A stretch of 48,689 bases of DNA, from contig CAMUZE010000010.1 in the NCBI GenBank assembly GCA_947165135.1, positions 1-48,689 on the forward strand, given 5' to 3'. The position numbers and the translations under genes are program-made. The stretch's first letter is position 1; each line of letters opens with the position of its first letter. The notes beneath the pieces were generated by a model. The model did not search any database. It was given only the letters and a program-made list of their open reading frames with translations, and was not told the DNA's origin. Below are positions 1-48,689 of this stretch, in pieces. This DNA comes from an uncultured Clostridia bacterium. GTDB taxonomy: Bacteria > Bacillota_I > Bacilli_A > RF39 > UBA660.

Positions 1-33
1 TTATTAATGAATAGAAATAAAGGAGTGGATTAT

Positions 34-468
34 ATGTGTAATTGTAATAATAAAAGCAATGAAAATAATTGCTGCAATAATTGTATAATGGAAATTTTAC
101 AAGTAATAAATGTACTTCAAAATAATGCTTGTCCAGACAATTGCTTACTTTCTTGTGATAGACCTGCATTAGGAGGAGGACCTACTTGTCCAATATGCAA
201 TACAAGACCAATTATGTTATATACTTGTTCAGGTAATGGAACACCTTATGCTATGCCTATAAGCAGAAGTGCTACTGAAACAACTACAAGTACTGTATTT
301 AGAGTAGAGAAAGTTGATGGATGTTGTTGTACATTTAGAGTATTAACAGCAAATCCAGATACAACATCTCAATATCCATATGTAGCAACTAATTCAATAT
401 TTACTATGGATGCTGGATGCTTATGTGCAGTAAGATGTTTAGATGATACATATGTAGAATGTTTATAA
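34..468 (+). CDS. CotY/CotZ-family cysteine-rich spore coat protein
   Basis: A 144-residue, cysteine-rich protein. The start at 34 is chosen because AAAGGAG lies just upstream; a longer in-frame start at 7 has no such site. The first 40 residues are rich in Cys and Asn. The later part carries the CotY/CotZ pattern of Bacillus exosporium/coat-crust proteins: NTRPIMLYT, then VFRVEKVDGCC followed by FRVL, and near the end DAGCLCAVRCL. In Bacillus these proteins self-assemble through disulfides into the outermost spore layer. Family membership is read from these motifs; a spore role here is inference, because no other sporulation gene except ylbD/ylbE homologues is in the window. It is monocistronic, closed by a hairpin terminator, and precedes the polysaccharide locus. 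Confidence 0.8.
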   Translation: MCNCNNKSNENNCCNNCIMEILQVINVLQNNACPDNCLLSCDRPALGGGPTCPICNTRPIMLYTCSGNGTPYAMPISRSATETTTSTVFRVEKVDGCCCTFRVLTANPDTTSQYPYVATNSIFTMDAGCLCAVRCLDDTYVECL

Positions 469-499
469 GAGTTCAAAAATACAATTTTGAACTCTTTTT
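468..499 (+). terminator. Intrinsic terminator after the coat-protein gene
   Basis: Arms AGAGTTCAAAA (468-478) and TTTTGAACTCT (485-495) form an 11-bp stem with a 6-nt loop, followed by a T run to 499. It starts at the last base of the stop codon. Confidence 0.9.
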
Positions 500-541
500 A
501 TATGCAAAAATGTCTTTTTAGTGTTAAATAGTTAAATAAAG

Positions 542-570
542 TTTAACTTTACTAAAATATATGTTATAAT
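542..570 (+). promoter_or_regulatory. Promoter of the polysaccharide locus
   Basis: TTTAAC (542-547), a 17-nt spacer and TATAAT (565-570) preceded by TG one base away (extended -10). It lies about 75 nt before the first gene of the locus and after the previous terminator, so it probably drives the long operon. Confidence 0.7.
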
Positions 571-647
571 TTCATTAGAAGAAATGAAATTTTTTTATAT
601 GGGAAAAAAATAATAAATAATATTTTTTATGATAAGAGGTAGTTTTT

Positions 648-2525
648 ATGACTAAAATAGCAAAAAATTTATTTAGAGAGAAAATACCTAATATAATACT
701 ATTTATATTAGTTGATTTTTTTACTGTTTTATGTACTTCTGCACTTTCACTATTAATAAGATTTGATTTCAAAAATGTTCCTGCAGAATATATTATAAAT
801 GCTCAAAATTACATTTTGATAGATTTTATTATAGTACTATTAACATTCTTAATGTTTAAATTGTATACATCTGTATGGAAATATGCATCTGTTAATGAAG
901 TACTTAATATTATTTTTGCAAGCTTTTTATCAGAAACTATAATGTATATATATAAGTTAATATTTGAAATAAAACTACCTAGAAGTTATTTTTTAATACA
1001 ATTTTTCTTAATTATTTCAATAACATGTATTACTAGACTTGGTTATAGAATATTTAGAACAATATATAACAAATATGAAAATAAAAAGAAAAACACTAAT
1101 GTAATGTTAATTGGTGCTGGTGATGCCGGTAGAATGATTATTGATGAAATATACAATAATGGTTCTGCATTTGATTCAAAAATTGTTTGTGTTATTGATG
1201 ATGATAAATATAAAATAGGTTCATATATTAAGGGATTAAAAATAGAAGGTTCTACAAAAGATATTGAAAGACTTGCGCAAAAACATGATGTTGATGAAAT
1301 AATAATAGCAATACCATCTGCACCAAAAGAAGAAGTAGATAAAATAATTACAGAATGCCATAAAACAAATGCAATTATTAAAATTCTCCCATCAATTTAT
1401 GTATCAATGAATGTTAAAGAAAAAGGTGTAATGAACAAAATTAGACCTATTTCATATGAAGATTTTTTAGGTAGAGATCAAATAGTAGTTAATAATGATG
1501 AGATTAAAGAAAATTTAAAAGATAAAGTAATTTTAGTAACGGGTGGAGGAGGATCTATTGGATCCGAACTTTGTAGACAAATTGCTGCATCAAATCCTAA
1601 AACATTAATAATATTTGATATATATGAAAATAATGCATATGAGATTCAGCAGGAACTATTAAGAGCATATCCAAAACTTGATTTACATACAATTATAGGA
1701 TCTGTGCGAGATTACGATAGATTAGAAAAGGTTTTTTCAAAATTTAAAATTGATCAAGTATATCATGCGGCAGCTCATAAACATGTTCCTTTAATGGAAG
1801 TAAGTCCAAATGAAGCAATTAAAAACAATGTACTAGGAACACTAAATACAGCCAAACTAGCTAATAAATATAATGTTAAAAAATTTGTATTAATTAGTAC
1901 TGATAAGGCTGTTAGACCTACGAATATTATGGGTGCAAGTAAAAGAATTTGCGAAATGATTATACAAACATATGATAAACTTTCAAAAAACACAGATTAT
2001 GTTGCTGTTAGATTTGGGAATGTTCTTGGTTCTAATGGTTCTGTTATACCACTTTTCCTAAAACAAATTGATAATGGTGGTCCAGTAACAGTGACACATA
2101 AAAAAATGCAAAGATATTTTATGACAATACCAGAAGCTGTAAGTTTAGTTCTTCAAGCTGGATGTTATGCAAGTGGCGGGGAAATATTTGTATTAGATAT
2201 GGGAAAACCTGTGAATATATATGACCTTGCCTGCAAACTAATAAGATATAAAGGTTTCAGGCCAAATATAGATATTCCAATTAAAATAATTGGATTAAGA
2301 CCTGGAGAAAAATTATATGAAGAAATGCTTATGGAAGAAGAAGGACTTCAAGATACTCCTAATAAATTGATACATATAGGAAAACCAATTGAGATATCAA
2401 ATTCATTTTTGAATGATTTAGATAAATTAATTAAATCAGCATATGTAAATAATGATGATATTAAAGATAAAGTCGCAAAAATTGTAACAACTTATAAAGT
2501 TGACAAAGAAAGAGTGGGTAAATAA
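648..2525 (+). CDS. Membrane nucleotide-sugar 4,6-dehydratase (CapD/WbpM family)
   Basis: A 625-residue protein of full family length. Four hydrophobic helices fill about residues 10-130. A Rossmann-like CoA-binding module follows, with LIGAGDAG near 154, and then the catalytic SDR domain with TGGGGSIGSEL near 297. The active site has STDKA and MGASK, the Ser-Met-Lys form of the SDR triad typical of CapD/WbpM/PglF enzymes that use Met where most SDRs have Tyr. The family converts UDP-GlcNAc to a UDP-4-keto-6-deoxy sugar at the inner membrane face. The next gene is a PLP sugar aminotransferase, which fits use of the 4-keto product. First gene of the operon, with GAGG upstream of the ATG. The exact stereochemistry of the product cannot be read from sequence. 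Confidence 0.9.
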   Translation: MTKIAKNLFREKIPNIILFILVDFFTVLCTSALSLLIRFDFKNVPAEYIINAQNYILIDFIIVLLTFLMFKLYTSVWKYASVNEVLNIIFASFLSETIMYIYKLIFEIKLPRSYFLIQFFLIISITCITRLGYRIFRTIYNKYENKKKNTNVMLIGAGDAGRMIIDEIYNNGSAFDSKIVCVIDDDKYKIGSYIKGLKIEGSTKDIERLAQKHDVDEIIIAIPSAPKEEVDKIITECHKTNAIIKILPSIYVSMNVKEKGVMNKIRPISYEDFLGRDQIVVNNDEIKENLKDKVILVTGGGGSIGSELCRQIAASNPKTLIIFDIYENNAYEIQQELLRAYPKLDLHTIIGSVRDYDRLEKVFSKFKIDQVYHAAAHKHVPLMEVSPNEAIKNNVLGTLNTAKLANKYNVKKFVLISTDKAVRPTNIMGASKRICEMIIQTYDKLSKNTDYVAVRFGNVLGSNGSVIPLFLKQIDNGGPVTVTHKKMQRYFMTIPEAVSLVLQAGCYASGGEIFVLDMGKPVNIYDLACKLIRYKGFRPNIDIPIKIIGLRPGEKLYEEMLMEEEGLQDTPNKLIHIGKPIEISNSFLNDLDKLIKSAYVNNDDIKDKVAKIVTTYKVDKERVGK

Positions 2526-2526
2526 T

Positions 2527-3747
2527 ATGAGCGAAAAATTAGAAAGAAGAAATATTCCTTTTTCCCCTCCTGATATGACAGATATAGAGGCAAATGCTGC
2601 TGCAGAAACAGTAAAATCAGGATGGATTACAACCGGTCCAAAAACAAAAGAATTTGAAAAGAGAATTGCTGAGTATTGTAATACCGAAAAAGCTGTATGC
2701 TTAAATTCTAACACTGCTTGCCTAGAAACAATTTTAAGGGTTCTTGGAATAGGCCCTGGAGATGAAGTTATTACAAGTGCTTATACATATACTGCATCAG
2801 CAAGTGTAATTGAGCATGTTGGTGCTAAAATCGTTTTAGTTGATACACAAAAAGATTCATATGAAATGGATTATGATGCATTAGAAAAAGCAATAACAAG
2901 TAAGACAAAAGTTATAATTCCAGTTGATATTGCTGGTGTAATGTGTGATTATGATAGAGTATTTGAAATAGTTAATAAAAAGAAAAATCTATTCAAGGCT
3001 AATAATGATATTCAAAAATTATATGGAAGAATCATTGTTTCTGCTGATGGAGCTCATTCATTTGGGGCAACATATAAAGGTCAAAGATCTGGAAGTGTAG
3101 CAGATTTTACTAGTTTTTCATTCCATGCAGTTAAAAATTTAACTACTGCTGAAGGTGGAGCATTAACTTGGAAACATGTTGATGGTTTAGATAATGATGC
3201 ATTGTATAAAGAATTTATGTTATGGTCTTTACATGGTCAATCAAAAGATGCCCTAGCTAAAACTAAATTAGGTGCATGGGAATATGATATTGTATACACT
3301 GGGTATAAATGTAATATGACTGATATCATGGCATCAATTGGATTAGTTCAATTAGACAGATATCAAGATTTATTAAATAGAAGAAAAGAAATAATAGATT
3401 TATATAATAAATTATTGGATAAAGAAAAAGTAGAATTAATATCACATGAAAAAGGTAATAGTATTTCTAGTAAACATCTAATGCTAACCAGAGTAAAAGG
3501 AATAGATGTAGAAGAAAGAAATGATATTATTACCAAATTAGCAGAAGTAGGAGTAGCATCAAATGTACATTATAAACCACTTCCTATGCATACTGCTTAT
3601 AAGAATTTAGGATTTGATATTAAGAATTATCCTAATGCTTATAGTTTATATAAAAATGAAATAACACTACCACTTCATACAAAACTTACTAATGAAGATG
3701 TAGAATATATTTGTCAAGAATATAATAGAATTTTGAAGGATAGATAA
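2527..3747 (+). CDS. DegT/DnrJ/EryC1/StrS-family sugar aminotransferase
   Basis: A 406-residue PLP enzyme; the start at 2527 is one base after the upstream stop, and a longer start at 2500 would overlap the dehydratase. Features of the family are the N-terminal GWITTGPKTKEFE segment, SNTACLE for phosphate binding, SADGAHSFGA with the Asp that contacts the pyridine nitrogen, and SFHAVKNLTTAEGG containing the Schiff-base Lys. Such enzymes transaminate 4-keto sugars bound to UDP, using glutamate. With the CapD-like gene before it and a PglC/WcfS-like transferase after it, the likely product is a UDP-4-amino-4,6-dideoxy-N-acetylhexosamine. Whether the amino group is equatorial (PglE type) or axial (WcfR type) is open. 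Confidence 0.88.
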   Translation: MSEKLERRNIPFSPPDMTDIEANAAAETVKSGWITTGPKTKEFEKRIAEYCNTEKAVCLNSNTACLETILRVLGIGPGDEVITSAYTYTASASVIEHVGAKIVLVDTQKDSYEMDYDALEKAITSKTKVIIPVDIAGVMCDYDRVFEIVNKKKNLFKANNDIQKLYGRIIVSADGAHSFGATYKGQRSGSVADFTSFSFHAVKNLTTAEGGALTWKHVDGLDNDALYKEFMLWSLHGQSKDALAKTKLGAWEYDIVYTGYKCNMTDIMASIGLVQLDRYQDLLNRRKEIIDLYNKLLDKEKVELISHEKGNSISSKHLMLTRVKGIDVEERNDIITKLAEVGVASNVHYKPLPMHTAYKNLGFDIKNYPNAYSLYKNEITLPLHTKLTNEDVEYICQEYNRILKDR

Positions 3748-3749
3748 AA

Positions 3750-4475
3750 ATGAGAAAATGGGAGAAAATGCCAAAATATTTAAAAACTAAAGAAGTAAAA
3801 AAATATTATGACATATTAAACAAAAGAAAATTTAGTTTATTTATCAAAAGATTTTTTGATATTGTATTTAGTATAGTTGGATTAATAGCATTTTTTCCAA
3901 TTTTCTTAATATTAGGAATTGCTATTAAAATTGATTCAAAAGGTCCAATTTTCTTTAGACAAGAAAGAGTAACTATTTACAATAAGATATTTAGAATATT
4001 TAAGTTTAGAACAATGGTACAAAATGCTGATAAACTTGGATCTTTAGTAACGGTTGGTAATGATAGAAGGATTACTAAAGTTGGAAATTTTATTAGAAAA
4101 TTCCGTCTAGATGAATTTCCACAATTAATAAATGTTTTAATTGGTGATATGACTTTTATAGGAACTAGACCTGAAGTAAGAAAATATGTTGATGCATATA
4201 CTGATGAAATGAAAGCTACATTATTGATGAGAGCAGGCGTAACTTCATATACCAGTATAGTATTCAAAGACGAAGCAGAAATAATGGATAAATACATTGA
4301 TAAAAAGCATGATGCCGATAATGTATATATAAATAAAGTATTACCATTAAAAATGAAAACAAATTTAGAATATATTACTAATTTTAATATGTTTTATGAT
4401 ATTAAAATTGCTATATGGACTGTACTTGCCGTATTAAGCCTTAAAAAATTTGATAATGAAATAGGTGATGAATAG
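3750..4475 (+). CDS. Initiating sugar-1-phosphate transferase (PglC/WcaJ family)
   Basis: A 241-residue monotopic phosphoglycosyl transferase. A basic segment precedes one hydrophobic re-entrant helix at about residues 35-58, then IDSKGPIFFRQERV, the FKFRTM motif, RLDEFPQLINVLIGDM with the catalytic Asp-Glu pair, and GTRPEV. These are the hallmarks of the bacterial sugar transferase domain, which moves a sugar phosphate from UDP-sugar to undecaprenyl phosphate and starts repeat-unit assembly. The small size, lacking the N-terminal membrane half of WcaJ/WbaP, matches PglC and WcfS, which use di-N-acetylbacillosamine or AATGal. It begins two bases after the aminotransferase stop, supporting coupled use of that product. 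About 30 residues precede the membrane helix, so a later start is possible. Confidence 0.9.
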   Translation: MRKWEKMPKYLKTKEVKKYYDILNKRKFSLFIKRFFDIVFSIVGLIAFFPIFLILGIAIKIDSKGPIFFRQERVTIYNKIFRIFKFRTMVQNADKLGSLVTVGNDRRITKVGNFIRKFRLDEFPQLINVLIGDMTFIGTRPEVRKYVDAYTDEMKATLLMRAGVTSYTSIVFKDEAEIMDKYIDKKHDADNVYINKVLPLKMKTNLEYITNFNMFYDIKIAIWTVLAVLSLKKFDNEIGDE

Positions 4476-5290
4476 TGAAATATAGTGTTTTAATGACGGT
4501 ATATAAAAGTGATAATCCAGAGTATTTTAAATTAGCATTATATAGTATGATAAATCAAACATTAAAGCCAGATGAAATTGTTTTGGTTAAAGATGGACCA
4601 ATAACTGAAGAACTTCAAAGCGTTATCGATAAATCTAAACAAGACTATAAAAAGATTGTTGAAGTTGGTTTAAAAAAGAATGTTGGTTTGGGGTTAGCAC
4701 TTAATGAAGGAATTAAAAAATGTAAAAACGAATTGCTTGCCAGAATGGATTCTGATGATATTTCAGAGTTAAATAGGTGCGAAGAACAATTAAAATTATT
4801 CGAAAAAGATCCAGAATTAGATATTGTTGGATGTCCAGTAAAAGAGTTTGTTGGCACAATAGACAATGTTGTTGGTCATAGAGATGTACCTTTAAAGAAT
4901 GATGAGATACACAAGTATGCTAAGAGAAGAGATCCATTTAATCATCCAACAGTAATGTATAAAAAATCTAAAGTTGAAAAAGTTGGATGTTATGGAGATT
5001 ATAGAAAAAATCAGGATACTGATTTATGGATTAAGATGCTTAATGATGGTTGCAAAGGTGCAAATGTAGATAAGTATTTATTGAATTTTAGATTTGATGA
5101 GAATACATATAAAAAAAGGAAAAGTTGGATTAATACAAAACTTTTAATTAAAATTAGATGGAATGGATATAAAATTGGATTTTTGTCATTTTTTGATTTT
5201 ATGTTTGTATCATCAGTACAATTAGTAATGTATATCTTACCAACAAGTTTTCAAAAATTTTTATATAAAAAAATATTAAGAAAGAGTTGA
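4475..5290 (+). CDS. Family 2 glycosyltransferase
   Basis: A 271-residue GT-A fold enzyme starting at a GTG that overlaps the upstream TAG by one base, with AGGTGA just before it. The N-terminus has SVLMTVYKSDNPEYF, then DEIVLVKDGP, then the nucleotide-sugar/metal motif ARMDSDDIS, and later DTDLWIKML. The C-terminal 50 residues are hydrophobic and may lie on the membrane. It presumably adds a sugar to the lipid-linked repeat unit at the cytoplasmic face. Donor and linkage cannot be predicted. It lies directly downstream of the initiating transferase, so it may add the second sugar. Confidence 0.85.
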   Translation: MKYSVLMTVYKSDNPEYFKLALYSMINQTLKPDEIVLVKDGPITEELQSVIDKSKQDYKKIVEVGLKKNVGLGLALNEGIKKCKNELLARMDSDDISELNRCEEQLKLFEKDPELDIVGCPVKEFVGTIDNVVGHRDVPLKNDEIHKYAKRRDPFNHPTVMYKKSKVEKVGCYGDYRKNQDTDLWIKMLNDGCKGANVDKYLLNFRFDENTYKKRKSWINTKLLIKIRWNGYKIGFLSFFDFMFVSSVQLVMYILPTSFQKFLYKKILRKS

Positions 5291-5295
5291 TAATT

Positions 5296-6549
5296 TTGAA
5301 AATTGAACAATCAATTAATAGTTTTTTAAATAGAATACCATTTTTAAAAAAGATTATAAAAAGATTATATCAGTTGATTATGTATCTTATTTCTCCAAAA
5401 ATAAAATTTAAAGGAGATATTAAAAGAATAACTCCAATTGATGAGTATGAATATTTTTTTGGATATTACGACAAGTCACCATGGAATGCTGATGAAAGAT
5501 ATATGGTATGCTTAAGAGCAAAATGTACATGGAAAGATGTTTCCCCTAAAGAACCAGCCGAGATAGTATTGATTGACACTCAGAATAATAATAGTATTAA
5601 AATTATTGGAAAAACATCAACATGGAATGTTCAACAAGGCTGCATGTTACAATGGTTAGGGCCAAAATATGATAAAGAAATAATATATAATGATTTTATA
5701 GATAATAAATATTGTTCTGTAATTTTAAATGTTGAAACATTAGAAAAAAGAATTATTAATTTTCCAATATATTCTGTTTCATCTGATGGTAAATTTGCAC
5801 TATCATTAGATTTTTCTAGACTATATAATTTAAGGCCAGGATATGGCTATTATAACAGAGAAGAAGAAACCAAAAATGAAGGATTACCAGATAATACTTG
5901 TATATGGAGAATAGATTTAAAAACTGGTAAAGTAACTGACTTACTTAAATATACCGATTTCGCAAACTTTAAGCCAAGAAAAGAAATGAAAGATCTAAAT
6001 GCTATTCATAAAGTCAACCATATAATGATATCACCGAATGGTAAAAGATTTATGGTCTTATATCGATGGTTTAACGGAACAAGAAAATATTCACGATTAA
6101 TTACTTGCAATGTAGATGGGACCGATATGTATTTGTTAAGTGATGATGATATGGTTTCACATTGTTATTGGAAAAACGATTATGAAATACTAGCTTTTGA
6201 ACACAAGAATAATATTGGAAATGGTTACTTTCTTATAAAAGATAAGACATCAGATTTTAAGCATCTCTGGAAAGAAATAATAAATGATGGACATCCAAGT
6301 TATTCACCAAACGGAAAATATGTAGTTACTGATTCATATCCTAATAGAAGTAGAGTACAATCAATAAAAATTATGTCAGATTGTGATAATTATAGAGAAA
6401 TTGCTCAAGTTTTTTCACCATTTAAATATGATAATGATGTAAGATGTGATTTACATCCAAGGTGGGACAGAAAGAGTAAAAAGATATGCTTTGATAGCAC
6501 ATATAGTGGTAAGAGAGAATTATACATAGTTAATATTGAAGGAGTATAA
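5296..6549 (+). CDS. Beta-propeller (TolB/PD40-like) protein of polysaccharide locus
   Basis: About 417 residues. Two TTG starts are possible (5287, overlapping the upstream stop, or 5296); 5296 is preferred because AAGAAAGAG is then about 9 nt upstream. The N-terminus has an amphipathic/hydrophobic stretch (about 22-36) without a clear signal peptide. The rest is a series of beta-strand repeats with propeller-blade motifs: FFGYYDKSPWN, SSDGKFALSLD, ISPNGKRFMVL, GHPSYSPNGKYVVTDS and DLHPRWDRKSKKICFD. Similar proteins occur in capsule loci without assigned function. The GHPSYSPNGK and HPRW-type blades recall oligogalacturonate lyase propellers, but that is only a resemblance. It lies between glycosyltransferases in one operon, so a role in making or trimming the polymer is inferred. 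Confidence 0.6.
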   Translation: MKIEQSINSFLNRIPFLKKIIKRLYQLIMYLISPKIKFKGDIKRITPIDEYEYFFGYYDKSPWNADERYMVCLRAKCTWKDVSPKEPAEIVLIDTQNNNSIKIIGKTSTWNVQQGCMLQWLGPKYDKEIIYNDFIDNKYCSVILNVETLEKRIINFPIYSVSSDGKFALSLDFSRLYNLRPGYGYYNREEETKNEGLPDNTCIWRIDLKTGKVTDLLKYTDFANFKPRKEMKDLNAIHKVNHIMISPNGKRFMVLYRWFNGTRKYSRLITCNVDGTDMYLLSDDDMVSHCYWKNDYEILAFEHKNNIGNGYFLIKDKTSDFKHLWKEIINDGHPSYSPNGKYVVTDSYPNRSRVQSIKIMSDCDNYREIAQVFSPFKYDNDVRCDLHPRWDRKSKKICFDSTYSGKRELYIVNIEGV

Positions 6550-6550
6550 T

Positions 6551-7516
6551 ATGAAGTATAAATATACTATTATTACAACAAATTATAATGGATTTCATTT
6601 AATGACTAAGTATTTTGACTGCCTTGAAAATCAAACTTTCAAGGATTTTGAAGTAATAATAATTGATGATTGCTCTACAGATGATTCATTTGATAGGTTA
6701 AATAGGTATACAAAAAGTACAGAATTAAATTTAAGTATATATAAAACCATTGAGAACTCTGGCCCCGGTGTTGCAAGAAACATAGGAATAGAAAAAGCAC
6801 GTGGTGAATATATTACTTTTATTGATAATGATGACTGGATTGAATATAATACACTAGAAATTATTGATGATGTTTTGAAAAATAATAAATATGACTGTGT
6901 TGTTTATGACTATTATTTAGATAATAATAATAAATTAAAAAAAATGAACTCTGTTTATGGAAATTTTGAATATGATATAAAAAAAGAGGATGCATTAAAA
7001 TATATAAGAAATCATACAGTTTGTAAAATATATAAAAGAGATGTTATAAAGAATGTAAAATTTCCATGTATGAGAAGACATGAAGATATAGTTTTTTTAA
7101 GCGGAGCCTTAGTAAAATGCAAAACTTTTTATTATTTAAAAAACAATTTATACCACTATGTTCAAAGAAAAGATAGTTTATCAAATAATTCAGTAATGGG
7201 ATATGAAACAATTAAAGAAGCAAACAAACTTGTAAAGGAAAATTATGGAGAAAAATACAAAGAATGTTTTGTGGAAAAATCAATAATGGATTATTTGTAT
7301 AATATTGTATTAATTATGTTAAAAAGCAATGAAAACCGACAAAATATAAAACAGTTTATTAAAAATTTTAATAAAAACAATGTTAAATGGATTAGTTATA
7401 ATATAGTTAATTATGTTGGAAAAGTTAAAAAAATATTTCTCATGTCCATATATTATAATAGGCTCTTTTTGTTATGGATATTAGTAAAACTTCATTCTAT
7501 TATGACTAGAGGATAA
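6551..7516 (+). CDS. Family 2 glycosyltransferase
   Basis: A 321-residue GT-A enzyme. The start at 6551 is set by GAAGGAG at 6538-6544; an in-frame upstream TTG at 6536 lies in the ribosome binding site. Motifs are TTNYNGFHL, FEVIIIDDCSTDDS, GPGVARNIGIEKARG and FIDNDDW (metal and nucleotide binding), then MRRHEDIVF, the region that often supplies the base. The C-terminal 80 residues are Lys/Asn rich with one hydrophobic patch. It begins two bases after the propeller gene, so the two are translationally linked. Donor unknown. Confidence 0.87.
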   Translation: MKYKYTIITTNYNGFHLMTKYFDCLENQTFKDFEVIIIDDCSTDDSFDRLNRYTKSTELNLSIYKTIENSGPGVARNIGIEKARGEYITFIDNDDWIEYNTLEIIDDVLKNNKYDCVVYDYYLDNNNKLKKMNSVYGNFEYDIKKEDALKYIRNHTVCKIYKRDVIKNVKFPCMRRHEDIVFLSGALVKCKTFYYLKNNLYHYVQRKDSLSNNSVMGYETIKEANKLVKENYGEKYKECFVEKSIMDYLYNIVLIMLKSNENRQNIKQFIKNFNKNNVKWISYNIVNYVGKVKKIFLMSIYYNRLFLLWILVKLHSIMTRG

Positions 7517-7542
7517 ATAAAATATAAGGAGATTTAGTAAAT

Positions 7543-8757
7543 ATGAAAATTAAAAATATTAAATTAAAACTAGTATATATGTATTTAATAAGTCTATATA
7601 TTTTTAATAATGTTGAAGGAACCGGAACCAATTACATTTCACTGATTTTACTAATTATTTTAGTTGGAGCATTTTTATTGAACTTTTTTAAGGAAAAGAA
7701 AATAGTTTTCAATAAGTATTTTATTTTTTATATTATATTTATTTTATTTGGATTGTTTTCTTTAAAATATGCTTTACAACCTGCTTTTGTTACAAGTAAA
7801 ATAATCCAACTTATAGTTAATTGTATTATTATTTTTGCTTTTACTAATATTCTTGACACTAAGGATAAAATTATATCAGTACTAAAGTCATTTGTAGTTG
7901 CTGGAATAATATTGTCAGTTTTATCTATTATTACTTCAGATTTTTCTACGTTGTCTAATTTTTCTAGAGTTGGAGCTAATATAGGTAATGTTAATTCTAT
8001 ATCTATGGCCATAATGTATTCTACCATTGCATTGATGATTGTTAATAGAAAAGAGAAAAAAAACAAATCGTATTTATTATATTTTTTATTCATTGGTACT
8101 ATTTTCTTAACCGGTTCTAGAAAGGGTATTATATCGATAATTCTATTACTTTTAATACATTTTTTGGTTAAAAATAGGGATAATTTTAATAAAACTATAA
8201 TTAACATTATTTTTTCGATAATTGCAGTGATACTTTTATTGTTTTTTACGATGAATATACCATTTCTATATAATATTATTGGTGTAAGAATAGAAAGCTT
8301 GTTTGCATTTCTTAATACGGGAGCAATTAAAGATTTTTCAATATATGAAAGAAATAATATGATTAAATTTGGTATTGAATGGTTTAAAAATAGGCCTTGG
8401 ACTGGATATGGATTGGATAATTTTAGATATTTGTATTACAATATGTTCAATTACAATTTTTATGCCCATAATAATTATATTGAACTATTAGTTGATCTCG
8501 GAATACTGGGATTGATTATTTACTATATTCCATTTTGGGTTGCTATAAAAAATACAATTAAATGTAAGATAAATGATAAATATATAAAGTATATATTATT
8601 ATCTCTATTCTTAATTATTCTATTAATGGATTTTGCACGTGTTAGTTATGAGGATAGATTATTAGTAATTATTATTTCAATTATTTTTTCTTATCTTAGA
8701 ATTAATAAAAAAGGAGAAGCTAATGAAAAAAGTATCAGTAATAATGGCAACATATAA
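7543..8757 (+). CDS. Wzy-like O-unit polymerase / O-antigen ligase family protein
   Basis: A 404-residue protein with about ten to twelve hydrophobic helices covering almost its whole length. A large loop near 255-310 holds the O-antigen ligase/Wzy_C motif: a basic RPWTGYGLDNF segment followed by YAHNNYIELLVDLGILGL, with the conserved His-Asn-Asn. The family polymerises repeat units or transfers glycan on the outer face of the membrane. With the Wzx flippase downstream, a polymerase role is most likely. AAGGAG lies about 11 nt before the ATG. The C-terminus overlaps the next gene by 35 nt, whose own AAAGGAG is inside this reading frame. Confidence 0.85.
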   Translation: MKIKNIKLKLVYMYLISLYIFNNVEGTGTNYISLILLIILVGAFLLNFFKEKKIVFNKYFIFYIIFILFGLFSLKYALQPAFVTSKIIQLIVNCIIIFAFTNILDTKDKIISVLKSFVVAGIILSVLSIITSDFSTLSNFSRVGANIGNVNSISMAIMYSTIALMIVNRKEKKNKSYLLYFLFIGTIFLTGSRKGIISIILLLLIHFLVKNRDNFNKTIINIIFSIIAVILLLFFTMNIPFLYNIIGVRIESLFAFLNTGAIKDFSIYERNNMIKFGIEWFKNRPWTGYGLDNFRYLYYNMFNYNFYAHNNYIELLVDLGILGLIIYYIPFWVAIKNTIKCKINDKYIKYILLSLFLIILLMDFARVSYEDRLLVIIISIIFSYLRINKKGEANEKSISNNGNI

Positions 8758-9736
8758 AACACCTGAGCAGTATTTGGAAAAAGCTATTGAAAGTATTTTA
8801 AATCAAACATATGTAAATTTTGAGTTTATAATAATTGTTGACGGAGATTTAGAAAATAAGGCAATTGTTGAAAAATATGATGACAAAAGAATCAAAGTAA
8901 TATTTAATAAAAAAAATATGGGACTGCCATATTCACTTAATAAAGGAATTGAACTTTCTTCTGGTGAATATATTTTAAGAATGGATTCTGATGATATATC
9001 ATTTAAAAATAGGATTGAGCAACAAGTAGCTTTTATGGAAAATAACAAAGAAATAGATATTGCAGGTGCATATGCTGTTACTTTTGGAGAAAAAAAGGCA
9101 TTTTCATTTTATCCATTCAATGATTATGAGACAATAAAAGCACAACTGATTGTTAGATGTGTTTTAGTACATCCTACGGTTATCATAAGAGCGTCTACAT
9201 TAAAAAAAGAAATCAAGTACAATGAGTCTTATTTCACTGCTCAAGATTATGAATTATGGAGCAGAATGGTTAGGAAACATAATATTTGTATCATGCCATT
9301 TTATATTTTGAAATTAAGAATTCATAAATCCCAAGCGAGTCAAGCAAAAAGACAAACTCAGTTAATGAACACAAAGAATATTTTAAGATCAAATATTGAA
9401 TATTATTTTGATGCAAATAACGCATTAAAAGAAAAAATATTAGATGTTTTGATTTTACTTTCAAATAAAGAAAAGATTACTAAAAGCAATTATGAAAGTA
9501 TCATATACTTTTTCAATCATTATAATAATATCTCAAAAAAGAATATTGATAAAGATATAATGAAAAAAGAATTTAAGACTTTATTATTAATATCGTTAAT
9601 TAAATCTAGATATATTAATTATAAACTATTAAAACTAGTTATTAATATTCATAATATTAAATATATAATTAGTAAAACTATAATAATAATTAAGAGTAAA
9701 ATGAGGTGGATGAATTTAAAATATGAAAATAAATGA
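8723..9736 (+). CDS. Family 2 glycosyltransferase
   Basis: A 337-residue GT-A enzyme starting inside the end of the polymerase gene after AAAAAAGGAG. Motifs are SVIMATYKTPEQYLEKA, FEFIIIVDGD, MGLPYSLNKGIE, LRMDSDDIS and AQDYELWSRM. It is the same subtype as the GT2 at 4475-5290: both have RMDSDDIS plus a late D-x-(D/E)-LW motif. The C-terminal 110 residues are low-complexity, Lys/Ile/Asn-rich helices. It probably adds one sugar of the repeat unit; the donor is unknown. Confidence 0.86.
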   Translation: MKKVSVIMATYKTPEQYLEKAIESILNQTYVNFEFIIIVDGDLENKAIVEKYDDKRIKVIFNKKNMGLPYSLNKGIELSSGEYILRMDSDDISFKNRIEQQVAFMENNKEIDIAGAYAVTFGEKKAFSFYPFNDYETIKAQLIVRCVLVHPTVIIRASTLKKEIKYNESYFTAQDYELWSRMVRKHNICIMPFYILKLRIHKSQASQAKRQTQLMNTKNILRSNIEYYFDANNALKEKILDVLILLSNKEKITKSNYESIIYFFNHYNNISKKNIDKDIMKKEFKTLLLISLIKSRYINYKLLKLVINIHNIKYIISKTIIIIKSKMRWMNLKYENK

Positions 9737-10634
9737 GATATTGAAATTAGTAATTTATAAATTATTGCTTATAATAGATGAAAAACTGGAAATACTTCCT
9801 GATAGTAAGTATTTGAAAATTAAATATTATATGACATTTAGAAAAAAATTAAATATTGATAATCCTAAATCTTACAATGAAAAATTACAATGGTTAAAAT
9901 TATATGATAGAAATAAAAAATATACAACATTAGTGGATAAATATGAAGTAAAAAAATATGTTGCTAGTGTTATTGGAGAAGATTATATAATTCCTACAAT
10001 AGCTGTTTTTAACTCATTTGATGATATAGATTTTTCGAAACTGCCTGATAAGTTCGTGATAAAATGTACTCATGATTCTGGTGGATTAATTATTTGTAGT
10101 GACAAGTCAAAACTAAACATTAAAAATGCTAGGCGTATTATAAATAAGAGCTTAAAAAAGAATTATTATAGAATCGGACGAGAATGGCCATATAAAAATG
10201 TTAAGAGAAAAATAATAATAGAAAAATATATGCAGGACTTTACAGACGGAGAATTAAGAGATTATAAATTTTTTTGCTTTAATGGAAAAGCAAAATTGAT
10301 GTTTATAGCTTCAAATAGACAAGGAAAAGGAGACACATATTTTGACTTTTTTGATTTAGATTTTAATCATCTTTCATTTGAACAAGGTCATCCGAATGCT
10401 CCTAGTATACCGCATAAACCAATTAATTTTGATAAAATGATAGTTTTAGCAGAAAAACTTTCAAAAAATATACCTCATGTAAGAGTTGATTTTTATGAAG
10501 TTAATGGTAAAATCTATTTTGGCGAAATGACATTTTTTCACTATTCTGGTTTTACAAGATTTAATCCAGAAAAGTGGGATTTTGAATTAGGAAAACTTAT
10601 TAATTTGCCCAATAAAAAGGAGAGAAAAAAATGA
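9723..10634 (+). CDS. TupA-like ATP-grasp protein
   Basis: A 303-residue protein matching the ATP-grasp family named after teichuronopeptide biosynthesis protein TupA. Diagnostic stretches are NPKSYNEKLQWLKLYDRN, LVDKYEVKKYV, PDKFVIKCTHDSGG, ELRDYKFFCFNGK and RVDFYEVNGKIYFGEMTF. Members are common in capsule loci and are thought to form amide bonds, for example attaching amino acids to uronic acids, although most are uncharacterised. That activity would suit a uronate-containing polymer, which the nearby ugd and epimerase genes suggest; this is inference. It overlaps the preceding gene by 14 nt and the flippase gene by 4 nt. Confidence 0.83.
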   Translation: MKINEILKLVIYKLLLIIDEKLEILPDSKYLKIKYYMTFRKKLNIDNPKSYNEKLQWLKLYDRNKKYTTLVDKYEVKKYVASVIGEDYIIPTIAVFNSFDDIDFSKLPDKFVIKCTHDSGGLIICSDKSKLNIKNARRIINKSLKKNYYRIGREWPYKNVKRKIIIEKYMQDFTDGELRDYKFFCFNGKAKLMFIASNRQGKGDTYFDFFDLDFNHLSFEQGHPNAPSIPHKPINFDKMIVLAEKLSKNIPHVRVDFYEVNGKIYFGEMTFFHYSGFTRFNPEKWDFELGKLINLPNKKERKK

Positions 10635-12148
10635 GAAGTAGGAAGGCCATTTTTAACATTGGAAGTGGTTTATTATTACAAATCATTGTAGTATTATATG
10701 GATTTATTGTTCCCAAGATTATTATTGAAACATTTGGGTCTAATGTTAATGGTTTAGTTTCTTCAATAACACAATTTTTGGCATATATTACTTTATTAGA
10801 ATCTGGATTTGGTGCAGTTGTTAAATCATCATTATATGAGCCGATTTCTAAAAAGAATTATTTCGAAATTACAAATATATTAAAATCGTCCGAAAAATTT
10901 TTTAGATTAGTTGCATATTTTTTTATAATATATATAATAATATTGTGTTTTGTGTACCCTATATTAGTTAATGAGAGTTTTGGCTGGATATTTACTGTAT
11001 CATTAATAATAATAATTGGTCTTAGCACATTTGCTGAATATTTTTTTGGAATGACATATAAGTTGTATTTGCAAGCGCAACAAAAGACATATATTATTTC
11101 TATTGTTCAAATGTTAACATATATAATCTCTATAATATCAATAATACTATTGGCTAGGATGGGAATTAGTATTCAGATTATAAAACTAGTAAGTGGCTGT
11201 ATTTTTATTCTAAGGCCATTGTTTTTAAATTATTATGTCAAAAAAAAGTATAATATTAATCTCGAAAATGCCAATAATGAATATAAATTAAAACAAAAAT
11301 GGGATGGATTAGCACAACATATTGCGGCAGTTATACATAGTAATACTGATATAACAATATTAACTATTTTTTCAAATTTAGTGGAAGTATCTGTTTATTC
11401 GGTCTATTTTTTAGTTGTCAGTGGTATAAAAGCTTTAATTCAGACTTTTACAAATGGAATTGATGCTACATTTGGTGATATGATTGCAAAAAAAGAAAAA
11501 GATAATTTAAATAAAAAATTTAGCATTTATGAGGTTTTATATAATACAATAATTACTATTGCATTTAGTTGTACAATTGTTTTAATAATACCTTTTGTAA
11601 GTGTGTATACTAAAGGTATAACTGATGTTAACTATATCAGATATACTTTTGGAATTTTGATAGTTATTAGCGAATATATATGGGCAATAAGATTACCATA
11701 TAGTTCTATGACTTTAGCTGCTGGTCATTTTAAAGAAACAAGAGTTGGAGCTTGGGTAGAATGCCTAAGTAATATAGTAATATCTGTGATTTTAGTATGG
11801 AAATATGGAATTGTAGGTGTAACTATCGGTACAATTGTTGCAATGACAATTAGAACAGTAGAATTCATATATCATAGTAATAAATATATTTTAGATAGAT
11901 CAATATGGAATAGTATAAAAAAGATTATTCTTATAATTATAGAGACTTTGTTGATTGTATTTGTTTGTAAGTATTTGCCATATGTTGACAATATTAATTA
12001 TTTAAACTGGATTGTTAATGCATTAATGGTTTTTGGTGTAGCATGTTTAGTTACATTAACAATGAATATATTTGTTTTTAAAAATGAATATAAAAATATG
12101 CTTATAATATTAGATAATATTTTAAAAAGGAAAAGAAAGAATGTATAA
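10631..12148 (+). CDS. Wzx-type polysaccharide flippase (MOP superfamily)
   Basis: A 505-residue protein with about 14 hydrophobic helices, the normal size for a Wzx/RfbX or PST-type exporter. It starts with a basic segment and GSGLLLQIIVVLYGFIVPKIII, and has the usual long central cytoplasmic loop (about 215-235) rich in Lys and Asn. It should flip undecaprenyl-diphosphate-linked repeat units to the outer face, upstream of the Wzy-like polymerase. ATGA overlap with the preceding stop and AAGGAGAG ahead of the start. It is the last gene of the assembly block before the epimerase, which has its own likely promoter. Confidence 0.87.
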   Translation: MRSRKAIFNIGSGLLLQIIVVLYGFIVPKIIIETFGSNVNGLVSSITQFLAYITLLESGFGAVVKSSLYEPISKKNYFEITNILKSSEKFFRLVAYFFIIYIIILCFVYPILVNESFGWIFTVSLIIIIGLSTFAEYFFGMTYKLYLQAQQKTYIISIVQMLTYIISIISIILLARMGISIQIIKLVSGCIFILRPLFLNYYVKKKYNINLENANNEYKLKQKWDGLAQHIAAVIHSNTDITILTIFSNLVEVSVYSVYFLVVSGIKALIQTFTNGIDATFGDMIAKKEKDNLNKKFSIYEVLYNTIITIAFSCTIVLIIPFVSVYTKGITDVNYIRYTFGILIVISEYIWAIRLPYSSMTLAAGHFKETRVGAWVECLSNIVISVILVWKYGIVGVTIGTIVAMTIRTVEFIYHSNKYILDRSIWNSIKKIILIIIETLLIVFVCKYLPYVDNINYLNWIVNALMVFGVACLVTLTMNIFVFKNEYKNMLIILDNILKRKRKNV

Positions 12149-12161
12149 TATTAGTAAGTAT

Positions 12162-12190
12162 TTGTGTAGTAATATTGAAAATATTATAAA
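12162..12190 (+). promoter_or_regulatory. Candidate promoter of the epimerase gene
   Basis: TTGTGT (12162-12167), 17-nt spacer, TATAAA (12185-12190). It lies in the 61-nt gap after the flippase, 20 nt before the epimerase start. No terminator separates the two genes, so read-through from the operon is also likely. Confidence 0.4.
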
Positions 12191-12209
12191 ATCATAAAGG
12201 AGTTAAAAT

Positions 12210-13259
12210 ATGAAAGAAAAAATTGAATTGGAAAATAAAACTATATTAGTAACTGGATCTTGTGGATTTATAGGATATTATTTATCTAAAAGATTACTTG
12301 ATGAAGTTAAAGGTATTAAATTAATTGGTTTCGATAATATGAATGATTATTATGATACTAAACTAAAAGATGCTAGATTAGATAGTTTAAAAAAATATAA
12401 AGATTTTACTTTTATTAAAGGTAATTTAGCAGATAAAGACTTAGTATTTAAAACATTTGAAAAATATAAACCAAGTGTAGTAGTTAACTTAGCTGCTCAA
12501 GCTGGAGTTAGATATTCTATAGATCATCCAGATGTTTATATAGAATCAAATATTATAGGTTTTTATAATATACTTGAAGCTTGTAGATATAATACTGTTG
12601 AACATCTTGTATATGCATCTAGTAGTTCTGTATATGGAGGTAATACTAAAGTACCATTTAGTACAGATGATAAAGTAGATAATCCAGTCAGTTTATATGC
12701 AGCAACTAAGAAATCAAATGAATTATTAGCACATGCATATTCAAAATTATATAATATACCTACTACTGGGCTTAGATTCTTTACCGTATATGGACCATTA
12801 GGTAGACCAGATATGGCTTACTTTGGATTTACTAATAAACTAATAAAGGGTGAAACAATTAAAATATTTAATTATGGTAATTGTAAAAGAGATTTCACCT
12901 ATGTAGATGATATAGTAGAAGGAATTATAAGAGTAATGAAGGGTGCTCCTAAAAAAGAAAATGGAGAAGACGGGCTTCCATTACCACCATATTCAATATA
13001 TAACATAGGTAATAATAACCCTGAAAATTTACTAGATTTTGTAAATATATTACAAGAAGAATTAGTAAGAGCGGGTGTCCTTCCTAAAGATTATGATTTT
13101 GAAAGCCATAAAGAATTAGTACCAATGCAAGCTGGTGATGTTCCCGTTACTTATGCTGATACTAGTGCACTTGAAAAGGATTTTGGATATAAACCAAGTA
13201 CATCTTTAAGAGAAGGACTTAGAAAATTTGCAGAATGGTATAAAGAATTTTATAAATAA
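12210..13259 (+). CDS. UDP-glucuronate 4-epimerase-like NAD-dependent epimerase
   Basis: A 349-residue extended SDR. TGSCGFIGYYLSKRLL binds NAD, NLAAQAGVRYSI is the family stretch, YASSSSVYG holds the catalytic Ser, and YAATKKSNE supplies the Tyr-x3-Lys pair. Then come GLRFFTVYGPLGRPDMA and NYGNCKRDFTYVDDIVEGI. The AAQAGVRYS and GRPDMA signatures and length are those of the CapI/Uge branch, which interconverts UDP-GlcA and UDP-GalA, rather than UDP-glucose epimerase GalE. Substrate fits the UDP-glucose dehydrogenase gene 350 nt downstream. AAAGGAG precedes the ATG by 7 nt. It ends in a bidirectional terminator. Confidence 0.85.
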   Translation: MKEKIELENKTILVTGSCGFIGYYLSKRLLDEVKGIKLIGFDNMNDYYDTKLKDARLDSLKKYKDFTFIKGNLADKDLVFKTFEKYKPSVVVNLAAQAGVRYSIDHPDVYIESNIIGFYNILEACRYNTVEHLVYASSSSVYGGNTKVPFSTDDKVDNPVSLYAATKKSNELLAHAYSKLYNIPTTGLRFFTVYGPLGRPDMAYFGFTNKLIKGETIKIFNYGNCKRDFTYVDDIVEGIIRVMKGAPKKENGEDGLPLPPYSIYNIGNNNPENLLDFVNILQEELVRAGVLPKDYDFESHKELVPMQAGDVPVTYADTSALEKDFGYKPSTSLREGLRKFAEWYKEFYK

Positions 13260-13261
13260 TA

Positions 13262-13290
13262 AAAATAGAATGCTTATTGCATTCTATTTT
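13262..13290. terminator. Bidirectional terminator between convergent genes
   Basis: AAAATAGAATGC (13262-13273) and GCATTCTATTTT (13279-13290) form a 12-bp stem with a 5-nt loop. T runs lie on both strands, ending the epimerase on + and the small zinc-ribbon-like gene on -. Confidence 0.88.
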
Positions 13291-13487
13291 TTATTCATTG
13301 CTAATACATCAGGTTTTTGAAAAGACATTACTTTTTTTCCACACAACTTGCAAACTATAAACCATCTATCTATGCCATCAAATAAGTCTGGATCATATAT
13401 TGGTTCATCCCATTCATGGTTGCATTTTTTTGTATTTTCTTTCACTTCAATTAATTGTTTTTTTAATTCCTTATATTTTTCTTTCAT
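13284..13487 (-). CDS. Small Cys/His protein, possible zinc ribbon
   Basis: A 67-residue protein that I cannot name. A charged N-terminal helix (about 1-20, possibly coiled coil) is followed by CNHEWDEP, a short acidic stretch and VCKLCGKKV. The Cys-x-His and Cys-x2-Cys pairs, about 30 residues apart, could bind one zinc. Support for a real gene is GGGAG upstream of the ATG, a promoter at 13510-13537, and a terminator immediately after it. It stands alone on the minus strand between two sugar-nucleotide genes. Function unknown. Confidence 0.65.
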   Translation of the reverse strand: MKEKYKELKKQLIEVKENTKKCNHEWDEPIYDPDLFDGIDRWFIVCKLCGKKVMSFQKPDVLAMNKK

Positions 13488-13509
13488 ATTTTAACTCCCA
13501 TTAACAAGT

Positions 13510-13537
13510 ATTATATCACAAAAAGATTTAATGTAAA
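13510..13537 (-). promoter_or_regulatory. Promoter of the small minus-strand gene
   Basis: On the minus strand TTTACA (13537-13532), 16-nt spacer, TATAAT (13515-13510) with TG one base before it. It is 23 nt upstream of the 67-residue ORF. Confidence 0.65.
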
Positions 13538-13551
13538 GAATGTAATATCAC

Positions 13552-13580
13552 TTGATTTAATATAATAAATATCTTAAAAT
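13552..13580 (+). promoter_or_regulatory. Candidate promoter of ugd
   Basis: TTGATT (13552-13557), 17-nt spacer, TAAAAT (13575-13580). The predicted start of transcription would be about 25 nt before the ugd start codon, just upstream of its AAAAGAGG site. Confidence 0.55.
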
Positions 13581-13610
13581 AATAATTACAGTATGAAAAG
13601 AGGTATTTTT

Positions 13611-14777
13611 ATGAAAATAGCTGTAGCTGGAACTGGGTATGTTGGTCTTTCTTTAGCAACATTACTTAGTGTTAAAAATGAGGTAGTAGCTCTTGATATA
13701 GTAAGTGAAAAGGTAAATATGATTAATGATCGTGTTTCACCTATAAAAGATGAATATATTGAGAAGTACTTTAGTGAAAAGAAATTAAATTTAAGAGCAA
13801 CTTTAGATTATAAAGATGCTTTTGAAGGGGCTAAATTTATTATAATAAGTACACCAACTAATTATGATGATGAAAAGAATTATTTTGATACATCATCTGT
13901 TGAGGATATAATTCAAAAAGTTATTAGTATGAATTTAGATACAACCATGGTGGTTAAATCTACTATACCTGTTGGATTTATTGAAAATATGAAGAAGAAA
14001 TATAATATTGATAATATTATGTTTAGTCCTGAGTTTTTAAGAGAAGGAAAAGCTTTATATGATAATTTATATCCTTCTAGAATTATAGTTGGTGAAAAAA
14101 GTAAAAGAGCAGAAGAATTTGCTAATTTATTAAAAGAATCTTGTTTAAAAGAAGATGTTCCAGTTAAATTTATGAATTCTACTGAAGCAGAAGCTGTTAA
14201 ATTATTTGCTAATACTTATTTAGCTTTAAGAGTTAGTTATTTTAATGAACTTGATACTTATGCTGAAATTAAGGGATTAAATACTAAAGATATTATTGAA
14301 GGAGTATGTTTAGATCCTAGAATTGGAAATCATTATAATAATCCATCTTTTGGATATGGTGGATATTGTTTACCAAAAGATACTAAACAGTTACTTGCTA
14401 ATTATGAGGATGTACCTCAAAATATGATAGAGGCTATTGTTAAATCTAATGATACTCGTAAGAGTCATATTGCTGATGAAATATTAAGACGTCATCCTAA
14501 AATAGTGGGTGTTTATAGATTGACTATGAAAACTGGTTCTGATAATTTTAGAGCTAGTGCTATACAAGGAGTAATCGAAAAACTTAGAGCTAAAGGAGTA
14601 CACATTATCATTTATGAACCAACTATTAAAGATAATACATTTAATGGGTTAGAGGTAGTTCATAATTTAGCATTATTTAAAGATATTAGTGATGTTATTA
14701 TTGTTAATAGAGTAGATGATGAACTTAATGATGTTAAAGAAATTACTTATACAAGAGATATATTCTCAAGAGATTAA
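13611..14777 (+). CDS. ugd: UDP-glucose 6-dehydrogenase
   Basis: A 388-residue enzyme oxidising UDP-glucose to UDP-glucuronate with two NAD+. The start at 13611 is chosen because [19 protein letters not shown] begins the Rossmann domain and AAAAGAGG precedes it; an in-frame ATG at 13593 is less likely. Further motifs: [28 protein letters not shown], the central-domain [18 protein letters not shown] and [15 protein letters not shown] with the catalytic Cys. Shorter relatives of this type are common in Firmicutes capsule loci. It has its own promoter and terminator. Its product feeds the 4-epimerase upstream and probably the capsule's uronic acid. Confidence 0.93.
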
Positions 14778-14806
14778 AATGTCAAATAAAAATTGACATT
14801 TTTATT
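14776..14806 (+). terminator. Intrinsic terminator of ugd
   Basis: AAATGTCAA (14777-14785) pairs with TTGACATTT (14793-14801) around a 7-nt loop, followed by T-rich sequence. It marks the end of the sugar-nucleotide genes and the start of the accessory region. Confidence 0.85.
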
Positions 14807-14889
14807 TGATTTAATGCATAAAAAATATAACTTTATGTAAATTACTCTTGTTTAATTTTTTATTTTATTTTACAATACATTATTGATAG

Positions 14890-15336
14890 ATAGGAAAATC
14901 TTTTGTTAACAAATTTTTAGGTAAACATTTATTAAGTGAAGAATCTGAAGCATGGAAATATGGACCTGTGTATAAAGATATATATGAATGTTTTTCTTAT
15001 TATGGTTATAAAAAGATAGATTATGATGAATTATTAAAAAATAATACTATTGATTTAACAGAAAATGAGAAAAAATATTTGGATTCTATTATAAGAAATT
15101 TCGGTTTTTATAGTGGTAGTGTATTAAGAGAAATGTCACATCTAACAGATCCTTGGTTGGATAGTAGGAAAGGATTAGTTCAAGATGAAAGCTCAAATAG
15201 AATTATTAGTCTAGATGAAATGGATTCTTATTTTAATAAAATGATTGTTAAATATAATATTAATAAATTAGAAGATATTTCAAAATATAGTAAATCATTA
15301 TTTAATATTGTAAAAAAGAAAATATTAGATAATTAA
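14890..15336 (+). pseudogene. 5'-truncated Panacea/DUF4065 (GepA-type) antitoxin remnant
   Basis: The open frame runs from 14890 to 15336 but has no good start: two stop codons precede it, and the first usable codon is a GTG at 14968 without a ribosome binding site. In-frame sequence before that GTG still encodes conserved family residues: HLLSEESEAWKYGPVYKDIY matches the core (F/L)-x-E-x-(I/F)-EAW-x-YGPV of DUF4065/Panacea proteins. The usual first 35 or so residues, with the LQKLLYYAQ helix, are missing. The rest has LTENEKKYLDSII and LREMSHLTDPW, which is the normal C-terminal half. Panacea domains are antitoxin domains in PanAT toxin-antitoxin pairs and phage-linked proteins. No clear toxin partner is adjacent. 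Judged a decayed copy. Confidence 0.7.
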
Positions 15337-15377
15337 TGTAAAATTGAATACACGCAAATTCTTGACTCTGGCAACAA

Positions 15378-15404
15378 AAAATCTCTTTTGAAGAGATTTT
15401 TTTG
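15378..15404. terminator. Bidirectional intrinsic terminator
   Basis: AATCTCTT and AAGAGATT form a short stem around TTG (about 15380-15398), with A run before and T run after. It can end transcripts of the antitoxin remnant (+) and of the 37-residue ORF (-). Confidence 0.75.
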
Positions 15405-15414
15405 ATTATTAATA

Positions 15415-15528
15415 TTAAATATACTTTGTTCTTGTTCTACCATTTACAGATGTAGTAATTGCCGTTCTATTCCCGATTCTTCTTGTTGTTATTTTAATAT
15501 TAATTGGCTTTAATCTTATTTTTGTCAT
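15415..15528 (-). CDS. Small basic protein, 37 residues
   Basis: A short minus-strand ORF starting at ATG 15528 after a near-perfect AAAGGAGGAT site. The peptide begins MTKIRLKPINIKITTRR and ends TSVNGRTRTKYI; it has ten Lys/Arg and no acidic residues. It may form a small beta structure, and I do not recognise the family. The strong ribosome binding site and a terminator directly after the stop support a real gene. Upstream, CTTTCTAG and CTAGAAAG (positions 15566-15537 on the minus strand) form a hairpin whose 3' arm overlaps the first bases of the ribosome binding site, so translation may be structure-controlled. Confidence 0.55.
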   Translation of the reverse strand: MTKIRLKPINIKITTRRIGNRTAITTSVNGRTRTKYI

Positions 15529-15536
15529 ATATCCTC

Positions 15537-15566
15537 CTTTCTAGAGTTTTGTAAACCACTAGAAAG
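15537..15566 (-). promoter_or_regulatory. Hairpin overlapping the ribosome binding site of the 37-residue ORF
   Basis: Perfect 8-bp inverted repeat CTTTCTAG / CTAGAAAG separated by 14 nt. Read on the minus strand, the second arm runs into AAAGGAGG. It could hide part of the site from ribosomes. It may be bound by protein instead; sequence alone cannot tell. Confidence 0.45.
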
Positions 15567-15570
15567 TTTT

Positions 15571-15600
15571 TTGCATTTATGCAAAAAAATGTGATATAAT
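15571..15600 (+). promoter_or_regulatory. Promoter with palindromic operator-like -35 region
   Basis: TTGCAT (15571-15576), 18-nt spacer, TATAAT (15595-15600) with TG one base before. The -35 hexamer is half of the palindrome TTGCATTTATGCAA (15571-15584), a possible repressor site. It precedes the short structured RNA at 15607-15681. Confidence 0.6.
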
Positions 15601-15606
15601 TCACTT

Positions 15607-15681
15607 AGGGTTTATTTAACTCTAATATTATAAGAGTGCATATTAGCACTAGAGAAAGAAACTGTGTAATAGTTTCTTTTT
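15607..15681 (+). ncRNA. Candidate short structured RNA upstream of the RloA/RloB pair
   Basis: A predicted transcript of about 75 nt lies between the promoter at 15571-15600 and an intrinsic terminator (GAAACT 15658-15663, AGTTTC 15671-15676, then five T). It contains mutually exclusive pairings: CTAATAT with ATATTAG (15622-15628 / 15640-15646), AGTGC with GCACT (15635-15639 / 15646-15650), and TAGAGAAA with a TTTCTCTA beyond the terminator. No ORF with a ribosome binding site is inside. It may be a free small RNA or an attenuator leader for the defence genes. It matches no RNA family that I know. Confidence 0.4.
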
Positions 15682-15787
15682 AATTTCTCTAATTAAATTA
15701 TATATCAATAAAATGTATAAATCAACATTTAATTGTTAAAATTAGAAAGTTTTGATTAATATTTAAAAATTAAATGTAAAAAAGTAG

Positions 15788-15816
15788 TTGATTTTTGTTA
15801 ATAATAAACATATAAT
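15788..15816 (+). promoter_or_regulatory. Promoter of the RloA/RloB pair
   Basis: TTGATT (15788-15793), 17-nt spacer, TATAAT (15811-15816). Predicted transcription start is about 15823, directly ahead of AAAGGAAGG and the start codon at 15842. Confidence 0.6.
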
Positions 15817-15841
15817 ATATTTAAAGGAAGGAAAATTAAAT

Positions 15842-17077
15842 ATGATTATCGAGTTTACATTATCGAATTTTTTATCGTATAAAAATGAAGTTACTTTTAG
15901 TATGCTTGGAAGTGCTAGTGAAGAACATAAAGACAATTATGTTATGTTTGGAGAAAAAAAGATATTAAAAACTGCTGCAATATATGGAGCAAATGCGAGT
16001 GGAAAAAGTAATTTATTCAAAATTCTAACCAATATAATTATGATGATTAGGAGATCTAACATTATGAATTCTGATACTAAATTACCAATTATACCATTTA
16101 AACTAGATAAAAAGTCTGCTAAAAGCCCAAGCGAATTTGAGATAAAATTTATTACCAACGGAATAAGATACGTTTATGGATTTAAAGCAGATGAAAATCA
16201 AATTTTTGAAGAATACCTATATTATTATCCTAATGGAAAGGAGTCATTGATATTTGACAGAAAAAACAATGGATATTCTTTTAAAAGAGAAGATGAAAGC
16301 TTTTTAAAACCAATTGCTTCTAAAACACCATCCAATCGATTCTTTATTGCAAGTGCTACTTATTGGAATTATGAAAGAGCAAAAGATGCATTTAATTTTT
16401 TTGAAAATATATTCAATACAATGTCAGATTTGTCAAAACTTCAGGATGATTCATTTGTTAAATATTATAATGATAAAAGTGGAAAACTTAAAGAATTTGC
16501 TCTTCAATATTTGGCAAAGGCGGATTTAAATATTGTAGGATTTGAGGTAAACAGGATTCTTGTCCCTAGAGAATTACTAAATCTACCTGATTTTATGAAA
16601 AATGACGTGCCTGACCAAATTGAAATGTATGGTGCAAGATTTAAACATAAAAATAGCGATGAATACTTGGATTTTGAAGAAGAATCTATGGGAACAAAGA
16701 TATTGTTTGATTTTATTCCTTATTTGATGAATGCTGTAAATAATGAATCAATTTTAATGATTGATGAGCTAGATAGAAGTTTGCATCCATATTTAATTGA
16801 ATTAATTATTAAAATATTTAATGATAAGGAAATAAATAAATCTAATGCACAGTTGTTATTTAATACTCATGATACTAATTTACTTAATTTAAATAGTCTT
16901 AGAAAAGATCAAATATGGTTTACTGAGAAAGACAATGATACAGGTATTAGTAATTTATATTCACTTGGAGATTTTGCAATTAAAAATACTGAAAATATTG
17001 AAAGGGGATATTTGCTAGGAAGATATGGAGCAATTCCTTTTATAAATAATGATATAAGCCTATGGAAAGAAGAGTAA
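15842..17077 (+). CDS. RloA/AbiL-type AAA ATPase (OLD-like ABC ATPase fold)
   Basis: A 411-residue ATPase. The start at 15842 is set by AAAGGAAGG and by MIIEFTLSNFLSYKNEVTFS, the usual beginning of this family; an in-frame TTG at 15788 lies in the promoter. GANASGKSN near residue 50 is Walker A, EEESMGTKILFDF near 280 is the signature region, ILMIDELDRSLHP near 305 is Walker B, and FNTHDTNLL near 340 the H-loop. The partner gene overlaps by 16 nt and encodes RloB. RloA/RloB pairs correspond to the lactococcal AbiL abortive-infection system and are often found beside restriction genes. The ATPase probably senses infection and controls the RloB effector. Confidence 0.88.
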   Translation: MIIEFTLSNFLSYKNEVTFSMLGSASEEHKDNYVMFGEKKILKTAAIYGANASGKSNLFKILTNIIMMIRRSNIMNSDTKLPIIPFKLDKKSAKSPSEFEIKFITNGIRYVYGFKADENQIFEEYLYYYPNGKESLIFDRKNNGYSFKREDESFLKPIASKTPSNRFFIASATYWNYERAKDAFNFFENIFNTMSDLSKLQDDSFVKYYNDKSGKLKEFALQYLAKADLNIVGFEVNRILVPRELLNLPDFMKNDVPDQIEMYGARFKHKNSDEYLDFEEESMGTKILFDFIPYLMNAVNNESILMIDELDRSLHPYLIELIIKIFNDKEINKSNAQLLFNTHDTNLLNLNSLRKDQIWFTEKDNDTGISNLYSLGDFAIKNTENIERGYLLGRYGAIPFINNDISLWKEE

Positions 17078-17688
17078 TTAGAGAGGATAGAAAGAATAAA
17101 AAATTAAAGCCAAAAAAGATAATACTCATAGCAAGCGAAGGAAAAACTGAGAAAGAATATTTTAATGGATTTAATGGGGTTAATAAAAATTATAGGATTT
17201 TATTTGCAAAAGGAAATAATACAGATTCTAATAATCTAATTTGTAGTCTTATTAATAGCATTAAGAAAAATAAATTAAATGAGTTTGAAGATTTTAATGC
17301 ATTCTGTGTATTTGATATTGATACTTATGGTTTTAAAGAAAATATTAATTTAAAAGCAATCAAAGAATGTATATCAAACAAAATAGTTCCAATCACTTCT
17401 ACACCTTGTATTGAATTATGGTTCTTATTGCATTTTGAGGAAGTAAGCCATTATATTGATAGTAAACAAACTATAGAAAAATTAAAGAATCATATAACAG
17501 ATTATAAAAAAGGAAAAGATATTTATAATGAGTTAATTAATAATATTGATAAAGCAATTATACGTGCTAAAAGACTGGAGCAGAAGCAACTATCTAATGG
17601 CCATACAATTGGAAGTATTAATGCAAATCCAAATACAGAAGTATTTAAATTGATTGAATACTTAAATTATATGGAGAAAACAAATTAA
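17062..17688 (+). CDS. RloB family protein, AbiL-type effector
   Basis: A 208-residue protein starting within the ATPase gene, without a clear ribosome binding site of its own, so probably translated by coupling. After a basic N-terminus (about 1-20) comes LIASEGKTEKEYF near residue 28, then CVFDIDTYGF near 88, then TSTPCIELWFLLHFE near 115. The early Glu and the later Asp-x-Asp recall Toprim-type catalytic layouts, as proposed for RloB. The C-terminal half is helical, with GSINANPNTEVFKLIEYL. It is taken to be the nuclease-like effector of the pair. It ends in a 14-bp hairpin terminator. Confidence 0.85.
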   Translation: MERRVIREDRKNKKLKPKKIILIASEGKTEKEYFNGFNGVNKNYRILFAKGNNTDSNNLICSLINSIKKNKLNEFEDFNAFCVFDIDTYGFKENINLKAIKECISNKIVPITSTPCIELWFLLHFEEVSHYIDSKQTIEKLKNHITDYKKGKDIYNELINNIDKAIIRAKRLEQKQLSNGHTIGSINANPNTEVFKLIEYLNYMEKTN

Positions 17689-17718
17689 AAAACGTTTGCA
17701 ATAATGCAAACGTTTTTT
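17687..17718. terminator. Strong bidirectional terminator between RloB and RhuM-Fic
   Basis: AAAAAACGTTTGCA (17687-17700) and TGCAAACGTTTTTT (17705-17718) form a perfect 14-bp stem with an ATAA loop and T runs on both strands. The convergent genes stop on either side. Its core, TTTGCAATAATGCAAA, resembles the palindrome TTTGCATTTATGCAAA at 15570-15585. Confidence 0.92.
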
Positions 17719-17725
17719 AAAATGC

Positions 17726-18667
17726 TTATTTTAGAAAATTCATTATTAAATCTATTATTATTTCTTTTTCTTTTGGATTTGATTCTGCTATTAAAAGTGT
17801 CATAGCTGTAAGTGTATTATTATCTATTACTTGCTTATTATCTTTATATAAAATATTATAATAATTCAGAAAATATATAAATAGAGTAGCAGCAATTCTT
17901 TTATTACCATCTACAAATGGATGGTTCTTAATTAGAGTATATAAGAAATTACATGCTTTTAATTCAACACTATCATATAAATCTTTATTATCAAATGTAA
18001 GGTATATATCATTAATAATTGATTCTAATCCATGATTTCTTTCTATACCAAATATATTACTATCATTATTGAATTTTAGTTTATTAATTAGATTAATACA
18101 ATCTTCATATTTAATTATTCTTTTATCTTTTGTTCCTTTAACTTTTGATAATTTTTTATGATCATAGCCATCTAATAAATCTAGTGATTTTGTATATTTT
18201 CCGATAACATGTAATATATCTTTTGCTTCTGTATCTGAGATTCTGTCATTTCCTCTATTAGCAATTTCTATTAATTTAACACTTTTTTCTAAAAATTCTA
18301 ATCTTTTTTGATTAATAGCAACACCCTTTAACATATAATCTTTTAAAATAGATGTAGCCCATTTCCTGAATATAATACCATTTTGTGATTTTACTCTATA
18401 ACCGATACTAATTATCATATCAAGATTATAGTATTCTATTTGACGGGTTATTTCTCTATTTCCTTCTTTTTTAACTGTCGCAAATTTTGCGACAGTTGAT
18501 ATGTCTACTTCTTCTTTTAATGCATTATTTATGTGTTTTCTTATTGTTTTGATATCTCTATCAAATAGACTGGCCATTTGATTTGAATTTAACCAAACTG
18601 TCTCGTCTTTCATATTTACTTCTAATTTAATATTTTGATTTTCAAAAATAACAATTTCATTATTCAT
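17726..18667 (-). CDS. RhuM N-terminal domain fused to Fic/Doc domain
   Basis: A 313-residue protein. The start at 18667 is chosen for the AAAGGAGGT before it. Residues 1-120 are a RhuM-type module: ETVWLNSNQMASLFDRD, IRKHINNALKEE, STVAKFATV, YYNLDMIISIGYRV and FRKWATSILKDY. It is related to phage KilA-N/Bro-like DNA-binding regions. A linker helix leads to a C-terminal Fic/Doc fold with HPFVDGNKRIAATLF near residue 260, matching the HPFx(D/E)GN(K/G)R active-site motif. Fic/Doc enzymes modify proteins with AMP or phosphate and often act as toxins or defence effectors. No separate antitoxin such as Phd is next to it. A structured leader with a terminator lies upstream. Confidence 0.87.
   Translation of the reverse strand: MNNEIVIFENQNIKLEVNMKDETVWLNSNQMASLFDRDIKTIRKHINNALKEEVDISTVAKFATVKKEGNREITRQIEYYNLDMIISIGYRVKSQNGIIFRKWATSILKDYMLKGVAINQKRLEFLEKSVKLIEIANRGNDRISDTEAKDILHVIGKYTKSLDLLDGYDHKKLSKVKGTKDKRIIKYEDCINLINKLKFNNDSNIFGIERNHGLESIINDIYLTFDNKDLYDSVELKACNFLYTLIKNHPFVDGNKRIAATLFIYFLNYYNILYKDNKQVIDNNTLTAMTLLIAESNPKEKEIIIDLIMNFLK
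18473..18497. repeat. 25-bp palindrome inside the RhuM coding region
   Basis: Two perfect 12-bp arms, AACTGTCGCAAA and TTTGCGACAGTT, surround one base. It encodes the conserved RhuM segment TVAKFATV, whose near-symmetry partly explains it. A DNA or RNA role is possible but unproven. Confidence 0.6.
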
Positions 18668-18741
18668 TTTATACCTCCTTTTATTGTTATAATTATTTAT
18701 CAAATTATTTTATTCTACATATTTTCTATCCACCTCCTTAG

Positions 18742-18879
18742 AATAAAAAAGGAGATACCTATATAAGTATTTCTACTTACATAAGTATCTCCGCATGCAT
18801 GCAATCTTTTTACCTTGCCTTAAAAAGAAAACCCTAGTCGATCTAATTGTCATAATAACGCTTGGCAAGTAATTATTAC
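18742..18879 (-). ncRNA. Candidate structured leader RNA or small RNA upstream of RhuM-Fic
   Basis: A predicted minus-strand transcript of about 138 nt starts near 18879, after an extended -10 at 18886-18894. It ends at a strong terminator: GGAGATAC and GTATCTCC arms, with an inner AAGTA/TACTT stem (18751-18792 on the plus numbering), then six T. Inside, CTTGCC near the 5' end pairs with GGCAAG about 45 nt later, and a GCATGCATGC palindrome precedes the terminator. No convincing ORF. RhuM-Fic begins 75 nt beyond the terminator, so this could be an attenuator, riboswitch-like leader or antitoxin RNA. I could not match it to a known RNA family. Confidence 0.5.
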
Positions 18880-18885
18880 GATTTA

Positions 18886-18894
18886 ATTATATCA
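18886..18894 (-). promoter_or_regulatory. Extended -10 promoter for the minus-strand RNA
   Basis: On the minus strand TGATATAAT (18894-18886), an extended -10 box; no good -35 hexamer is visible 17 nt upstream. It points toward the structured RNA and RhuM-Fic. Confidence 0.5.
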
Positions 18895-18955
18895 AATATA
18901 TTACAAAGCACATTATTTTTTAGATATGTAGCATACTATATAGTAGGTGTTATGT

Positions 18956-19075
18956 ATGAAAAGTATATTATTTATAATATTTGGAGTATTAATATTTATA
19001 ATGGTAATTTTTGTATATTGTTCACTTAAATTATCTAGTTCTATTAGTAGAATTGAGGAGAAAAAATCTTTTTAG
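18956..19075 (+). CDS. Small single-pass membrane peptide, 39 residues
   Basis: ATG at 18956, stop at 19075. The peptide begins MKSILFIIFGVLIFIMVIF: one hydrophobic helix covers about residues 3-25, followed by a polar tail ending EEKKSF. Only a weak site (TAGGTG) lies upstream. This helix-plus-charged-tail layout resembles small DUF3789-like phage and mobile-element peptides and also type I toxins, but the assignment is uncertain. It lies between the divergent minus-strand RNA promoter and the promoter of the tyrosine kinase gene. Function unknown. Confidence 0.45.
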   Translation: MKSILFIIFGVLIFIMVIFVYCSLKLSSSISRIEEKKSF

Positions 19076-19106
19076 AGTAAAGTATACAATAAAAAGTTAA
19101 TTTTGC

Positions 19107-19135
19107 TTGAAAAAGAACCTATAAATTTATATAAT
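19107..19135 (+). promoter_or_regulatory. Promoter of the kinase/phosphatase operon
   Basis: TTGAAA (19107-19112), 17-nt spacer, TATAAT (19130-19135). It lies 25 nt before the start codon of the kinase gene, and AAAGGAG sits in between. Confidence 0.8.
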
Positions 19136-19159
19136 TAAATAGTGCAAAGGAGTTAGGCT

Positions 19160-20539
19160 ATGGAAGAAATAGATTTATTAGGTTTTTTTGAATACTTTAA
19201 AAAATATATATTTGGAGTTATTGCTGCTTGTATTGCAGCTGCTTTAGTTGTAATTATTTATTATGCTGCATTTAAAACTCAATTATATACAACTAAAACA
19301 AGTGTTATTTTGGTTAAAAATGAAACTAGTACAACAACAGATACTATTAGTCAAAATGATATTGTATTAAACCAAAAACTAGTTTCTACTTATAGACAAA
19401 TTATTAAAAGTAGATTAGTTTTAGAACAAGTTATAAATGATTTAAAATTAGAATATGATTATGATTATTTGAATAAGAGTGTTAATGTTGAAGCAGTAGA
19501 GGACACTGAAATTTTAAAAATAGCAGTTACTGATGAAAATCCAGAACTTGCTGTTAAAATTGCAGATACTGTTGCTGAAGTGTTCTCACGTGAAGTTGTT
19601 AAGATTTATAAAATTAATAATGTTAGTGTACTTGATGTTGCTGAACTTCCAACATATCCATCTAATTATCATTTATTAAGAGATTGTATCCTTGCTTTAT
19701 TTGTTGTATTTGTAGGAGCAACTGGAATTATATTTGTAATCTTCTATTATGATGATAGTTTAAATGATACAAATAATGTTGAAAAAGAAATTGGTATGCC
19801 TATTGTAGCTAGAGTATTTAAAGATTATAGTGGAGATGATATGTTAGTTGTTAACAAACCAAATGCTGCAGCTAGTGAGTGTATTCGTAACTTAAGAACC
19901 AACTTACAATTCTCATCTGTTGATAGTGAACTTAAGACGTTATTAGTCACAAGTACATTCCCAAGTGAAGGTAAGAGTTTTATTTCTGCTAACTTAGCTG
20001 TTTCATTTGCTCAATCTGGTAAGAAAGTATTATTAATGGATTGTGACTTAAGAAAAGGTCGTCAACATAAGATATTTAAGGTTTCTAGTAGATATGGACT
20101 TTCTAACTTACTTGTTGGTAAAGTATCTGATTATTCTGAATATTTATTTAAAACTGAAATAGAAGGGTTATACTTTATTCCAAGAGGTGCTTGTCCTCCA
20201 AACCCTAGTGAACTTTTAAACTCAAAGAAAATGCTTTCTTTATTAAAAGAATTACAAAAAATATTTGATATTATTATTCTTGATGGAGCTCCTGTTATAG
20301 GACTTTCTGACTCTGTAATATTATCATCTTCAATAGATAGAACTGTATTAGTTGCATGTGCTAATAAGACACCTAAGACTCAGCTTATTAATGCTAAAAA
20401 AGCATTACAAGCAGTTGGTGCTAATATAGCTGGTTGTGTTATAAATAATGCTACTGCTAAAAAAGGTAGTCATAGTAGTTATTACTATTATTATGGTTAC
20501 GGAGAAGATGGAAAGAAGACGGAGAAAAGTAAGCAATGA
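19160..20539 (+). CDS. Fused Wzz co-polymerase and BY-kinase (CpsC-CpsD/Wzc type)
   Basis: A 459-residue protein joining two parts that are usually separate in Firmicutes. Residues 1-205 are a Wzz chain-length domain with two membrane helices (about 17-38 and 173-197) around an extracytoplasmic region. Residues 225-459 are a bacterial tyrosine kinase: STFPSEGKSF is Walker A, VLLMDCDLR Walker A', IIILDGAP Walker B, and HSSYYYYYGYGEDG the C-terminal tyrosine cluster that is autophosphorylated. It controls chain length and export of capsule together with the Wzy polymerase. ATGA overlap joins it to the phosphatase gene. It should act on the polysaccharide locus at 0.6-14.8 kb, from which the defence island separates it. 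Confidence 0.92.
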   Translation: MEEIDLLGFFEYFKKYIFGVIAACIAAALVVIIYYAAFKTQLYTTKTSVILVKNETSTTTDTISQNDIVLNQKLVSTYRQIIKSRLVLEQVINDLKLEYDYDYLNKSVNVEAVEDTEILKIAVTDENPELAVKIADTVAEVFSREVVKIYKINNVSVLDVAELPTYPSNYHLLRDCILALFVVFVGATGIIFVIFYYDDSLNDTNNVEKEIGMPIVARVFKDYSGDDMLVVNKPNAAASECIRNLRTNLQFSSVDSELKTLLVTSTFPSEGKSFISANLAVSFAQSGKKVLLMDCDLRKGRQHKIFKVSSRYGLSNLLVGKVSDYSEYLFKTEIEGLYFIPRGACPPNPSELLNSKKMLSLLKELQKIFDIIILDGAPVIGLSDSVILSSSIDRTVLVACANKTPKTQLINAKKALQAVGANIAGCVINNATAKKGSHSSYYYYYGYGEDGKKTEKSKQ

Positions 20540-21243
20540 TAGATATTCACAATCACCTTTTGTTTGGAATTGATGATGGAAGTAAATCTATTGAAGATAG
20601 TATTGATGTTTTAAAGGATATGGCTGATTTTGGATATAAGGCTGTTATATTAACACCACATTATATCAAAGATAGTAATTATGCTAATCCTGCTCGTGAT
20701 AATTATAAGAGATTAAAAGAATTACAAAAAGAATTAATTAAAAATAATATTAATATTAAATTATTTTTAGGAAATGAAATATATATAGATGATAGAATAT
20801 ATGAATTATTAATTAAACAAGAAGTATATCCTTTAAATGGTACTAATTTCATATTAGTAGAGCTTCCTATAAGTGGAGAATATGAAGGATATCAAGAAAT
20901 ATTTTCATTTCTAATAAGTAAAGGATTAAATATAATACTTGCTCATCCAGAAAGATATATTTCATTTCAAAGGGATTTTAGTAAAGTATATGAACTTGAA
21001 AAAATTGGAGTATATTTTCAAAGTAATATAGATAGTCTTGTTGGAAGATATGGTGAAGGTGCTGAAGAGATGATCAAAAGATTATTAAAAGAAAAAAAGA
21101 TATCTTTTTTAGCAACAGATATTCATCGTAAAAAACATAATTATAATATATGGAATACTGCTCGTGAAATAGCACTTAAATATATTAGTGCAGAAGAGTA
21201 TGATATATTAGTAAATAAAAATCCAAGTAAACTAGTTAGTTAA
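20536..21243 (+). CDS. CpsB/YwqE-type PHP-fold tyrosine phosphatase
   Basis: A 235-residue manganese-dependent phosphatase of normal size. MIDIHNHLLFGIDDG begins the PHP domain with its metal-binding His pair. VILTPHYI, LGNEIYIDDR, ILAHPERY and FLATDIHRKKH supply the further His, Glu and Asp ligands. It dephosphorylates the tyrosine cluster of the kinase encoded just upstream, with a 4-nt overlap, so the two are coupled. Together they switch the polymer-export machine between states. A terminator overlaps its stop codon. Confidence 0.92.
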   Translation: MIDIHNHLLFGIDDGSKSIEDSIDVLKDMADFGYKAVILTPHYIKDSNYANPARDNYKRLKELQKELIKNNINIKLFLGNEIYIDDRIYELLIKQEVYPLNGTNFILVELPISGEYEGYQEIFSFLISKGLNIILAHPERYISFQRDFSKVYELEKIGVYFQSNIDSLVGRYGEGAEEMIKRLLKEKKISFLATDIHRKKHNYNIWNTAREIALKYISAEEYDILVNKNPSKLVS

Positions 21244-21255
21244 CTAGTTTTTTTT
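21229..21255 (+). terminator. Intrinsic terminator of the kinase/phosphatase operon
   Basis: AAACTAGTTA (21229-21238) pairs with TAACTAGTTT (21241-21250), only two unpaired bases between, then T run. The stop codon lies in the 3' arm. Confidence 0.85.
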
Positions 21256-21273
21256 ATTTAAAAGAAGATATTA

Positions 21274-21301
21274 TTGACTATTAGTATCAATATGATATAA
21301 T
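21274..21301 (+). promoter_or_regulatory. Promoter of paralogue 1
   Basis: TTGACT (21274-21279), 16-nt spacer containing GTATCAA, TATAAT (21296-21301) with TG one base ahead. Closely similar in sequence to the promoter at 22049-22077. Confidence 0.8.
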
Positions 21302-21333
21302 ACATACTTGATGTGAAAATGAGGGCTTAAATA

Positions 21334-22029
21334 ATGAAAATAATAGATATGTTTAAAGAATTAAAAAAACATGAAGGTGAAGAAATTGAGTGTTATTATT
21401 GGTGGTATGGTAATCCAATTAAATATGAAGATACATTAGAAAAAGTGAAGTATTATAATGGTATTGAATGCAGAAATTCATTTATTCCTTTCATTGGATA
21501 TGGTTGTGCCATAGTTGAAATTAAACTTAAAAGCAATAATAAGGCTATATATTATAATTCAAACATTGAAAATGGTTATGATAGAAGAAACCAAAATGAA
21601 ATTGAAAAATTAAAAGTGATATCTTTTGGTCATGAAATTGTATTTAAACAAAGAAGTAGAAGGGTTACAAAAGAACAAGAAATTAAGACTGAAATTGAAC
21701 TTGCAGATAAACAAGCAAGACTTAAAAAAAGTATTTTAACAAAAAGAGGACTTAAATACGTTCGTGAGGATTTAAGAGAAGAATGGATTAAATATGTTGA
21801 TATCAATACTACAGATTTTTATTCTTGTGGTGTTGTTGAAATGGCATGTGATATGATGGATGAATTAAATAATGGAGCTTCAAGAGAAGATATAACACAA
21901 ATGTTACTTAAAAAAGGTGCAACGACGCGTATGATAGCACTAATTAGAGAAGCTATTTTATATTTTACAAACCTTATGGATGTAATAAATTTACCAAATA
22001 ATACAGGACCTCAAAGGAAATTAAAATAA
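21334..22029 (+). CDS. Tandem paralogue family, member 1 (unknown function)
   Basis: A 231-residue soluble protein of a family I do not recognise. Residues 1-85 look like a small beta-rich domain: MFKELKKHEGEEIECYYW, then FIPFIGYGCAIVEIKLKS and AIYYNSNIENGY. A charged segment (about 105-140) with many Lys/Arg follows, possibly a helix. The C-terminal helical part holds KRGLKYVREDLREEWIKYV, NTTDFYSC, VEMACDMMDELNNGASRE and AILYFTNLMDV. The same order and motifs recur in the next three genes. No signal peptide or membrane helix and no recognisable catalytic motif. It has its own consensus promoter, and GAGGG lies before the ATG. Confidence 0.85.
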   Translation: MKIIDMFKELKKHEGEEIECYYWWYGNPIKYEDTLEKVKYYNGIECRNSFIPFIGYGCAIVEIKLKSNNKAIYYNSNIENGYDRRNQNEIEKLKVISFGHEIVFKQRSRRVTKEQEIKTEIELADKQARLKKSILTKRGLKYVREDLREEWIKYVDINTTDFYSCGVVEMACDMMDELNNGASREDITQMLLKKGATTRMIALIREAILYFTNLMDVINLPNNTGPQRKLK

Positions 22030-22048
22030 TATATTAGATTTGTAAAAT

Positions 22049-22077
22049 TTGACTTTTTGTATCAAATGTGATATAAT
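22049..22077 (+). promoter_or_regulatory. Promoter of paralogue 2
   Basis: TTGACT (22049-22054), 17-nt spacer containing GTATCAA, TATAAT (22072-22077) with TG ahead. It shares -35, spacer core, -10 and leader words (GATxGTGAAAA) with the promoter of paralogue 1, so the promoter was duplicated with the gene. Confidence 0.82.
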
Positions 22078-22106
22078 GTATATGCGATTGTGAAAAAGGG
22101 GGAAAT

Positions 22107-22814
22107 ATGGAAAATATTATTTATGCAGATGGTATGTTTAAAGAACTAAAAAAATATGAAGGACAAGAAATAGTATGTTATTATTGGCATTATGGAAGAG
22201 CCGTTACTTGTGAAGATAAATTAGAAACAGTAAGCTATTTTAGGGGAGTTGAATGTAAAGGTTCATTTATACCATTTATTGGAAGTGGTTGTGCAATTGT
22301 AGGTATAAAACTTAAAAGTAATGGATCAACCATATATTATAATCCAAATATTGAAGAAGGTTACAATTTAACAGACCAAAAAGAAATAGATAAAGTTAGG
22401 GCTTTATCATATGGATCTGAAGTTGTATTTAAACAAAAAAACAGAAGAGATATAAGAGAACAAAACGATAAAAAAAGAAGTGAAAATGCTGATAAAAGAG
22501 CCAAATTAAAAAGACAACTTTTAATTAAAAGAGGTCTTTTACATGTCCATGAAGATTTAAGAGATGAATGGGTTAAACATGTCACAATTAATACAACAGA
22601 TGCATATTCATGTGCTATTATTGAAATGGCATGTGATATAATGGATGCATTGAGTGAAGGTGCAAGTAGAGAAATTATTGCGGAAATTTGTGCTAAAAAA
22701 AGAGCATCTGGGTATTCTATAGGTTGTGCTATTGAAATGGTTTTGCATTTTACAAATCTTTTAGAAGTATTAGCATTACCAGAAAGTACTAATCCACAAA
22801 GAACATTAAAATAA
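22107..22814 (+). CDS. Tandem paralogue family, member 2 (unknown function)
   Basis: A 235-residue protein, the closest relative of member 1. Shared stretches include MFKELKKYEGQEIVCYYW, FIPFIGSGCAIVGIKLKS, IYYNPNIEEGY, KRGLLHVHEDLRDEWVKHV, INTTDAYSC, IEMACDIMDALSEGASRE and the ending NPQRTLK (NTGPQRKLK in member 1). The linker at about 110-145 is strongly basic, with KKRSENADKRAKLKRQ. A Gly-rich ribosome site, AAAAAGGGGG, precedes the ATG. It is driven by its own promoter and probably starts a three-gene transcript with members 3 and 4. Function unknown. Confidence 0.85.
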   Translation: MENIIYADGMFKELKKYEGQEIVCYYWHYGRAVTCEDKLETVSYFRGVECKGSFIPFIGSGCAIVGIKLKSNGSTIYYNPNIEEGYNLTDQKEIDKVRALSYGSEVVFKQKNRRDIREQNDKKRSENADKRAKLKRQLLIKRGLLHVHEDLRDEWVKHVTINTTDAYSCAIIEMACDIMDALSEGASREIIAEICAKKRASGYSIGCAIEMVLHFTNLLEVLALPESTNPQRTLK

Positions 22815-22837
22815 TTTTTAAATATTGGGGGTTCAAA

Positions 22838-23575
22838 ATGAGAGTATTAGATATGTTTAAAAAATTAAAAGAACATGTTGGTAAGAAAATCGATTGTGAA
22901 TACTGGTATGATGGTAAATTAGTTACAGATACTATAACATTAGCTGGTGTAAAATATTATGATGGTATTGAATATACGGACGAATATAGTCCATTTCATA
23001 GATATATTTCATTTATAGGATCTAGAGTAGCAATTAAAACTATTAAACTTAGTAGTAATAATGAAGTTTTATACCATAATCCAACAGTTGAAGTAAGATA
23101 TGATAAAACTGACATTGATTCAATTGATAAAGCAAAAGCAAGATTTTATGGAGATGCTGTAGCACTTAAACAAAGAAGAAGAAGAATTAATAGGCAACAA
23201 GATATTAAAATGGATTTAGAACAATCAAATAAGATGGCTTTATTAAAAAAATCGATATTAAAGAAAAAAGGTTTAAATTATGTTAAAGAAGAATTGAAAA
23301 ATGAATGGTCTGAATATGTTGATAAAAGTGTTACAGATTCATATTCATGTTCACTTGTAGATTTAGCTGTTAAATATATGGAAGCATTAATTAACGGAAA
23401 ATCTCAAGAAGAAATTGATATGTTACTTGATGATCGTAAATATTCAGAATATACTATATTAATGGTAGTTAGAGCAGTAAGTTATTTTACTAATCTTTTG
23501 AATAAAGATAATAGTTCAACATTAGAATTAAAAAATAATAATTCAAAATTAGAATTAAAAGATTATACTAAATAG
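22838..23575 (+). CDS. Tandem paralogue family, member 3 (unknown function)
   Basis: A 245-residue member, more diverged. It keeps MFKKLKEHVGKKIDCEYW, an insertion of about 6 residues (EYSPFHRY) before ISFIGSRVAIKTIKLSS, VLYHNPTVE, a basic linker with KQRRRRINRQQ, KKKGLNYVKEELKNEWSEYV, VTDSYSC and VSYFTNLL. The C-terminus has a short degenerate repeat, LELKNNNSK then LELKDYTK, in place of the PQRxLK tail. It begins 23 nt after member 2 behind an unusual GGGGG site and without an evident promoter, so it is likely co-transcribed. Function unknown. Confidence 0.83.
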   Translation: MRVLDMFKKLKEHVGKKIDCEYWYDGKLVTDTITLAGVKYYDGIEYTDEYSPFHRYISFIGSRVAIKTIKLSSNNEVLYHNPTVEVRYDKTDIDSIDKAKARFYGDAVALKQRRRRINRQQDIKMDLEQSNKMALLKKSILKKKGLNYVKEELKNEWSEYVDKSVTDSYSCSLVDLAVKYMEALINGKSQEEIDMLLDDRKYSEYTILMVVRAVSYFTNLLNKDNSSTLELKNNNSKLELKDYTK

Positions 23576-23587
23576 GAGGAAATAAAA

Positions 23588-24223
23588 ATGTATTGGGAAG
23601 AAATAATTAATAAAGTTAAAAATAATATTGGAAAAAATGTAACTATTTTATATAACAAAATGGGTCGTTTAGAAACATATCAAAGAAAGTTATGTAAAGT
23701 TACAGATACTGGTGTATTTTTAGAAGCAGTATATCTTCCTTTTATGGGATATGGTTCTTACATAGAAACAATTTTACTTACTAAAAATAGAAAAGTTATA
23801 TATGAAAATCCATCTTTTGAAAAAACTGATAAAAAAGCTTCTGAAAACTTTGAAAGACAAGCATTAAAACTATATGAAGATGAAAATGAAAGACAAGAAG
23901 CAATCGATTGTGCTATGTCAAGATTAAAAGGACCATATCTAGCAAAAAAAGGACTTCCATATGTTAAAGAAGAATTAAAAGAAGCATGGGAAAGTTATGT
24001 TGAAATGAAAACTATTAATCCAACTTCATGTGCAATTTTAGAAATGAGTATTAGAGTAATGGAAGCAATTAGTAATGGCGCAGACAAAGTTGCAATAGAT
24101 GAAATGTTAGTTATAAATGGATTTGATGTAAATATGTACATTGATATAATGAGAACGATTAAGTATTTTACAAATTTAATTAAAGAAGATACAAAGAATC
24201 CAGCTCCAACATTATCTAAATAA
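23588..24223 (+). CDS. Tandem paralogue family, member 4 (unknown function)
   Basis: At 211 residues the shortest and most diverged member. The N-terminal domain is recognisable by IGKNVTILYNKMGRLETYQ, LPFMGYGSYIETILLTKN and VIYENPSFE, while the basic linker is shortened. The C-terminal part keeps KKGLPYVKEELKEAWESYV, the TSC motif (NPTSCAILEMS), VMEAISNGADK and IKYFTNLI, and the tail reads APTLSK. AGGAGG lies before the ATG, 12 nt after member 3. A terminator follows. The conserved GL-x-YV-(R/K/H)E-(D/E)L-(R/K)-x-(E/A)W core across all four members marks the probable functional site. Confidence 0.82.
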   Translation: MYWEEIINKVKNNIGKNVTILYNKMGRLETYQRKLCKVTDTGVFLEAVYLPFMGYGSYIETILLTKNRKVIYENPSFEKTDKKASENFERQALKLYEDENERQEAIDCAMSRLKGPYLAKKGLPYVKEELKEAWESYVEMKTINPTSCAILEMSIRVMEAISNGADKVAIDEMLVINGFDVNMYIDIMRTIKYFTNLIKEDTKNPAPTLSK

Positions 24224-24232
24224 AAAAATTAT

Positions 24233-24259
24233 AAGTGTAGTAAGGCTACACTTTTTATT
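24233..24259 (+). terminator. Intrinsic terminator of the paralogue cluster
   Basis: AAGTGTAG (24233-24240) and CTACACTT (24246-24253) with a 5-nt loop, then T-rich sequence. It separates the cluster from topA. Confidence 0.87.
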
Positions 24260-24280
24260 TTGATAATAATTTTTGTTATC

Positions 24281-24309
24281 TTGACAAAAAAGATTTTAAT
24301 AGATAATAT
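24281..24309 (+). promoter_or_regulatory. Promoter of topA
   Basis: Consensus TTGACA (24281-24286), 17-nt spacer, TAATAT (24304-24309). It lies 27 nt before the start codon at 24337. Confidence 0.78.
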
Positions 24310-24336
24310 TAATTAGAGATGTCAAAAGGAGAGTTC

Positions 24337-26355
24337 ATGAAAAATCTAGTAATTGTAGAAAGTCCAAGTAAAAGTAAGACTATTGAAAAATATTTAGGTA
24401 GTGATTATAAAGTATTATCATCAAAAGGTCATATAAGAGATTTATCAACAACAGGTAAGTATGGCTTAGGAGTTGATTTAGAGGATCATTTTAAGCCAAA
24501 CTATATTTTAATGAAAGGTAAGACTAAACTTGTTAGTGACCTTAAAAAAGAGGCTAAAAGTGCTTCTAAAGTTATTCTTGCAACCGATCCAGACCGTGAA
24601 GGAGAAGCAATTAGTTGGCATTTAAAAGAAGCTTTAGGAATTAAAGATGATAATTATGGTAGAGTAGTATTTAATGAAATTACTAAACCTGCGATTGAAG
24701 AAGCATTCAAGCATCCTAGACTTATTGATGAAGATTTAGTTCATAGTCAAGAATCTAGAAGAATATTAGATAGAATTATTGGATTTAGATTAAGTAGACT
24801 TATGCAAAGTAAGACTGATGGTAAGTCAGCTGGACGTGTACAGAGTGTTGCTTTAAAATTAATTGTAGATAGAGAACGTGAAATTGATGCATTTATACCT
24901 GAAGAGTATTATACAATTGAAGCAGATTTTAAAGATTTTAAAGCTGAACTAAAAAAGTTTAGAGGAAAAGATATAGAAATAAAGACTGCTGTTGAGGCAG
25001 ATGAAATACTTTCTAAATTATCAAATGCTTATAATATTGATAATGTTGAAACTAAACTTAAAAATAAACAGAGTAAATTACCATTTACTACAAGTACTTT
25101 AACTCAAATGGCATCTAACAGATTAGGATTTCCTGCATCTAAAACAATGAGTATTGCTCAAACTTTATATGAAGGTGTTAATTTAGGAGAAGATACTATT
25201 GGTTTAATTTCATATATGAGAACAGATTCTATTAGACTTTCTGATGTGTTTGTTAGTGATACTAAGAGTTATATAGCATCTAACTTTGGAAAAGAGTACA
25301 TCGGTTATGTTAAAACTGCTAAAAGTAATGATAATGTACAAGATGCACATGAAGCAATTAGACCTACAAGTATATTAAGAACTCCTGAGTCAATTAAGAA
25401 ATATTTAAAACCTGATGAATACAAATTATATAATTTAATATATGTAAGGACTCTTGCTTCTTTAATGGCTGATGCTAAAGTAGAAGCAACATCTGTTGAT
25501 TTAGAAAATCAAGGGTATATATTTAGGGCAAATGGTTCTATATGTGTATTTGATGGATATTTAAAAGTATATAAAGATTATGAAGATAGTGAAGATACAA
25601 TACTTCCTGATTTTGCAAATTATAAATCTAAGGTAATTGTTGCATCTAAAGTATATAAATTACAACATTTTACTGAACCAAAGCCAAGATTTACAGAAGC
25701 AAAGTTAATTGCTGAACTTGAACGTTTAGGAATAGGAAGGCCAAGTACATATGCTAAAATAATTAGTGTTTTAAAAGAAAGAAAATATGTACAAATTAAA
25801 GATAAGAAATTCTATCCAACATCTACTGGTATCACAGTAACTGATAAATTGCAAGAATTCTTTTCATCAATTATAAATGTTAATTATACTGCTAATATGG
25901 AACGTGAACTAGATGAAATAGCTGATGCTAAATTAGTTTGGTATGAAGTATTAGATAAATTCTATAAAGATTTTGATCCATTATTACAAACTGCATTTAA
26001 ACAAATGGAAAAAGATTCACCAGAAGAAACTGGTGAAATATGCCCAGACTGTGGTAATCCTTTAGTTATTAGAAAAGGTAAATATGGTTCTTTTGTAGCA
26101 TGTTCTAATTATCCAAAATGTAAATATGTTAAAAAAGAAGAAAAAACAATTGTAGAAATATGTGATTGTCCAAAATGCGGACACAAAATAATAGAGAAAA
26201 AAACTAAAAAGGGTAAAACATTCTATGGATGTAATAATTATCCAAAATGTAATTATGCACTTTGGGATAAACCGACTGGAGAAATGTGCCCTAACTGTAA
26301 TGGCTTGATGGTTGAGAAAAAATCTGGTATAATATGCAGCGAATGTGGAAAATAG
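24337..26355 (+). CDS. topA: DNA topoisomerase I (type IA)
   Basis: A 672-residue enzyme relaxing negative supercoils. The start at 24337 follows AAAGGAGAG; an in-frame ATG at 24319 is too early. The Toprim domain opens with LVIVESPSKSKTIEKYLG and contains ATDPDREGEAI with the Mg-binding Asp-x-Asp. QESRRILDRIIGFRLS, GRVQSVAL and the active-site SYMRTDSIRLS (catalytic Tyr near 297) follow. The C-terminus has three Cys4 zinc ribbons, beginning CPDCGNP, CPKCGHK and CPNCNG, as in Bacilli enzymes. No dprA or trmFO neighbour is seen. It has its own promoter; the next gene follows by 21 nt. Confidence 0.97.
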   Translation: MKNLVIVESPSKSKTIEKYLGSDYKVLSSKGHIRDLSTTGKYGLGVDLEDHFKPNYILMKGKTKLVSDLKKEAKSASKVILATDPDREGEAISWHLKEALGIKDDNYGRVVFNEITKPAIEEAFKHPRLIDEDLVHSQESRRILDRIIGFRLSRLMQSKTDGKSAGRVQSVALKLIVDREREIDAFIPEEYYTIEADFKDFKAELKKFRGKDIEIKTAVEADEILSKLSNAYNIDNVETKLKNKQSKLPFTTSTLTQMASNRLGFPASKTMSIAQTLYEGVNLGEDTIGLISYMRTDSIRLSDVFVSDTKSYIASNFGKEYIGYVKTAKSNDNVQDAHEAIRPTSILRTPESIKKYLKPDEYKLYNLIYVRTLASLMADAKVEATSVDLENQGYIFRANGSICVFDGYLKVYKDYEDSEDTILPDFANYKSKVIVASKVYKLQHFTEPKPRFTEAKLIAELERLGIGRPSTYAKIISVLKERKYVQIKDKKFYPTSTGITVTDKLQEFFSSIINVNYTANMERELDEIADAKLVWYEVLDKFYKDFDPLLQTAFKQMEKDSPEETGEICPDCGNPLVIRKGKYGSFVACSNYPKCKYVKKEEKTIVEICDCPKCGHKIIEKKTKKGKTFYGCNNYPKCNYALWDKPTGEMCPNCNGLMVEKKSGIICSECGK

Positions 26356-26376
26356 TATTGTTTTGGGGGTAATAAT

Positions 26377-26898
26377 ATGTTTAATAAAAAAATAGAAGAT
26401 TTTTTTAAAAAACATAATTTATGGAATAAAGAAATGTTTTCATATATATATAGTATAAGCAATGAAGTAGATTACTATGATAAAAATATTAATTTTGCAG
26501 TTGGCTGTCCTCCTAAAGTTAATAATCATACAGGTAAAATTGAAGGATTTCAATTAACAATACCATATTGCGTAGATGAAATAACTACAATGATTGCTGT
26601 TCATGAAATTGCTCATGCAATTTATTGGTATAAAAAAATCGGACAAACTTATGATGAAATTCAAGAAGAACTATTTCCAATGATAGTTGAAAGATTATAT
26701 GTAGAAGAAAATAAAACATCCACGTTAGAATCATATGAAAAATTTTTGGATAGTACAATTGATAGTAAAGAAGATTCAAGTTATAGTTTTGCTCTTGTTA
26801 ACAGAGAGTCATTTATGAAAACAAATCTTGATGATTTTAAATTATTTGATAAATCTGCAAGAAAACTTGCTAGAAAATGGAGAAGAAAAAATAGATAA
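26377..26898 (+). CDS. Small HExxH putative zinc metallopeptidase-like protein
   Basis: A 173-residue protein without signal peptide. MIAVHEIAHAIYWYKK near residue 70 contains the HExxH zinc motif, and ELFPMIVERLYVEE about 25 residues later has Glu residues that could be the third ligand. The C-terminus is highly basic (KSARKLARKWRRKNR). I do not recognise a named family; the motif layout fits small intracellular gluzincin-like proteins. It lies 21 nt after topA behind a GGGGGT site, so it is probably co-transcribed, and a terminator follows. Proteolytic function is inferred from the motif only. Confidence 0.65.
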   Translation: MFNKKIEDFFKKHNLWNKEMFSYIYSISNEVDYYDKNINFAVGCPPKVNNHTGKIEGFQLTIPYCVDEITTMIAVHEIAHAIYWYKKIGQTYDEIQEELFPMIVERLYVEENKTSTLESYEKFLDSTIDSKEDSSYSFALVNRESFMKTNLDDFKLFDKSARKLARKWRRKNR

Positions 26899-26913
26899 TT
26901 AATCTATTTTTTT
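26887..26913 (+). terminator. Intrinsic terminator after the HExxH gene
   Basis: AAATAGAT (26889-26896) pairs with ATCTATTT (26902-26909), followed by seven T. Confidence 0.8.
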
Positions 26914-26942
26914 GTTTTTTTAATAAAAATATACTAAAATAC

Positions 26943-26970
26943 TTGCTTTTTTAAGTAGTTATGCTAAAAT
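26943..26970 (+). promoter_or_regulatory. Promoter of the HU gene
   Basis: TTGCTT (26943-26948), 16-nt spacer, TAAAAT (26965-26970) with TG one base before the -10. The 5' leader is about 60 nt. Confidence 0.65.
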
Positions 26971-27039
26971 AATTATGTAAGCATCGTATATGACGTATGA
27001 TATATTTGAAGCTTATAATTATATGGGAGGTAATTTACG

Positions 27040-27312
27040 ATGAGTAAGACTGAATTAGTAGAATTCGTTGCTGCTAAAGCCGGATTAACTAAAGCTGATG
27101 CTCTAAGAGCATTAGATGCTGTATTAGAAGGTGTTACTACAGGACTTAAGAAAGAAAAGAAAGTTGCATTAGTTGGATTTGGAACTTTCTCAGCTAAAAA
27201 AAGAGCTGCTAGAGAAGGAATCAATCCTTTAACTAAGAAATCTATTAAGATTCCTGCAAAAGTAGTTGCATCATTCAAAGCTGGAAGCAAATTAAAAGAT
27301 GCTTTAAACTAA
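27040..27312 (+). CDS. hup: HU-family DNA-binding protein
   Basis: A 90-residue histone-like protein of standard size. MSKTELVEFVAAKAGLTKAD is the N-terminal helical dimerisation half; ALVGFGTFSAKKRAAREG and INPLTKKSIKIPAKVVASF are the beta arms that enter the DNA minor groove, with the Asn-Pro tip conserved. It bends and compacts DNA as a dimer. GGGAGGT precedes the ATG; monocistronic with its own promoter and a strong terminator. Codon use looks more biased than in neighbours (AAG, GCT, CTT), as expected for high expression. Confidence 0.97.
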   Translation: MSKTELVEFVAAKAGLTKADALRALDAVLEGVTTGLKKEKKVALVGFGTFSAKKRAAREGINPLTKKSIKIPAKVVASFKAGSKLKDALN

Positions 27313-27313
27313 T

Positions 27314-27340
27314 AAAAAAAGCCTATTGAGGCTTTTTTTG
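27314..27340 (+). terminator. Intrinsic terminator of the HU gene
   Basis: AAAAAAAGCC (27314-27323) and GGCTTTTTTT (27330-27339) around a 6-nt loop. Confidence 0.93.
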
Positions 27341-27355
27341 TTTGTAAAAATAATA

Positions 27356-27384
27356 TTGAATAAATTTATTAATTTTGATAAAAT
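27356..27384 (+). promoter_or_regulatory. Promoter giving a probably leaderless cca mRNA
   Basis: TTGAAT (27356-27361), 17-nt spacer, TAAAAT (27379-27384). Six bases separate the -10 box from the ATG at 27391, so transcription should start at or next to the A of the start codon. There is no ribosome binding site. Confidence 0.65.
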
Positions 27385-27390
27385 TATGAT

Positions 27391-28467
27391 ATGAATGAGA
27401 TAATAAGGGAAATAATTAAAAAAATAGTTGATGCTAAATTTGAAGCATATATTGTCGGTGGATATGTTAGAGATTATCTACTTGGTTTAAAAACTAATGA
27501 CATTGATATTGCCACTAATGCTAGTGTTGATGATTTAATTAAAATATTTGGTGAAATGGGTACACCTAATCCTAAATATTATTCTTATCATATTTTAAAA
27601 GATAACTATAGATTTGATATTACTTCTTATAGAAAAGAATTTGAATATAAGAAAAATAAACCTATTAAAATAGTACCTGCTGATGATTTAAAAACTGATT
27701 TATTAAGACGTGATTTTACTATAAATACTTTTGCTATGGATAAAAATGGTAAGTTTGTAGATTTACTTAATTCTAAAATTGATTTAGATAATAAAGTTAT
27801 TAAAGTAGTAGGAGATACTTATGAAAAATTTAATGAGGACAAGACTAGAATAATTAGAGCTATTAGATTTGCTTGTACTCTTAATTTTGAATTAGATGAT
27901 GGAATTAAAGAATTTTTAGAAAAAAATGGTCATATGTTAAATGAAATGCCAAGAGAGTATATTAAAAAAGAATTGGATAAAATATTTGATAGCGATAGTT
28001 ATAATAGATTCTTTGATTTAGTTAAGACATATAAATTAGATAAATATTTATCAATTAAATTTGATAACATACATCAGGCATATGATAGAATTGGTATATG
28101 GGCTCAAATTGAGACATTATTACCACTTTCTAAGAGTGAAAAGAAAGATATAGATTGTATTAAATATTTAATTAGTAATCATGTATTATCAATATCCAAT
28201 ATGTTTGATTATAATGATATAGTTGTTAAAAATGCCGGTTGTATTTTAAATTTAGATAGAGATGTAAAAGAATTCTATGAAATTAAAAATATGCATAGTA
28301 TAATAGACATAAATATTGATATGGAAATATTATTTAAATATGTTCCAATAATAGATGTAAGAAGAGTATATAGAAAAATAGAAAGAGAAATATTACAGGG
28401 TAATTTATCTAATGATGAATTTGATATAGAAAGGTATATTAGAAATAGGGAATATGACAGATTTTAG
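27391..28467 (+). CDS. cca: CCA tRNA nucleotidyltransferase
   Basis: A 358-residue class II polymerase that adds or repairs the CCA end of tRNAs. AYIVGGYVRDYLLG binds the phosphate, NDIDIATNA holds the two catalytic Asp residues, LLRRDFTINTFAM is the next conserved block, and DKTRIIRAIRFACTL and the EYIKKELDKI helix follow. The C-terminal half is helical and shorter than in B. subtilis. No ribosome binding site is present: the ATG sits just after the -10 box, suggesting a leaderless transcript. dnaD overlaps its end by 14 nt, and nth follows, forming a three-gene operon. Confidence 0.93.
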   Translation: MNEIIREIIKKIVDAKFEAYIVGGYVRDYLLGLKTNDIDIATNASVDDLIKIFGEMGTPNPKYYSYHILKDNYRFDITSYRKEFEYKKNKPIKIVPADDLKTDLLRRDFTINTFAMDKNGKFVDLLNSKIDLDNKVIKVVGDTYEKFNEDKTRIIRAIRFACTLNFELDDGIKEFLEKNGHMLNEMPREYIKKELDKIFDSDSYNRFFDLVKTYKLDKYLSIKFDNIHQAYDRIGIWAQIETLLPLSKSEKKDIDCIKYLISNHVLSISNMFDYNDIVVKNAGCILNLDRDVKEFYEIKNMHSIIDINIDMEILFKYVPIIDVRRVYRKIEREILQGNLSNDEFDIERYIRNREYDRF

Positions 28468-29038
28468 AAAAATGTTTACTACTAAAGATTTTGTAATTAA
28501 TGCTAATATAATTAAATGTATTAGTAATATAGATATTACTCTAGATGAGTTTCTTTTAGTGTTGTATTTTATTAATGTTTCAAATACATTAAATACTGAA
28601 GATATTAAAGAAAAACTTGGATTTGATGAAGATAAAGCTGTTAAAACTTTCGGAAGTTTAGTAGATAAAAAATATATTGAAATAAATGTAACTAACAAAA
28701 ATGGTGAAGTAATTGAGAGAATTAATTTAGATCCATTATTTGATCGTTTAGCTCTTAATAAAAAAGTAGAAAGTAATAATGGTGATATATATAGTTTATT
28801 TGAACGTGAGCTTGGACGTACATTATCTTCTTTTGAATATGAAATAATTAATAGATGGATAGAAGATGGAGTATCAGAAGATATAATAAAAGGTGCTCTA
28901 AAAGAGGCGATTTTAAATAATGTAAGGAATTTTAAGTACATTGATAAAATTGTCTATGAATGGTCTAAAAATGGTGTTAAAAAGCAAATTAAAGAAGAAA
29001 AAGAAGAAATGTTTGATTATGATTGGCTTGATGAGTAA
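28454..29038 (+). CDS. dnaD: DnaD-like replication initiation protein
   Basis: A 194-residue protein. The N-terminal winged-helix part includes DEFLLVLYFINVSNTL and LGFDEDKAVKTFGSLVDKKYI. The C-terminal DnaB2/DnaD domain has YSLFERELGRTLSSFEYEIINRWIED, VSEDIIKGALKEAILNN and the FKYIDKIVYEW block. The last residues, MFDYDWLDE, are the acidic tail common in the family. In Bacilli DnaD helps load the DnaC helicase after DnaA at the origin and at restart sites. The start overlaps the end of cca, with AGGG just ahead, and the stop shares a base with nth. Confidence 0.9.
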   Translation: MTDFRKMFTTKDFVINANIIKCISNIDITLDEFLLVLYFINVSNTLNTEDIKEKLGFDEDKAVKTFGSLVDKKYIEINVTNKNGEVIERINLDPLFDRLALNKKVESNNGDIYSLFERELGRTLSSFEYEIINRWIEDGVSEDIIKGALKEAILNNVRNFKYIDKIVYEWSKNGVKKQIKEEKEEMFDYDWLDE

Positions 29039-29664
29039 TGAATAAAGAATTAATTTATGATGAATTAGATAGATTATTTGAAGATGCAAAATGTGAACTT
29101 AATTATAAAAAAGATTATGAACTTTTATTATCTGTAATGTTATCAGCTCAAACAACTGATAAAAGAGTTAATGAAGTTACTAAAGATATATATTCCAGAT
29201 ATGATTCTCTTGAAAAATTAAATAATCTAAGTACAGAAGAAATTGAAAATTTAATAAGAAGTTTAGGTTTTTATAAATCTAAGGCTAAAAACTTTAAAGG
29301 AATTGTTTCAAAATTAATTGGAATTGGGTATGTTCCAAATAATAGGGAATTTTTAGAAAGTCTTCCTGGAGTTGGTAGGAAGACTGCTAGTGTAGTATTG
29401 GAACATCTGTTTGATGAACCTGCTTTTGCTGTGGATACTCATGTACATAGAGTTTCTAAAAGACTTGGTATTGCCAAAGAAAAAGATGATGTGACAAAAA
29501 CTGAAATAAAATTGAAAAAATATTTTGATAAAGATAAATGGAATAGAGTTAATTCACAGTTAGTATTATTTGGTAGATATGTATGTATGAGTAGAAAACC
29601 ATTATGTGACAAATGTAATTTAAAATGTATTTGTAAATATTATAAAAAGCATCAGATTAATTAA
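29038..29664 (+). CDS. nth: Endonuclease III (iron-sulfur DNA glycosylase/AP lyase)
   Basis: A 208-residue base-excision repair enzyme. LLSVMLSAQTTDKRVNEV is the N-terminal block, ESLPGVGRKTASVVLEH the helix-hairpin-helix with the catalytic Lys, and AVDTHVHRVSKRLGI contains the catalytic Asp. The C-terminal 4Fe-4S loop is intact with Cys-x6-Cys-x2-Cys-x5-Cys, read in CMSRKPLCDKCNLKCIC. The start overlaps the dnaD stop (TAATG), the same gene order as dnaD-nth in B. subtilis. Its stop codon lies in the terminator palindrome shared with the convergent PBP gene. Confidence 0.96.
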   Translation: MNKELIYDELDRLFEDAKCELNYKKDYELLLSVMLSAQTTDKRVNEVTKDIYSRYDSLEKLNNLSTEEIENLIRSLGFYKSKAKNFKGIVSKLIGIGYVPNNREFLESLPGVGRKTASVVLEHLFDEPAFAVDTHVHRVSKRLGIAKEKDDVTKTEIKLKKYFDKDKWNRVNSQLVLFGRYVCMSRKPLCDKCNLKCICKYYKKHQIN

Positions 29665-29677
29665 TCTGATGCTTTTT
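29644..29677. terminator. Perfect 34-bp palindromic bidirectional terminator
   Basis: AAAAAGCATCAGATTAA is followed at once by its exact reverse complement, so the hairpin has no built-in loop. The stop codons of nth (+) and of the PBP gene (-) both fall in the centre at 29661-29664 and overlap each other. Confidence 0.92.
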
Positions 29678-32450
29678 TATTAACAGTAATTGTTTGAGTA
29701 AATGTATGAGTTCTTACTTTATCATTATGAACATATGATACTTCATATTTAGCAGTATATGTTCCAGATGCGTCTGTAACAGATGATGTATCTACTGGAG
29801 TACCTAAACTATTTGTAATACTTAATAATTGTACGTTTAGATTTAGTATTTCTGAAGTAATATCATTATCATTCAATTTTACTGATGTAATATTAGATGT
29901 TATTAATGTTGAATATGTATCTCCCTCAGTGTATGTAACTGACAAAGGAGAAAGACTAGCTGTATAATCTTCTCTTGGTGAGAATAAAACTTTTATACCA
30001 TCTGAGGCATTACTTTTGAATATTGAATAAGCACTCTTAACTATAAATCCATCATATACACCTGACAATGTATTTAAGTTAACTGTATAGCTACTATTTT
30101 CTGTAAATCCTAAATAAGTAGAATTAGTTCCACTAGTAACATATACATCAAAACCAAAATTACCAATTTTATTTGTATTATAAGTTAAACGTTTTTTCAA
30201 ATAATCTTCAGCCCATATTGTATATCCTTCATTAAAATATTCAGTAAGATAATCAATATCAATTGCTTGAGGAGTACCTGGGGAAGTCCAAGTTAATGTT
30301 AAATTATTTGCATTTTGTGTATATGATATATTTGATGGATTTGTTAGTTTTGCATATCTAACTGATGTTTCACTAGGTTCAGTTCCTGAAATAAATAGGA
30401 AAGTACCTCTCATATCTTTTGGAGTATACTCAGTAGGCTTTGCTGGTGGTATTGTTTCTAGTTCAACTTCAACTGATGAGAATCCACCTGGATTTTTAAA
30501 TTTAGAATTTTTCTTATAGATTTTATTTGCAAGTTCTCCAAGAATTTTACGTCTTTCTGTTTGTGCATGACTATTAGGTAAATACCATTTATTTTTGACT
30601 GTTTCTTTATTTAAACTATCAGTATATCCAATCCAAATAGATATTGCATAATCAGGTGAAAAACTTGATATCCATGAATCCGGTACAATTGAACTTCCTA
30701 AACCATATTTTTTAAGAGTAGATGTATCATATGATGTTGTTCCAGTTTTAGTAGCAACTTGAGTTCCAGATACACTTACTGTTCCAGGTGTTGCGGCTTG
30801 TAAAATATTTGCAATCATATAAGCTGTTTGTGGTTTCATGACTCTTTCTCTAGTTATATTTGGTTCATATACTTCATCACTTTCAGTATAAACTATTTTA
30901 GTAACTGTATATGGCTTAGTATAATAGCCACCACTTGCGAACGCTGCATAAGCTCCAGCTATTTCTACAGGTGTTGTTCCATTAAATGCACCGATTGAAT
31001 AAGATGGAGGTAACACTTCAACATTTTTACCTGGATCTATTCCTAATTTTGTAATAAATTCTATCTTTTGTTCATTTGTTGTTAGATTAAATGCTTGAAG
31101 AGCACATGTATTAACCGAATGACTTAAGCAATCTTTAGTATTTCTTACTGTTTGAGTAATCTTACCAAAGTTTTTCATATATCCACCACCATATGGTGTT
31201 TTATCATCTACAAATGGTCCATATGAACTAAGATTAACGTATTCAATTGCAGGTGCATAATCCATAATTGGTTTTATTGTTGAACCTGGTTGTCTTTTAA
31301 TTTGATTTGCAAATGTTGCTACATTAAGTGTCATAGCACCTGTTTTATTACGTCCAGCTCCTACTGCTACTAAAGCACCAGTTTTAACATCAACAACTCC
31401 AACTCCAACTTGAATTTTATTGTCTCTAAATTTATGATTCTTATAAAAGTTATTTATAACATTTTGTCTATCCATATCCATTGTTGTATATATCAACATT
31501 GGAACATTATATGGGTTATTTCCTGTAGCTTTTTCAACTTCATCTACAACTGTATCAATATATCCTTGATATTCATTAGTAGATGTTGTTCCACCTTTAA
31601 GTAATGTCTTAATTTCTACTGCAACACCAGCTTTATATTCTTCTTCTGTAATATATCCGTGTCTTTTCATTAAATATAAAACTGTATTCTTACGAGCATT
31701 TCCATCAATTGGATTATTGTAAGGATTATATCCATTAGGTGATTGGAAAAGTCCTGCTATCATAGCAGCTTCAACTAAATTTAAATCTTTAGCATCTTTA
31801 TTAAAATAATATTTACTTGCTTGTTGAACTCCATAAATATTACCACCCATACATGGAGTGTTTACGTAATATTCTAATATTTCATATTTAGTAAAATATT
31901 TTTCCATTTTGAATACTGACATATATATATCAGTAAATTTACGAATAATACCTTCAATACCACTTGCTTCAGTAGATGTGAATGCTAACTTTGAAAGTTG
32001 CATTGTTAGAGTAGAGGCACCACCACCACCACGACCAAGTACTTGTGAAACTGATGCTTTTAAGAACCTTGGAGCGTCAAACCCATTATGTTGAAAGAAT
32101 CTTGAATCTTCAGTTGCAATTATTGCATCCACCAGTACTTCTGGTATTTCATCATAACTAATTTTTTCACGCACTTCACTACCTAGTGTTGCAATTAAAG
32201 TACCTTTTGAATCAAAAACTCTTGTGGCTTCTTTTTCAAACATCTTTTCAGCAGTGAATTCAGGAGCGCTATTTACAATATAATAGCAAAAACCTATACC
32301 ACCAATAAAAACACATATTGCAAAAAAAACGATTAATACTAGTAACCAATACCAAAATCTAAATTTACATTTTTTTCTTATCCTAGTCTTTTTTTCTTTC
32401 TTTTTCATATCACTAACTTCCTTTTTTTCCTTTTTATTATATTTTTTCAT
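29661..32450 (-). CDS. Class A penicillin-binding protein (PBP1A type)
   Basis: A 929-residue bifunctional cell-wall synthase. A very basic cytoplasmic tail (1-33) leads to one membrane helix (about 34-57). The GT51 glycosyltransferase domain has ATEDSRFFQHNGFD and GGASTLTMQLSKLAF. The transpeptidase domain has STIK (in QPGSTIKPIMDY), SVN (in LSHSVNTCA) and KTGT. After about residue 690 an extension with a fibronectin-like module and a second Ig-like beta module replaces the shorter tail of most PBP1s. AAGGAG lies before the ATG at 32450. It follows recU by 8 nt, the conserved recU-ponA arrangement of Firmicutes. Confidence 0.94.
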   Translation of the reverse strand: MKKYNKKEKKEVSDMKKKEKKTRIRKKCKFRFWYWLLVLIVFFAICVFIGGIGFCYYIVNSAPEFTAEKMFEKEATRVFDSKGTLIATLGSEVREKISYDEIPEVLVDAIIATEDSRFFQHNGFDAPRFLKASVSQVLGRGGGGASTLTMQLSKLAFTSTEASGIEGIIRKFTDIYMSVFKMEKYFTKYEILEYYVNTPCMGGNIYGVQQASKYYFNKDAKDLNLVEAAMIAGLFQSPNGYNPYNNPIDGNARKNTVLYLMKRHGYITEEEYKAGVAVEIKTLLKGGTTSTNEYQGYIDTVVDEVEKATGNNPYNVPMLIYTTMDMDRQNVINNFYKNHKFRDNKIQVGVGVVDVKTGALVAVGAGRNKTGAMTLNVATFANQIKRQPGSTIKPIMDYAPAIEYVNLSSYGPFVDDKTPYGGGYMKNFGKITQTVRNTKDCLSHSVNTCALQAFNLTTNEQKIEFITKLGIDPGKNVEVLPPSYSIGAFNGTTPVEIAGAYAAFASGGYYTKPYTVTKIVYTESDEVYEPNITRERVMKPQTAYMIANILQAATPGTVSVSGTQVATKTGTTSYDTSTLKKYGLGSSIVPDSWISSFSPDYAISIWIGYTDSLNKETVKNKWYLPNSHAQTERRKILGELANKIYKKNSKFKNPGGFSSVEVELETIPPAKPTEYTPKDMRGTFLFISGTEPSETSVRYAKLTNPSNISYTQNANNLTLTWTSPGTPQAIDIDYLTEYFNEGYTIWAEDYLKKRLTYNTNKIGNFGFDVYVTSGTNSTYLGFTENSSYTVNLNTLSGVYDGFIVKSAYSIFKSNASDGIKVLFSPREDYTASLSPLSVTYTEGDTYSTLITSNITSVKLNDNDITSEILNLNVQLLSITNSLGTPVDTSSVTDASGTYTAKYEVSYVHNDKVRTHTFTQTITVNKKASD

Positions 32451-32458
32451 AATTCTCC

Positions 32459-32980
32459 TTAAAAATATACACTATCAACTATATCTAAATATTTTAATCT
32501 TGGCGTATAACTCTCACTAATTTTATATGCGTGTGTTTTTAAATACTCAAAATCGATTGATTTTCTATCAGTTGTATTTTTAAACTCAATAATATCTTCA
32601 CCTTTTAGTAAAAAGAACTCATTATTCATAAATATTATTAGAAATGCAATACCACCTTGTTTAATTACTTTTTTAATATGTTCAAACTGATGTTCTTTTA
32701 GATTAGATAAAGGAAATGCTGTTTTACTATGACATTCTTTAGCATCGAATTCAATATATTTTCCTCTATATATTCCATTATAATCGAGAGTTGATATACT
32801 AGAATATACTGCTTTATCTATTAAGTGAGATCTATCACTTGGGTAACTTACATTTAATACTTTAATTGGAGTTGGTTTTTTATATATTAATGATCTTTCA
32901 ATACTATTATAATATGTATTAGAATCATTAATTATATTTTCTAAAAACATACCTCTGTTTCCGAATGATTTATTCTTCAT
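32459..32980 (-). CDS. recU: Holliday junction resolvase RecU
   Basis: A 173-residue resolvase. The start at 32980 follows AAGGTGAT. Family motifs: GNRGMFLENIIND at the N-terminus, YKKPTPIKVLNVSYPS, TLDYNGIYRGKYIEFDAKE with the metal-binding Asp, Glu and Lys of the nuclease fold, TAFPLSNLKEHQFEHI and GGIAFLIIF. It cuts Holliday junctions during recombination and chromosome segregation. Co-transcribed with the PBP gene, as in B. subtilis. A TATAAT box lies about 20 nt upstream of the start, but its -35 region is weak. Confidence 0.95.
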   Translation of the reverse strand: MKNKSFGNRGMFLENIINDSNTYYNSIERSLIYKKPTPIKVLNVSYPSDRSHLIDKAVYSSISTLDYNGIYRGKYIEFDAKECHSKTAFPLSNLKEHQFEHIKKVIKQGGIAFLIIFMNNEFFLLKGEDIIEFKNTTDRKSIDFEYLKTHAYKISESYTPRLKYLDIVDSVYF

Positions 32981-33120
32981 GCAAATCACCTTATTTAATT
33001 ATACTATAAATATTGTATTATTTCTATAATTTATTAAAAAAGAAAATAATGTTGAAAAATGCTTTTATTTTAAAAAGATATATATTATAATAGTTATTGT
33101 ATACGAGAATAGGTGATATT

Positions 33121-34971
33121 ATGAAAAAATATTTTAAAATGTTAATTATCTTGTTGTCATTCATTGTAATAATTACAAAGACATATGCAGAGGATAAACC
33201 AGAAAAAATATCTGAATTGGGTGAACAACAAGTGGTGAATTGCACTGATAAAACAGTAACATTAACAGGTTGTTTCTACAACAATGATACTGCATCGCAA
33301 TATGAAAATATAGATACAAGAAAAACTCCTGCGGTTTATGATATATTTGAAAATCCTGGATTCCTTGATGAAGAAAGAGGCTATGTTATTGTACCTAATG
33401 AAGATATTAAAATTAATAGTATGAAATTTGATAGAGCATACTCATCTATTAATAAAAATGGAGATACCGTAGTTGGTGTTTGCTATAAAGGCTATATTAA
33501 ACATACAGAGGAAGAAGCAGGTGGGTATTATCTTTATTATGAAGATGAGATAAATGCTACTAAGCAAAGCAACGATGATTTAGCTATCATATACTTAAGA
33601 ATTTTTAATGGAAATTGTAAATCATATTATAGAGATCAAATAGTTTTTCAAGATCCTAAACGTGCACATAAAATATATATGGGATGGGATACAAGCAATA
33701 ATTATCCACAAGTTGCTACTGTAAAAATTAATACTGAAGGTTATGAAGCGTACAAAGATTTACAATGTCCAAAATATATGAGTTTCACTGAAAATTTAGC
33801 GGGATTGCCAAAGTATTTTAATTTAGATTTAGAATATGTTTTTTCTGATGATGATCAACTTAAGCATAAAAATAATTGGTTTGATAATCTTATAGGATTA
33901 GATGCTCAAGGTAGAATAACAGGATGTATTGAAGAATCAGTTGAATATCATGAAGATTTAACAAAATGTTTTGATGAAAAAGTAAAACTTGTAAATGATT
34001 ATGTTTGTCCTGAAAAATTAACTGATATTAAAGTAGATACTAAAACATATATTGATAATTGTACAGAAGAGTACGCTAAAAAGCATAATGTGGATATAGA
34101 ATCTGCAAGATTTTTAGCAAATCAAACGGCAGAATATGCCCCAAGATTAAAAGAAGCTGGAAATAAAAAAATAGATGAATGTTATCAAAAAGCTTTAGGT
34201 GATAGATGTAAATTAACTGCTTCTGAGATTACATCAGTAAGAAATAAAATGAAAGGAACTATTTGTGAATCTGGATGTAAAATTTTAGTGCGTGAAGAAG
34301 GAAGCGAAGTTAAAGAAGGAAAATGTATTGCTTGTGGAGCAAGTCAGGGAGTAACTTATAAGTGGGCAAGTAAAGATACAACTCCAAGCGGAAATTGTGC
34401 AGAAGTTGATTTAAGTTATGATAAGTGTTTAGGTGATTCTAAAACACAAGAATGTAGAAATTGCTATGAAAAAGCATGTTCTGATTTAACTGATGAAAAA
34501 AAAGCATGTTTATTGAATTTAACTAGTGAATCACAACAAGCTACTGATAATAACGAAGATGATGTTGATGATGCATTTCAAGATCATGAAGATGAAACGA
34601 ATGAAGAAAATGCGGATAAGATAAGAGAAATGTATTGGGCTAGTATGCGTCTATTTTACATTCCAGGACTTGATGGTGGAGAATTTGGACCAAAAGGACA
34701 AAATTGTGAGGAAGTTCTCCTTAAAAATATCGGAGTTAAGATAATTAAAGGTATTGTAAATGTACTAAGAATAGCAGCTGCTATTGTTGCAATAGCAAAT
34801 GCAATGATAACTTTAATACCAGCCATAATTTCAAAAGATGGAGATGGACTTAAAAAAGCAGGAAGAAAATTAGTTATAATGGCTGTTGTACTAGCAATAA
34901 TAGGAATACTTCCATCAATAGTATACTTAATCGGTCAAATATTTGGATATGATTTAACATGTATATTCTAA
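33121..34971 (+). CDS. Secreted cysteine-rich protein with C-terminal VirB2/TrbC-like membrane hairpin
   Basis: A 616-residue protein; the start at 33121 follows AGGTGAT. Residues 1-27 form a signal peptide ending near TYA. A large extracytoplasmic region (about 28-540) has roughly two dozen Cys, including paired motifs such as CIACG and CRNCYEKAC, suggesting many disulfides. An acidic stretch (DNNEDDVDDAFQDHEDE) follows. The last 80 residues hold two hydrophobic helices around a basic loop, SKDGDGLKKAGRKLV, the two-helix layout of VirB2/TrbC pilin-like proteins. No secretion-system genes are nearby. I do not know its function; a surface role is inferred. Monocistronic with a terminator. Confidence 0.7.
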   Translation: MKKYFKMLIILLSFIVIITKTYAEDKPEKISELGEQQVVNCTDKTVTLTGCFYNNDTASQYENIDTRKTPAVYDIFENPGFLDEERGYVIVPNEDIKINSMKFDRAYSSINKNGDTVVGVCYKGYIKHTEEEAGGYYLYYEDEINATKQSNDDLAIIYLRIFNGNCKSYYRDQIVFQDPKRAHKIYMGWDTSNNYPQVATVKINTEGYEAYKDLQCPKYMSFTENLAGLPKYFNLDLEYVFSDDDQLKHKNNWFDNLIGLDAQGRITGCIEESVEYHEDLTKCFDEKVKLVNDYVCPEKLTDIKVDTKTYIDNCTEEYAKKHNVDIESARFLANQTAEYAPRLKEAGNKKIDECYQKALGDRCKLTASEITSVRNKMKGTICESGCKILVREEGSEVKEGKCIACGASQGVTYKWASKDTTPSGNCAEVDLSYDKCLGDSKTQECRNCYEKACSDLTDEKKACLLNLTSESQQATDNNEDDVDDAFQDHEDETNEENADKIREMYWASMRLFYIPGLDGGEFGPKGQNCEEVLLKNIGVKIIKGIVNVLRIAAAIVAIANAMITLIPAIISKDGDGLKKAGRKLVIMAVVLAIIGILPSIVYLIGQIFGYDLTCIF

Positions 34972-34997
34972 AAAGAGTGATAAAACTCTTTTTTTTT
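34970..34997 (+). terminator. Intrinsic terminator after the cysteine-rich protein gene
   Basis: AAAAAGAGT (34970-34978) pairs with ACTCTTTTT (34985-34993), then more T. It overlaps the stop codon. Confidence 0.88.
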
Positions 34998-35052
34998 ATT
35001 TAAAATTGTGTTAAAATAAATTGGCTTTAAGAAAAAAGACATGTTTATTGAT

Positions 35053-35093
35053 TTAATATTCTAGTGCTTAAATGTGATTTAAGTGAATATTAA
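35053..35093 (+). promoter_or_regulatory. Structured leader of the rpsB-tsf mRNA
   Basis: A stem TTAATATTC / GAATATTAA (35053-35061 / 35085-35093) encloses an inner stem CTTAAAT / ATTTAAG (35067-35073 / 35077-35083). It lies 45 nt before rpsB. S2 genes are often autoregulated through such leaders; assignment to a known leader class is not possible by eye. An extended -10 (TGTTAAAAT) near 35009-35017 is the probable promoter. Confidence 0.45.
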
Positions 35094-35137
35094 TTTAAAA
35101 GATAGGCAGAAGAATTTAACGAAAGGAGAGAATTATT

Positions 35138-36109
35138 ATGGCAGTTGTTGCAAAAAGTTATTTATTAGAAGCAGGTGTACATTTTGGACACCAAGCTAAA
35201 AGATGGAATCCTAAAATGAAGGAATACATTTTCACTACTAGAGATGATATTCATATTATTGATTTACAAAAAACTGTTGAAAAAATTGAAGAAGCTTACG
35301 CTGAACTTCTTAAAGCATGTGAAAATGGTGGTAAGGTTCTATTTGTTGGTACTAAGAAACAAGCTAAAGAAGCTAGTATCGAAGAAGCAACAAGATGTAA
35401 TAGTTTTTATGTAACAGAAAGATGGTTAGGAGGTATTTTAACAAACTTCAGAACTATCAGAGAAAGAATCAGAAGATTAGTTGAAATCGAAAATATGGAA
35501 AAAGATGGTAAGTTCGAATTATTACCAAAGAAGGAAGTAGCTAAGATTCAAAAAGAATATGATAAACTTAATAAGCTTCTTGGTGGTATTAGAGAAATGG
35601 AAAAATTACCAAAAGCCATTATAGTAGTAGATCCAAGAGTAGAAATCAATGCTATTCGTGAAGCACGTAAATTACATATTCCAGTATTTGGAATCGTAGA
35701 TACTAACTGTGATCCAGATGATGTTGACTTTGTAATTCCAGCAAATGATGATGCTGTTAGAAGCGTTAAAGTTGTTTTAGGTGTTTTAGCTAATGCTGTT
35801 TGCGAAGCTAATGGACTTCCTACAGTTGATTATGTAACTGAAGAAGAAACTCCAAAAGCAGAAGCAAAAGAAATAAAAATTGAAACTAAAGTAGTTGAAT
35901 TTGATGATTTTACTGAAAATAATGAAGAAGTAAAAGAAGAAAAACCAAAGAAAGCTACTAAGAAAGCAACTAAAAAAGAAGAAAAAGTTGAAGAAAAAGT
36001 TGATTATTCAAGTATGACAGTTGCAGAACTTAAAAATCTTGCAAAAGAAAAAGGTGTAACTGGATATTCAAAAATGAAAAAAGATGAATTAATTTCATCA
36101 TTGAATTAG
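35138..36109 (+). CDS. rpsB: 30S ribosomal protein S2 with C-terminal Rho_N/SAP-like extension
   Basis: A 323-residue protein, about 70 residues longer than typical S2. Residues 1-230 are a normal S2: [70 protein letters not shown] Lys/Glu/Ala-rich linker (about 240-285, with [13 protein letters not shown]) leads to a final module, [20 protein letters not shown] then [11 protein letters not shown], with the Rho N-terminal/SAP-type helix pattern seen in nucleic-acid-binding domains. It is not a frameshift: the frame is continuous. GAAAGGAGAG precedes the ATG. tsf follows by 9 nt. Confidence 0.95.
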
Positions 36110-36118
36110 GAGGGACAT

Positions 36119-36991
36119 ATGGAAATTAGTGCTAGTATGGTTAAAGACCTAAGAGAAAAAACTGGAGCTGGAATGATGGATTGTAAGAAAGCTTTAGTTG
36201 AAAGCAATGGTGATATGGATGCAGCTATTGATTATCTAAGAGAAAGAGGTATAGCTAAGGCTGCTAAAAAGACTGAAAGAATTGCTGCTGAAGGACTATC
36301 TAATATTTATGTTAATGGAAATGATGCAGTAGTTGTAGAAATTAATTCAGAAACTGATTTTGTTGCTAAAAATGCTGAATTTAAAGAATTACTAGATAAA
36401 ATAGGAAATGCTATTTTAAATAGTGATGCTAAAAATATGGAAGAAGCATTAAATATTAAAGTTGGTAGTGATACTATTAATGATTTAATTGTTAATGCTA
36501 CAGCTAAGATTGGTGAAAAAATTAGTTTAAGAAGATTCGAAAAAGTTACTAAGAAAGATTCAGAAGTATTTGGTACATATTTACATATGGGTGGAAAGAT
36601 TTCTTCATTAACAGTTGTTTCTGGTAACAGTGAAGAAGTTGCTCGTGATGTTGCTATGCAAGCAGCAGCTATGAGACCACTTTATGTTAATGTTGAAAGT
36701 GTTCCAGAAGAGGATTTAGAACATGAAAAATCTGTAATTCGTGAACAAGTTATCAATGAAGGAAAGAAACCTGAATTTGCTGATAAAATTGTTGAAGGAA
36801 GATTAAGAAAGTTCTATGAAGAAACAGTTTTAGAAGAACAAGCATTTATTAAAGATGGCGAATTAACTGTTAAAGCATATTTAGAAAAAAATGATTCTAA
36901 ATTAGTAAGACTAGTAAAGTACGAAGTTGGTGAAGGCATGGAAAAAAGAAATGATGACTTTGCTGCTGAAGTAATGAATCAAATTAAGTAA
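36119..36991 (+). CDS. tsf: Elongation factor Ts
   Basis: A 290-residue nucleotide-exchange factor for EF-Tu. The UBA-like N-terminus reads VKDLREKTGAGMMDCKKAL; TDFVAKN, the core motif that contacts EF-Tu, is near residue 80. VAMQAAAMRPLYV and the coiled-coil FADKIVEGRLRKFYEETVLEEQ region follow. AGGAGG lies just before the ATG. Operon with rpsB, as in nearly all bacteria, ending in a strong hairpin terminator. Confidence 0.97.
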   Translation: MEISASMVKDLREKTGAGMMDCKKALVESNGDMDAAIDYLRERGIAKAAKKTERIAAEGLSNIYVNGNDAVVVEINSETDFVAKNAEFKELLDKIGNAILNSDAKNMEEALNIKVGSDTINDLIVNATAKIGEKISLRRFEKVTKKDSEVFGTYLHMGGKISSLTVVSGNSEEVARDVAMQAAAMRPLYVNVESVPEEDLEHEKSVIREQVINEGKKPEFADKIVEGRLRKFYEETVLEEQAFIKDGELTVKAYLEKNDSKLVRLVKYEVGEGMEKRNDDFAAEVMNQIK

Positions 36992-37000
36992 TTAGTTAAT

Positions 37001-37034
37001 AAAATCACAAATGTTAAATTTGTGATTTTTTTTG
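37001..37034 (+). terminator. Intrinsic terminator of rpsB-tsf
   Basis: AAAATCACAAAT (37001-37012) pairs with ATTTGTGATTTT (37018-37029) around a 5-nt loop, followed by T run. Confidence 0.93.
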
Positions 37035-37081
37035 TAGTGTTTTAGTATTAAAACTTCTAATTATATTATTAGGAGGTATAT

Positions 37082-37969
37082 ATGAATTATTATGAAGAAA
37101 TAAAACAGTCTCTAGTAAATAATGAAATAACAAAAAGAGTAAAAGATTATTCAAAAAATAAAAGTGATTTAGAAACATATTATAAAGTAGGTAAACTTTT
37201 AAGTGAAGCAGGTAAACATTATGGTGAAGGAATAATTAATAAGTATTCTATTAAACTCATCTCAGAATTAGATAAGAAGTATAATACAACTTTATTAAAA
37301 AGGATTAGACAATTTTATTATATGATTGAAAATGGTGCCCTTTTGGGGCACCAATTAAGTTGGAGTCATTATAGAGAACTAATTCCATTAAAAGATATTA
37401 ACATAATTAATTACTATATTGATATATGTATTAAATTAAAACTTAGTAGAAATGATTTAAGGAAAAGAATAAAATCAAAAGAATATGAAAGATTACCAGA
37501 AGAAACCAAAAACAAATTAATAAATAAAGAGAGAACAGATATAAAAGAATTAATAAAAGAACCAATAATAATAAAAAGTAATTTAATAGATAAAGAACAA
37601 ATAAGTGAAAAAATGTTACAAAAGATAATAGTAGAAAATATAAGTGAATTTATGGAAGAGTTAGGTAGTGGATATAGTTTTATAAAAAATGAATATAAGA
37701 TAAAAATAGGAGAAACTTATAATTACATAGATTTATTACTATATAACATTCAATTTAATTGTTATGTAATAATAGATCTAAAAATAACAGAATTAAAGAA
37801 AGAACATATAGGACAAATAGAGGTATATATGAATTATATAGATGAAAACATAAAAACAATATATCAAAACAATACTATTGGTTTAATACTTGTTAAAGAA
37901 AATAATCAATTTATAATTAAATATTCTAGTGATGAAAGAATTATTTCTAGAGAATATAATTTGTTATAA
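37082..37969 (+). CDS. YhcG/DUF1016-family PDDEXK nuclease
   Basis: A 295-residue protein of the DUF1016 family. The N-terminal helical domain has YYKVGKLLSEAGKHYGEGII, LKRIRQFYYMIENG and QLSWSHYRELIPL. The C-terminal nuclease fold has LQKIIVENISEFMEELGSGY, YIDLLLYNIQFNCYVIIDLK with the Asp and Asp-x-Lys of a PDDEXK site, and HIGQIEVYMNYID. Family members are often carried near restriction systems or mobile elements and as solo genes; their biological role is not settled. It lies alone between tsf and the serpin gene behind AGGAGG. A GC-rich palindrome interrupts residues about 85-91. It is likely an accessory gene acquired into a core region. Confidence 0.85.
   Translation: MNYYEEIKQSLVNNEITKRVKDYSKNKSDLETYYKVGKLLSEAGKHYGEGIINKYSIKLISELDKKYNTTLLKRIRQFYYMIENGALLGHQLSWSHYRELIPLKDINIINYYIDICIKLKLSRNDLRKRIKSKEYERLPEETKNKLINKERTDIKELIKEPIIIKSNLIDKEQISEKMLQKIIVENISEFMEELGSGYSFIKNEYKIKIGETYNYIDLLLYNIQFNCYVIIDLKITELKKEHIGQIEVYMNYIDENIKTIYQNNTIGLILVKENNQFIIKYSSDERIISREYNLL
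37333..37353. repeat. GC-rich inverted repeat inside the YhcG-family gene
   Basis: TGGTGCCC and GGGCACCA arms (8 bp, perfect) with a TTTTG loop encode NGALLGHQ. This is one of the most GC-rich spots in a very AT-rich region and could form a stable hairpin in the mRNA. Confidence 0.65.
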
Positions 37970-37971
37970 AT

Positions 37972-37997
37972 AAAAAAAGTTGATTTCTCAACTTTTA
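37972..37997. terminator. Terminator between YhcG and serpin genes
   Basis: AAAAGTTGA (37975-37983) pairs with TCAACTTTT (37988-37996). On the minus strand the loop is GAAA and seven T follow, a strong terminator for the serpin gene. On the plus strand the T tail is only four bases. Confidence 0.82.
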
Positions 37998-39206
37998 TGG
38001 TTCATATACAGTTCCAAAGAACCAAATATTATTACTATTTTTTTCTTTTATTAAATATAAGAAAGGTCTATCAAATTTAATAATCAATTGTTCTTTTGGT
38101 TGTGCTATAGCTGTGTTTTTAAACATTCCAAAGTATGTTACAGCAGCAGCTTTAGTTCCATTTTCAGATAAATCAATATGAGTTTTATGAACAGCTTCAC
38201 CAACATATAAATCTAAAATTGAATCTTCTGTTTCCATTAAATCGAAATTAGCAGCATCTTTATCAAATGCGTCAGTTATTCCTAAGCTAATTAAATCTTT
38301 CATAAAGTCTTCATAATCAAAATCATATTTAAACTTTGGCAATGACAAATTAATATCATAATTAGCAGTAGTCTTTTGATTTGAAAGTAAACTATTTAAT
38401 TCTTTTTCATCGAAATTATTTGTATATTTCTTAATATCTTTTTCATTTGGTAATATTGCTATAAATTCAAGTTCAACATCATCATATTTTTTATAATCTT
38501 TAATAATACCTGATGCATTATCATTAGATATATAAGTTATTCCTTCGCTACTATGCATCATATCTACTTCTTTTTTAGTTCCATCTAATTTATTAAAATC
38601 TTCTTTTGTAGTCGCATTTTCCATAAATTTAACTTGCCATTCAACATCTATTGCAATTGCATTAGCAATTCCTAGAACAAAATCTTTATCAATTTGATCA
38701 ACTACTTTTTCAATCATTTTATATGTTTTTTTACTAGCCCAGTTATTAATTACTTCCGGAGTATAAAAATCATCAAATAATATTTCACCATCATACTTAT
38801 CTTTTATAGTATTTATATAATTTGTGTTTATAAATTTTTTATATTCATTTTTAATAAATAGTGCATTAGCAATAGATATTTTATCTTGAACAATAGATGA
38901 TTTTGAAATTGTTTTATTCTTTAATGCTTGTTCAATTTGCGCTCTAGTATTTCCAGCAGCCCCTTCATTTAAAATTGATAATGCATAAATCATAGAGTAG
39001 GGACTAACTAAATAGTTTTCTTCTTTTTTATTTACTTTATGAATAATATCATAATTAAAGTCAGTTACTGTAGTTGTTTGTGATGGATTTGGAATATCAG
39101 GCTTTGGTTCTGGCTTTTTGTATGTAACTTTCTTATAAATCATAAATGACATAACTCCTATTACTAAAATAATTAATATAATTAAAATTGTTCTTTTTAT
39201 TCTCAT
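37995..39206 (-). CDS. Membrane-anchored serpin
   Basis: A 403-residue protein; the start at 39206 follows TAGGAGTGAT, rejecting an in-frame upstream start. Residues 5-24 form an N-terminal membrane helix (signal anchor, no lipobox Cys), followed by a Pro-rich spacer. The serpin fold is clear: NYLVSPYSMIYALSILNEGA, ISIANALFIK, WASKKTYKMIEKVVDQI, LGIANAIAIDVEWQVKF, LPKFKYDFDYEDFMKDLISLG, and the hinge of the reactive loop, LSENGTKAAAVTYFG, then FDRPFLYLIKEKNSNNIWFFG. Small residues in the hinge are typical of inhibitory serpins. The P1 region lies around FKNTAIAQ and cannot be assigned. Probably displayed outside the membrane to trap serine or cysteine proteases. Confidence 0.92.
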   Translation of the reverse strand: MRIKRTILIILIILVIGVMSFMIYKKVTYKKPEPKPDIPNPSQTTTVTDFNYDIIHKVNKKEENYLVSPYSMIYALSILNEGAAGNTRAQIEQALKNKTISKSSIVQDKISIANALFIKNEYKKFINTNYINTIKDKYDGEILFDDFYTPEVINNWASKKTYKMIEKVVDQIDKDFVLGIANAIAIDVEWQVKFMENATTKEDFNKLDGTKKEVDMMHSSEGITYISNDNASGIIKDYKKYDDVELEFIAILPNEKDIKKYTNNFDEKELNSLLSNQKTTANYDINLSLPKFKYDFDYEDFMKDLISLGITDAFDKDAANFDLMETEDSILDLYVGEAVHKTHIDLSENGTKAAAVTYFGMFKNTAIAQPKEQLIIKFDRPFLYLIKEKNSNNIWFFGTVYEP

Positions 39207-39224
39207 AAAATCACTCCTAGAACA

Positions 39225-39254
39225 ATTATATAATATTTTTGAAATATATAACAA
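39225..39254 (-). promoter_or_regulatory. Promoter of the serpin gene
   Basis: On the minus strand TTGTTA (39254-39249), 18-nt spacer, TATAAT (39230-39225). It lies 19 nt before the serpin start and is divergent from the rpsU promoter. Confidence 0.65.
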
Positions 39255-39272
39255 TAATATGTGAAAATTTAC

Positions 39273-39301
39273 TTGATATTTGGCACTTTTTGTAATATAA
39301 T
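39273..39301 (+). promoter_or_regulatory. Promoter of rpsU-yqeY
   Basis: TTGATA (39273-39278), 17-nt spacer, TATAAT (39296-39301), 31 nt before rpsU. Confidence 0.78.
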
Positions 39302-39331
39302 TGTCTATAGTCATGAAGGGAGGGAAGAAGA

Positions 39332-39523
39332 ATGACACACGTAGATGTTAAAGACGGAAATGTTGAGGGTGCATTAAAACGTTTTAAGATGAAAGTTCAA
39401 AGAAGTGGTATCCCTACTGAAATGAAAAAAAGAAAAGAATACTCTAAACCAGGAATTCTTAGAAGAGAAGCTAAAAAAGAAGCTATTAGAAATGCTAAAA
39501 AGCATAATAAACAAAGATATTAA
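39332..39523 (+). CDS. rpsU: 30S ribosomal protein S21
   Basis: A 63-residue basic ribosomal protein. VEGALKRFKMKVQRSGIPTE and MKKRKEYSKPGILRREAKKEA are standard S21. It helps the 30S subunit select mRNA. GGGAGGGAAG precedes the ATG. It is followed 20 nt later by yqeY, the usual Bacilli gene pair. Confidence 0.96.
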   Translation: MTHVDVKDGNVEGALKRFKMKVQRSGIPTEMKKRKEYSKPGILRREAKKEAIRNAKKHNKQRY

Positions 39524-39543
39524 TAATTAAGGAGGAAATATTT

Positions 39544-39993
39544 ATGTTATATGAAACTATTTCAAATGATATGAAAGAGGCTATGAAAAGCCATGATAAA
39601 GATACCCTAAGTACTCTTAGATTATTAAAATCTGCAGTTGATGCTTATATCATTAATAACAAAATGGAAAGAGGTACTGCTAGTGATGAAGTTGTTATTG
39701 ATGTTGTAAGTAAACAAGTAAAAACTCATAAAGAAAGTATTGAAGAATTTAAAAAAGGAAACAGACAAGATTTAGTAGATAATCTTGAACGTGAAATAGC
39801 TTTACTTAGTAAATATTTACCAAAACAATTAACTTCTGAAGAAATTGAAATTGAAATAAATAAAGCATTTGATAAAGTAAAACCTACCTCTATGAAAGAT
39901 ATGGGTGCATTAATGAAAGAACTTACACCTGTACTTAGAGGTAAAGCTGATATGAAAGAAGTTAATGAAATAATAAAGTCAAAATTAAATTAG
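39544..39993 (+). CDS. yqeY: YqeY/GatB-like family protein
   Basis: A 149-residue helical protein related to the tRNA-binding C-terminal domain of GatB. Features: MKEAMKSHDKDTLSTLRLLK, IDVVSKQVKTHKESIEEFKK, REIALLSKYLPKQLT and MGALMKELTPVLRGKADM. The family binds tRNA-like helices, but its role is not settled. AAGGAGG lies before the ATG. Last gene of the rpsU operon, closed by a hairpin terminator at its stop codon. Confidence 0.93.
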   Translation: MLYETISNDMKEAMKSHDKDTLSTLRLLKSAVDAYIINNKMERGTASDEVVIDVVSKQVKTHKESIEEFKKGNRQDLVDNLEREIALLSKYLPKQLTSEEIEIEINKAFDKVKPTSMKDMGALMKELTPVLRGKADMKEVNEIIKSKLN

Positions 39994-40015
39994 AAACATT
40001 TATGTTTCTTTTTTT
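39992..40015 (+). terminator. Intrinsic terminator of rpsU-yqeY
   Basis: AGAAACAT (39992-39999) and ATGTTTCT (40002-40009) with a two-base gap, then T run; overlaps the stop codon. Confidence 0.87.
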
Positions 40016-40034
40016 ATGCAATAATTTGTATATA

Positions 40035-40043
40035 TGGTATAAT
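40035..40043 (+). promoter_or_regulatory. Extended -10 promoter giving a near-leaderless plsC mRNA
   Basis: TGGTATAAT (40035-40043) is an extended -10 box; no good -35 is seen. The start codon at 40051 is only seven bases after it, so the transcript would begin at or one base before the ATG. No ribosome binding site is present. Confidence 0.55.
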
Positions 40044-40050
40044 ATTTAAT

Positions 40051-40656
40051 ATGAAGTATTTAGTTTATAAGATATTGAAATATTCATTAAAACCTTTTTA
40101 TAGGTTAGTATATATGCCTAAGTATGTTGGAGTTGATAATATTCCAAAAACTGGTGCTTTTGTATTTGCTGGAAATCATACTAGCGCTATGGATGCTGCA
40201 GTAGTAGTAAGTACTCCTAAAAGAATAATTCATACTTTATCAAAGAAAGAATTATTTAATACAAAGTTTAAAAATTGGTTTTTTAGAAATATGGCATGTA
40301 TTCCAGTTGATAGAAGTATTCATGATGAAAATGCTAAAAGTGAAGCAATAGAGACATTAAAAGAAGGACATGCAGTTGGTATATTCCCAGAAGGTACTCG
40401 TAATAGGACTATTGGAACAAAAGATGAAGTGAGTTTACTTCCATTTAAACATGGGGCAGTTAAATTTGCTCTATCAACCGGTGCTCCTATACTTCCATTT
40501 GTAGTAACTGGAAAACATAGAATGTTTAGACGTGGACTAAAAATAGAATATGGTAAACCATATTATCCTAAAACTAATGATATAGAAAAAGAAACAGAAG
40601 TATTAAGGAATAAAATTCTTAAATTAAAAGAAGGCGATTCTAAACATGAAGAATAA
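40051..40656 (+). CDS. plsC: 1-acyl-sn-glycerol-3-phosphate acyltransferase (PlsC), copy 1
   Basis: A 201-residue acyltransferase. AGNHTSAMDAAVV is the catalytic NHx4D motif and IFPEGTRNRTIGTKDEVSLL the acyl-phosphate/glycerol-phosphate binding block; FKHGAVKFAL and PILPFVVTG follow. It makes phosphatidic acid at the membrane. It is about the same size as, and clearly homologous to, the PlsC at 42198-42803. The acyl-ligase-like gene between them overlaps its end by 11 nt. The ATG has no ribosome binding site and sits just behind a -10 box. Confidence 0.93.
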   Translation: MKYLVYKILKYSLKPFYRLVYMPKYVGVDNIPKTGAFVFAGNHTSAMDAAVVVSTPKRIIHTLSKKELFNTKFKNWFFRNMACIPVDRSIHDENAKSEAIETLKEGHAVGIFPEGTRNRTIGTKDEVSLLPFKHGAVKFALSTGAPILPFVVTGKHRMFRRGLKIEYGKPYYPKTNDIEKETEVLRNKILKLKEGDSKHEE

Positions 40657-42196
40657 TTCTATATATAGTATTATTAAAAATAATGCAGATGATTATAGTG
40701 ATAAGACAGCTTTTATTAATAATTTAAATAAAATTAAATATGATTCATTTATTAAAAAAATAGATGAATATGCTTTATCTTTCTATAATATTGGTATTAA
40801 TAAAGGAGATGTTGTTACATTAATTTTACCAAATTCTATAGACACTTTTGTATGCATTTATGCTTTAAATAAAATAGGAGCTATATGTAATATAATGCAT
40901 CATTTATCAAGTGAAGAAGAAATAAATAATAGTATCAATGAAACATCTTCTCATTATATTATAACTTATGAAGATAAACTTAAAAGCATAGAAAATATAA
41001 CTTCTAAAGAATGCATTTATAATGTAATATATTTGTCTATTAATGATATTGTTAGTCCTTTTGATAAAATTAAAAACATATTTAAAAAATCTATAATATT
41101 ACCTAGTAAATATATTTCATTCTATAGATTAAGAATTATTGGTAAACATAATAAAAAGAATGTTAAAGTATGTGATAAAGAAGATAACTTAGCAATTATA
41201 ATAAGTAACCATTCAAAAAAGATATATTTAACAAATAAAAATATAAATTCATATGCTATTAATTATTCATATAATAATGATATATTAACTCAAAAAAATA
41301 GATACTTATGTGATAGTTCAATTATTAATAGTATTCCATTAATACATAGGACTTTAATATATGGTCAAACAATTATTGTTAATGGTTCAGATGATATTAA
41401 TAAATTTATTGATAATATTATTAAATATAGACCTAATATTCTAGAGATATCTTCAAATACATTAGAGTATTTATGTTCAAATAAAAAGATTAATAAAGAA
41501 GATTTATCATATTTAAAACTAATAATATGTGGTAGTTCATTATTAAGAAATAATGTATATCAAAAGGCAAAGTTATTTTTAAAAAATCATTATTCAAATT
41601 CTAAAGTAGTAGCATCTTTTGGTATGCTTGAAAGTACTTCTAATATTACTATTAATGATAATTTAGATGATAAAATTGAAAGTGCTGGATTACCTATAAA
41701 AGGAACATCTATTAAGATAATTAACCCTGATACTAAAAAAGAATGTAAGCCAAATGAAGAAGGACTTATTTGTATAAGTGGACCTACTATTTGTAGAAAT
41801 GACTATAATAATTTAATATGCAGTGATGATATAGGCTATTTAGATGAAGACGGTTATTTATACTATAAATCTAGTATGAAAAGAATTATAGTATCTAATG
41901 GAAATAAAATTTATCCAGAAGATATAGAAAATATTGTTAAAAAACATGAATATGTAAAAGACGCATCAATAGTTGGTGTTCCTCATCCATATAAAAAAGA
42001 AGTAGTAAAATTATATATAGTACTTAAAGATAAATTAATACTAAATAGTGAAATAAAGAAAAGTATAAAAGAATATTGTGAAAAGAATATTTCTAAATAT
42101 GCACTTCCTTATGCATACGCATATAGAAAAGAATTACCTAAAACTAATGTAGGTAAAATAGCATATGAAGAGTTAGTTAATTTAAAGGAGGAATAA
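40646..42196 (+). CDS. AMP-dependent acyl synthetase-like protein with degenerate P-loop
   Basis: A 516-residue ANL-superfamily protein. The N-terminal domain has NIGINKGDVVTLILPNS and LNKIGAICNIMHHLSS. The usual nucleotide-binding loop, (S/T)SG(T/S)TGxPK(G/A), should follow LAIIIS, but the sequence reads NHSKKIYLT instead. Later motifs are better kept: VVASFGMLESTSN (A5), SDDIGYLDEDGYLYY with MKRIIVSNGNKIYPEDIE (A7/A8), and LPKTNVGKIAYEEL with the catalytic Lys (A10). The adenylating activity may thus be altered or lost. Flanked on both sides by plsC genes with which it overlaps or abuts, so a role in fatty-acid activation for phospholipids is likely. Substrate unknown. Confidence 0.8.
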   Translation: MKNNSIYSIIKNNADDYSDKTAFINNLNKIKYDSFIKKIDEYALSFYNIGINKGDVVTLILPNSIDTFVCIYALNKIGAICNIMHHLSSEEEINNSINETSSHYIITYEDKLKSIENITSKECIYNVIYLSINDIVSPFDKIKNIFKKSIILPSKYISFYRLRIIGKHNKKNVKVCDKEDNLAIIISNHSKKIYLTNKNINSYAINYSYNNDILTQKNRYLCDSSIINSIPLIHRTLIYGQTIIVNGSDDINKFIDNIIKYRPNILEISSNTLEYLCSNKKINKEDLSYLKLIICGSSLLRNNVYQKAKLFLKNHYSNSKVVASFGMLESTSNITINDNLDDKIESAGLPIKGTSIKIINPDTKKECKPNEEGLICISGPTICRNDYNNLICSDDIGYLDEDGYLYYKSSMKRIIVSNGNKIYPEDIENIVKKHEYVKDASIVGVPHPYKKEVVKLYIVLKDKLILNSEIKKSIKEYCEKNISKYALPYAYAYRKELPKTNVGKIAYEELVNLKEE

Positions 42197-42197
42197 T

Positions 42198-42803
42198 ATG
42201 TCTAAAATAAAAGGAGAAATGGGATACAAAATATTAAGACCATTTGTAAAACTATATTTTAAATTAAAATTTCATCCTATAGTATATGGAAAAGAAAATA
42301 TACCTAAAGAAGGTCCAATTATTGTTTGTGGGAATCATAGACATGTTCATGATCAATATAATGTAATGATAGTTACAGATAGGGTAATACATTATATGGC
42401 TAAAGATGAATATTTTAAAGGAAAAAACTCATGGTTTTATAAAATGGCTGGATGTATACCCGTTGATAGAACCACACATGATGAAAATGCAAAAAGTAAA
42501 GCTATAGAAATATTAGAACAAGGCGGAGCTTTAGGTATATTTCCAGAAGGTACTCGTAATAAAACAATTGGAACTAAAGATGAGGTCGTTATGCTTCCAT
42601 TTAAATTCGGAGCAGTATCTTTAGCACAAAAAACAGGCGCTTTAATTGTTCCATTTGGTACAACTGGAGAGTATACTGGACGTAAAGGAAAATTAATTAC
42701 TAGAATAGGTAAACCATTTAGTGTAAAAGGGATGGAACTAGAAGAAGCTAACAAGTTACTAAGAGAAAAAATACTTAAACTAATGCAAAAAGAAGAAAAT
42801 TAG
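42198..42803 (+). CDS. plsC: 1-acyl-sn-glycerol-3-phosphate acyltransferase (PlsC), copy 2
   Basis: A 201-residue paralogue of the enzyme at 40051. CGNHRHVHDQYNV carries the NHx4D motif with different residues around it, and IFPEGTRNKTIGTKDEVVML the second block; FKFGAVSLAQKTGA and VPFGTTGEY follow. The His-rich motif environment differs from copy 1, which may mean a different acyl acceptor or donor. AAAGGAGG precedes the ATG, one base after the ligase-like gene's stop. Three-gene operon of lipid enzymes. Confidence 0.92.
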   Translation: MSKIKGEMGYKILRPFVKLYFKLKFHPIVYGKENIPKEGPIIVCGNHRHVHDQYNVMIVTDRVIHYMAKDEYFKGKNSWFYKMAGCIPVDRTTHDENAKSKAIEILEQGGALGIFPEGTRNKTIGTKDEVVMLPFKFGAVSLAQKTGALIVPFGTTGEYTGRKGKLITRIGKPFSVKGMELEEANKLLREKILKLMQKEEN

Positions 42804-42836
42804 TATATAATATTTATGTAAGAAGAGGTGCAGAAT

Positions 42837-43934
42837 ATGAAATTTATTTTAACAGCGGGTGGTACAGGCGGACATATATATCCAGCTCTTTCAGTATTAG
42901 ATGAAATAAAGAAAGATAAAAATAATCAATATTTATATATTGGAACAAAAGATAGAATGGAAAGTGAACTTATACCTAGTATGGGAATACCTTATGAAAG
43001 TATTGAAGTTTATGGACTTTCTAAAACCAATATGTTACAAAATATACATAATATTAAATGTATACGTAATTCATATAAAAAATGTTTAAAAATAATGGAT
43101 GATTTTAAACCAGATGCAGTTATTGCTTTTGGTGGATATGTAACTCTTCCAGTTTGTTTAGCTGCTAAAAAAAGAGGAGTTAAAGTATTCTTACATGAAC
43201 AAAATATGTTGCCAGGTAAATCAAATATATTTGTATCAAAAAAAGCAGATGCAGTTTTTGTATCATTTAAAGACGGCACAAGAAAATTAAAATGTAAAAA
43301 GATTATATATACTGGTAATCCAGTTAGTCAAAGAGCTGTTGAAATCAAAAAATTTGATAAAACAGAATTAGGATTTTCTAAAGATAAAAAATTAATAATC
43401 ATAGTTATGGGATCCTTAGGAAGTACATCTGTAAATGAAAGATTACTTGAATTTCTAAGATCATATGAAAGAGAAGACACCGAAATATTATTTATTACTG
43501 GTAAAAAGAGTTTTGCAACATTAAATAATAATTTAATAGTTCCAAAGAGTACTAAAATAGTACCATTCTTTGAAAATTTACCAGGTATTATGAAATCAGC
43601 TGACTTAATTATTTCTAGAGCAGGTGCTTCAACTATTGCGGAAATTATGGCAACTAAAACACCATCTATTTTAATACCTAGTCCGTATGTTGCGAACAAT
43701 CATCAATATTATAATGCTCTTGATTTAGTAAATAAAAATATTAGCATTATGTTAGAAGAAAAAGATTTAAATAAAGAATCTTTAATTGAAGCAATTGATG
43801 AAATATTTAAAGAAGATACATTTAAAGAAATTAAAAAGAATCTAAAAGAAATAAAAGATATATCATCAAGTACTATTATTATGGAAGAAATATATAAAGA
43901 ATTAAAGGGAAAAAATGGAAAAAAAGAGGATTAA
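42837..43934 (+). CDS. murG: UDP-N-acetylglucosamine--lipid I transferase MurG
   Basis: A 365-residue GT-B enzyme making lipid II at the cytoplasmic membrane face. The start at 42837 follows AGAGGTG. FILTAGGTGGHIYPALSV is the first glycine loop; GGYVTLPVCLAAKKRGVKV and HEQNMLPGKSN are the lipid I-binding parts; MGSLGSTSVNERL, SRAGASTIAEIMATKTPSIL and VANNHQYYNAL are the donor-site motifs. divIB overlaps its end by 20 nt, as in the dcw-type clusters of Firmicutes, but no other mur gene is nearby. Confidence 0.96.
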   Translation: MKFILTAGGTGGHIYPALSVLDEIKKDKNNQYLYIGTKDRMESELIPSMGIPYESIEVYGLSKTNMLQNIHNIKCIRNSYKKCLKIMDDFKPDAVIAFGGYVTLPVCLAAKKRGVKVFLHEQNMLPGKSNIFVSKKADAVFVSFKDGTRKLKCKKIIYTGNPVSQRAVEIKKFDKTELGFSKDKKLIIIVMGSLGSTSVNERLLEFLRSYEREDTEILFITGKKSFATLNNNLIVPKSTKIVPFFENLPGIMKSADLIISRAGASTIAEIMATKTPSILIPSPYVANNHQYYNALDLVNKNISIMLEEKDLNKESLIEAIDEIFKEDTFKEIKKNLKEIKDISSSTIIMEEIYKELKGKNGKKED

Positions 43935-44592
43935 AAAATTTAATTTAAAGAAATTCATATCATTTCTAGTTTTTATTATTGTATTTGTACTAGTATGTAG
44001 GTATTTAATGAATATTAAACTTAAAAATATAATTGTACTTAACAATAATTATTACAATGATGAAACCATTATAGAAACTGCATCATTAGAAAATTATCCA
44101 AAATTCTTCTTTATTAATAAAAATAAAGTAATTAAAAAGTTAAAAAAATTAGATTTAATAGAAGATGTTAAAGTAACTAAGAAAAAAGGTTATATTTTAA
44201 TAATCGAAGTTAAAGAAAAGAAGATACTTTATTATGATAGATCAAATGATTTATATAAAGTATCAGATAACAATAAATATAAATTAGATAATGTTAATGG
44301 GATTCCTACTTTAATTAACTTTATTCCAAGCGAAATAGAAGAAAGATTTGTTAATAAATTTAAAGACATTGATAGTAGTGTAATAAGTTTAATTAGTGAA
44401 ATAGAATATGATAAAACAGCATATGATAGTGAAAGATTTTTACTTACTATGAATGATGGTAATTCAGTATATGTAAATATTGTAAGATTAAACTTATTAA
44501 ATAAATATATAGATATAGTTAAAAATTTAGATAATAAAAAAGGAATATTATATTTAGATAGCGGAAACTATTTTGAAGTTAAAAGTAAATAA
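43915..44592 (+). CDS. divIB: Cell-division protein DivIB/FtsQ
   Basis: A 225-residue bitopic protein. A basic N-terminus and one membrane helix (about 12-30) are followed by a POTRA domain: LKNIIVLNNNYYNDETIIE, NKNKVIKKLKKLDLIEDV, VTKKKGYILIIEVKEKKIL. The beta domain continues to NKKGILYLDSGNYFEV. It links the FtsL/DivIC pair to septal cell-wall synthesis. Shorter than B. subtilis DivIB but complete. It starts within the end of murG; a terminator lies at its stop codon. Confidence 0.88.
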   Translation: MEKKRIKKFNLKKFISFLVFIIVFVLVCRYLMNIKLKNIIVLNNNYYNDETIIETASLENYPKFFFINKNKVIKKLKKLDLIEDVKVTKKKGYILIIEVKEKKILYYDRSNDLYKVSDNNKYKLDNVNGIPTLINFIPSEIEERFVNKFKDIDSSVISLISEIEYDKTAYDSERFLLTMNDGNSVYVNIVRLNLLNKYIDIVKNLDNKKGILYLDSGNYFEVKSK

Positions 44593-44618
44593 GATATGAA
44601 TAACTCATATCTTTTTTT
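44591..44618 (+). terminator. Intrinsic terminator of murG-divIB
   Basis: AGATATGA (44592-44599) and TCATATCT (44605-44612) around a 5-nt loop, then seven T. A TATAAT box for the next gene follows directly at 44621-44626. Confidence 0.85.
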
Positions 44619-44631
44619 AATATAATTTAAT

Positions 44632-44985
44632 ATGACAAAAATAGATAAATTTAAACAATTTATATATAATCATCCAGAATTTATAGATTATGTTAAGAAT
44701 AATAACACATCATGGCAATCATTATATGAATTATATGATATATATGGAGAAAACACCAAAGTGTGGGACAAATATCTAAATAATAAAACAAGTTCAGTAT
44801 TTGATATAAAATCACTATTAAATACTATAAAGAATATAGATTTAAATTCATTAGAAGAAAATATTAATAACATACAAAAAGCAGTAGGATTAGTAGAGGA
44901 GTTTACAAAATCCGAAAAAGAAGAAGATAAAAAAGAAAGCAAAGAAGTTCATGAAGAAAAAATAGATAATTTATATGGAGAATAA
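44632..44985 (+). CDS. ylbD: YlbD-like putative spore coat protein
   Basis: A 117-residue helical protein. FKQFIYNHPEFIDYVKNN, SWQSLYELYDIYGEN and VWDKYL match the YlbD core (F-K-x-F-hydrophobic-x2-HP and W-Q-x-LYE), and SLLNTIKNIDLNSLEENI with NNIQKAVGLVEEF matches its second half. The tail is acidic and lysine-rich. In Bacillus YlbD is listed as a putative coat protein; direct functional data are thin. It is followed by ylbE, the Bacillus gene order. There is no ribosome binding site; TATAAT ends six bases before the ATG, so a leaderless transcript is possible. Confidence 0.82.
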   Translation: MTKIDKFKQFIYNHPEFIDYVKNNNTSWQSLYELYDIYGENTKVWDKYLNNKTSSVFDIKSLLNTIKNIDLNSLEENINNIQKAVGLVEEFTKSEKEEDKKESKEVHEEKIDNLYGE

Positions 44986-44987
44986 TT

Positions 44988-45206
44988 ATGAAATATGAAA
45001 TATTAGAAAAATTACATAAAAATCCAAAGTTTTTAAATTATTTAAGACAAAATTCATTCTGGTATAAAGAATTTAATAGAAATCCTAATATATATGATAA
45101 ATTTGTTCATGAAATGAAAATTAAATATAAATTAAGAACTATAGACAAAGTAGATAACTTTGTAGATAGTGTAGATTTAATTACTAAAATAATAGATGCA
45201 AGTTGA
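44988..45206 (+). CDS. ylbE: YlbE-like protein
   Basis: A 72-residue protein of the YlbE-like family: ILEKLHKNPKFLNYLRQNSF, then WYKEFNRNPNIYDKF and VDNFVDSVDLITKII. The family pattern is a short N-terminal helix, an R-x-(Q/N)-x-x-WY-(R/K) core and a C-terminal helix. Function unknown. It starts two bases after ylbD (GGAGAATAATTATG supplies the ribosome site inside ylbD) and ends in a terminator, so the two form a small operon. Confidence 0.82.
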   Translation: MKYEILEKLHKNPKFLNYLRQNSFWYKEFNRNPNIYDKFVHEMKIKYKLRTIDKVDNFVDSVDLITKIIDAS

Positions 45207-45222
45207 ATACTTGCATTTTAAT
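45196..45222 (+). terminator. Intrinsic terminator of ylbD-ylbE
   Basis: ATGCAAGT (45196-45203) and ACTTGCAT (45209-45216) around TGAAT, then T-rich sequence. The ylbE stop codon (TGA) lies in the loop. Confidence 0.85.
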
Positions 45223-45255
45223 TTGTAAATTTTTATACAAAAAATTTAATTCATA

Positions 45256-45285
45256 TTGACATAAAATTATTTTTAAGGGTATAAT
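45256..45285 (+). promoter_or_regulatory. Promoter of the pilin pair
   Basis: Consensus TTGACA (45256-45261), 18-nt spacer, TATAAT (45280-45285). The leader to the first pilin is about 45 nt. Confidence 0.82.
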
Positions 45286-45335
45286 TAATACATAGAATAG
45301 ACATAGATGCTATGGAAAGGAAGGAATAAAAATTT

Positions 45336-45800
45336 ATGAAAAAGAAAGGTTTTACATTAGTAGAATTACTAGCTGTTATTGCAATTCTAGCTATCTTAGT
45401 AATCATTGCATTACCAAATGTACTAGAAATGTACAAACAAGCAAGAAAAAACTCATTCGAAAATGAAGTTAAAGAAGTATTTAGACAAGCTCAGCAACAA
45501 TATTTACTTGACTCAATGGGAATGGACGGTGGAGATGCAAAAGTATATTCTAACCAAGAGGGTAAAGATGCTGAATTAGATCTACAAGGTGGAAATGGTA
45601 CTTTTGAATACTGCGTTATAGTTAATAGTAGTGGAGTTGTGACTAGTATGAGAGTATCTAATGGAACTTATGCTTATACTTTAACTGATGGTAGTACACT
45701 TGAAGATGCAGCAAATATTTCAGTGCCTGAAACTACAGATACGAAAGGAACTTCAATTTCAGGAAGCGGAGCAAATAGAAAATGTGCTCAAGCATCATAA
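45336..45800 (+). CDS. Type IV pilin-like protein (ComGC-like), copy 1
   Basis: A 154-residue prepilin. MKKKGFTLVELLAVIAILAI has the short basic leader, the G/F prepilin-peptidase cleavage site, the conserved Glu at mature position 5 and the start of the hydrophobic helix, which continues to LPNVLEMY. The exposed domain has NSFENEVKEVFRQAQQQY and a Gly/Ser/Thr-rich end with one Cys pair (FEYCVIV and NRKCAQA). This form is like ComGC or pseudopilins of Gram-positive bacteria. GGAAGGAAT precedes the ATG; it has a consensus promoter, so probably well expressed. No assembly ATPase or platform gene is in the window. Confidence 0.9.
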   Translation: MKKKGFTLVELLAVIAILAILVIIALPNVLEMYKQARKNSFENEVKEVFRQAQQQYLLDSMGMDGGDAKVYSNQEGKDAELDLQGGNGTFEYCVIVNSSGVVTSMRVSNGTYAYTLTDGSTLEDAANISVPETTDTKGTSISGSGANRKCAQAS

Positions 45801-45821
45801 TTTATGAAAGGAAATAATCAT

Positions 45822-46349
45822 ATGAAAAAGAAAGGTTTTACATTAGTAGAATTACTAGCAGTTATTGCAATTTTAGCTATCCTAGTAATAATTGCATTAC
45901 CAAACGTACTTGAAATGTACAGACAAGCAAGAATGAATTCATTTGAAAATGAAATAAAAGAAATATATAGACAAGCTCAACAACAATATTTAATGGTATC
46001 TATGGGATCAAACTTTGGTGGTGGCAGCAAATTGTTTTTCAAAACAGGTGGAGATAATACAAAAGATGGAAGTACTATGGCTAATGCAAAAAAATTAGAT
46101 ATGCAAGGTGGATCTGGAATTAAATATTGTGTTGAACTTGATTCAACTGGAGCTGTTAAAGAGTTAAGAGTATCAAATGGAACATACCTATATGAATATA
46201 ATGGTGATATTATTGATGCCTCAATGATTAATACCGGTAAAGATGCTACTGGAAGTAAAGATTCTGAACTTGCAAAAACTAATGTTATTAAATCACCAGC
46301 CGAAAAAACAGAAGTGTTAAGTGACGGACATATTTGTACTGACAATTAG
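45822..46349 (+). CDS. Type IV pilin-like protein (ComGC-like), copy 2
   Basis: A 175-residue prepilin; the start at 45822 follows AAAGGAAAT, and an in-frame ATG at 45804 lies in that site. The first 30 residues, MKKKGFTLVELLAVIAILAI onward, are identical to copy 1, and NSFENEIKEIYRQAQQQYL is nearly so. The rest diverges: GSNFGGGSKLFFKTGGDN and LDMQGGSGIKYCVELDSTG, then VKELRVSNGTYLYEYN and a final Cys (GHICTDN). The Cys pair positions match those of copy 1. It begins 21 nt after copy 1, in one operon, and ends in a terminator. Clearly a tandem duplication with a diverged surface domain. Confidence 0.9.
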   Translation: MKKKGFTLVELLAVIAILAILVIIALPNVLEMYRQARMNSFENEIKEIYRQAQQQYLMVSMGSNFGGGSKLFFKTGGDNTKDGSTMANAKKLDMQGGSGIKYCVELDSTGAVKELRVSNGTYLYEYNGDIIDASMINTGKDATGSKDSELAKTNVIKSPAEKTEVLSDGHICTDN

Positions 46350-46368
46350 ACCTATTAAGGTCTTTTTT
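46348..46368 (+). terminator. Intrinsic terminator of the pilin pair
   Basis: AGACCT (46348-46353) and AGGTCT (46358-46363) around ATTA, then T run; overlaps the stop codon. Confidence 0.85.
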
Positions 46369-46407
46369 ATTGCGCTAAATTATTATATAATTAGTTTGGT
46401 GATATAA

Positions 46408-47292
46408 ATGAATAATCTTATTATTGGAAGTCATGTTAGTTTTGTTAGTAGTACTCAATTATTAGGTAGTGTAGAAGAGGCATTAAAATATAATGCTAAT
46501 ACATTTATGTTTTATACAGGTTCTACCCAAAGTACACAAAGAGGTACTATTAGTGATGAATTAACTTATAAAGCGTTTGATTTAATGCTTAAAAATGGTA
46601 TTAATAGTGATAATGTTATTGTTCATGCACCATATATTATTAATTTTGCTAATAGAGTAGATGAAGATAAATATAAATTTTATATTAATTTCTTTGCAGA
46701 AGAATTAAATAGAGTAAAAAGTTTAGGTATGAATAAGATTGTATTACATCCTGGTAGTGCAGTTAACTGTAGTAGAGAAGATGCTATTATTAATATTGCT
46801 CATGCATTAAATATAGTATTTGATATTACTGAAGATGTAGTAGTATTACTAGAATTTATGGCTGGTAAAGGTAATGAAGTTGGTAAGAGTATTGATGAAT
46901 TAAATTCTATAATCAAATTAATAAACAAACAAGATAGAATAGGGGTATGTATTGATACGTGTCATATGAATGATGCTGGGGTAGATATATCTAAATTTGA
47001 TGAATTTTTAGATGAATTTGATTCAATTATTGGTATCAATAAAATTAAATGTGTCCATTTAAATGATAGTTTAAACGAAAGAGAAAGTCATAAAGATAGA
47101 CATGCTAATATAGGATATGGAACTATAGGATTTGATAATTTAATTAATGTTGTTTATAACAAAAGATTAGAAGGTATTCCTTTTATACTTGAAACGCCAT
47201 ACATTAATAGAAATACTAAGGATGAAAGAGCACCTTATAAAGAAGAAATTGAAATAATTAGAAACAAAAAGTTTATTGATTTTATTCAATAA
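46408..47292 (+). CDS. nfo: Endonuclease IV (AP endonuclease)
   Basis: A 294-residue TIM-barrel DNA-repair enzyme with three zinc sites. IGSHVSF opens it; VIVHAPYIINFAN, KIVLHPGSA, VVLLEFMAGKGNEVG, IGVCIDTCHMNDAG, CVHLNDSLNERESHKDRHAN and FILETPY give the metal-binding His, Glu and Asp residues. It cuts DNA 5' to abasic sites and acts after DNA glycosylases such as the nth product here. TTGGTGAT lies ahead of the ATG. It overlaps a convergent small gene by 11 nt at its 3' end. Confidence 0.97.
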   Translation: MNNLIIGSHVSFVSSTQLLGSVEEALKYNANTFMFYTGSTQSTQRGTISDELTYKAFDLMLKNGINSDNVIVHAPYIINFANRVDEDKYKFYINFFAEELNRVKSLGMNKIVLHPGSAVNCSREDAIINIAHALNIVFDITEDVVVLLEFMAGKGNEVGKSIDELNSIIKLINKQDRIGVCIDTCHMNDAGVDISKFDEFLDEFDSIIGINKIKCVHLNDSLNERESHKDRHANIGYGTIGFDNLINVVYNKRLEGIPFILETPYINRNTKDERAPYKEEIEIIRNKKFIDFIQ

Positions 47293-47536
47293 ACTTTTTA
47301 TATTGATTATATTTTTCTATGATTTTTTCATATAATGTTTTATTAAATGTTAATTTATAATTAGAAATATAACTATTAAAATCAGTTTCCAATATTTCAT
47401 TATAATCATTTTTTATTGCATTATATATTAAATCTATTTCATAATTTGATGCTGGTATACATTCTTTTGATAAATAATCTACTATATCTTGTCTTGTTAA
47501 TCTACTTATATATGTCTCTAATAATTGTTTTTTCAA
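47282..47536 (-). CDS. Small helical protein, possibly DUF2624/YqfT-like
   Basis: An 84-residue protein starting at TTG 47536 behind a strong TAGGAGGT. LTRQDIVDYLSKECIPASNY and LIYNAIKNDYNEILETDF suggest two helical hairpins, ending KIIEKYNQYKKFIE. In B. subtilis a DUF2624 gene (yqfT) lies next to nfo and has a similar length and helix pattern, so a distant relation is possible, but motif identity is weak. Its ribosome site is buried in the terminator hairpin of the upstream gene. It is convergent with nfo and overlaps it by 11 nt. Function unknown. Confidence 0.6.
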   Translation of the reverse strand: MKKQLLETYISRLTRQDIVDYLSKECIPASNYEIDLIYNAIKNDYNEILETDFNSYISNYKLTFNKTLYEKIIEKYNQYKKFIE

Positions 47537-47537
47537 A

Positions 47538-47576
47538 AAAATACCTCCTACTAAATAGTTTATTAGTAAGAGGTAT
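47538..47576 (-). terminator. Terminator hairpin that contains the next gene's ribosome binding site
   Basis: On the minus strand AAATACCTCTTACTAA pairs with TTAGTAGGAGGTATTT (16 positions, one G-U wobble) around a 7-nt loop, then T run. The 3' arm is the TAGGAGGT site of the 84-residue ORF. On the plus strand the same position is a C-A mismatch, so the hairpin is built for minus-strand RNA. Confidence 0.75.
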
Positions 47577-47578
47577 TT

Positions 47579-48689
47579 TTATTCATTTAATTTTGAAATT
47601 GCGTTTATTAATGCTATTTTTCCATAATCATAAGTGAGTGATCCTTGTTGAAATATCACATATGGTTTTCTTATTGGACCATCACATGATATTTCAATTG
47701 AACTTCCTTGTATAAATGAAGCACTAGCCATGATTACTTTATCTTCATATCCAGGCATATCTCCTGGAACAGGATCTACATTTCCATCTATAGCGCCACT
47801 TCCTTGAATACCAGATGAGTATTTAATCATATTTTTTTCATTTTCTAAATATATTAATTCTACTATATCAGCTCTAGGTTCATTATGTTTAGGACTAACA
47901 TTATATCCTAATTCTTCTAATACTTTGCTTGTTAAAACGCTTGTTTTTAACGAAGAAGATACAACACTTGGAGCTAAATATAGTCCTTGTAAGAATAATC
48001 TATTTGCATTATCAGAAGGACCAACTTCACGTCCTTCACCTGGAACATTTAGTCTTTCTGCACATAATTCAATTAAATCTTTTCTTCCTGCTATATAACC
48101 ACCATTATGTGCAATACCACCACCTAGATTTTTAATAAGTGATCCTGCCATAATATCAGCGCCTACAGAAGTTGGTGATAGTTCTTCTACAAATTCACAG
48201 TAGCAGTTATCTACAAATATAATTATGTTTTTATCTATATTTTTTATAAATTTTATTACTTTTTCTAGTTTCTTAATTGTTAAAGAATCTCTTAAAGAAT
48301 ATCCACGTGATCTTTGAATAAGTATCATTTTTACTTTGTTTTTACTTAAATATTCATTTATTTTCTCATAATCAAAATCATTATTTTTAAGGTCTATCAT
48401 ATCAAAATTAATGTTATAACTTTTTAAAGAACTTTTATTTTCCTTTATTCCAATTACTTCATGTAATGTATCATATGGAAGTCCTGTTATTGAAAGCAGA
48501 ATATCATTTGGTCTTAATATTCCAAATAGAGTAGTTGTAATAGCGTGTGTACCTGAAATTATTTGTGTTCTTACTAAGGCATCTTCACTATCTAAAACAT
48601 ATGCAAATACTTTTTCTATTTTATCTCTTCCAACATCATTATATCCATATCCAGTAGTGCCATTTAAATCACTTTCAGATATATTATAT
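47579..48689 (-). CDS. Methionine gamma-lyase family (YnbB/aluminium resistance) PLP protein, partial
   Basis: The frame is open from the window edge to 47579 (370 residues visible), so the N-terminus is missing. The visible part starts near ISESDLNGTTGYGYNDVGRD, the family's N-terminal motif, followed by VRTQIISGTHAITTTLF, LRPNDILLSITGLPYDTLHE, IFVDNCYCEFVE and AGSLIKNLGGGIAHNGGYI with the PLP-binding Lys. The C-terminal domain has VPGDMPGYEDKVIMASASFI, SSIEISCDGPIRKPY and QGSLTY. The family is a fold type I PLP group annotated as methionine gamma-lyase-like or aluminium-resistance protein; its true substrate is not well defined. In B. subtilis ynbB precedes glnR-glnA. Confidence 0.92.
   Translation of the reverse strand, partial: YNISESDLNGTTGYGYNDVGRDKIEKVFAYVLDSEDALVRTQIISGTHAITTTLFGILRPNDILLSITGLPYDTLHEVIGIKENKSSLKSYNINFDMIDLKNNDFDYEKINEYLSKNKVKMILIQRSRGYSLRDSLTIKKLEKVIKFIKNIDKNIIIFVDNCYCEFVEELSPTSVGADIMAGSLIKNLGGGIAHNGGYIAGRKDLIELCAERLNVPGEGREVGPSDNANRLFLQGLYLAPSVVSSSLKTSVLTSKVLEELGYNVSPKHNEPRADIVELIYLENEKNMIKYSSGIQGSGAIDGNVDPVPGDMPGYEDKVIMASASFIQGSSIEISCDGPIRKPYVIFQQGSLTYDYGKIALINAISKLNE

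Follow-up and report, generated by a model that had tools for sequence, protein, structure and literature searches.

Four tandem genes upstream of topA encode two-part proteins in which a small N-terminal domain, predicted to be an Sm-like barrel, is followed by a linker and a helical domain. We show here a profile-level relationship between this four-helix C-terminal domain and the phage Tad4 domain, with which it apparently shares a common ancestor. The homology and the architecture are the parts of this reading in which we have strong confidence. More tentatively, and with somewhat less than an even chance of being right, we propose that these proteins are horizontally moving host adaptors, in which an Sm-like barrel that oligomerises is linked to a docking domain derived from Tad4, and that they probably take part in phage conflict.

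Four paralogous genes between cpsB and topA

The window, i.e. the whole 48.7 kb stretch of DNA analysed here (48,689 nucleotides), contains four intact tandem paralogues on the plus strand, spanning positions 21334-24223 between cpsB, which encodes a CpsB-like phosphatase, and topA. A previous sequence-only reading had proposed that four consecutive genes of 231, 235, 245 and 211 residues form one family, and this was confirmed by the presence of the four open reading frames and by the end-to-end alignment of their products. Identity to gene 1 over the full-length alignment amounts to 57, 43 and 33% for genes 2, 3 and 4, respectively, and a search of the whole window genome with gene 1 as query returned only these four genes. 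Their resemblance is therefore not due to chance. The same reading had placed the set at 21274-24223; the end is correct, but 21274 is the first base of the TTGACT -35 box of the gene 1 promoter, and the open reading frame starts at 21334.

Gene 1 (21334-22029, plus strand; 231 aa) encodes the Sm-like N-domain at about 21334-21564, a basic linker and the Tad4-like C-domain at about 21742-22026. The N- and C-domains are encoded at about 22107-22349 and 22527-22811 in gene 2 (22107-22814, plus strand; 235 aa), the member whose structure was modelled, at about 22838-23086 and 23264-23572 in gene 3 (22838-23575, plus strand; 245 aa), and at about 23588-23815 and 23945-24220 in gene 4 (23588-24223, plus strand; 211 aa), the most diverged copy. 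Genes 2, 3 and 4 each have an orthologue in a second genome of the genus, G003. The predicted model of gene 2 (mean pLDDT 71) agrees with the two-domain layout deduced earlier, since it shows a barrel, then a linker that includes a long helix and is modelled with low confidence, and then a helical domain.

The motifs described from the sequence needed some correction. PFIG or PFMG is found in genes 1, 2 and 4, whereas gene 3 has SFIG, preceded by a 6-residue insertion; the NP that follows the barrel is in fact N(S/P), and SC is indeed invariant in the four window proteins. The core motif GL..V.E.L...W reads GLLHVHEDLRDEW in gene 2. The linker, thought to be rich in Lys and Arg in all four proteins, is so in genes 1-3 (pI 9.7-10.1), but is short and not basic in gene 4 (pI 5.0, net -2).

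Genes 1 and 2 have separate but related promoters, with 11/12 matches each. That of gene 1 (21274-21301, plus strand) reads TTGACT-16-TATAAT and carries in its spacer the inverted repeat TATCA-ATA-TGATA (21285-21297), a candidate operator; that of gene 2 (22049-22077, plus strand), TTGACT-17-TATAAT, is a diverged copy of it with TATCA-AATG-TGATA at 22060-22073. The TATCA-n3/4-TGATA inverted repeat occurs only twice in the window, both times in these promoters, versus 0.56 occurrences expected from mononucleotide shuffling. A terminator-like hairpin (24233-24253, plus strand) lies 3' of gene 4, ahead of topA; two terminator-like sites were found, versus 0.4 expected. No Rfam family was found in the window.

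The C-terminal domain is related to phage Tad4

Compared directly with Pfam, PHROGs and NCBIfam, the four window proteins gave noise only, and they gave no match with Tad4 (PF25186) at E-values up to 10. That these proteins by themselves fall below every library cut-off counts against our main reading and agrees with the earlier statement that they belong to no named family. The idea that neither domain resembles a characterised family had, however, to be revised for the C-terminal domain, which relatives and profiles link to Tad4. Full-length relatives from the same bacterial family, picked up with the window profile, passed the Pfam gathering score of PF25186 (25 bits) through their C-terminal domain, with 71, 65, 47 and 37 bits (E-values of 1e-19 for L012 in G302, at 71 bits, 9e-18 for L043 in G321, 3.5e-12 for L015 in G062 and 5e-9 for L011 in G150). 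The window and G003 proteins alone, when compared by hhalign with 22 phage Tad4 proteins, aligned in register over 63 columns (P 83.7%, E 8e-6), and the profile of the wider two-part family matched Tad4 with an E-value of 1.6e-7 over 92 columns. In the control for a similar Tad4 comparison, the real score was 32.7; none of 200 column shuffles scored above 22.3, and the reversed profile scored 12.7.

The predicted structures are consistent with this relationship. The C-domain helices of gene 2 (residues 149-162, 166-183, 188-197 and 202-215; pLDDT about 81-93) correspond one for one, in the same order, to helices 1-4 of a phage Tad4 model (6-15, 19-40, 45-56 and 63-76; mean pLDDT 86), and the N.D.Y and M-E/D...G positions are shared. 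By contrast, helices 5-6 of Tad4 (W..GEELRxWHN ... NPA) are absent from the window proteins, which end after helix 4 and a short tail. This segment, with its nearly invariant G..L..W and NPA, is the most conserved part of Tad4 in phages and is kept in the relatives L009, L012 and L043. Relative to Tad4, the window proteins therefore form a diverged branch of reduced length, in which, for lack of the conserved tail, an interface may be gone.

PF25186 is labelled in Pfam as Tad4, 'Type I Thoeris inhibitor', and inhibition of Thoeris, an immune system of bacteria, is known here from this family name. Tad4 reportedly blocks an immune protein through direct binding. Bacillus phages carry standalone Tad4 proteins of about 110 aa (PHROG 9822), to which proteins of Mycobacterium and Listeria phages are more remotely related; in IMG/VR, 45 loci code for Tad4. 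Tandem copies are a feature of both Tad4 and the window family; unlike Tad4, which is standalone or linked to a 'DFNG' domain, the window proteins are host-encoded and carry an Sm-like N-domain. Another family labelled as a Type I Thoeris inhibitor, Tad3 (PF25185), is weakly matched in the same region by C-domain-type relatives in the bacterial family (e.g. L033, 6e-4), but all these matches, over about 28 residues, stay below the Pfam cut-off (20 bits at best versus 27), and none of the window proteins match. Sequence searches of the PDB with the whole-family, N-domain and Tad4 profiles gave no matches, and the phage Tad4 model found no convincing match in the PDB (best Z 5.0).

The N-terminal domain is predicted to adopt an Sm-like fold

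The small N-terminal barrel anticipated from the sequence appears in the predicted model of gene 2 as a helix together with a barrel of five strands (residues 7-78), an arrangement like that of Sm, LSm and Hfq proteins. In a second structural comparison (VIA-align 2, residues 3-74), the best 50 of 1000 Foldseek-ranked PDB chains were almost all Sm, LSm or Hfq, with one GerQ entry. Among these 50, the Sm/LSm/Hfq matches had Z scores of 7.2-7.8 over 55-65 residues and a best rmsd of 1.2 Å over 55, values which, being below a Z of 8, are by themselves no proof of kinship and may mirror a common arrangement. Foldseek searches with the whole gene 2 model gave no significant match (best E 0.1 in the viral library and 0.56 in the PDB), and the weak Pfam echoes of the N-domain were small barrels too (KOW, 0.02; LSM, 0.12, one member). 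Homology to Hfq by sequence was dropped, since the hhalign score against five Hfq sequences was 11, versus a shuffled maximum of 17. Because Foldseek found no significant match, the Z scores were below 8 and the Hfq profile comparison was not significant, we describe this domain as having a predicted Sm-like fold rather than as a member of the Hfq family. It also differs from Sm, LSm and Hfq proteins in being fused to a large C-terminal domain. Neither the window genome nor 60 genomes of its class yielded Hfq (PF17209), and the N-domain would represent an Sm-fold candidate in a clade where Hfq was not detected.

A patchy family, recently exchanged between species

The cluster is present in 2 of the 18 genomes of the genus, namely the window genome and G003, a goat omasum MAG that retains genes 2-4. 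All 18 genomes have the same topA, preceded by a sequence that differs from species to species. The survey that had been suggested, for a fixed single-copy housekeeping cluster, makes such a status already unlikely. At least a partial relative was found in 27 of 291 genomes of the bacterial family, in 38 of 385 genomes of the order and in 3 of 392 genomes of a phylum-wide draw (two of them within the bacterial family), counts made with an E-value threshold that admits a few weak partial matches. One candidate relative, L034 in G048, appears to be IscU-like and is best left out of the count.

The two domains behave as modules. Relatives with both domains occur in G158, G150, G321, G302 and G118, and tandem pairs in G199 and G292; N-domain-only genes are found in G055, G274 and G158, and C-domain-only genes in G032, G235, G080, G099 and G289. 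The C-domain is doubled in G209 and fused to DnaJ in G480 (DnaJ, 7e-7). We considered a prophage origin and rejected it: in the flanks of 20 loci, the neighbours were, by eye, host genes and not phage structural genes, and only G158 and G321 had an apparent tyrosine integrase nearby. Neither scans of viral contigs with window-family queries nor a tblastn search of phage records with gene 1 returned any hit, so that the two-part family proper did not turn up within these viral collections.

In the tree, the seven proteins of the window and G003 group in a single clade (support 95/99), which indicates that the duplications, proposed earlier to have been repeated, are lineage-specific. Genes 2, 3 and 4 differ from their G003 orthologues by only 4, 12 and 5 bases (98.9% identity), as compared with 88-94% identity for other DNA common to the two genomes and with 127 base differences in topA (dS 0.33). 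The cluster and the stretch 26343-27240, both near identical to G003, flank the diverged topA on both sides. This pattern points to a recent exchange of the gene set between species by recombination, with the caveat that both assemblies are MAGs with 5-6% contamination. In G003, gene 1 is missing and the flank of promoter 1 is joined straight to promoter 2, as expected from a deletion between the two promoter copies. The suggestion that duplication had been driven by selection for variety was not supported: besides the near identity of the orthologues in the second species, dN/dS was below or about 1 in the paralogue pairs, with dS near saturation. No pair had a dN/dS clearly above 1, and a test for positive selection did not detect any.

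Possible role of the gene set

The defence genes previously noted nearby were identified as an AbiL pair at 15788-17688 (AbiLi, 5e-92; AbiLii, 1.5e-24), 3.6 kb upstream of the cluster; together with a RhuM-Fic gene, the pair is found at 2.6-5.5 kb on this upstream side. These findings support a defence setting for the cluster, and the relationship of the C-domain to Tad4 strengthens the link to conflict that had been raised as a possibility. We also considered the presence of a partner TIR protein in the same cell. TIR domains (PF13676, PF08937) had no match in the window genome, and ThsB_TIR, present in 20 of the 291 family genomes, was found together with this family in 2, versus 1.9 expected. 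The hypothesis was dropped, there being no TIR match in the genome and a co-occurrence at the level of chance.

In our reading, the four genes arose by lineage-specific tandem duplication within a family of host accessory genes, and they sit where a variable region of exopolysaccharide and defence genes has its margin. Their products consist of a predicted Sm/Hfq-like N-terminal barrel, a charged helical linker and a four-helix, Tad4-related C-domain. The Sm-like part would mediate self-assembly, perhaps into mixed rings of paralogues, and may bind RNA, while the C-domain would dock on another protein, in the way that Tad4 is understood to engage a Thoeris immune protein, each copy having possibly drifted toward its own partner. 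Instead of serving in housekeeping, the set would be a mobile modulator of immunity, or a decoy, in the conflict between phage and host, a role that we consider plausible, though not quite an even bet.

These proteins could instead be mainly RNA-binding post-transcriptional regulators, forming an Sm-like ring in a clade devoid of Hfq, with the helical domain as a mere adaptor and a kinship to Tad4 that carries no immune role. The predicted fold, the basic linkers of genes 1-3 and the failure to find Hfq in the window genome or in the 60 genomes of the class fit this explanation, but a presence in 27 of 291 family genomes is unlike that of a core RNA chaperone, a sequence match to Hfq is absent, and tandem copies exchanged recently between species fit accessory genes better. 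We regard it as rather unlikely. It is distinctly less probable that the proteins are working Thoeris or TIR inhibitors of phage origin, maintained by the host or by an element integrated in it and acting like phage Tad4. Phages do have tandem Tad4 pairs (Bobb) and two-part Tad4 proteins, and the C-domain is Tad4-related, yet it lacks the most conserved Tad4 segment (W..GEELRxWHN, NPA); moreover, no TIR gene was detected in the genome, co-occurrence with ThsB is lacking and phage genes adjoin neither the cluster nor its relatives.

A function as local regulators or modifiers of the exopolysaccharide or topA neighbourhood would account for the position between cpsB and topA and for the inverted repeat, a possible operator, in both promoters. 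Still, the same topA occurs without such genes in 16 of the genus's 18 species, relatives elsewhere adjoin unrelated genes, and the cluster is equipped with promoters and a terminator of its own, which makes this function improbable. Least probable of all is that Tad4 and the C-domain, both small and helical, resemble each other by coincidence and that the family is unrelated to phage counter-defence. Helical profiles can give chance matches and a direct match of the window proteins to Pfam is lacking, but intermediates reach 1e-19 against Tad4, the real score exceeds those of the 200 column shuffles and of the reversed profile, and the two domains share the N-x-D-x-Y and M-E...G positions as well as the order of their helices.

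A bolder form of the proposed conflict role, which we put forward as a speculation more likely wrong than right by far, is that some uncultured Bacilli have made a mobile toolkit of their own out of an immune-inhibitor domain of the phage type, in which mixed Sm-fold rings bear several Tad4-derived docking heads and serve as decoys or regulators of immune enzymes. If true, immunity would here make use of an Sm-ring scaffold, which to our knowledge has not been described before. More generally, the gene set as we read it would connect an anti-immune family of phages with a family that is carried by hosts, moves horizontally and has a new partner domain. It raises the question of whether Tad4-type domains were first host interaction modules adopted by phages, or the reverse, and the paralogue set provides concrete candidates that may bind TIR proteins or other proteins of immunity. 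Of note, nearly half of the IMG/VR Tad4 proteins examined exceed the standalone length, and several clearly carry an additional domain of about 100 aa at the N-terminus. Such two-part phage proteins (e.g. L113 and L124) have a layout analogous to that of the window proteins, with a small N-terminal domain followed by a Tad4 domain, but their N-domain is of another kind, with an FxFNG motif, and their C-domain retains the tail.

Mosaic divergence around topA

Comparison of window 24319-27240 with G003, a genome of the same genus from goat omasum, revealed a mosaic divergence. The topA genes differed by about 6%; the cluster preceding topA and the metallopeptidase-like and hup genes following it were each about 99% identical. 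In other species, the slot upstream of topA was occupied by accessory genes of other kinds (loci L153, L154 and L162), which suggests that this slot may be an insertion hotspot. Some of these accessory genes were apparent tandem paralogues.

Tandem and two-part Tad4 proteins in phages

In Bacillus phage Bobb, two Tad4 genes stand side by side (L075:2594-3231; L101), and both match PF25186. Two-part proteins were found in phages as well (L113, L124, L114, L125 and L136); their N-terminal domain, which precedes Tad4, is unnamed and contains an FxFNG motif. An N-terminal domain of the FxFNG type was also present in host genomes (L021, L032 and L033), upstream of Tad3-like domains.

Relatives in other bacterial genomes

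One relative (L080:7520-8524, minus strand) is a fusion that combines a DnaJ domain, the Sm-like N-domain and a C-domain that has diverged; two acetate-kinase-like genes adjoin it. A relative in G302, a genome of the same bacterial family, is located at a contig end (L081); a few kilobases away lie apparent genes for type VII secretion, which, as read by eye, encode WXG100 proteins and an ATPase resembling EssC.

Other genes of the window

Upstream of the cluster, the variable exopolysaccharide locus houses an AbiL abortive-infection pair (15788-17688, plus strand), composed of an AAA ATPase matching AbiLi (5e-92) and an RloB-like protein matching AbiLii (1.5e-24). A RhuM-family protein with a Fic/DOC domain (17726-18703, minus strand) matched the PADLOC candidate PDC-S23 (1e-117). 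Further downstream, a DUF1016/YhcG PDDEXK nuclease (37082-37969, plus strand) matched the PADLOC candidate PDC-S02; its gene is flanked by tsf on one side and, as read by eye, by a serpin-like gene on the other. Two tandem prepilin-like genes (45336-46349) encode near-identical N-termini.
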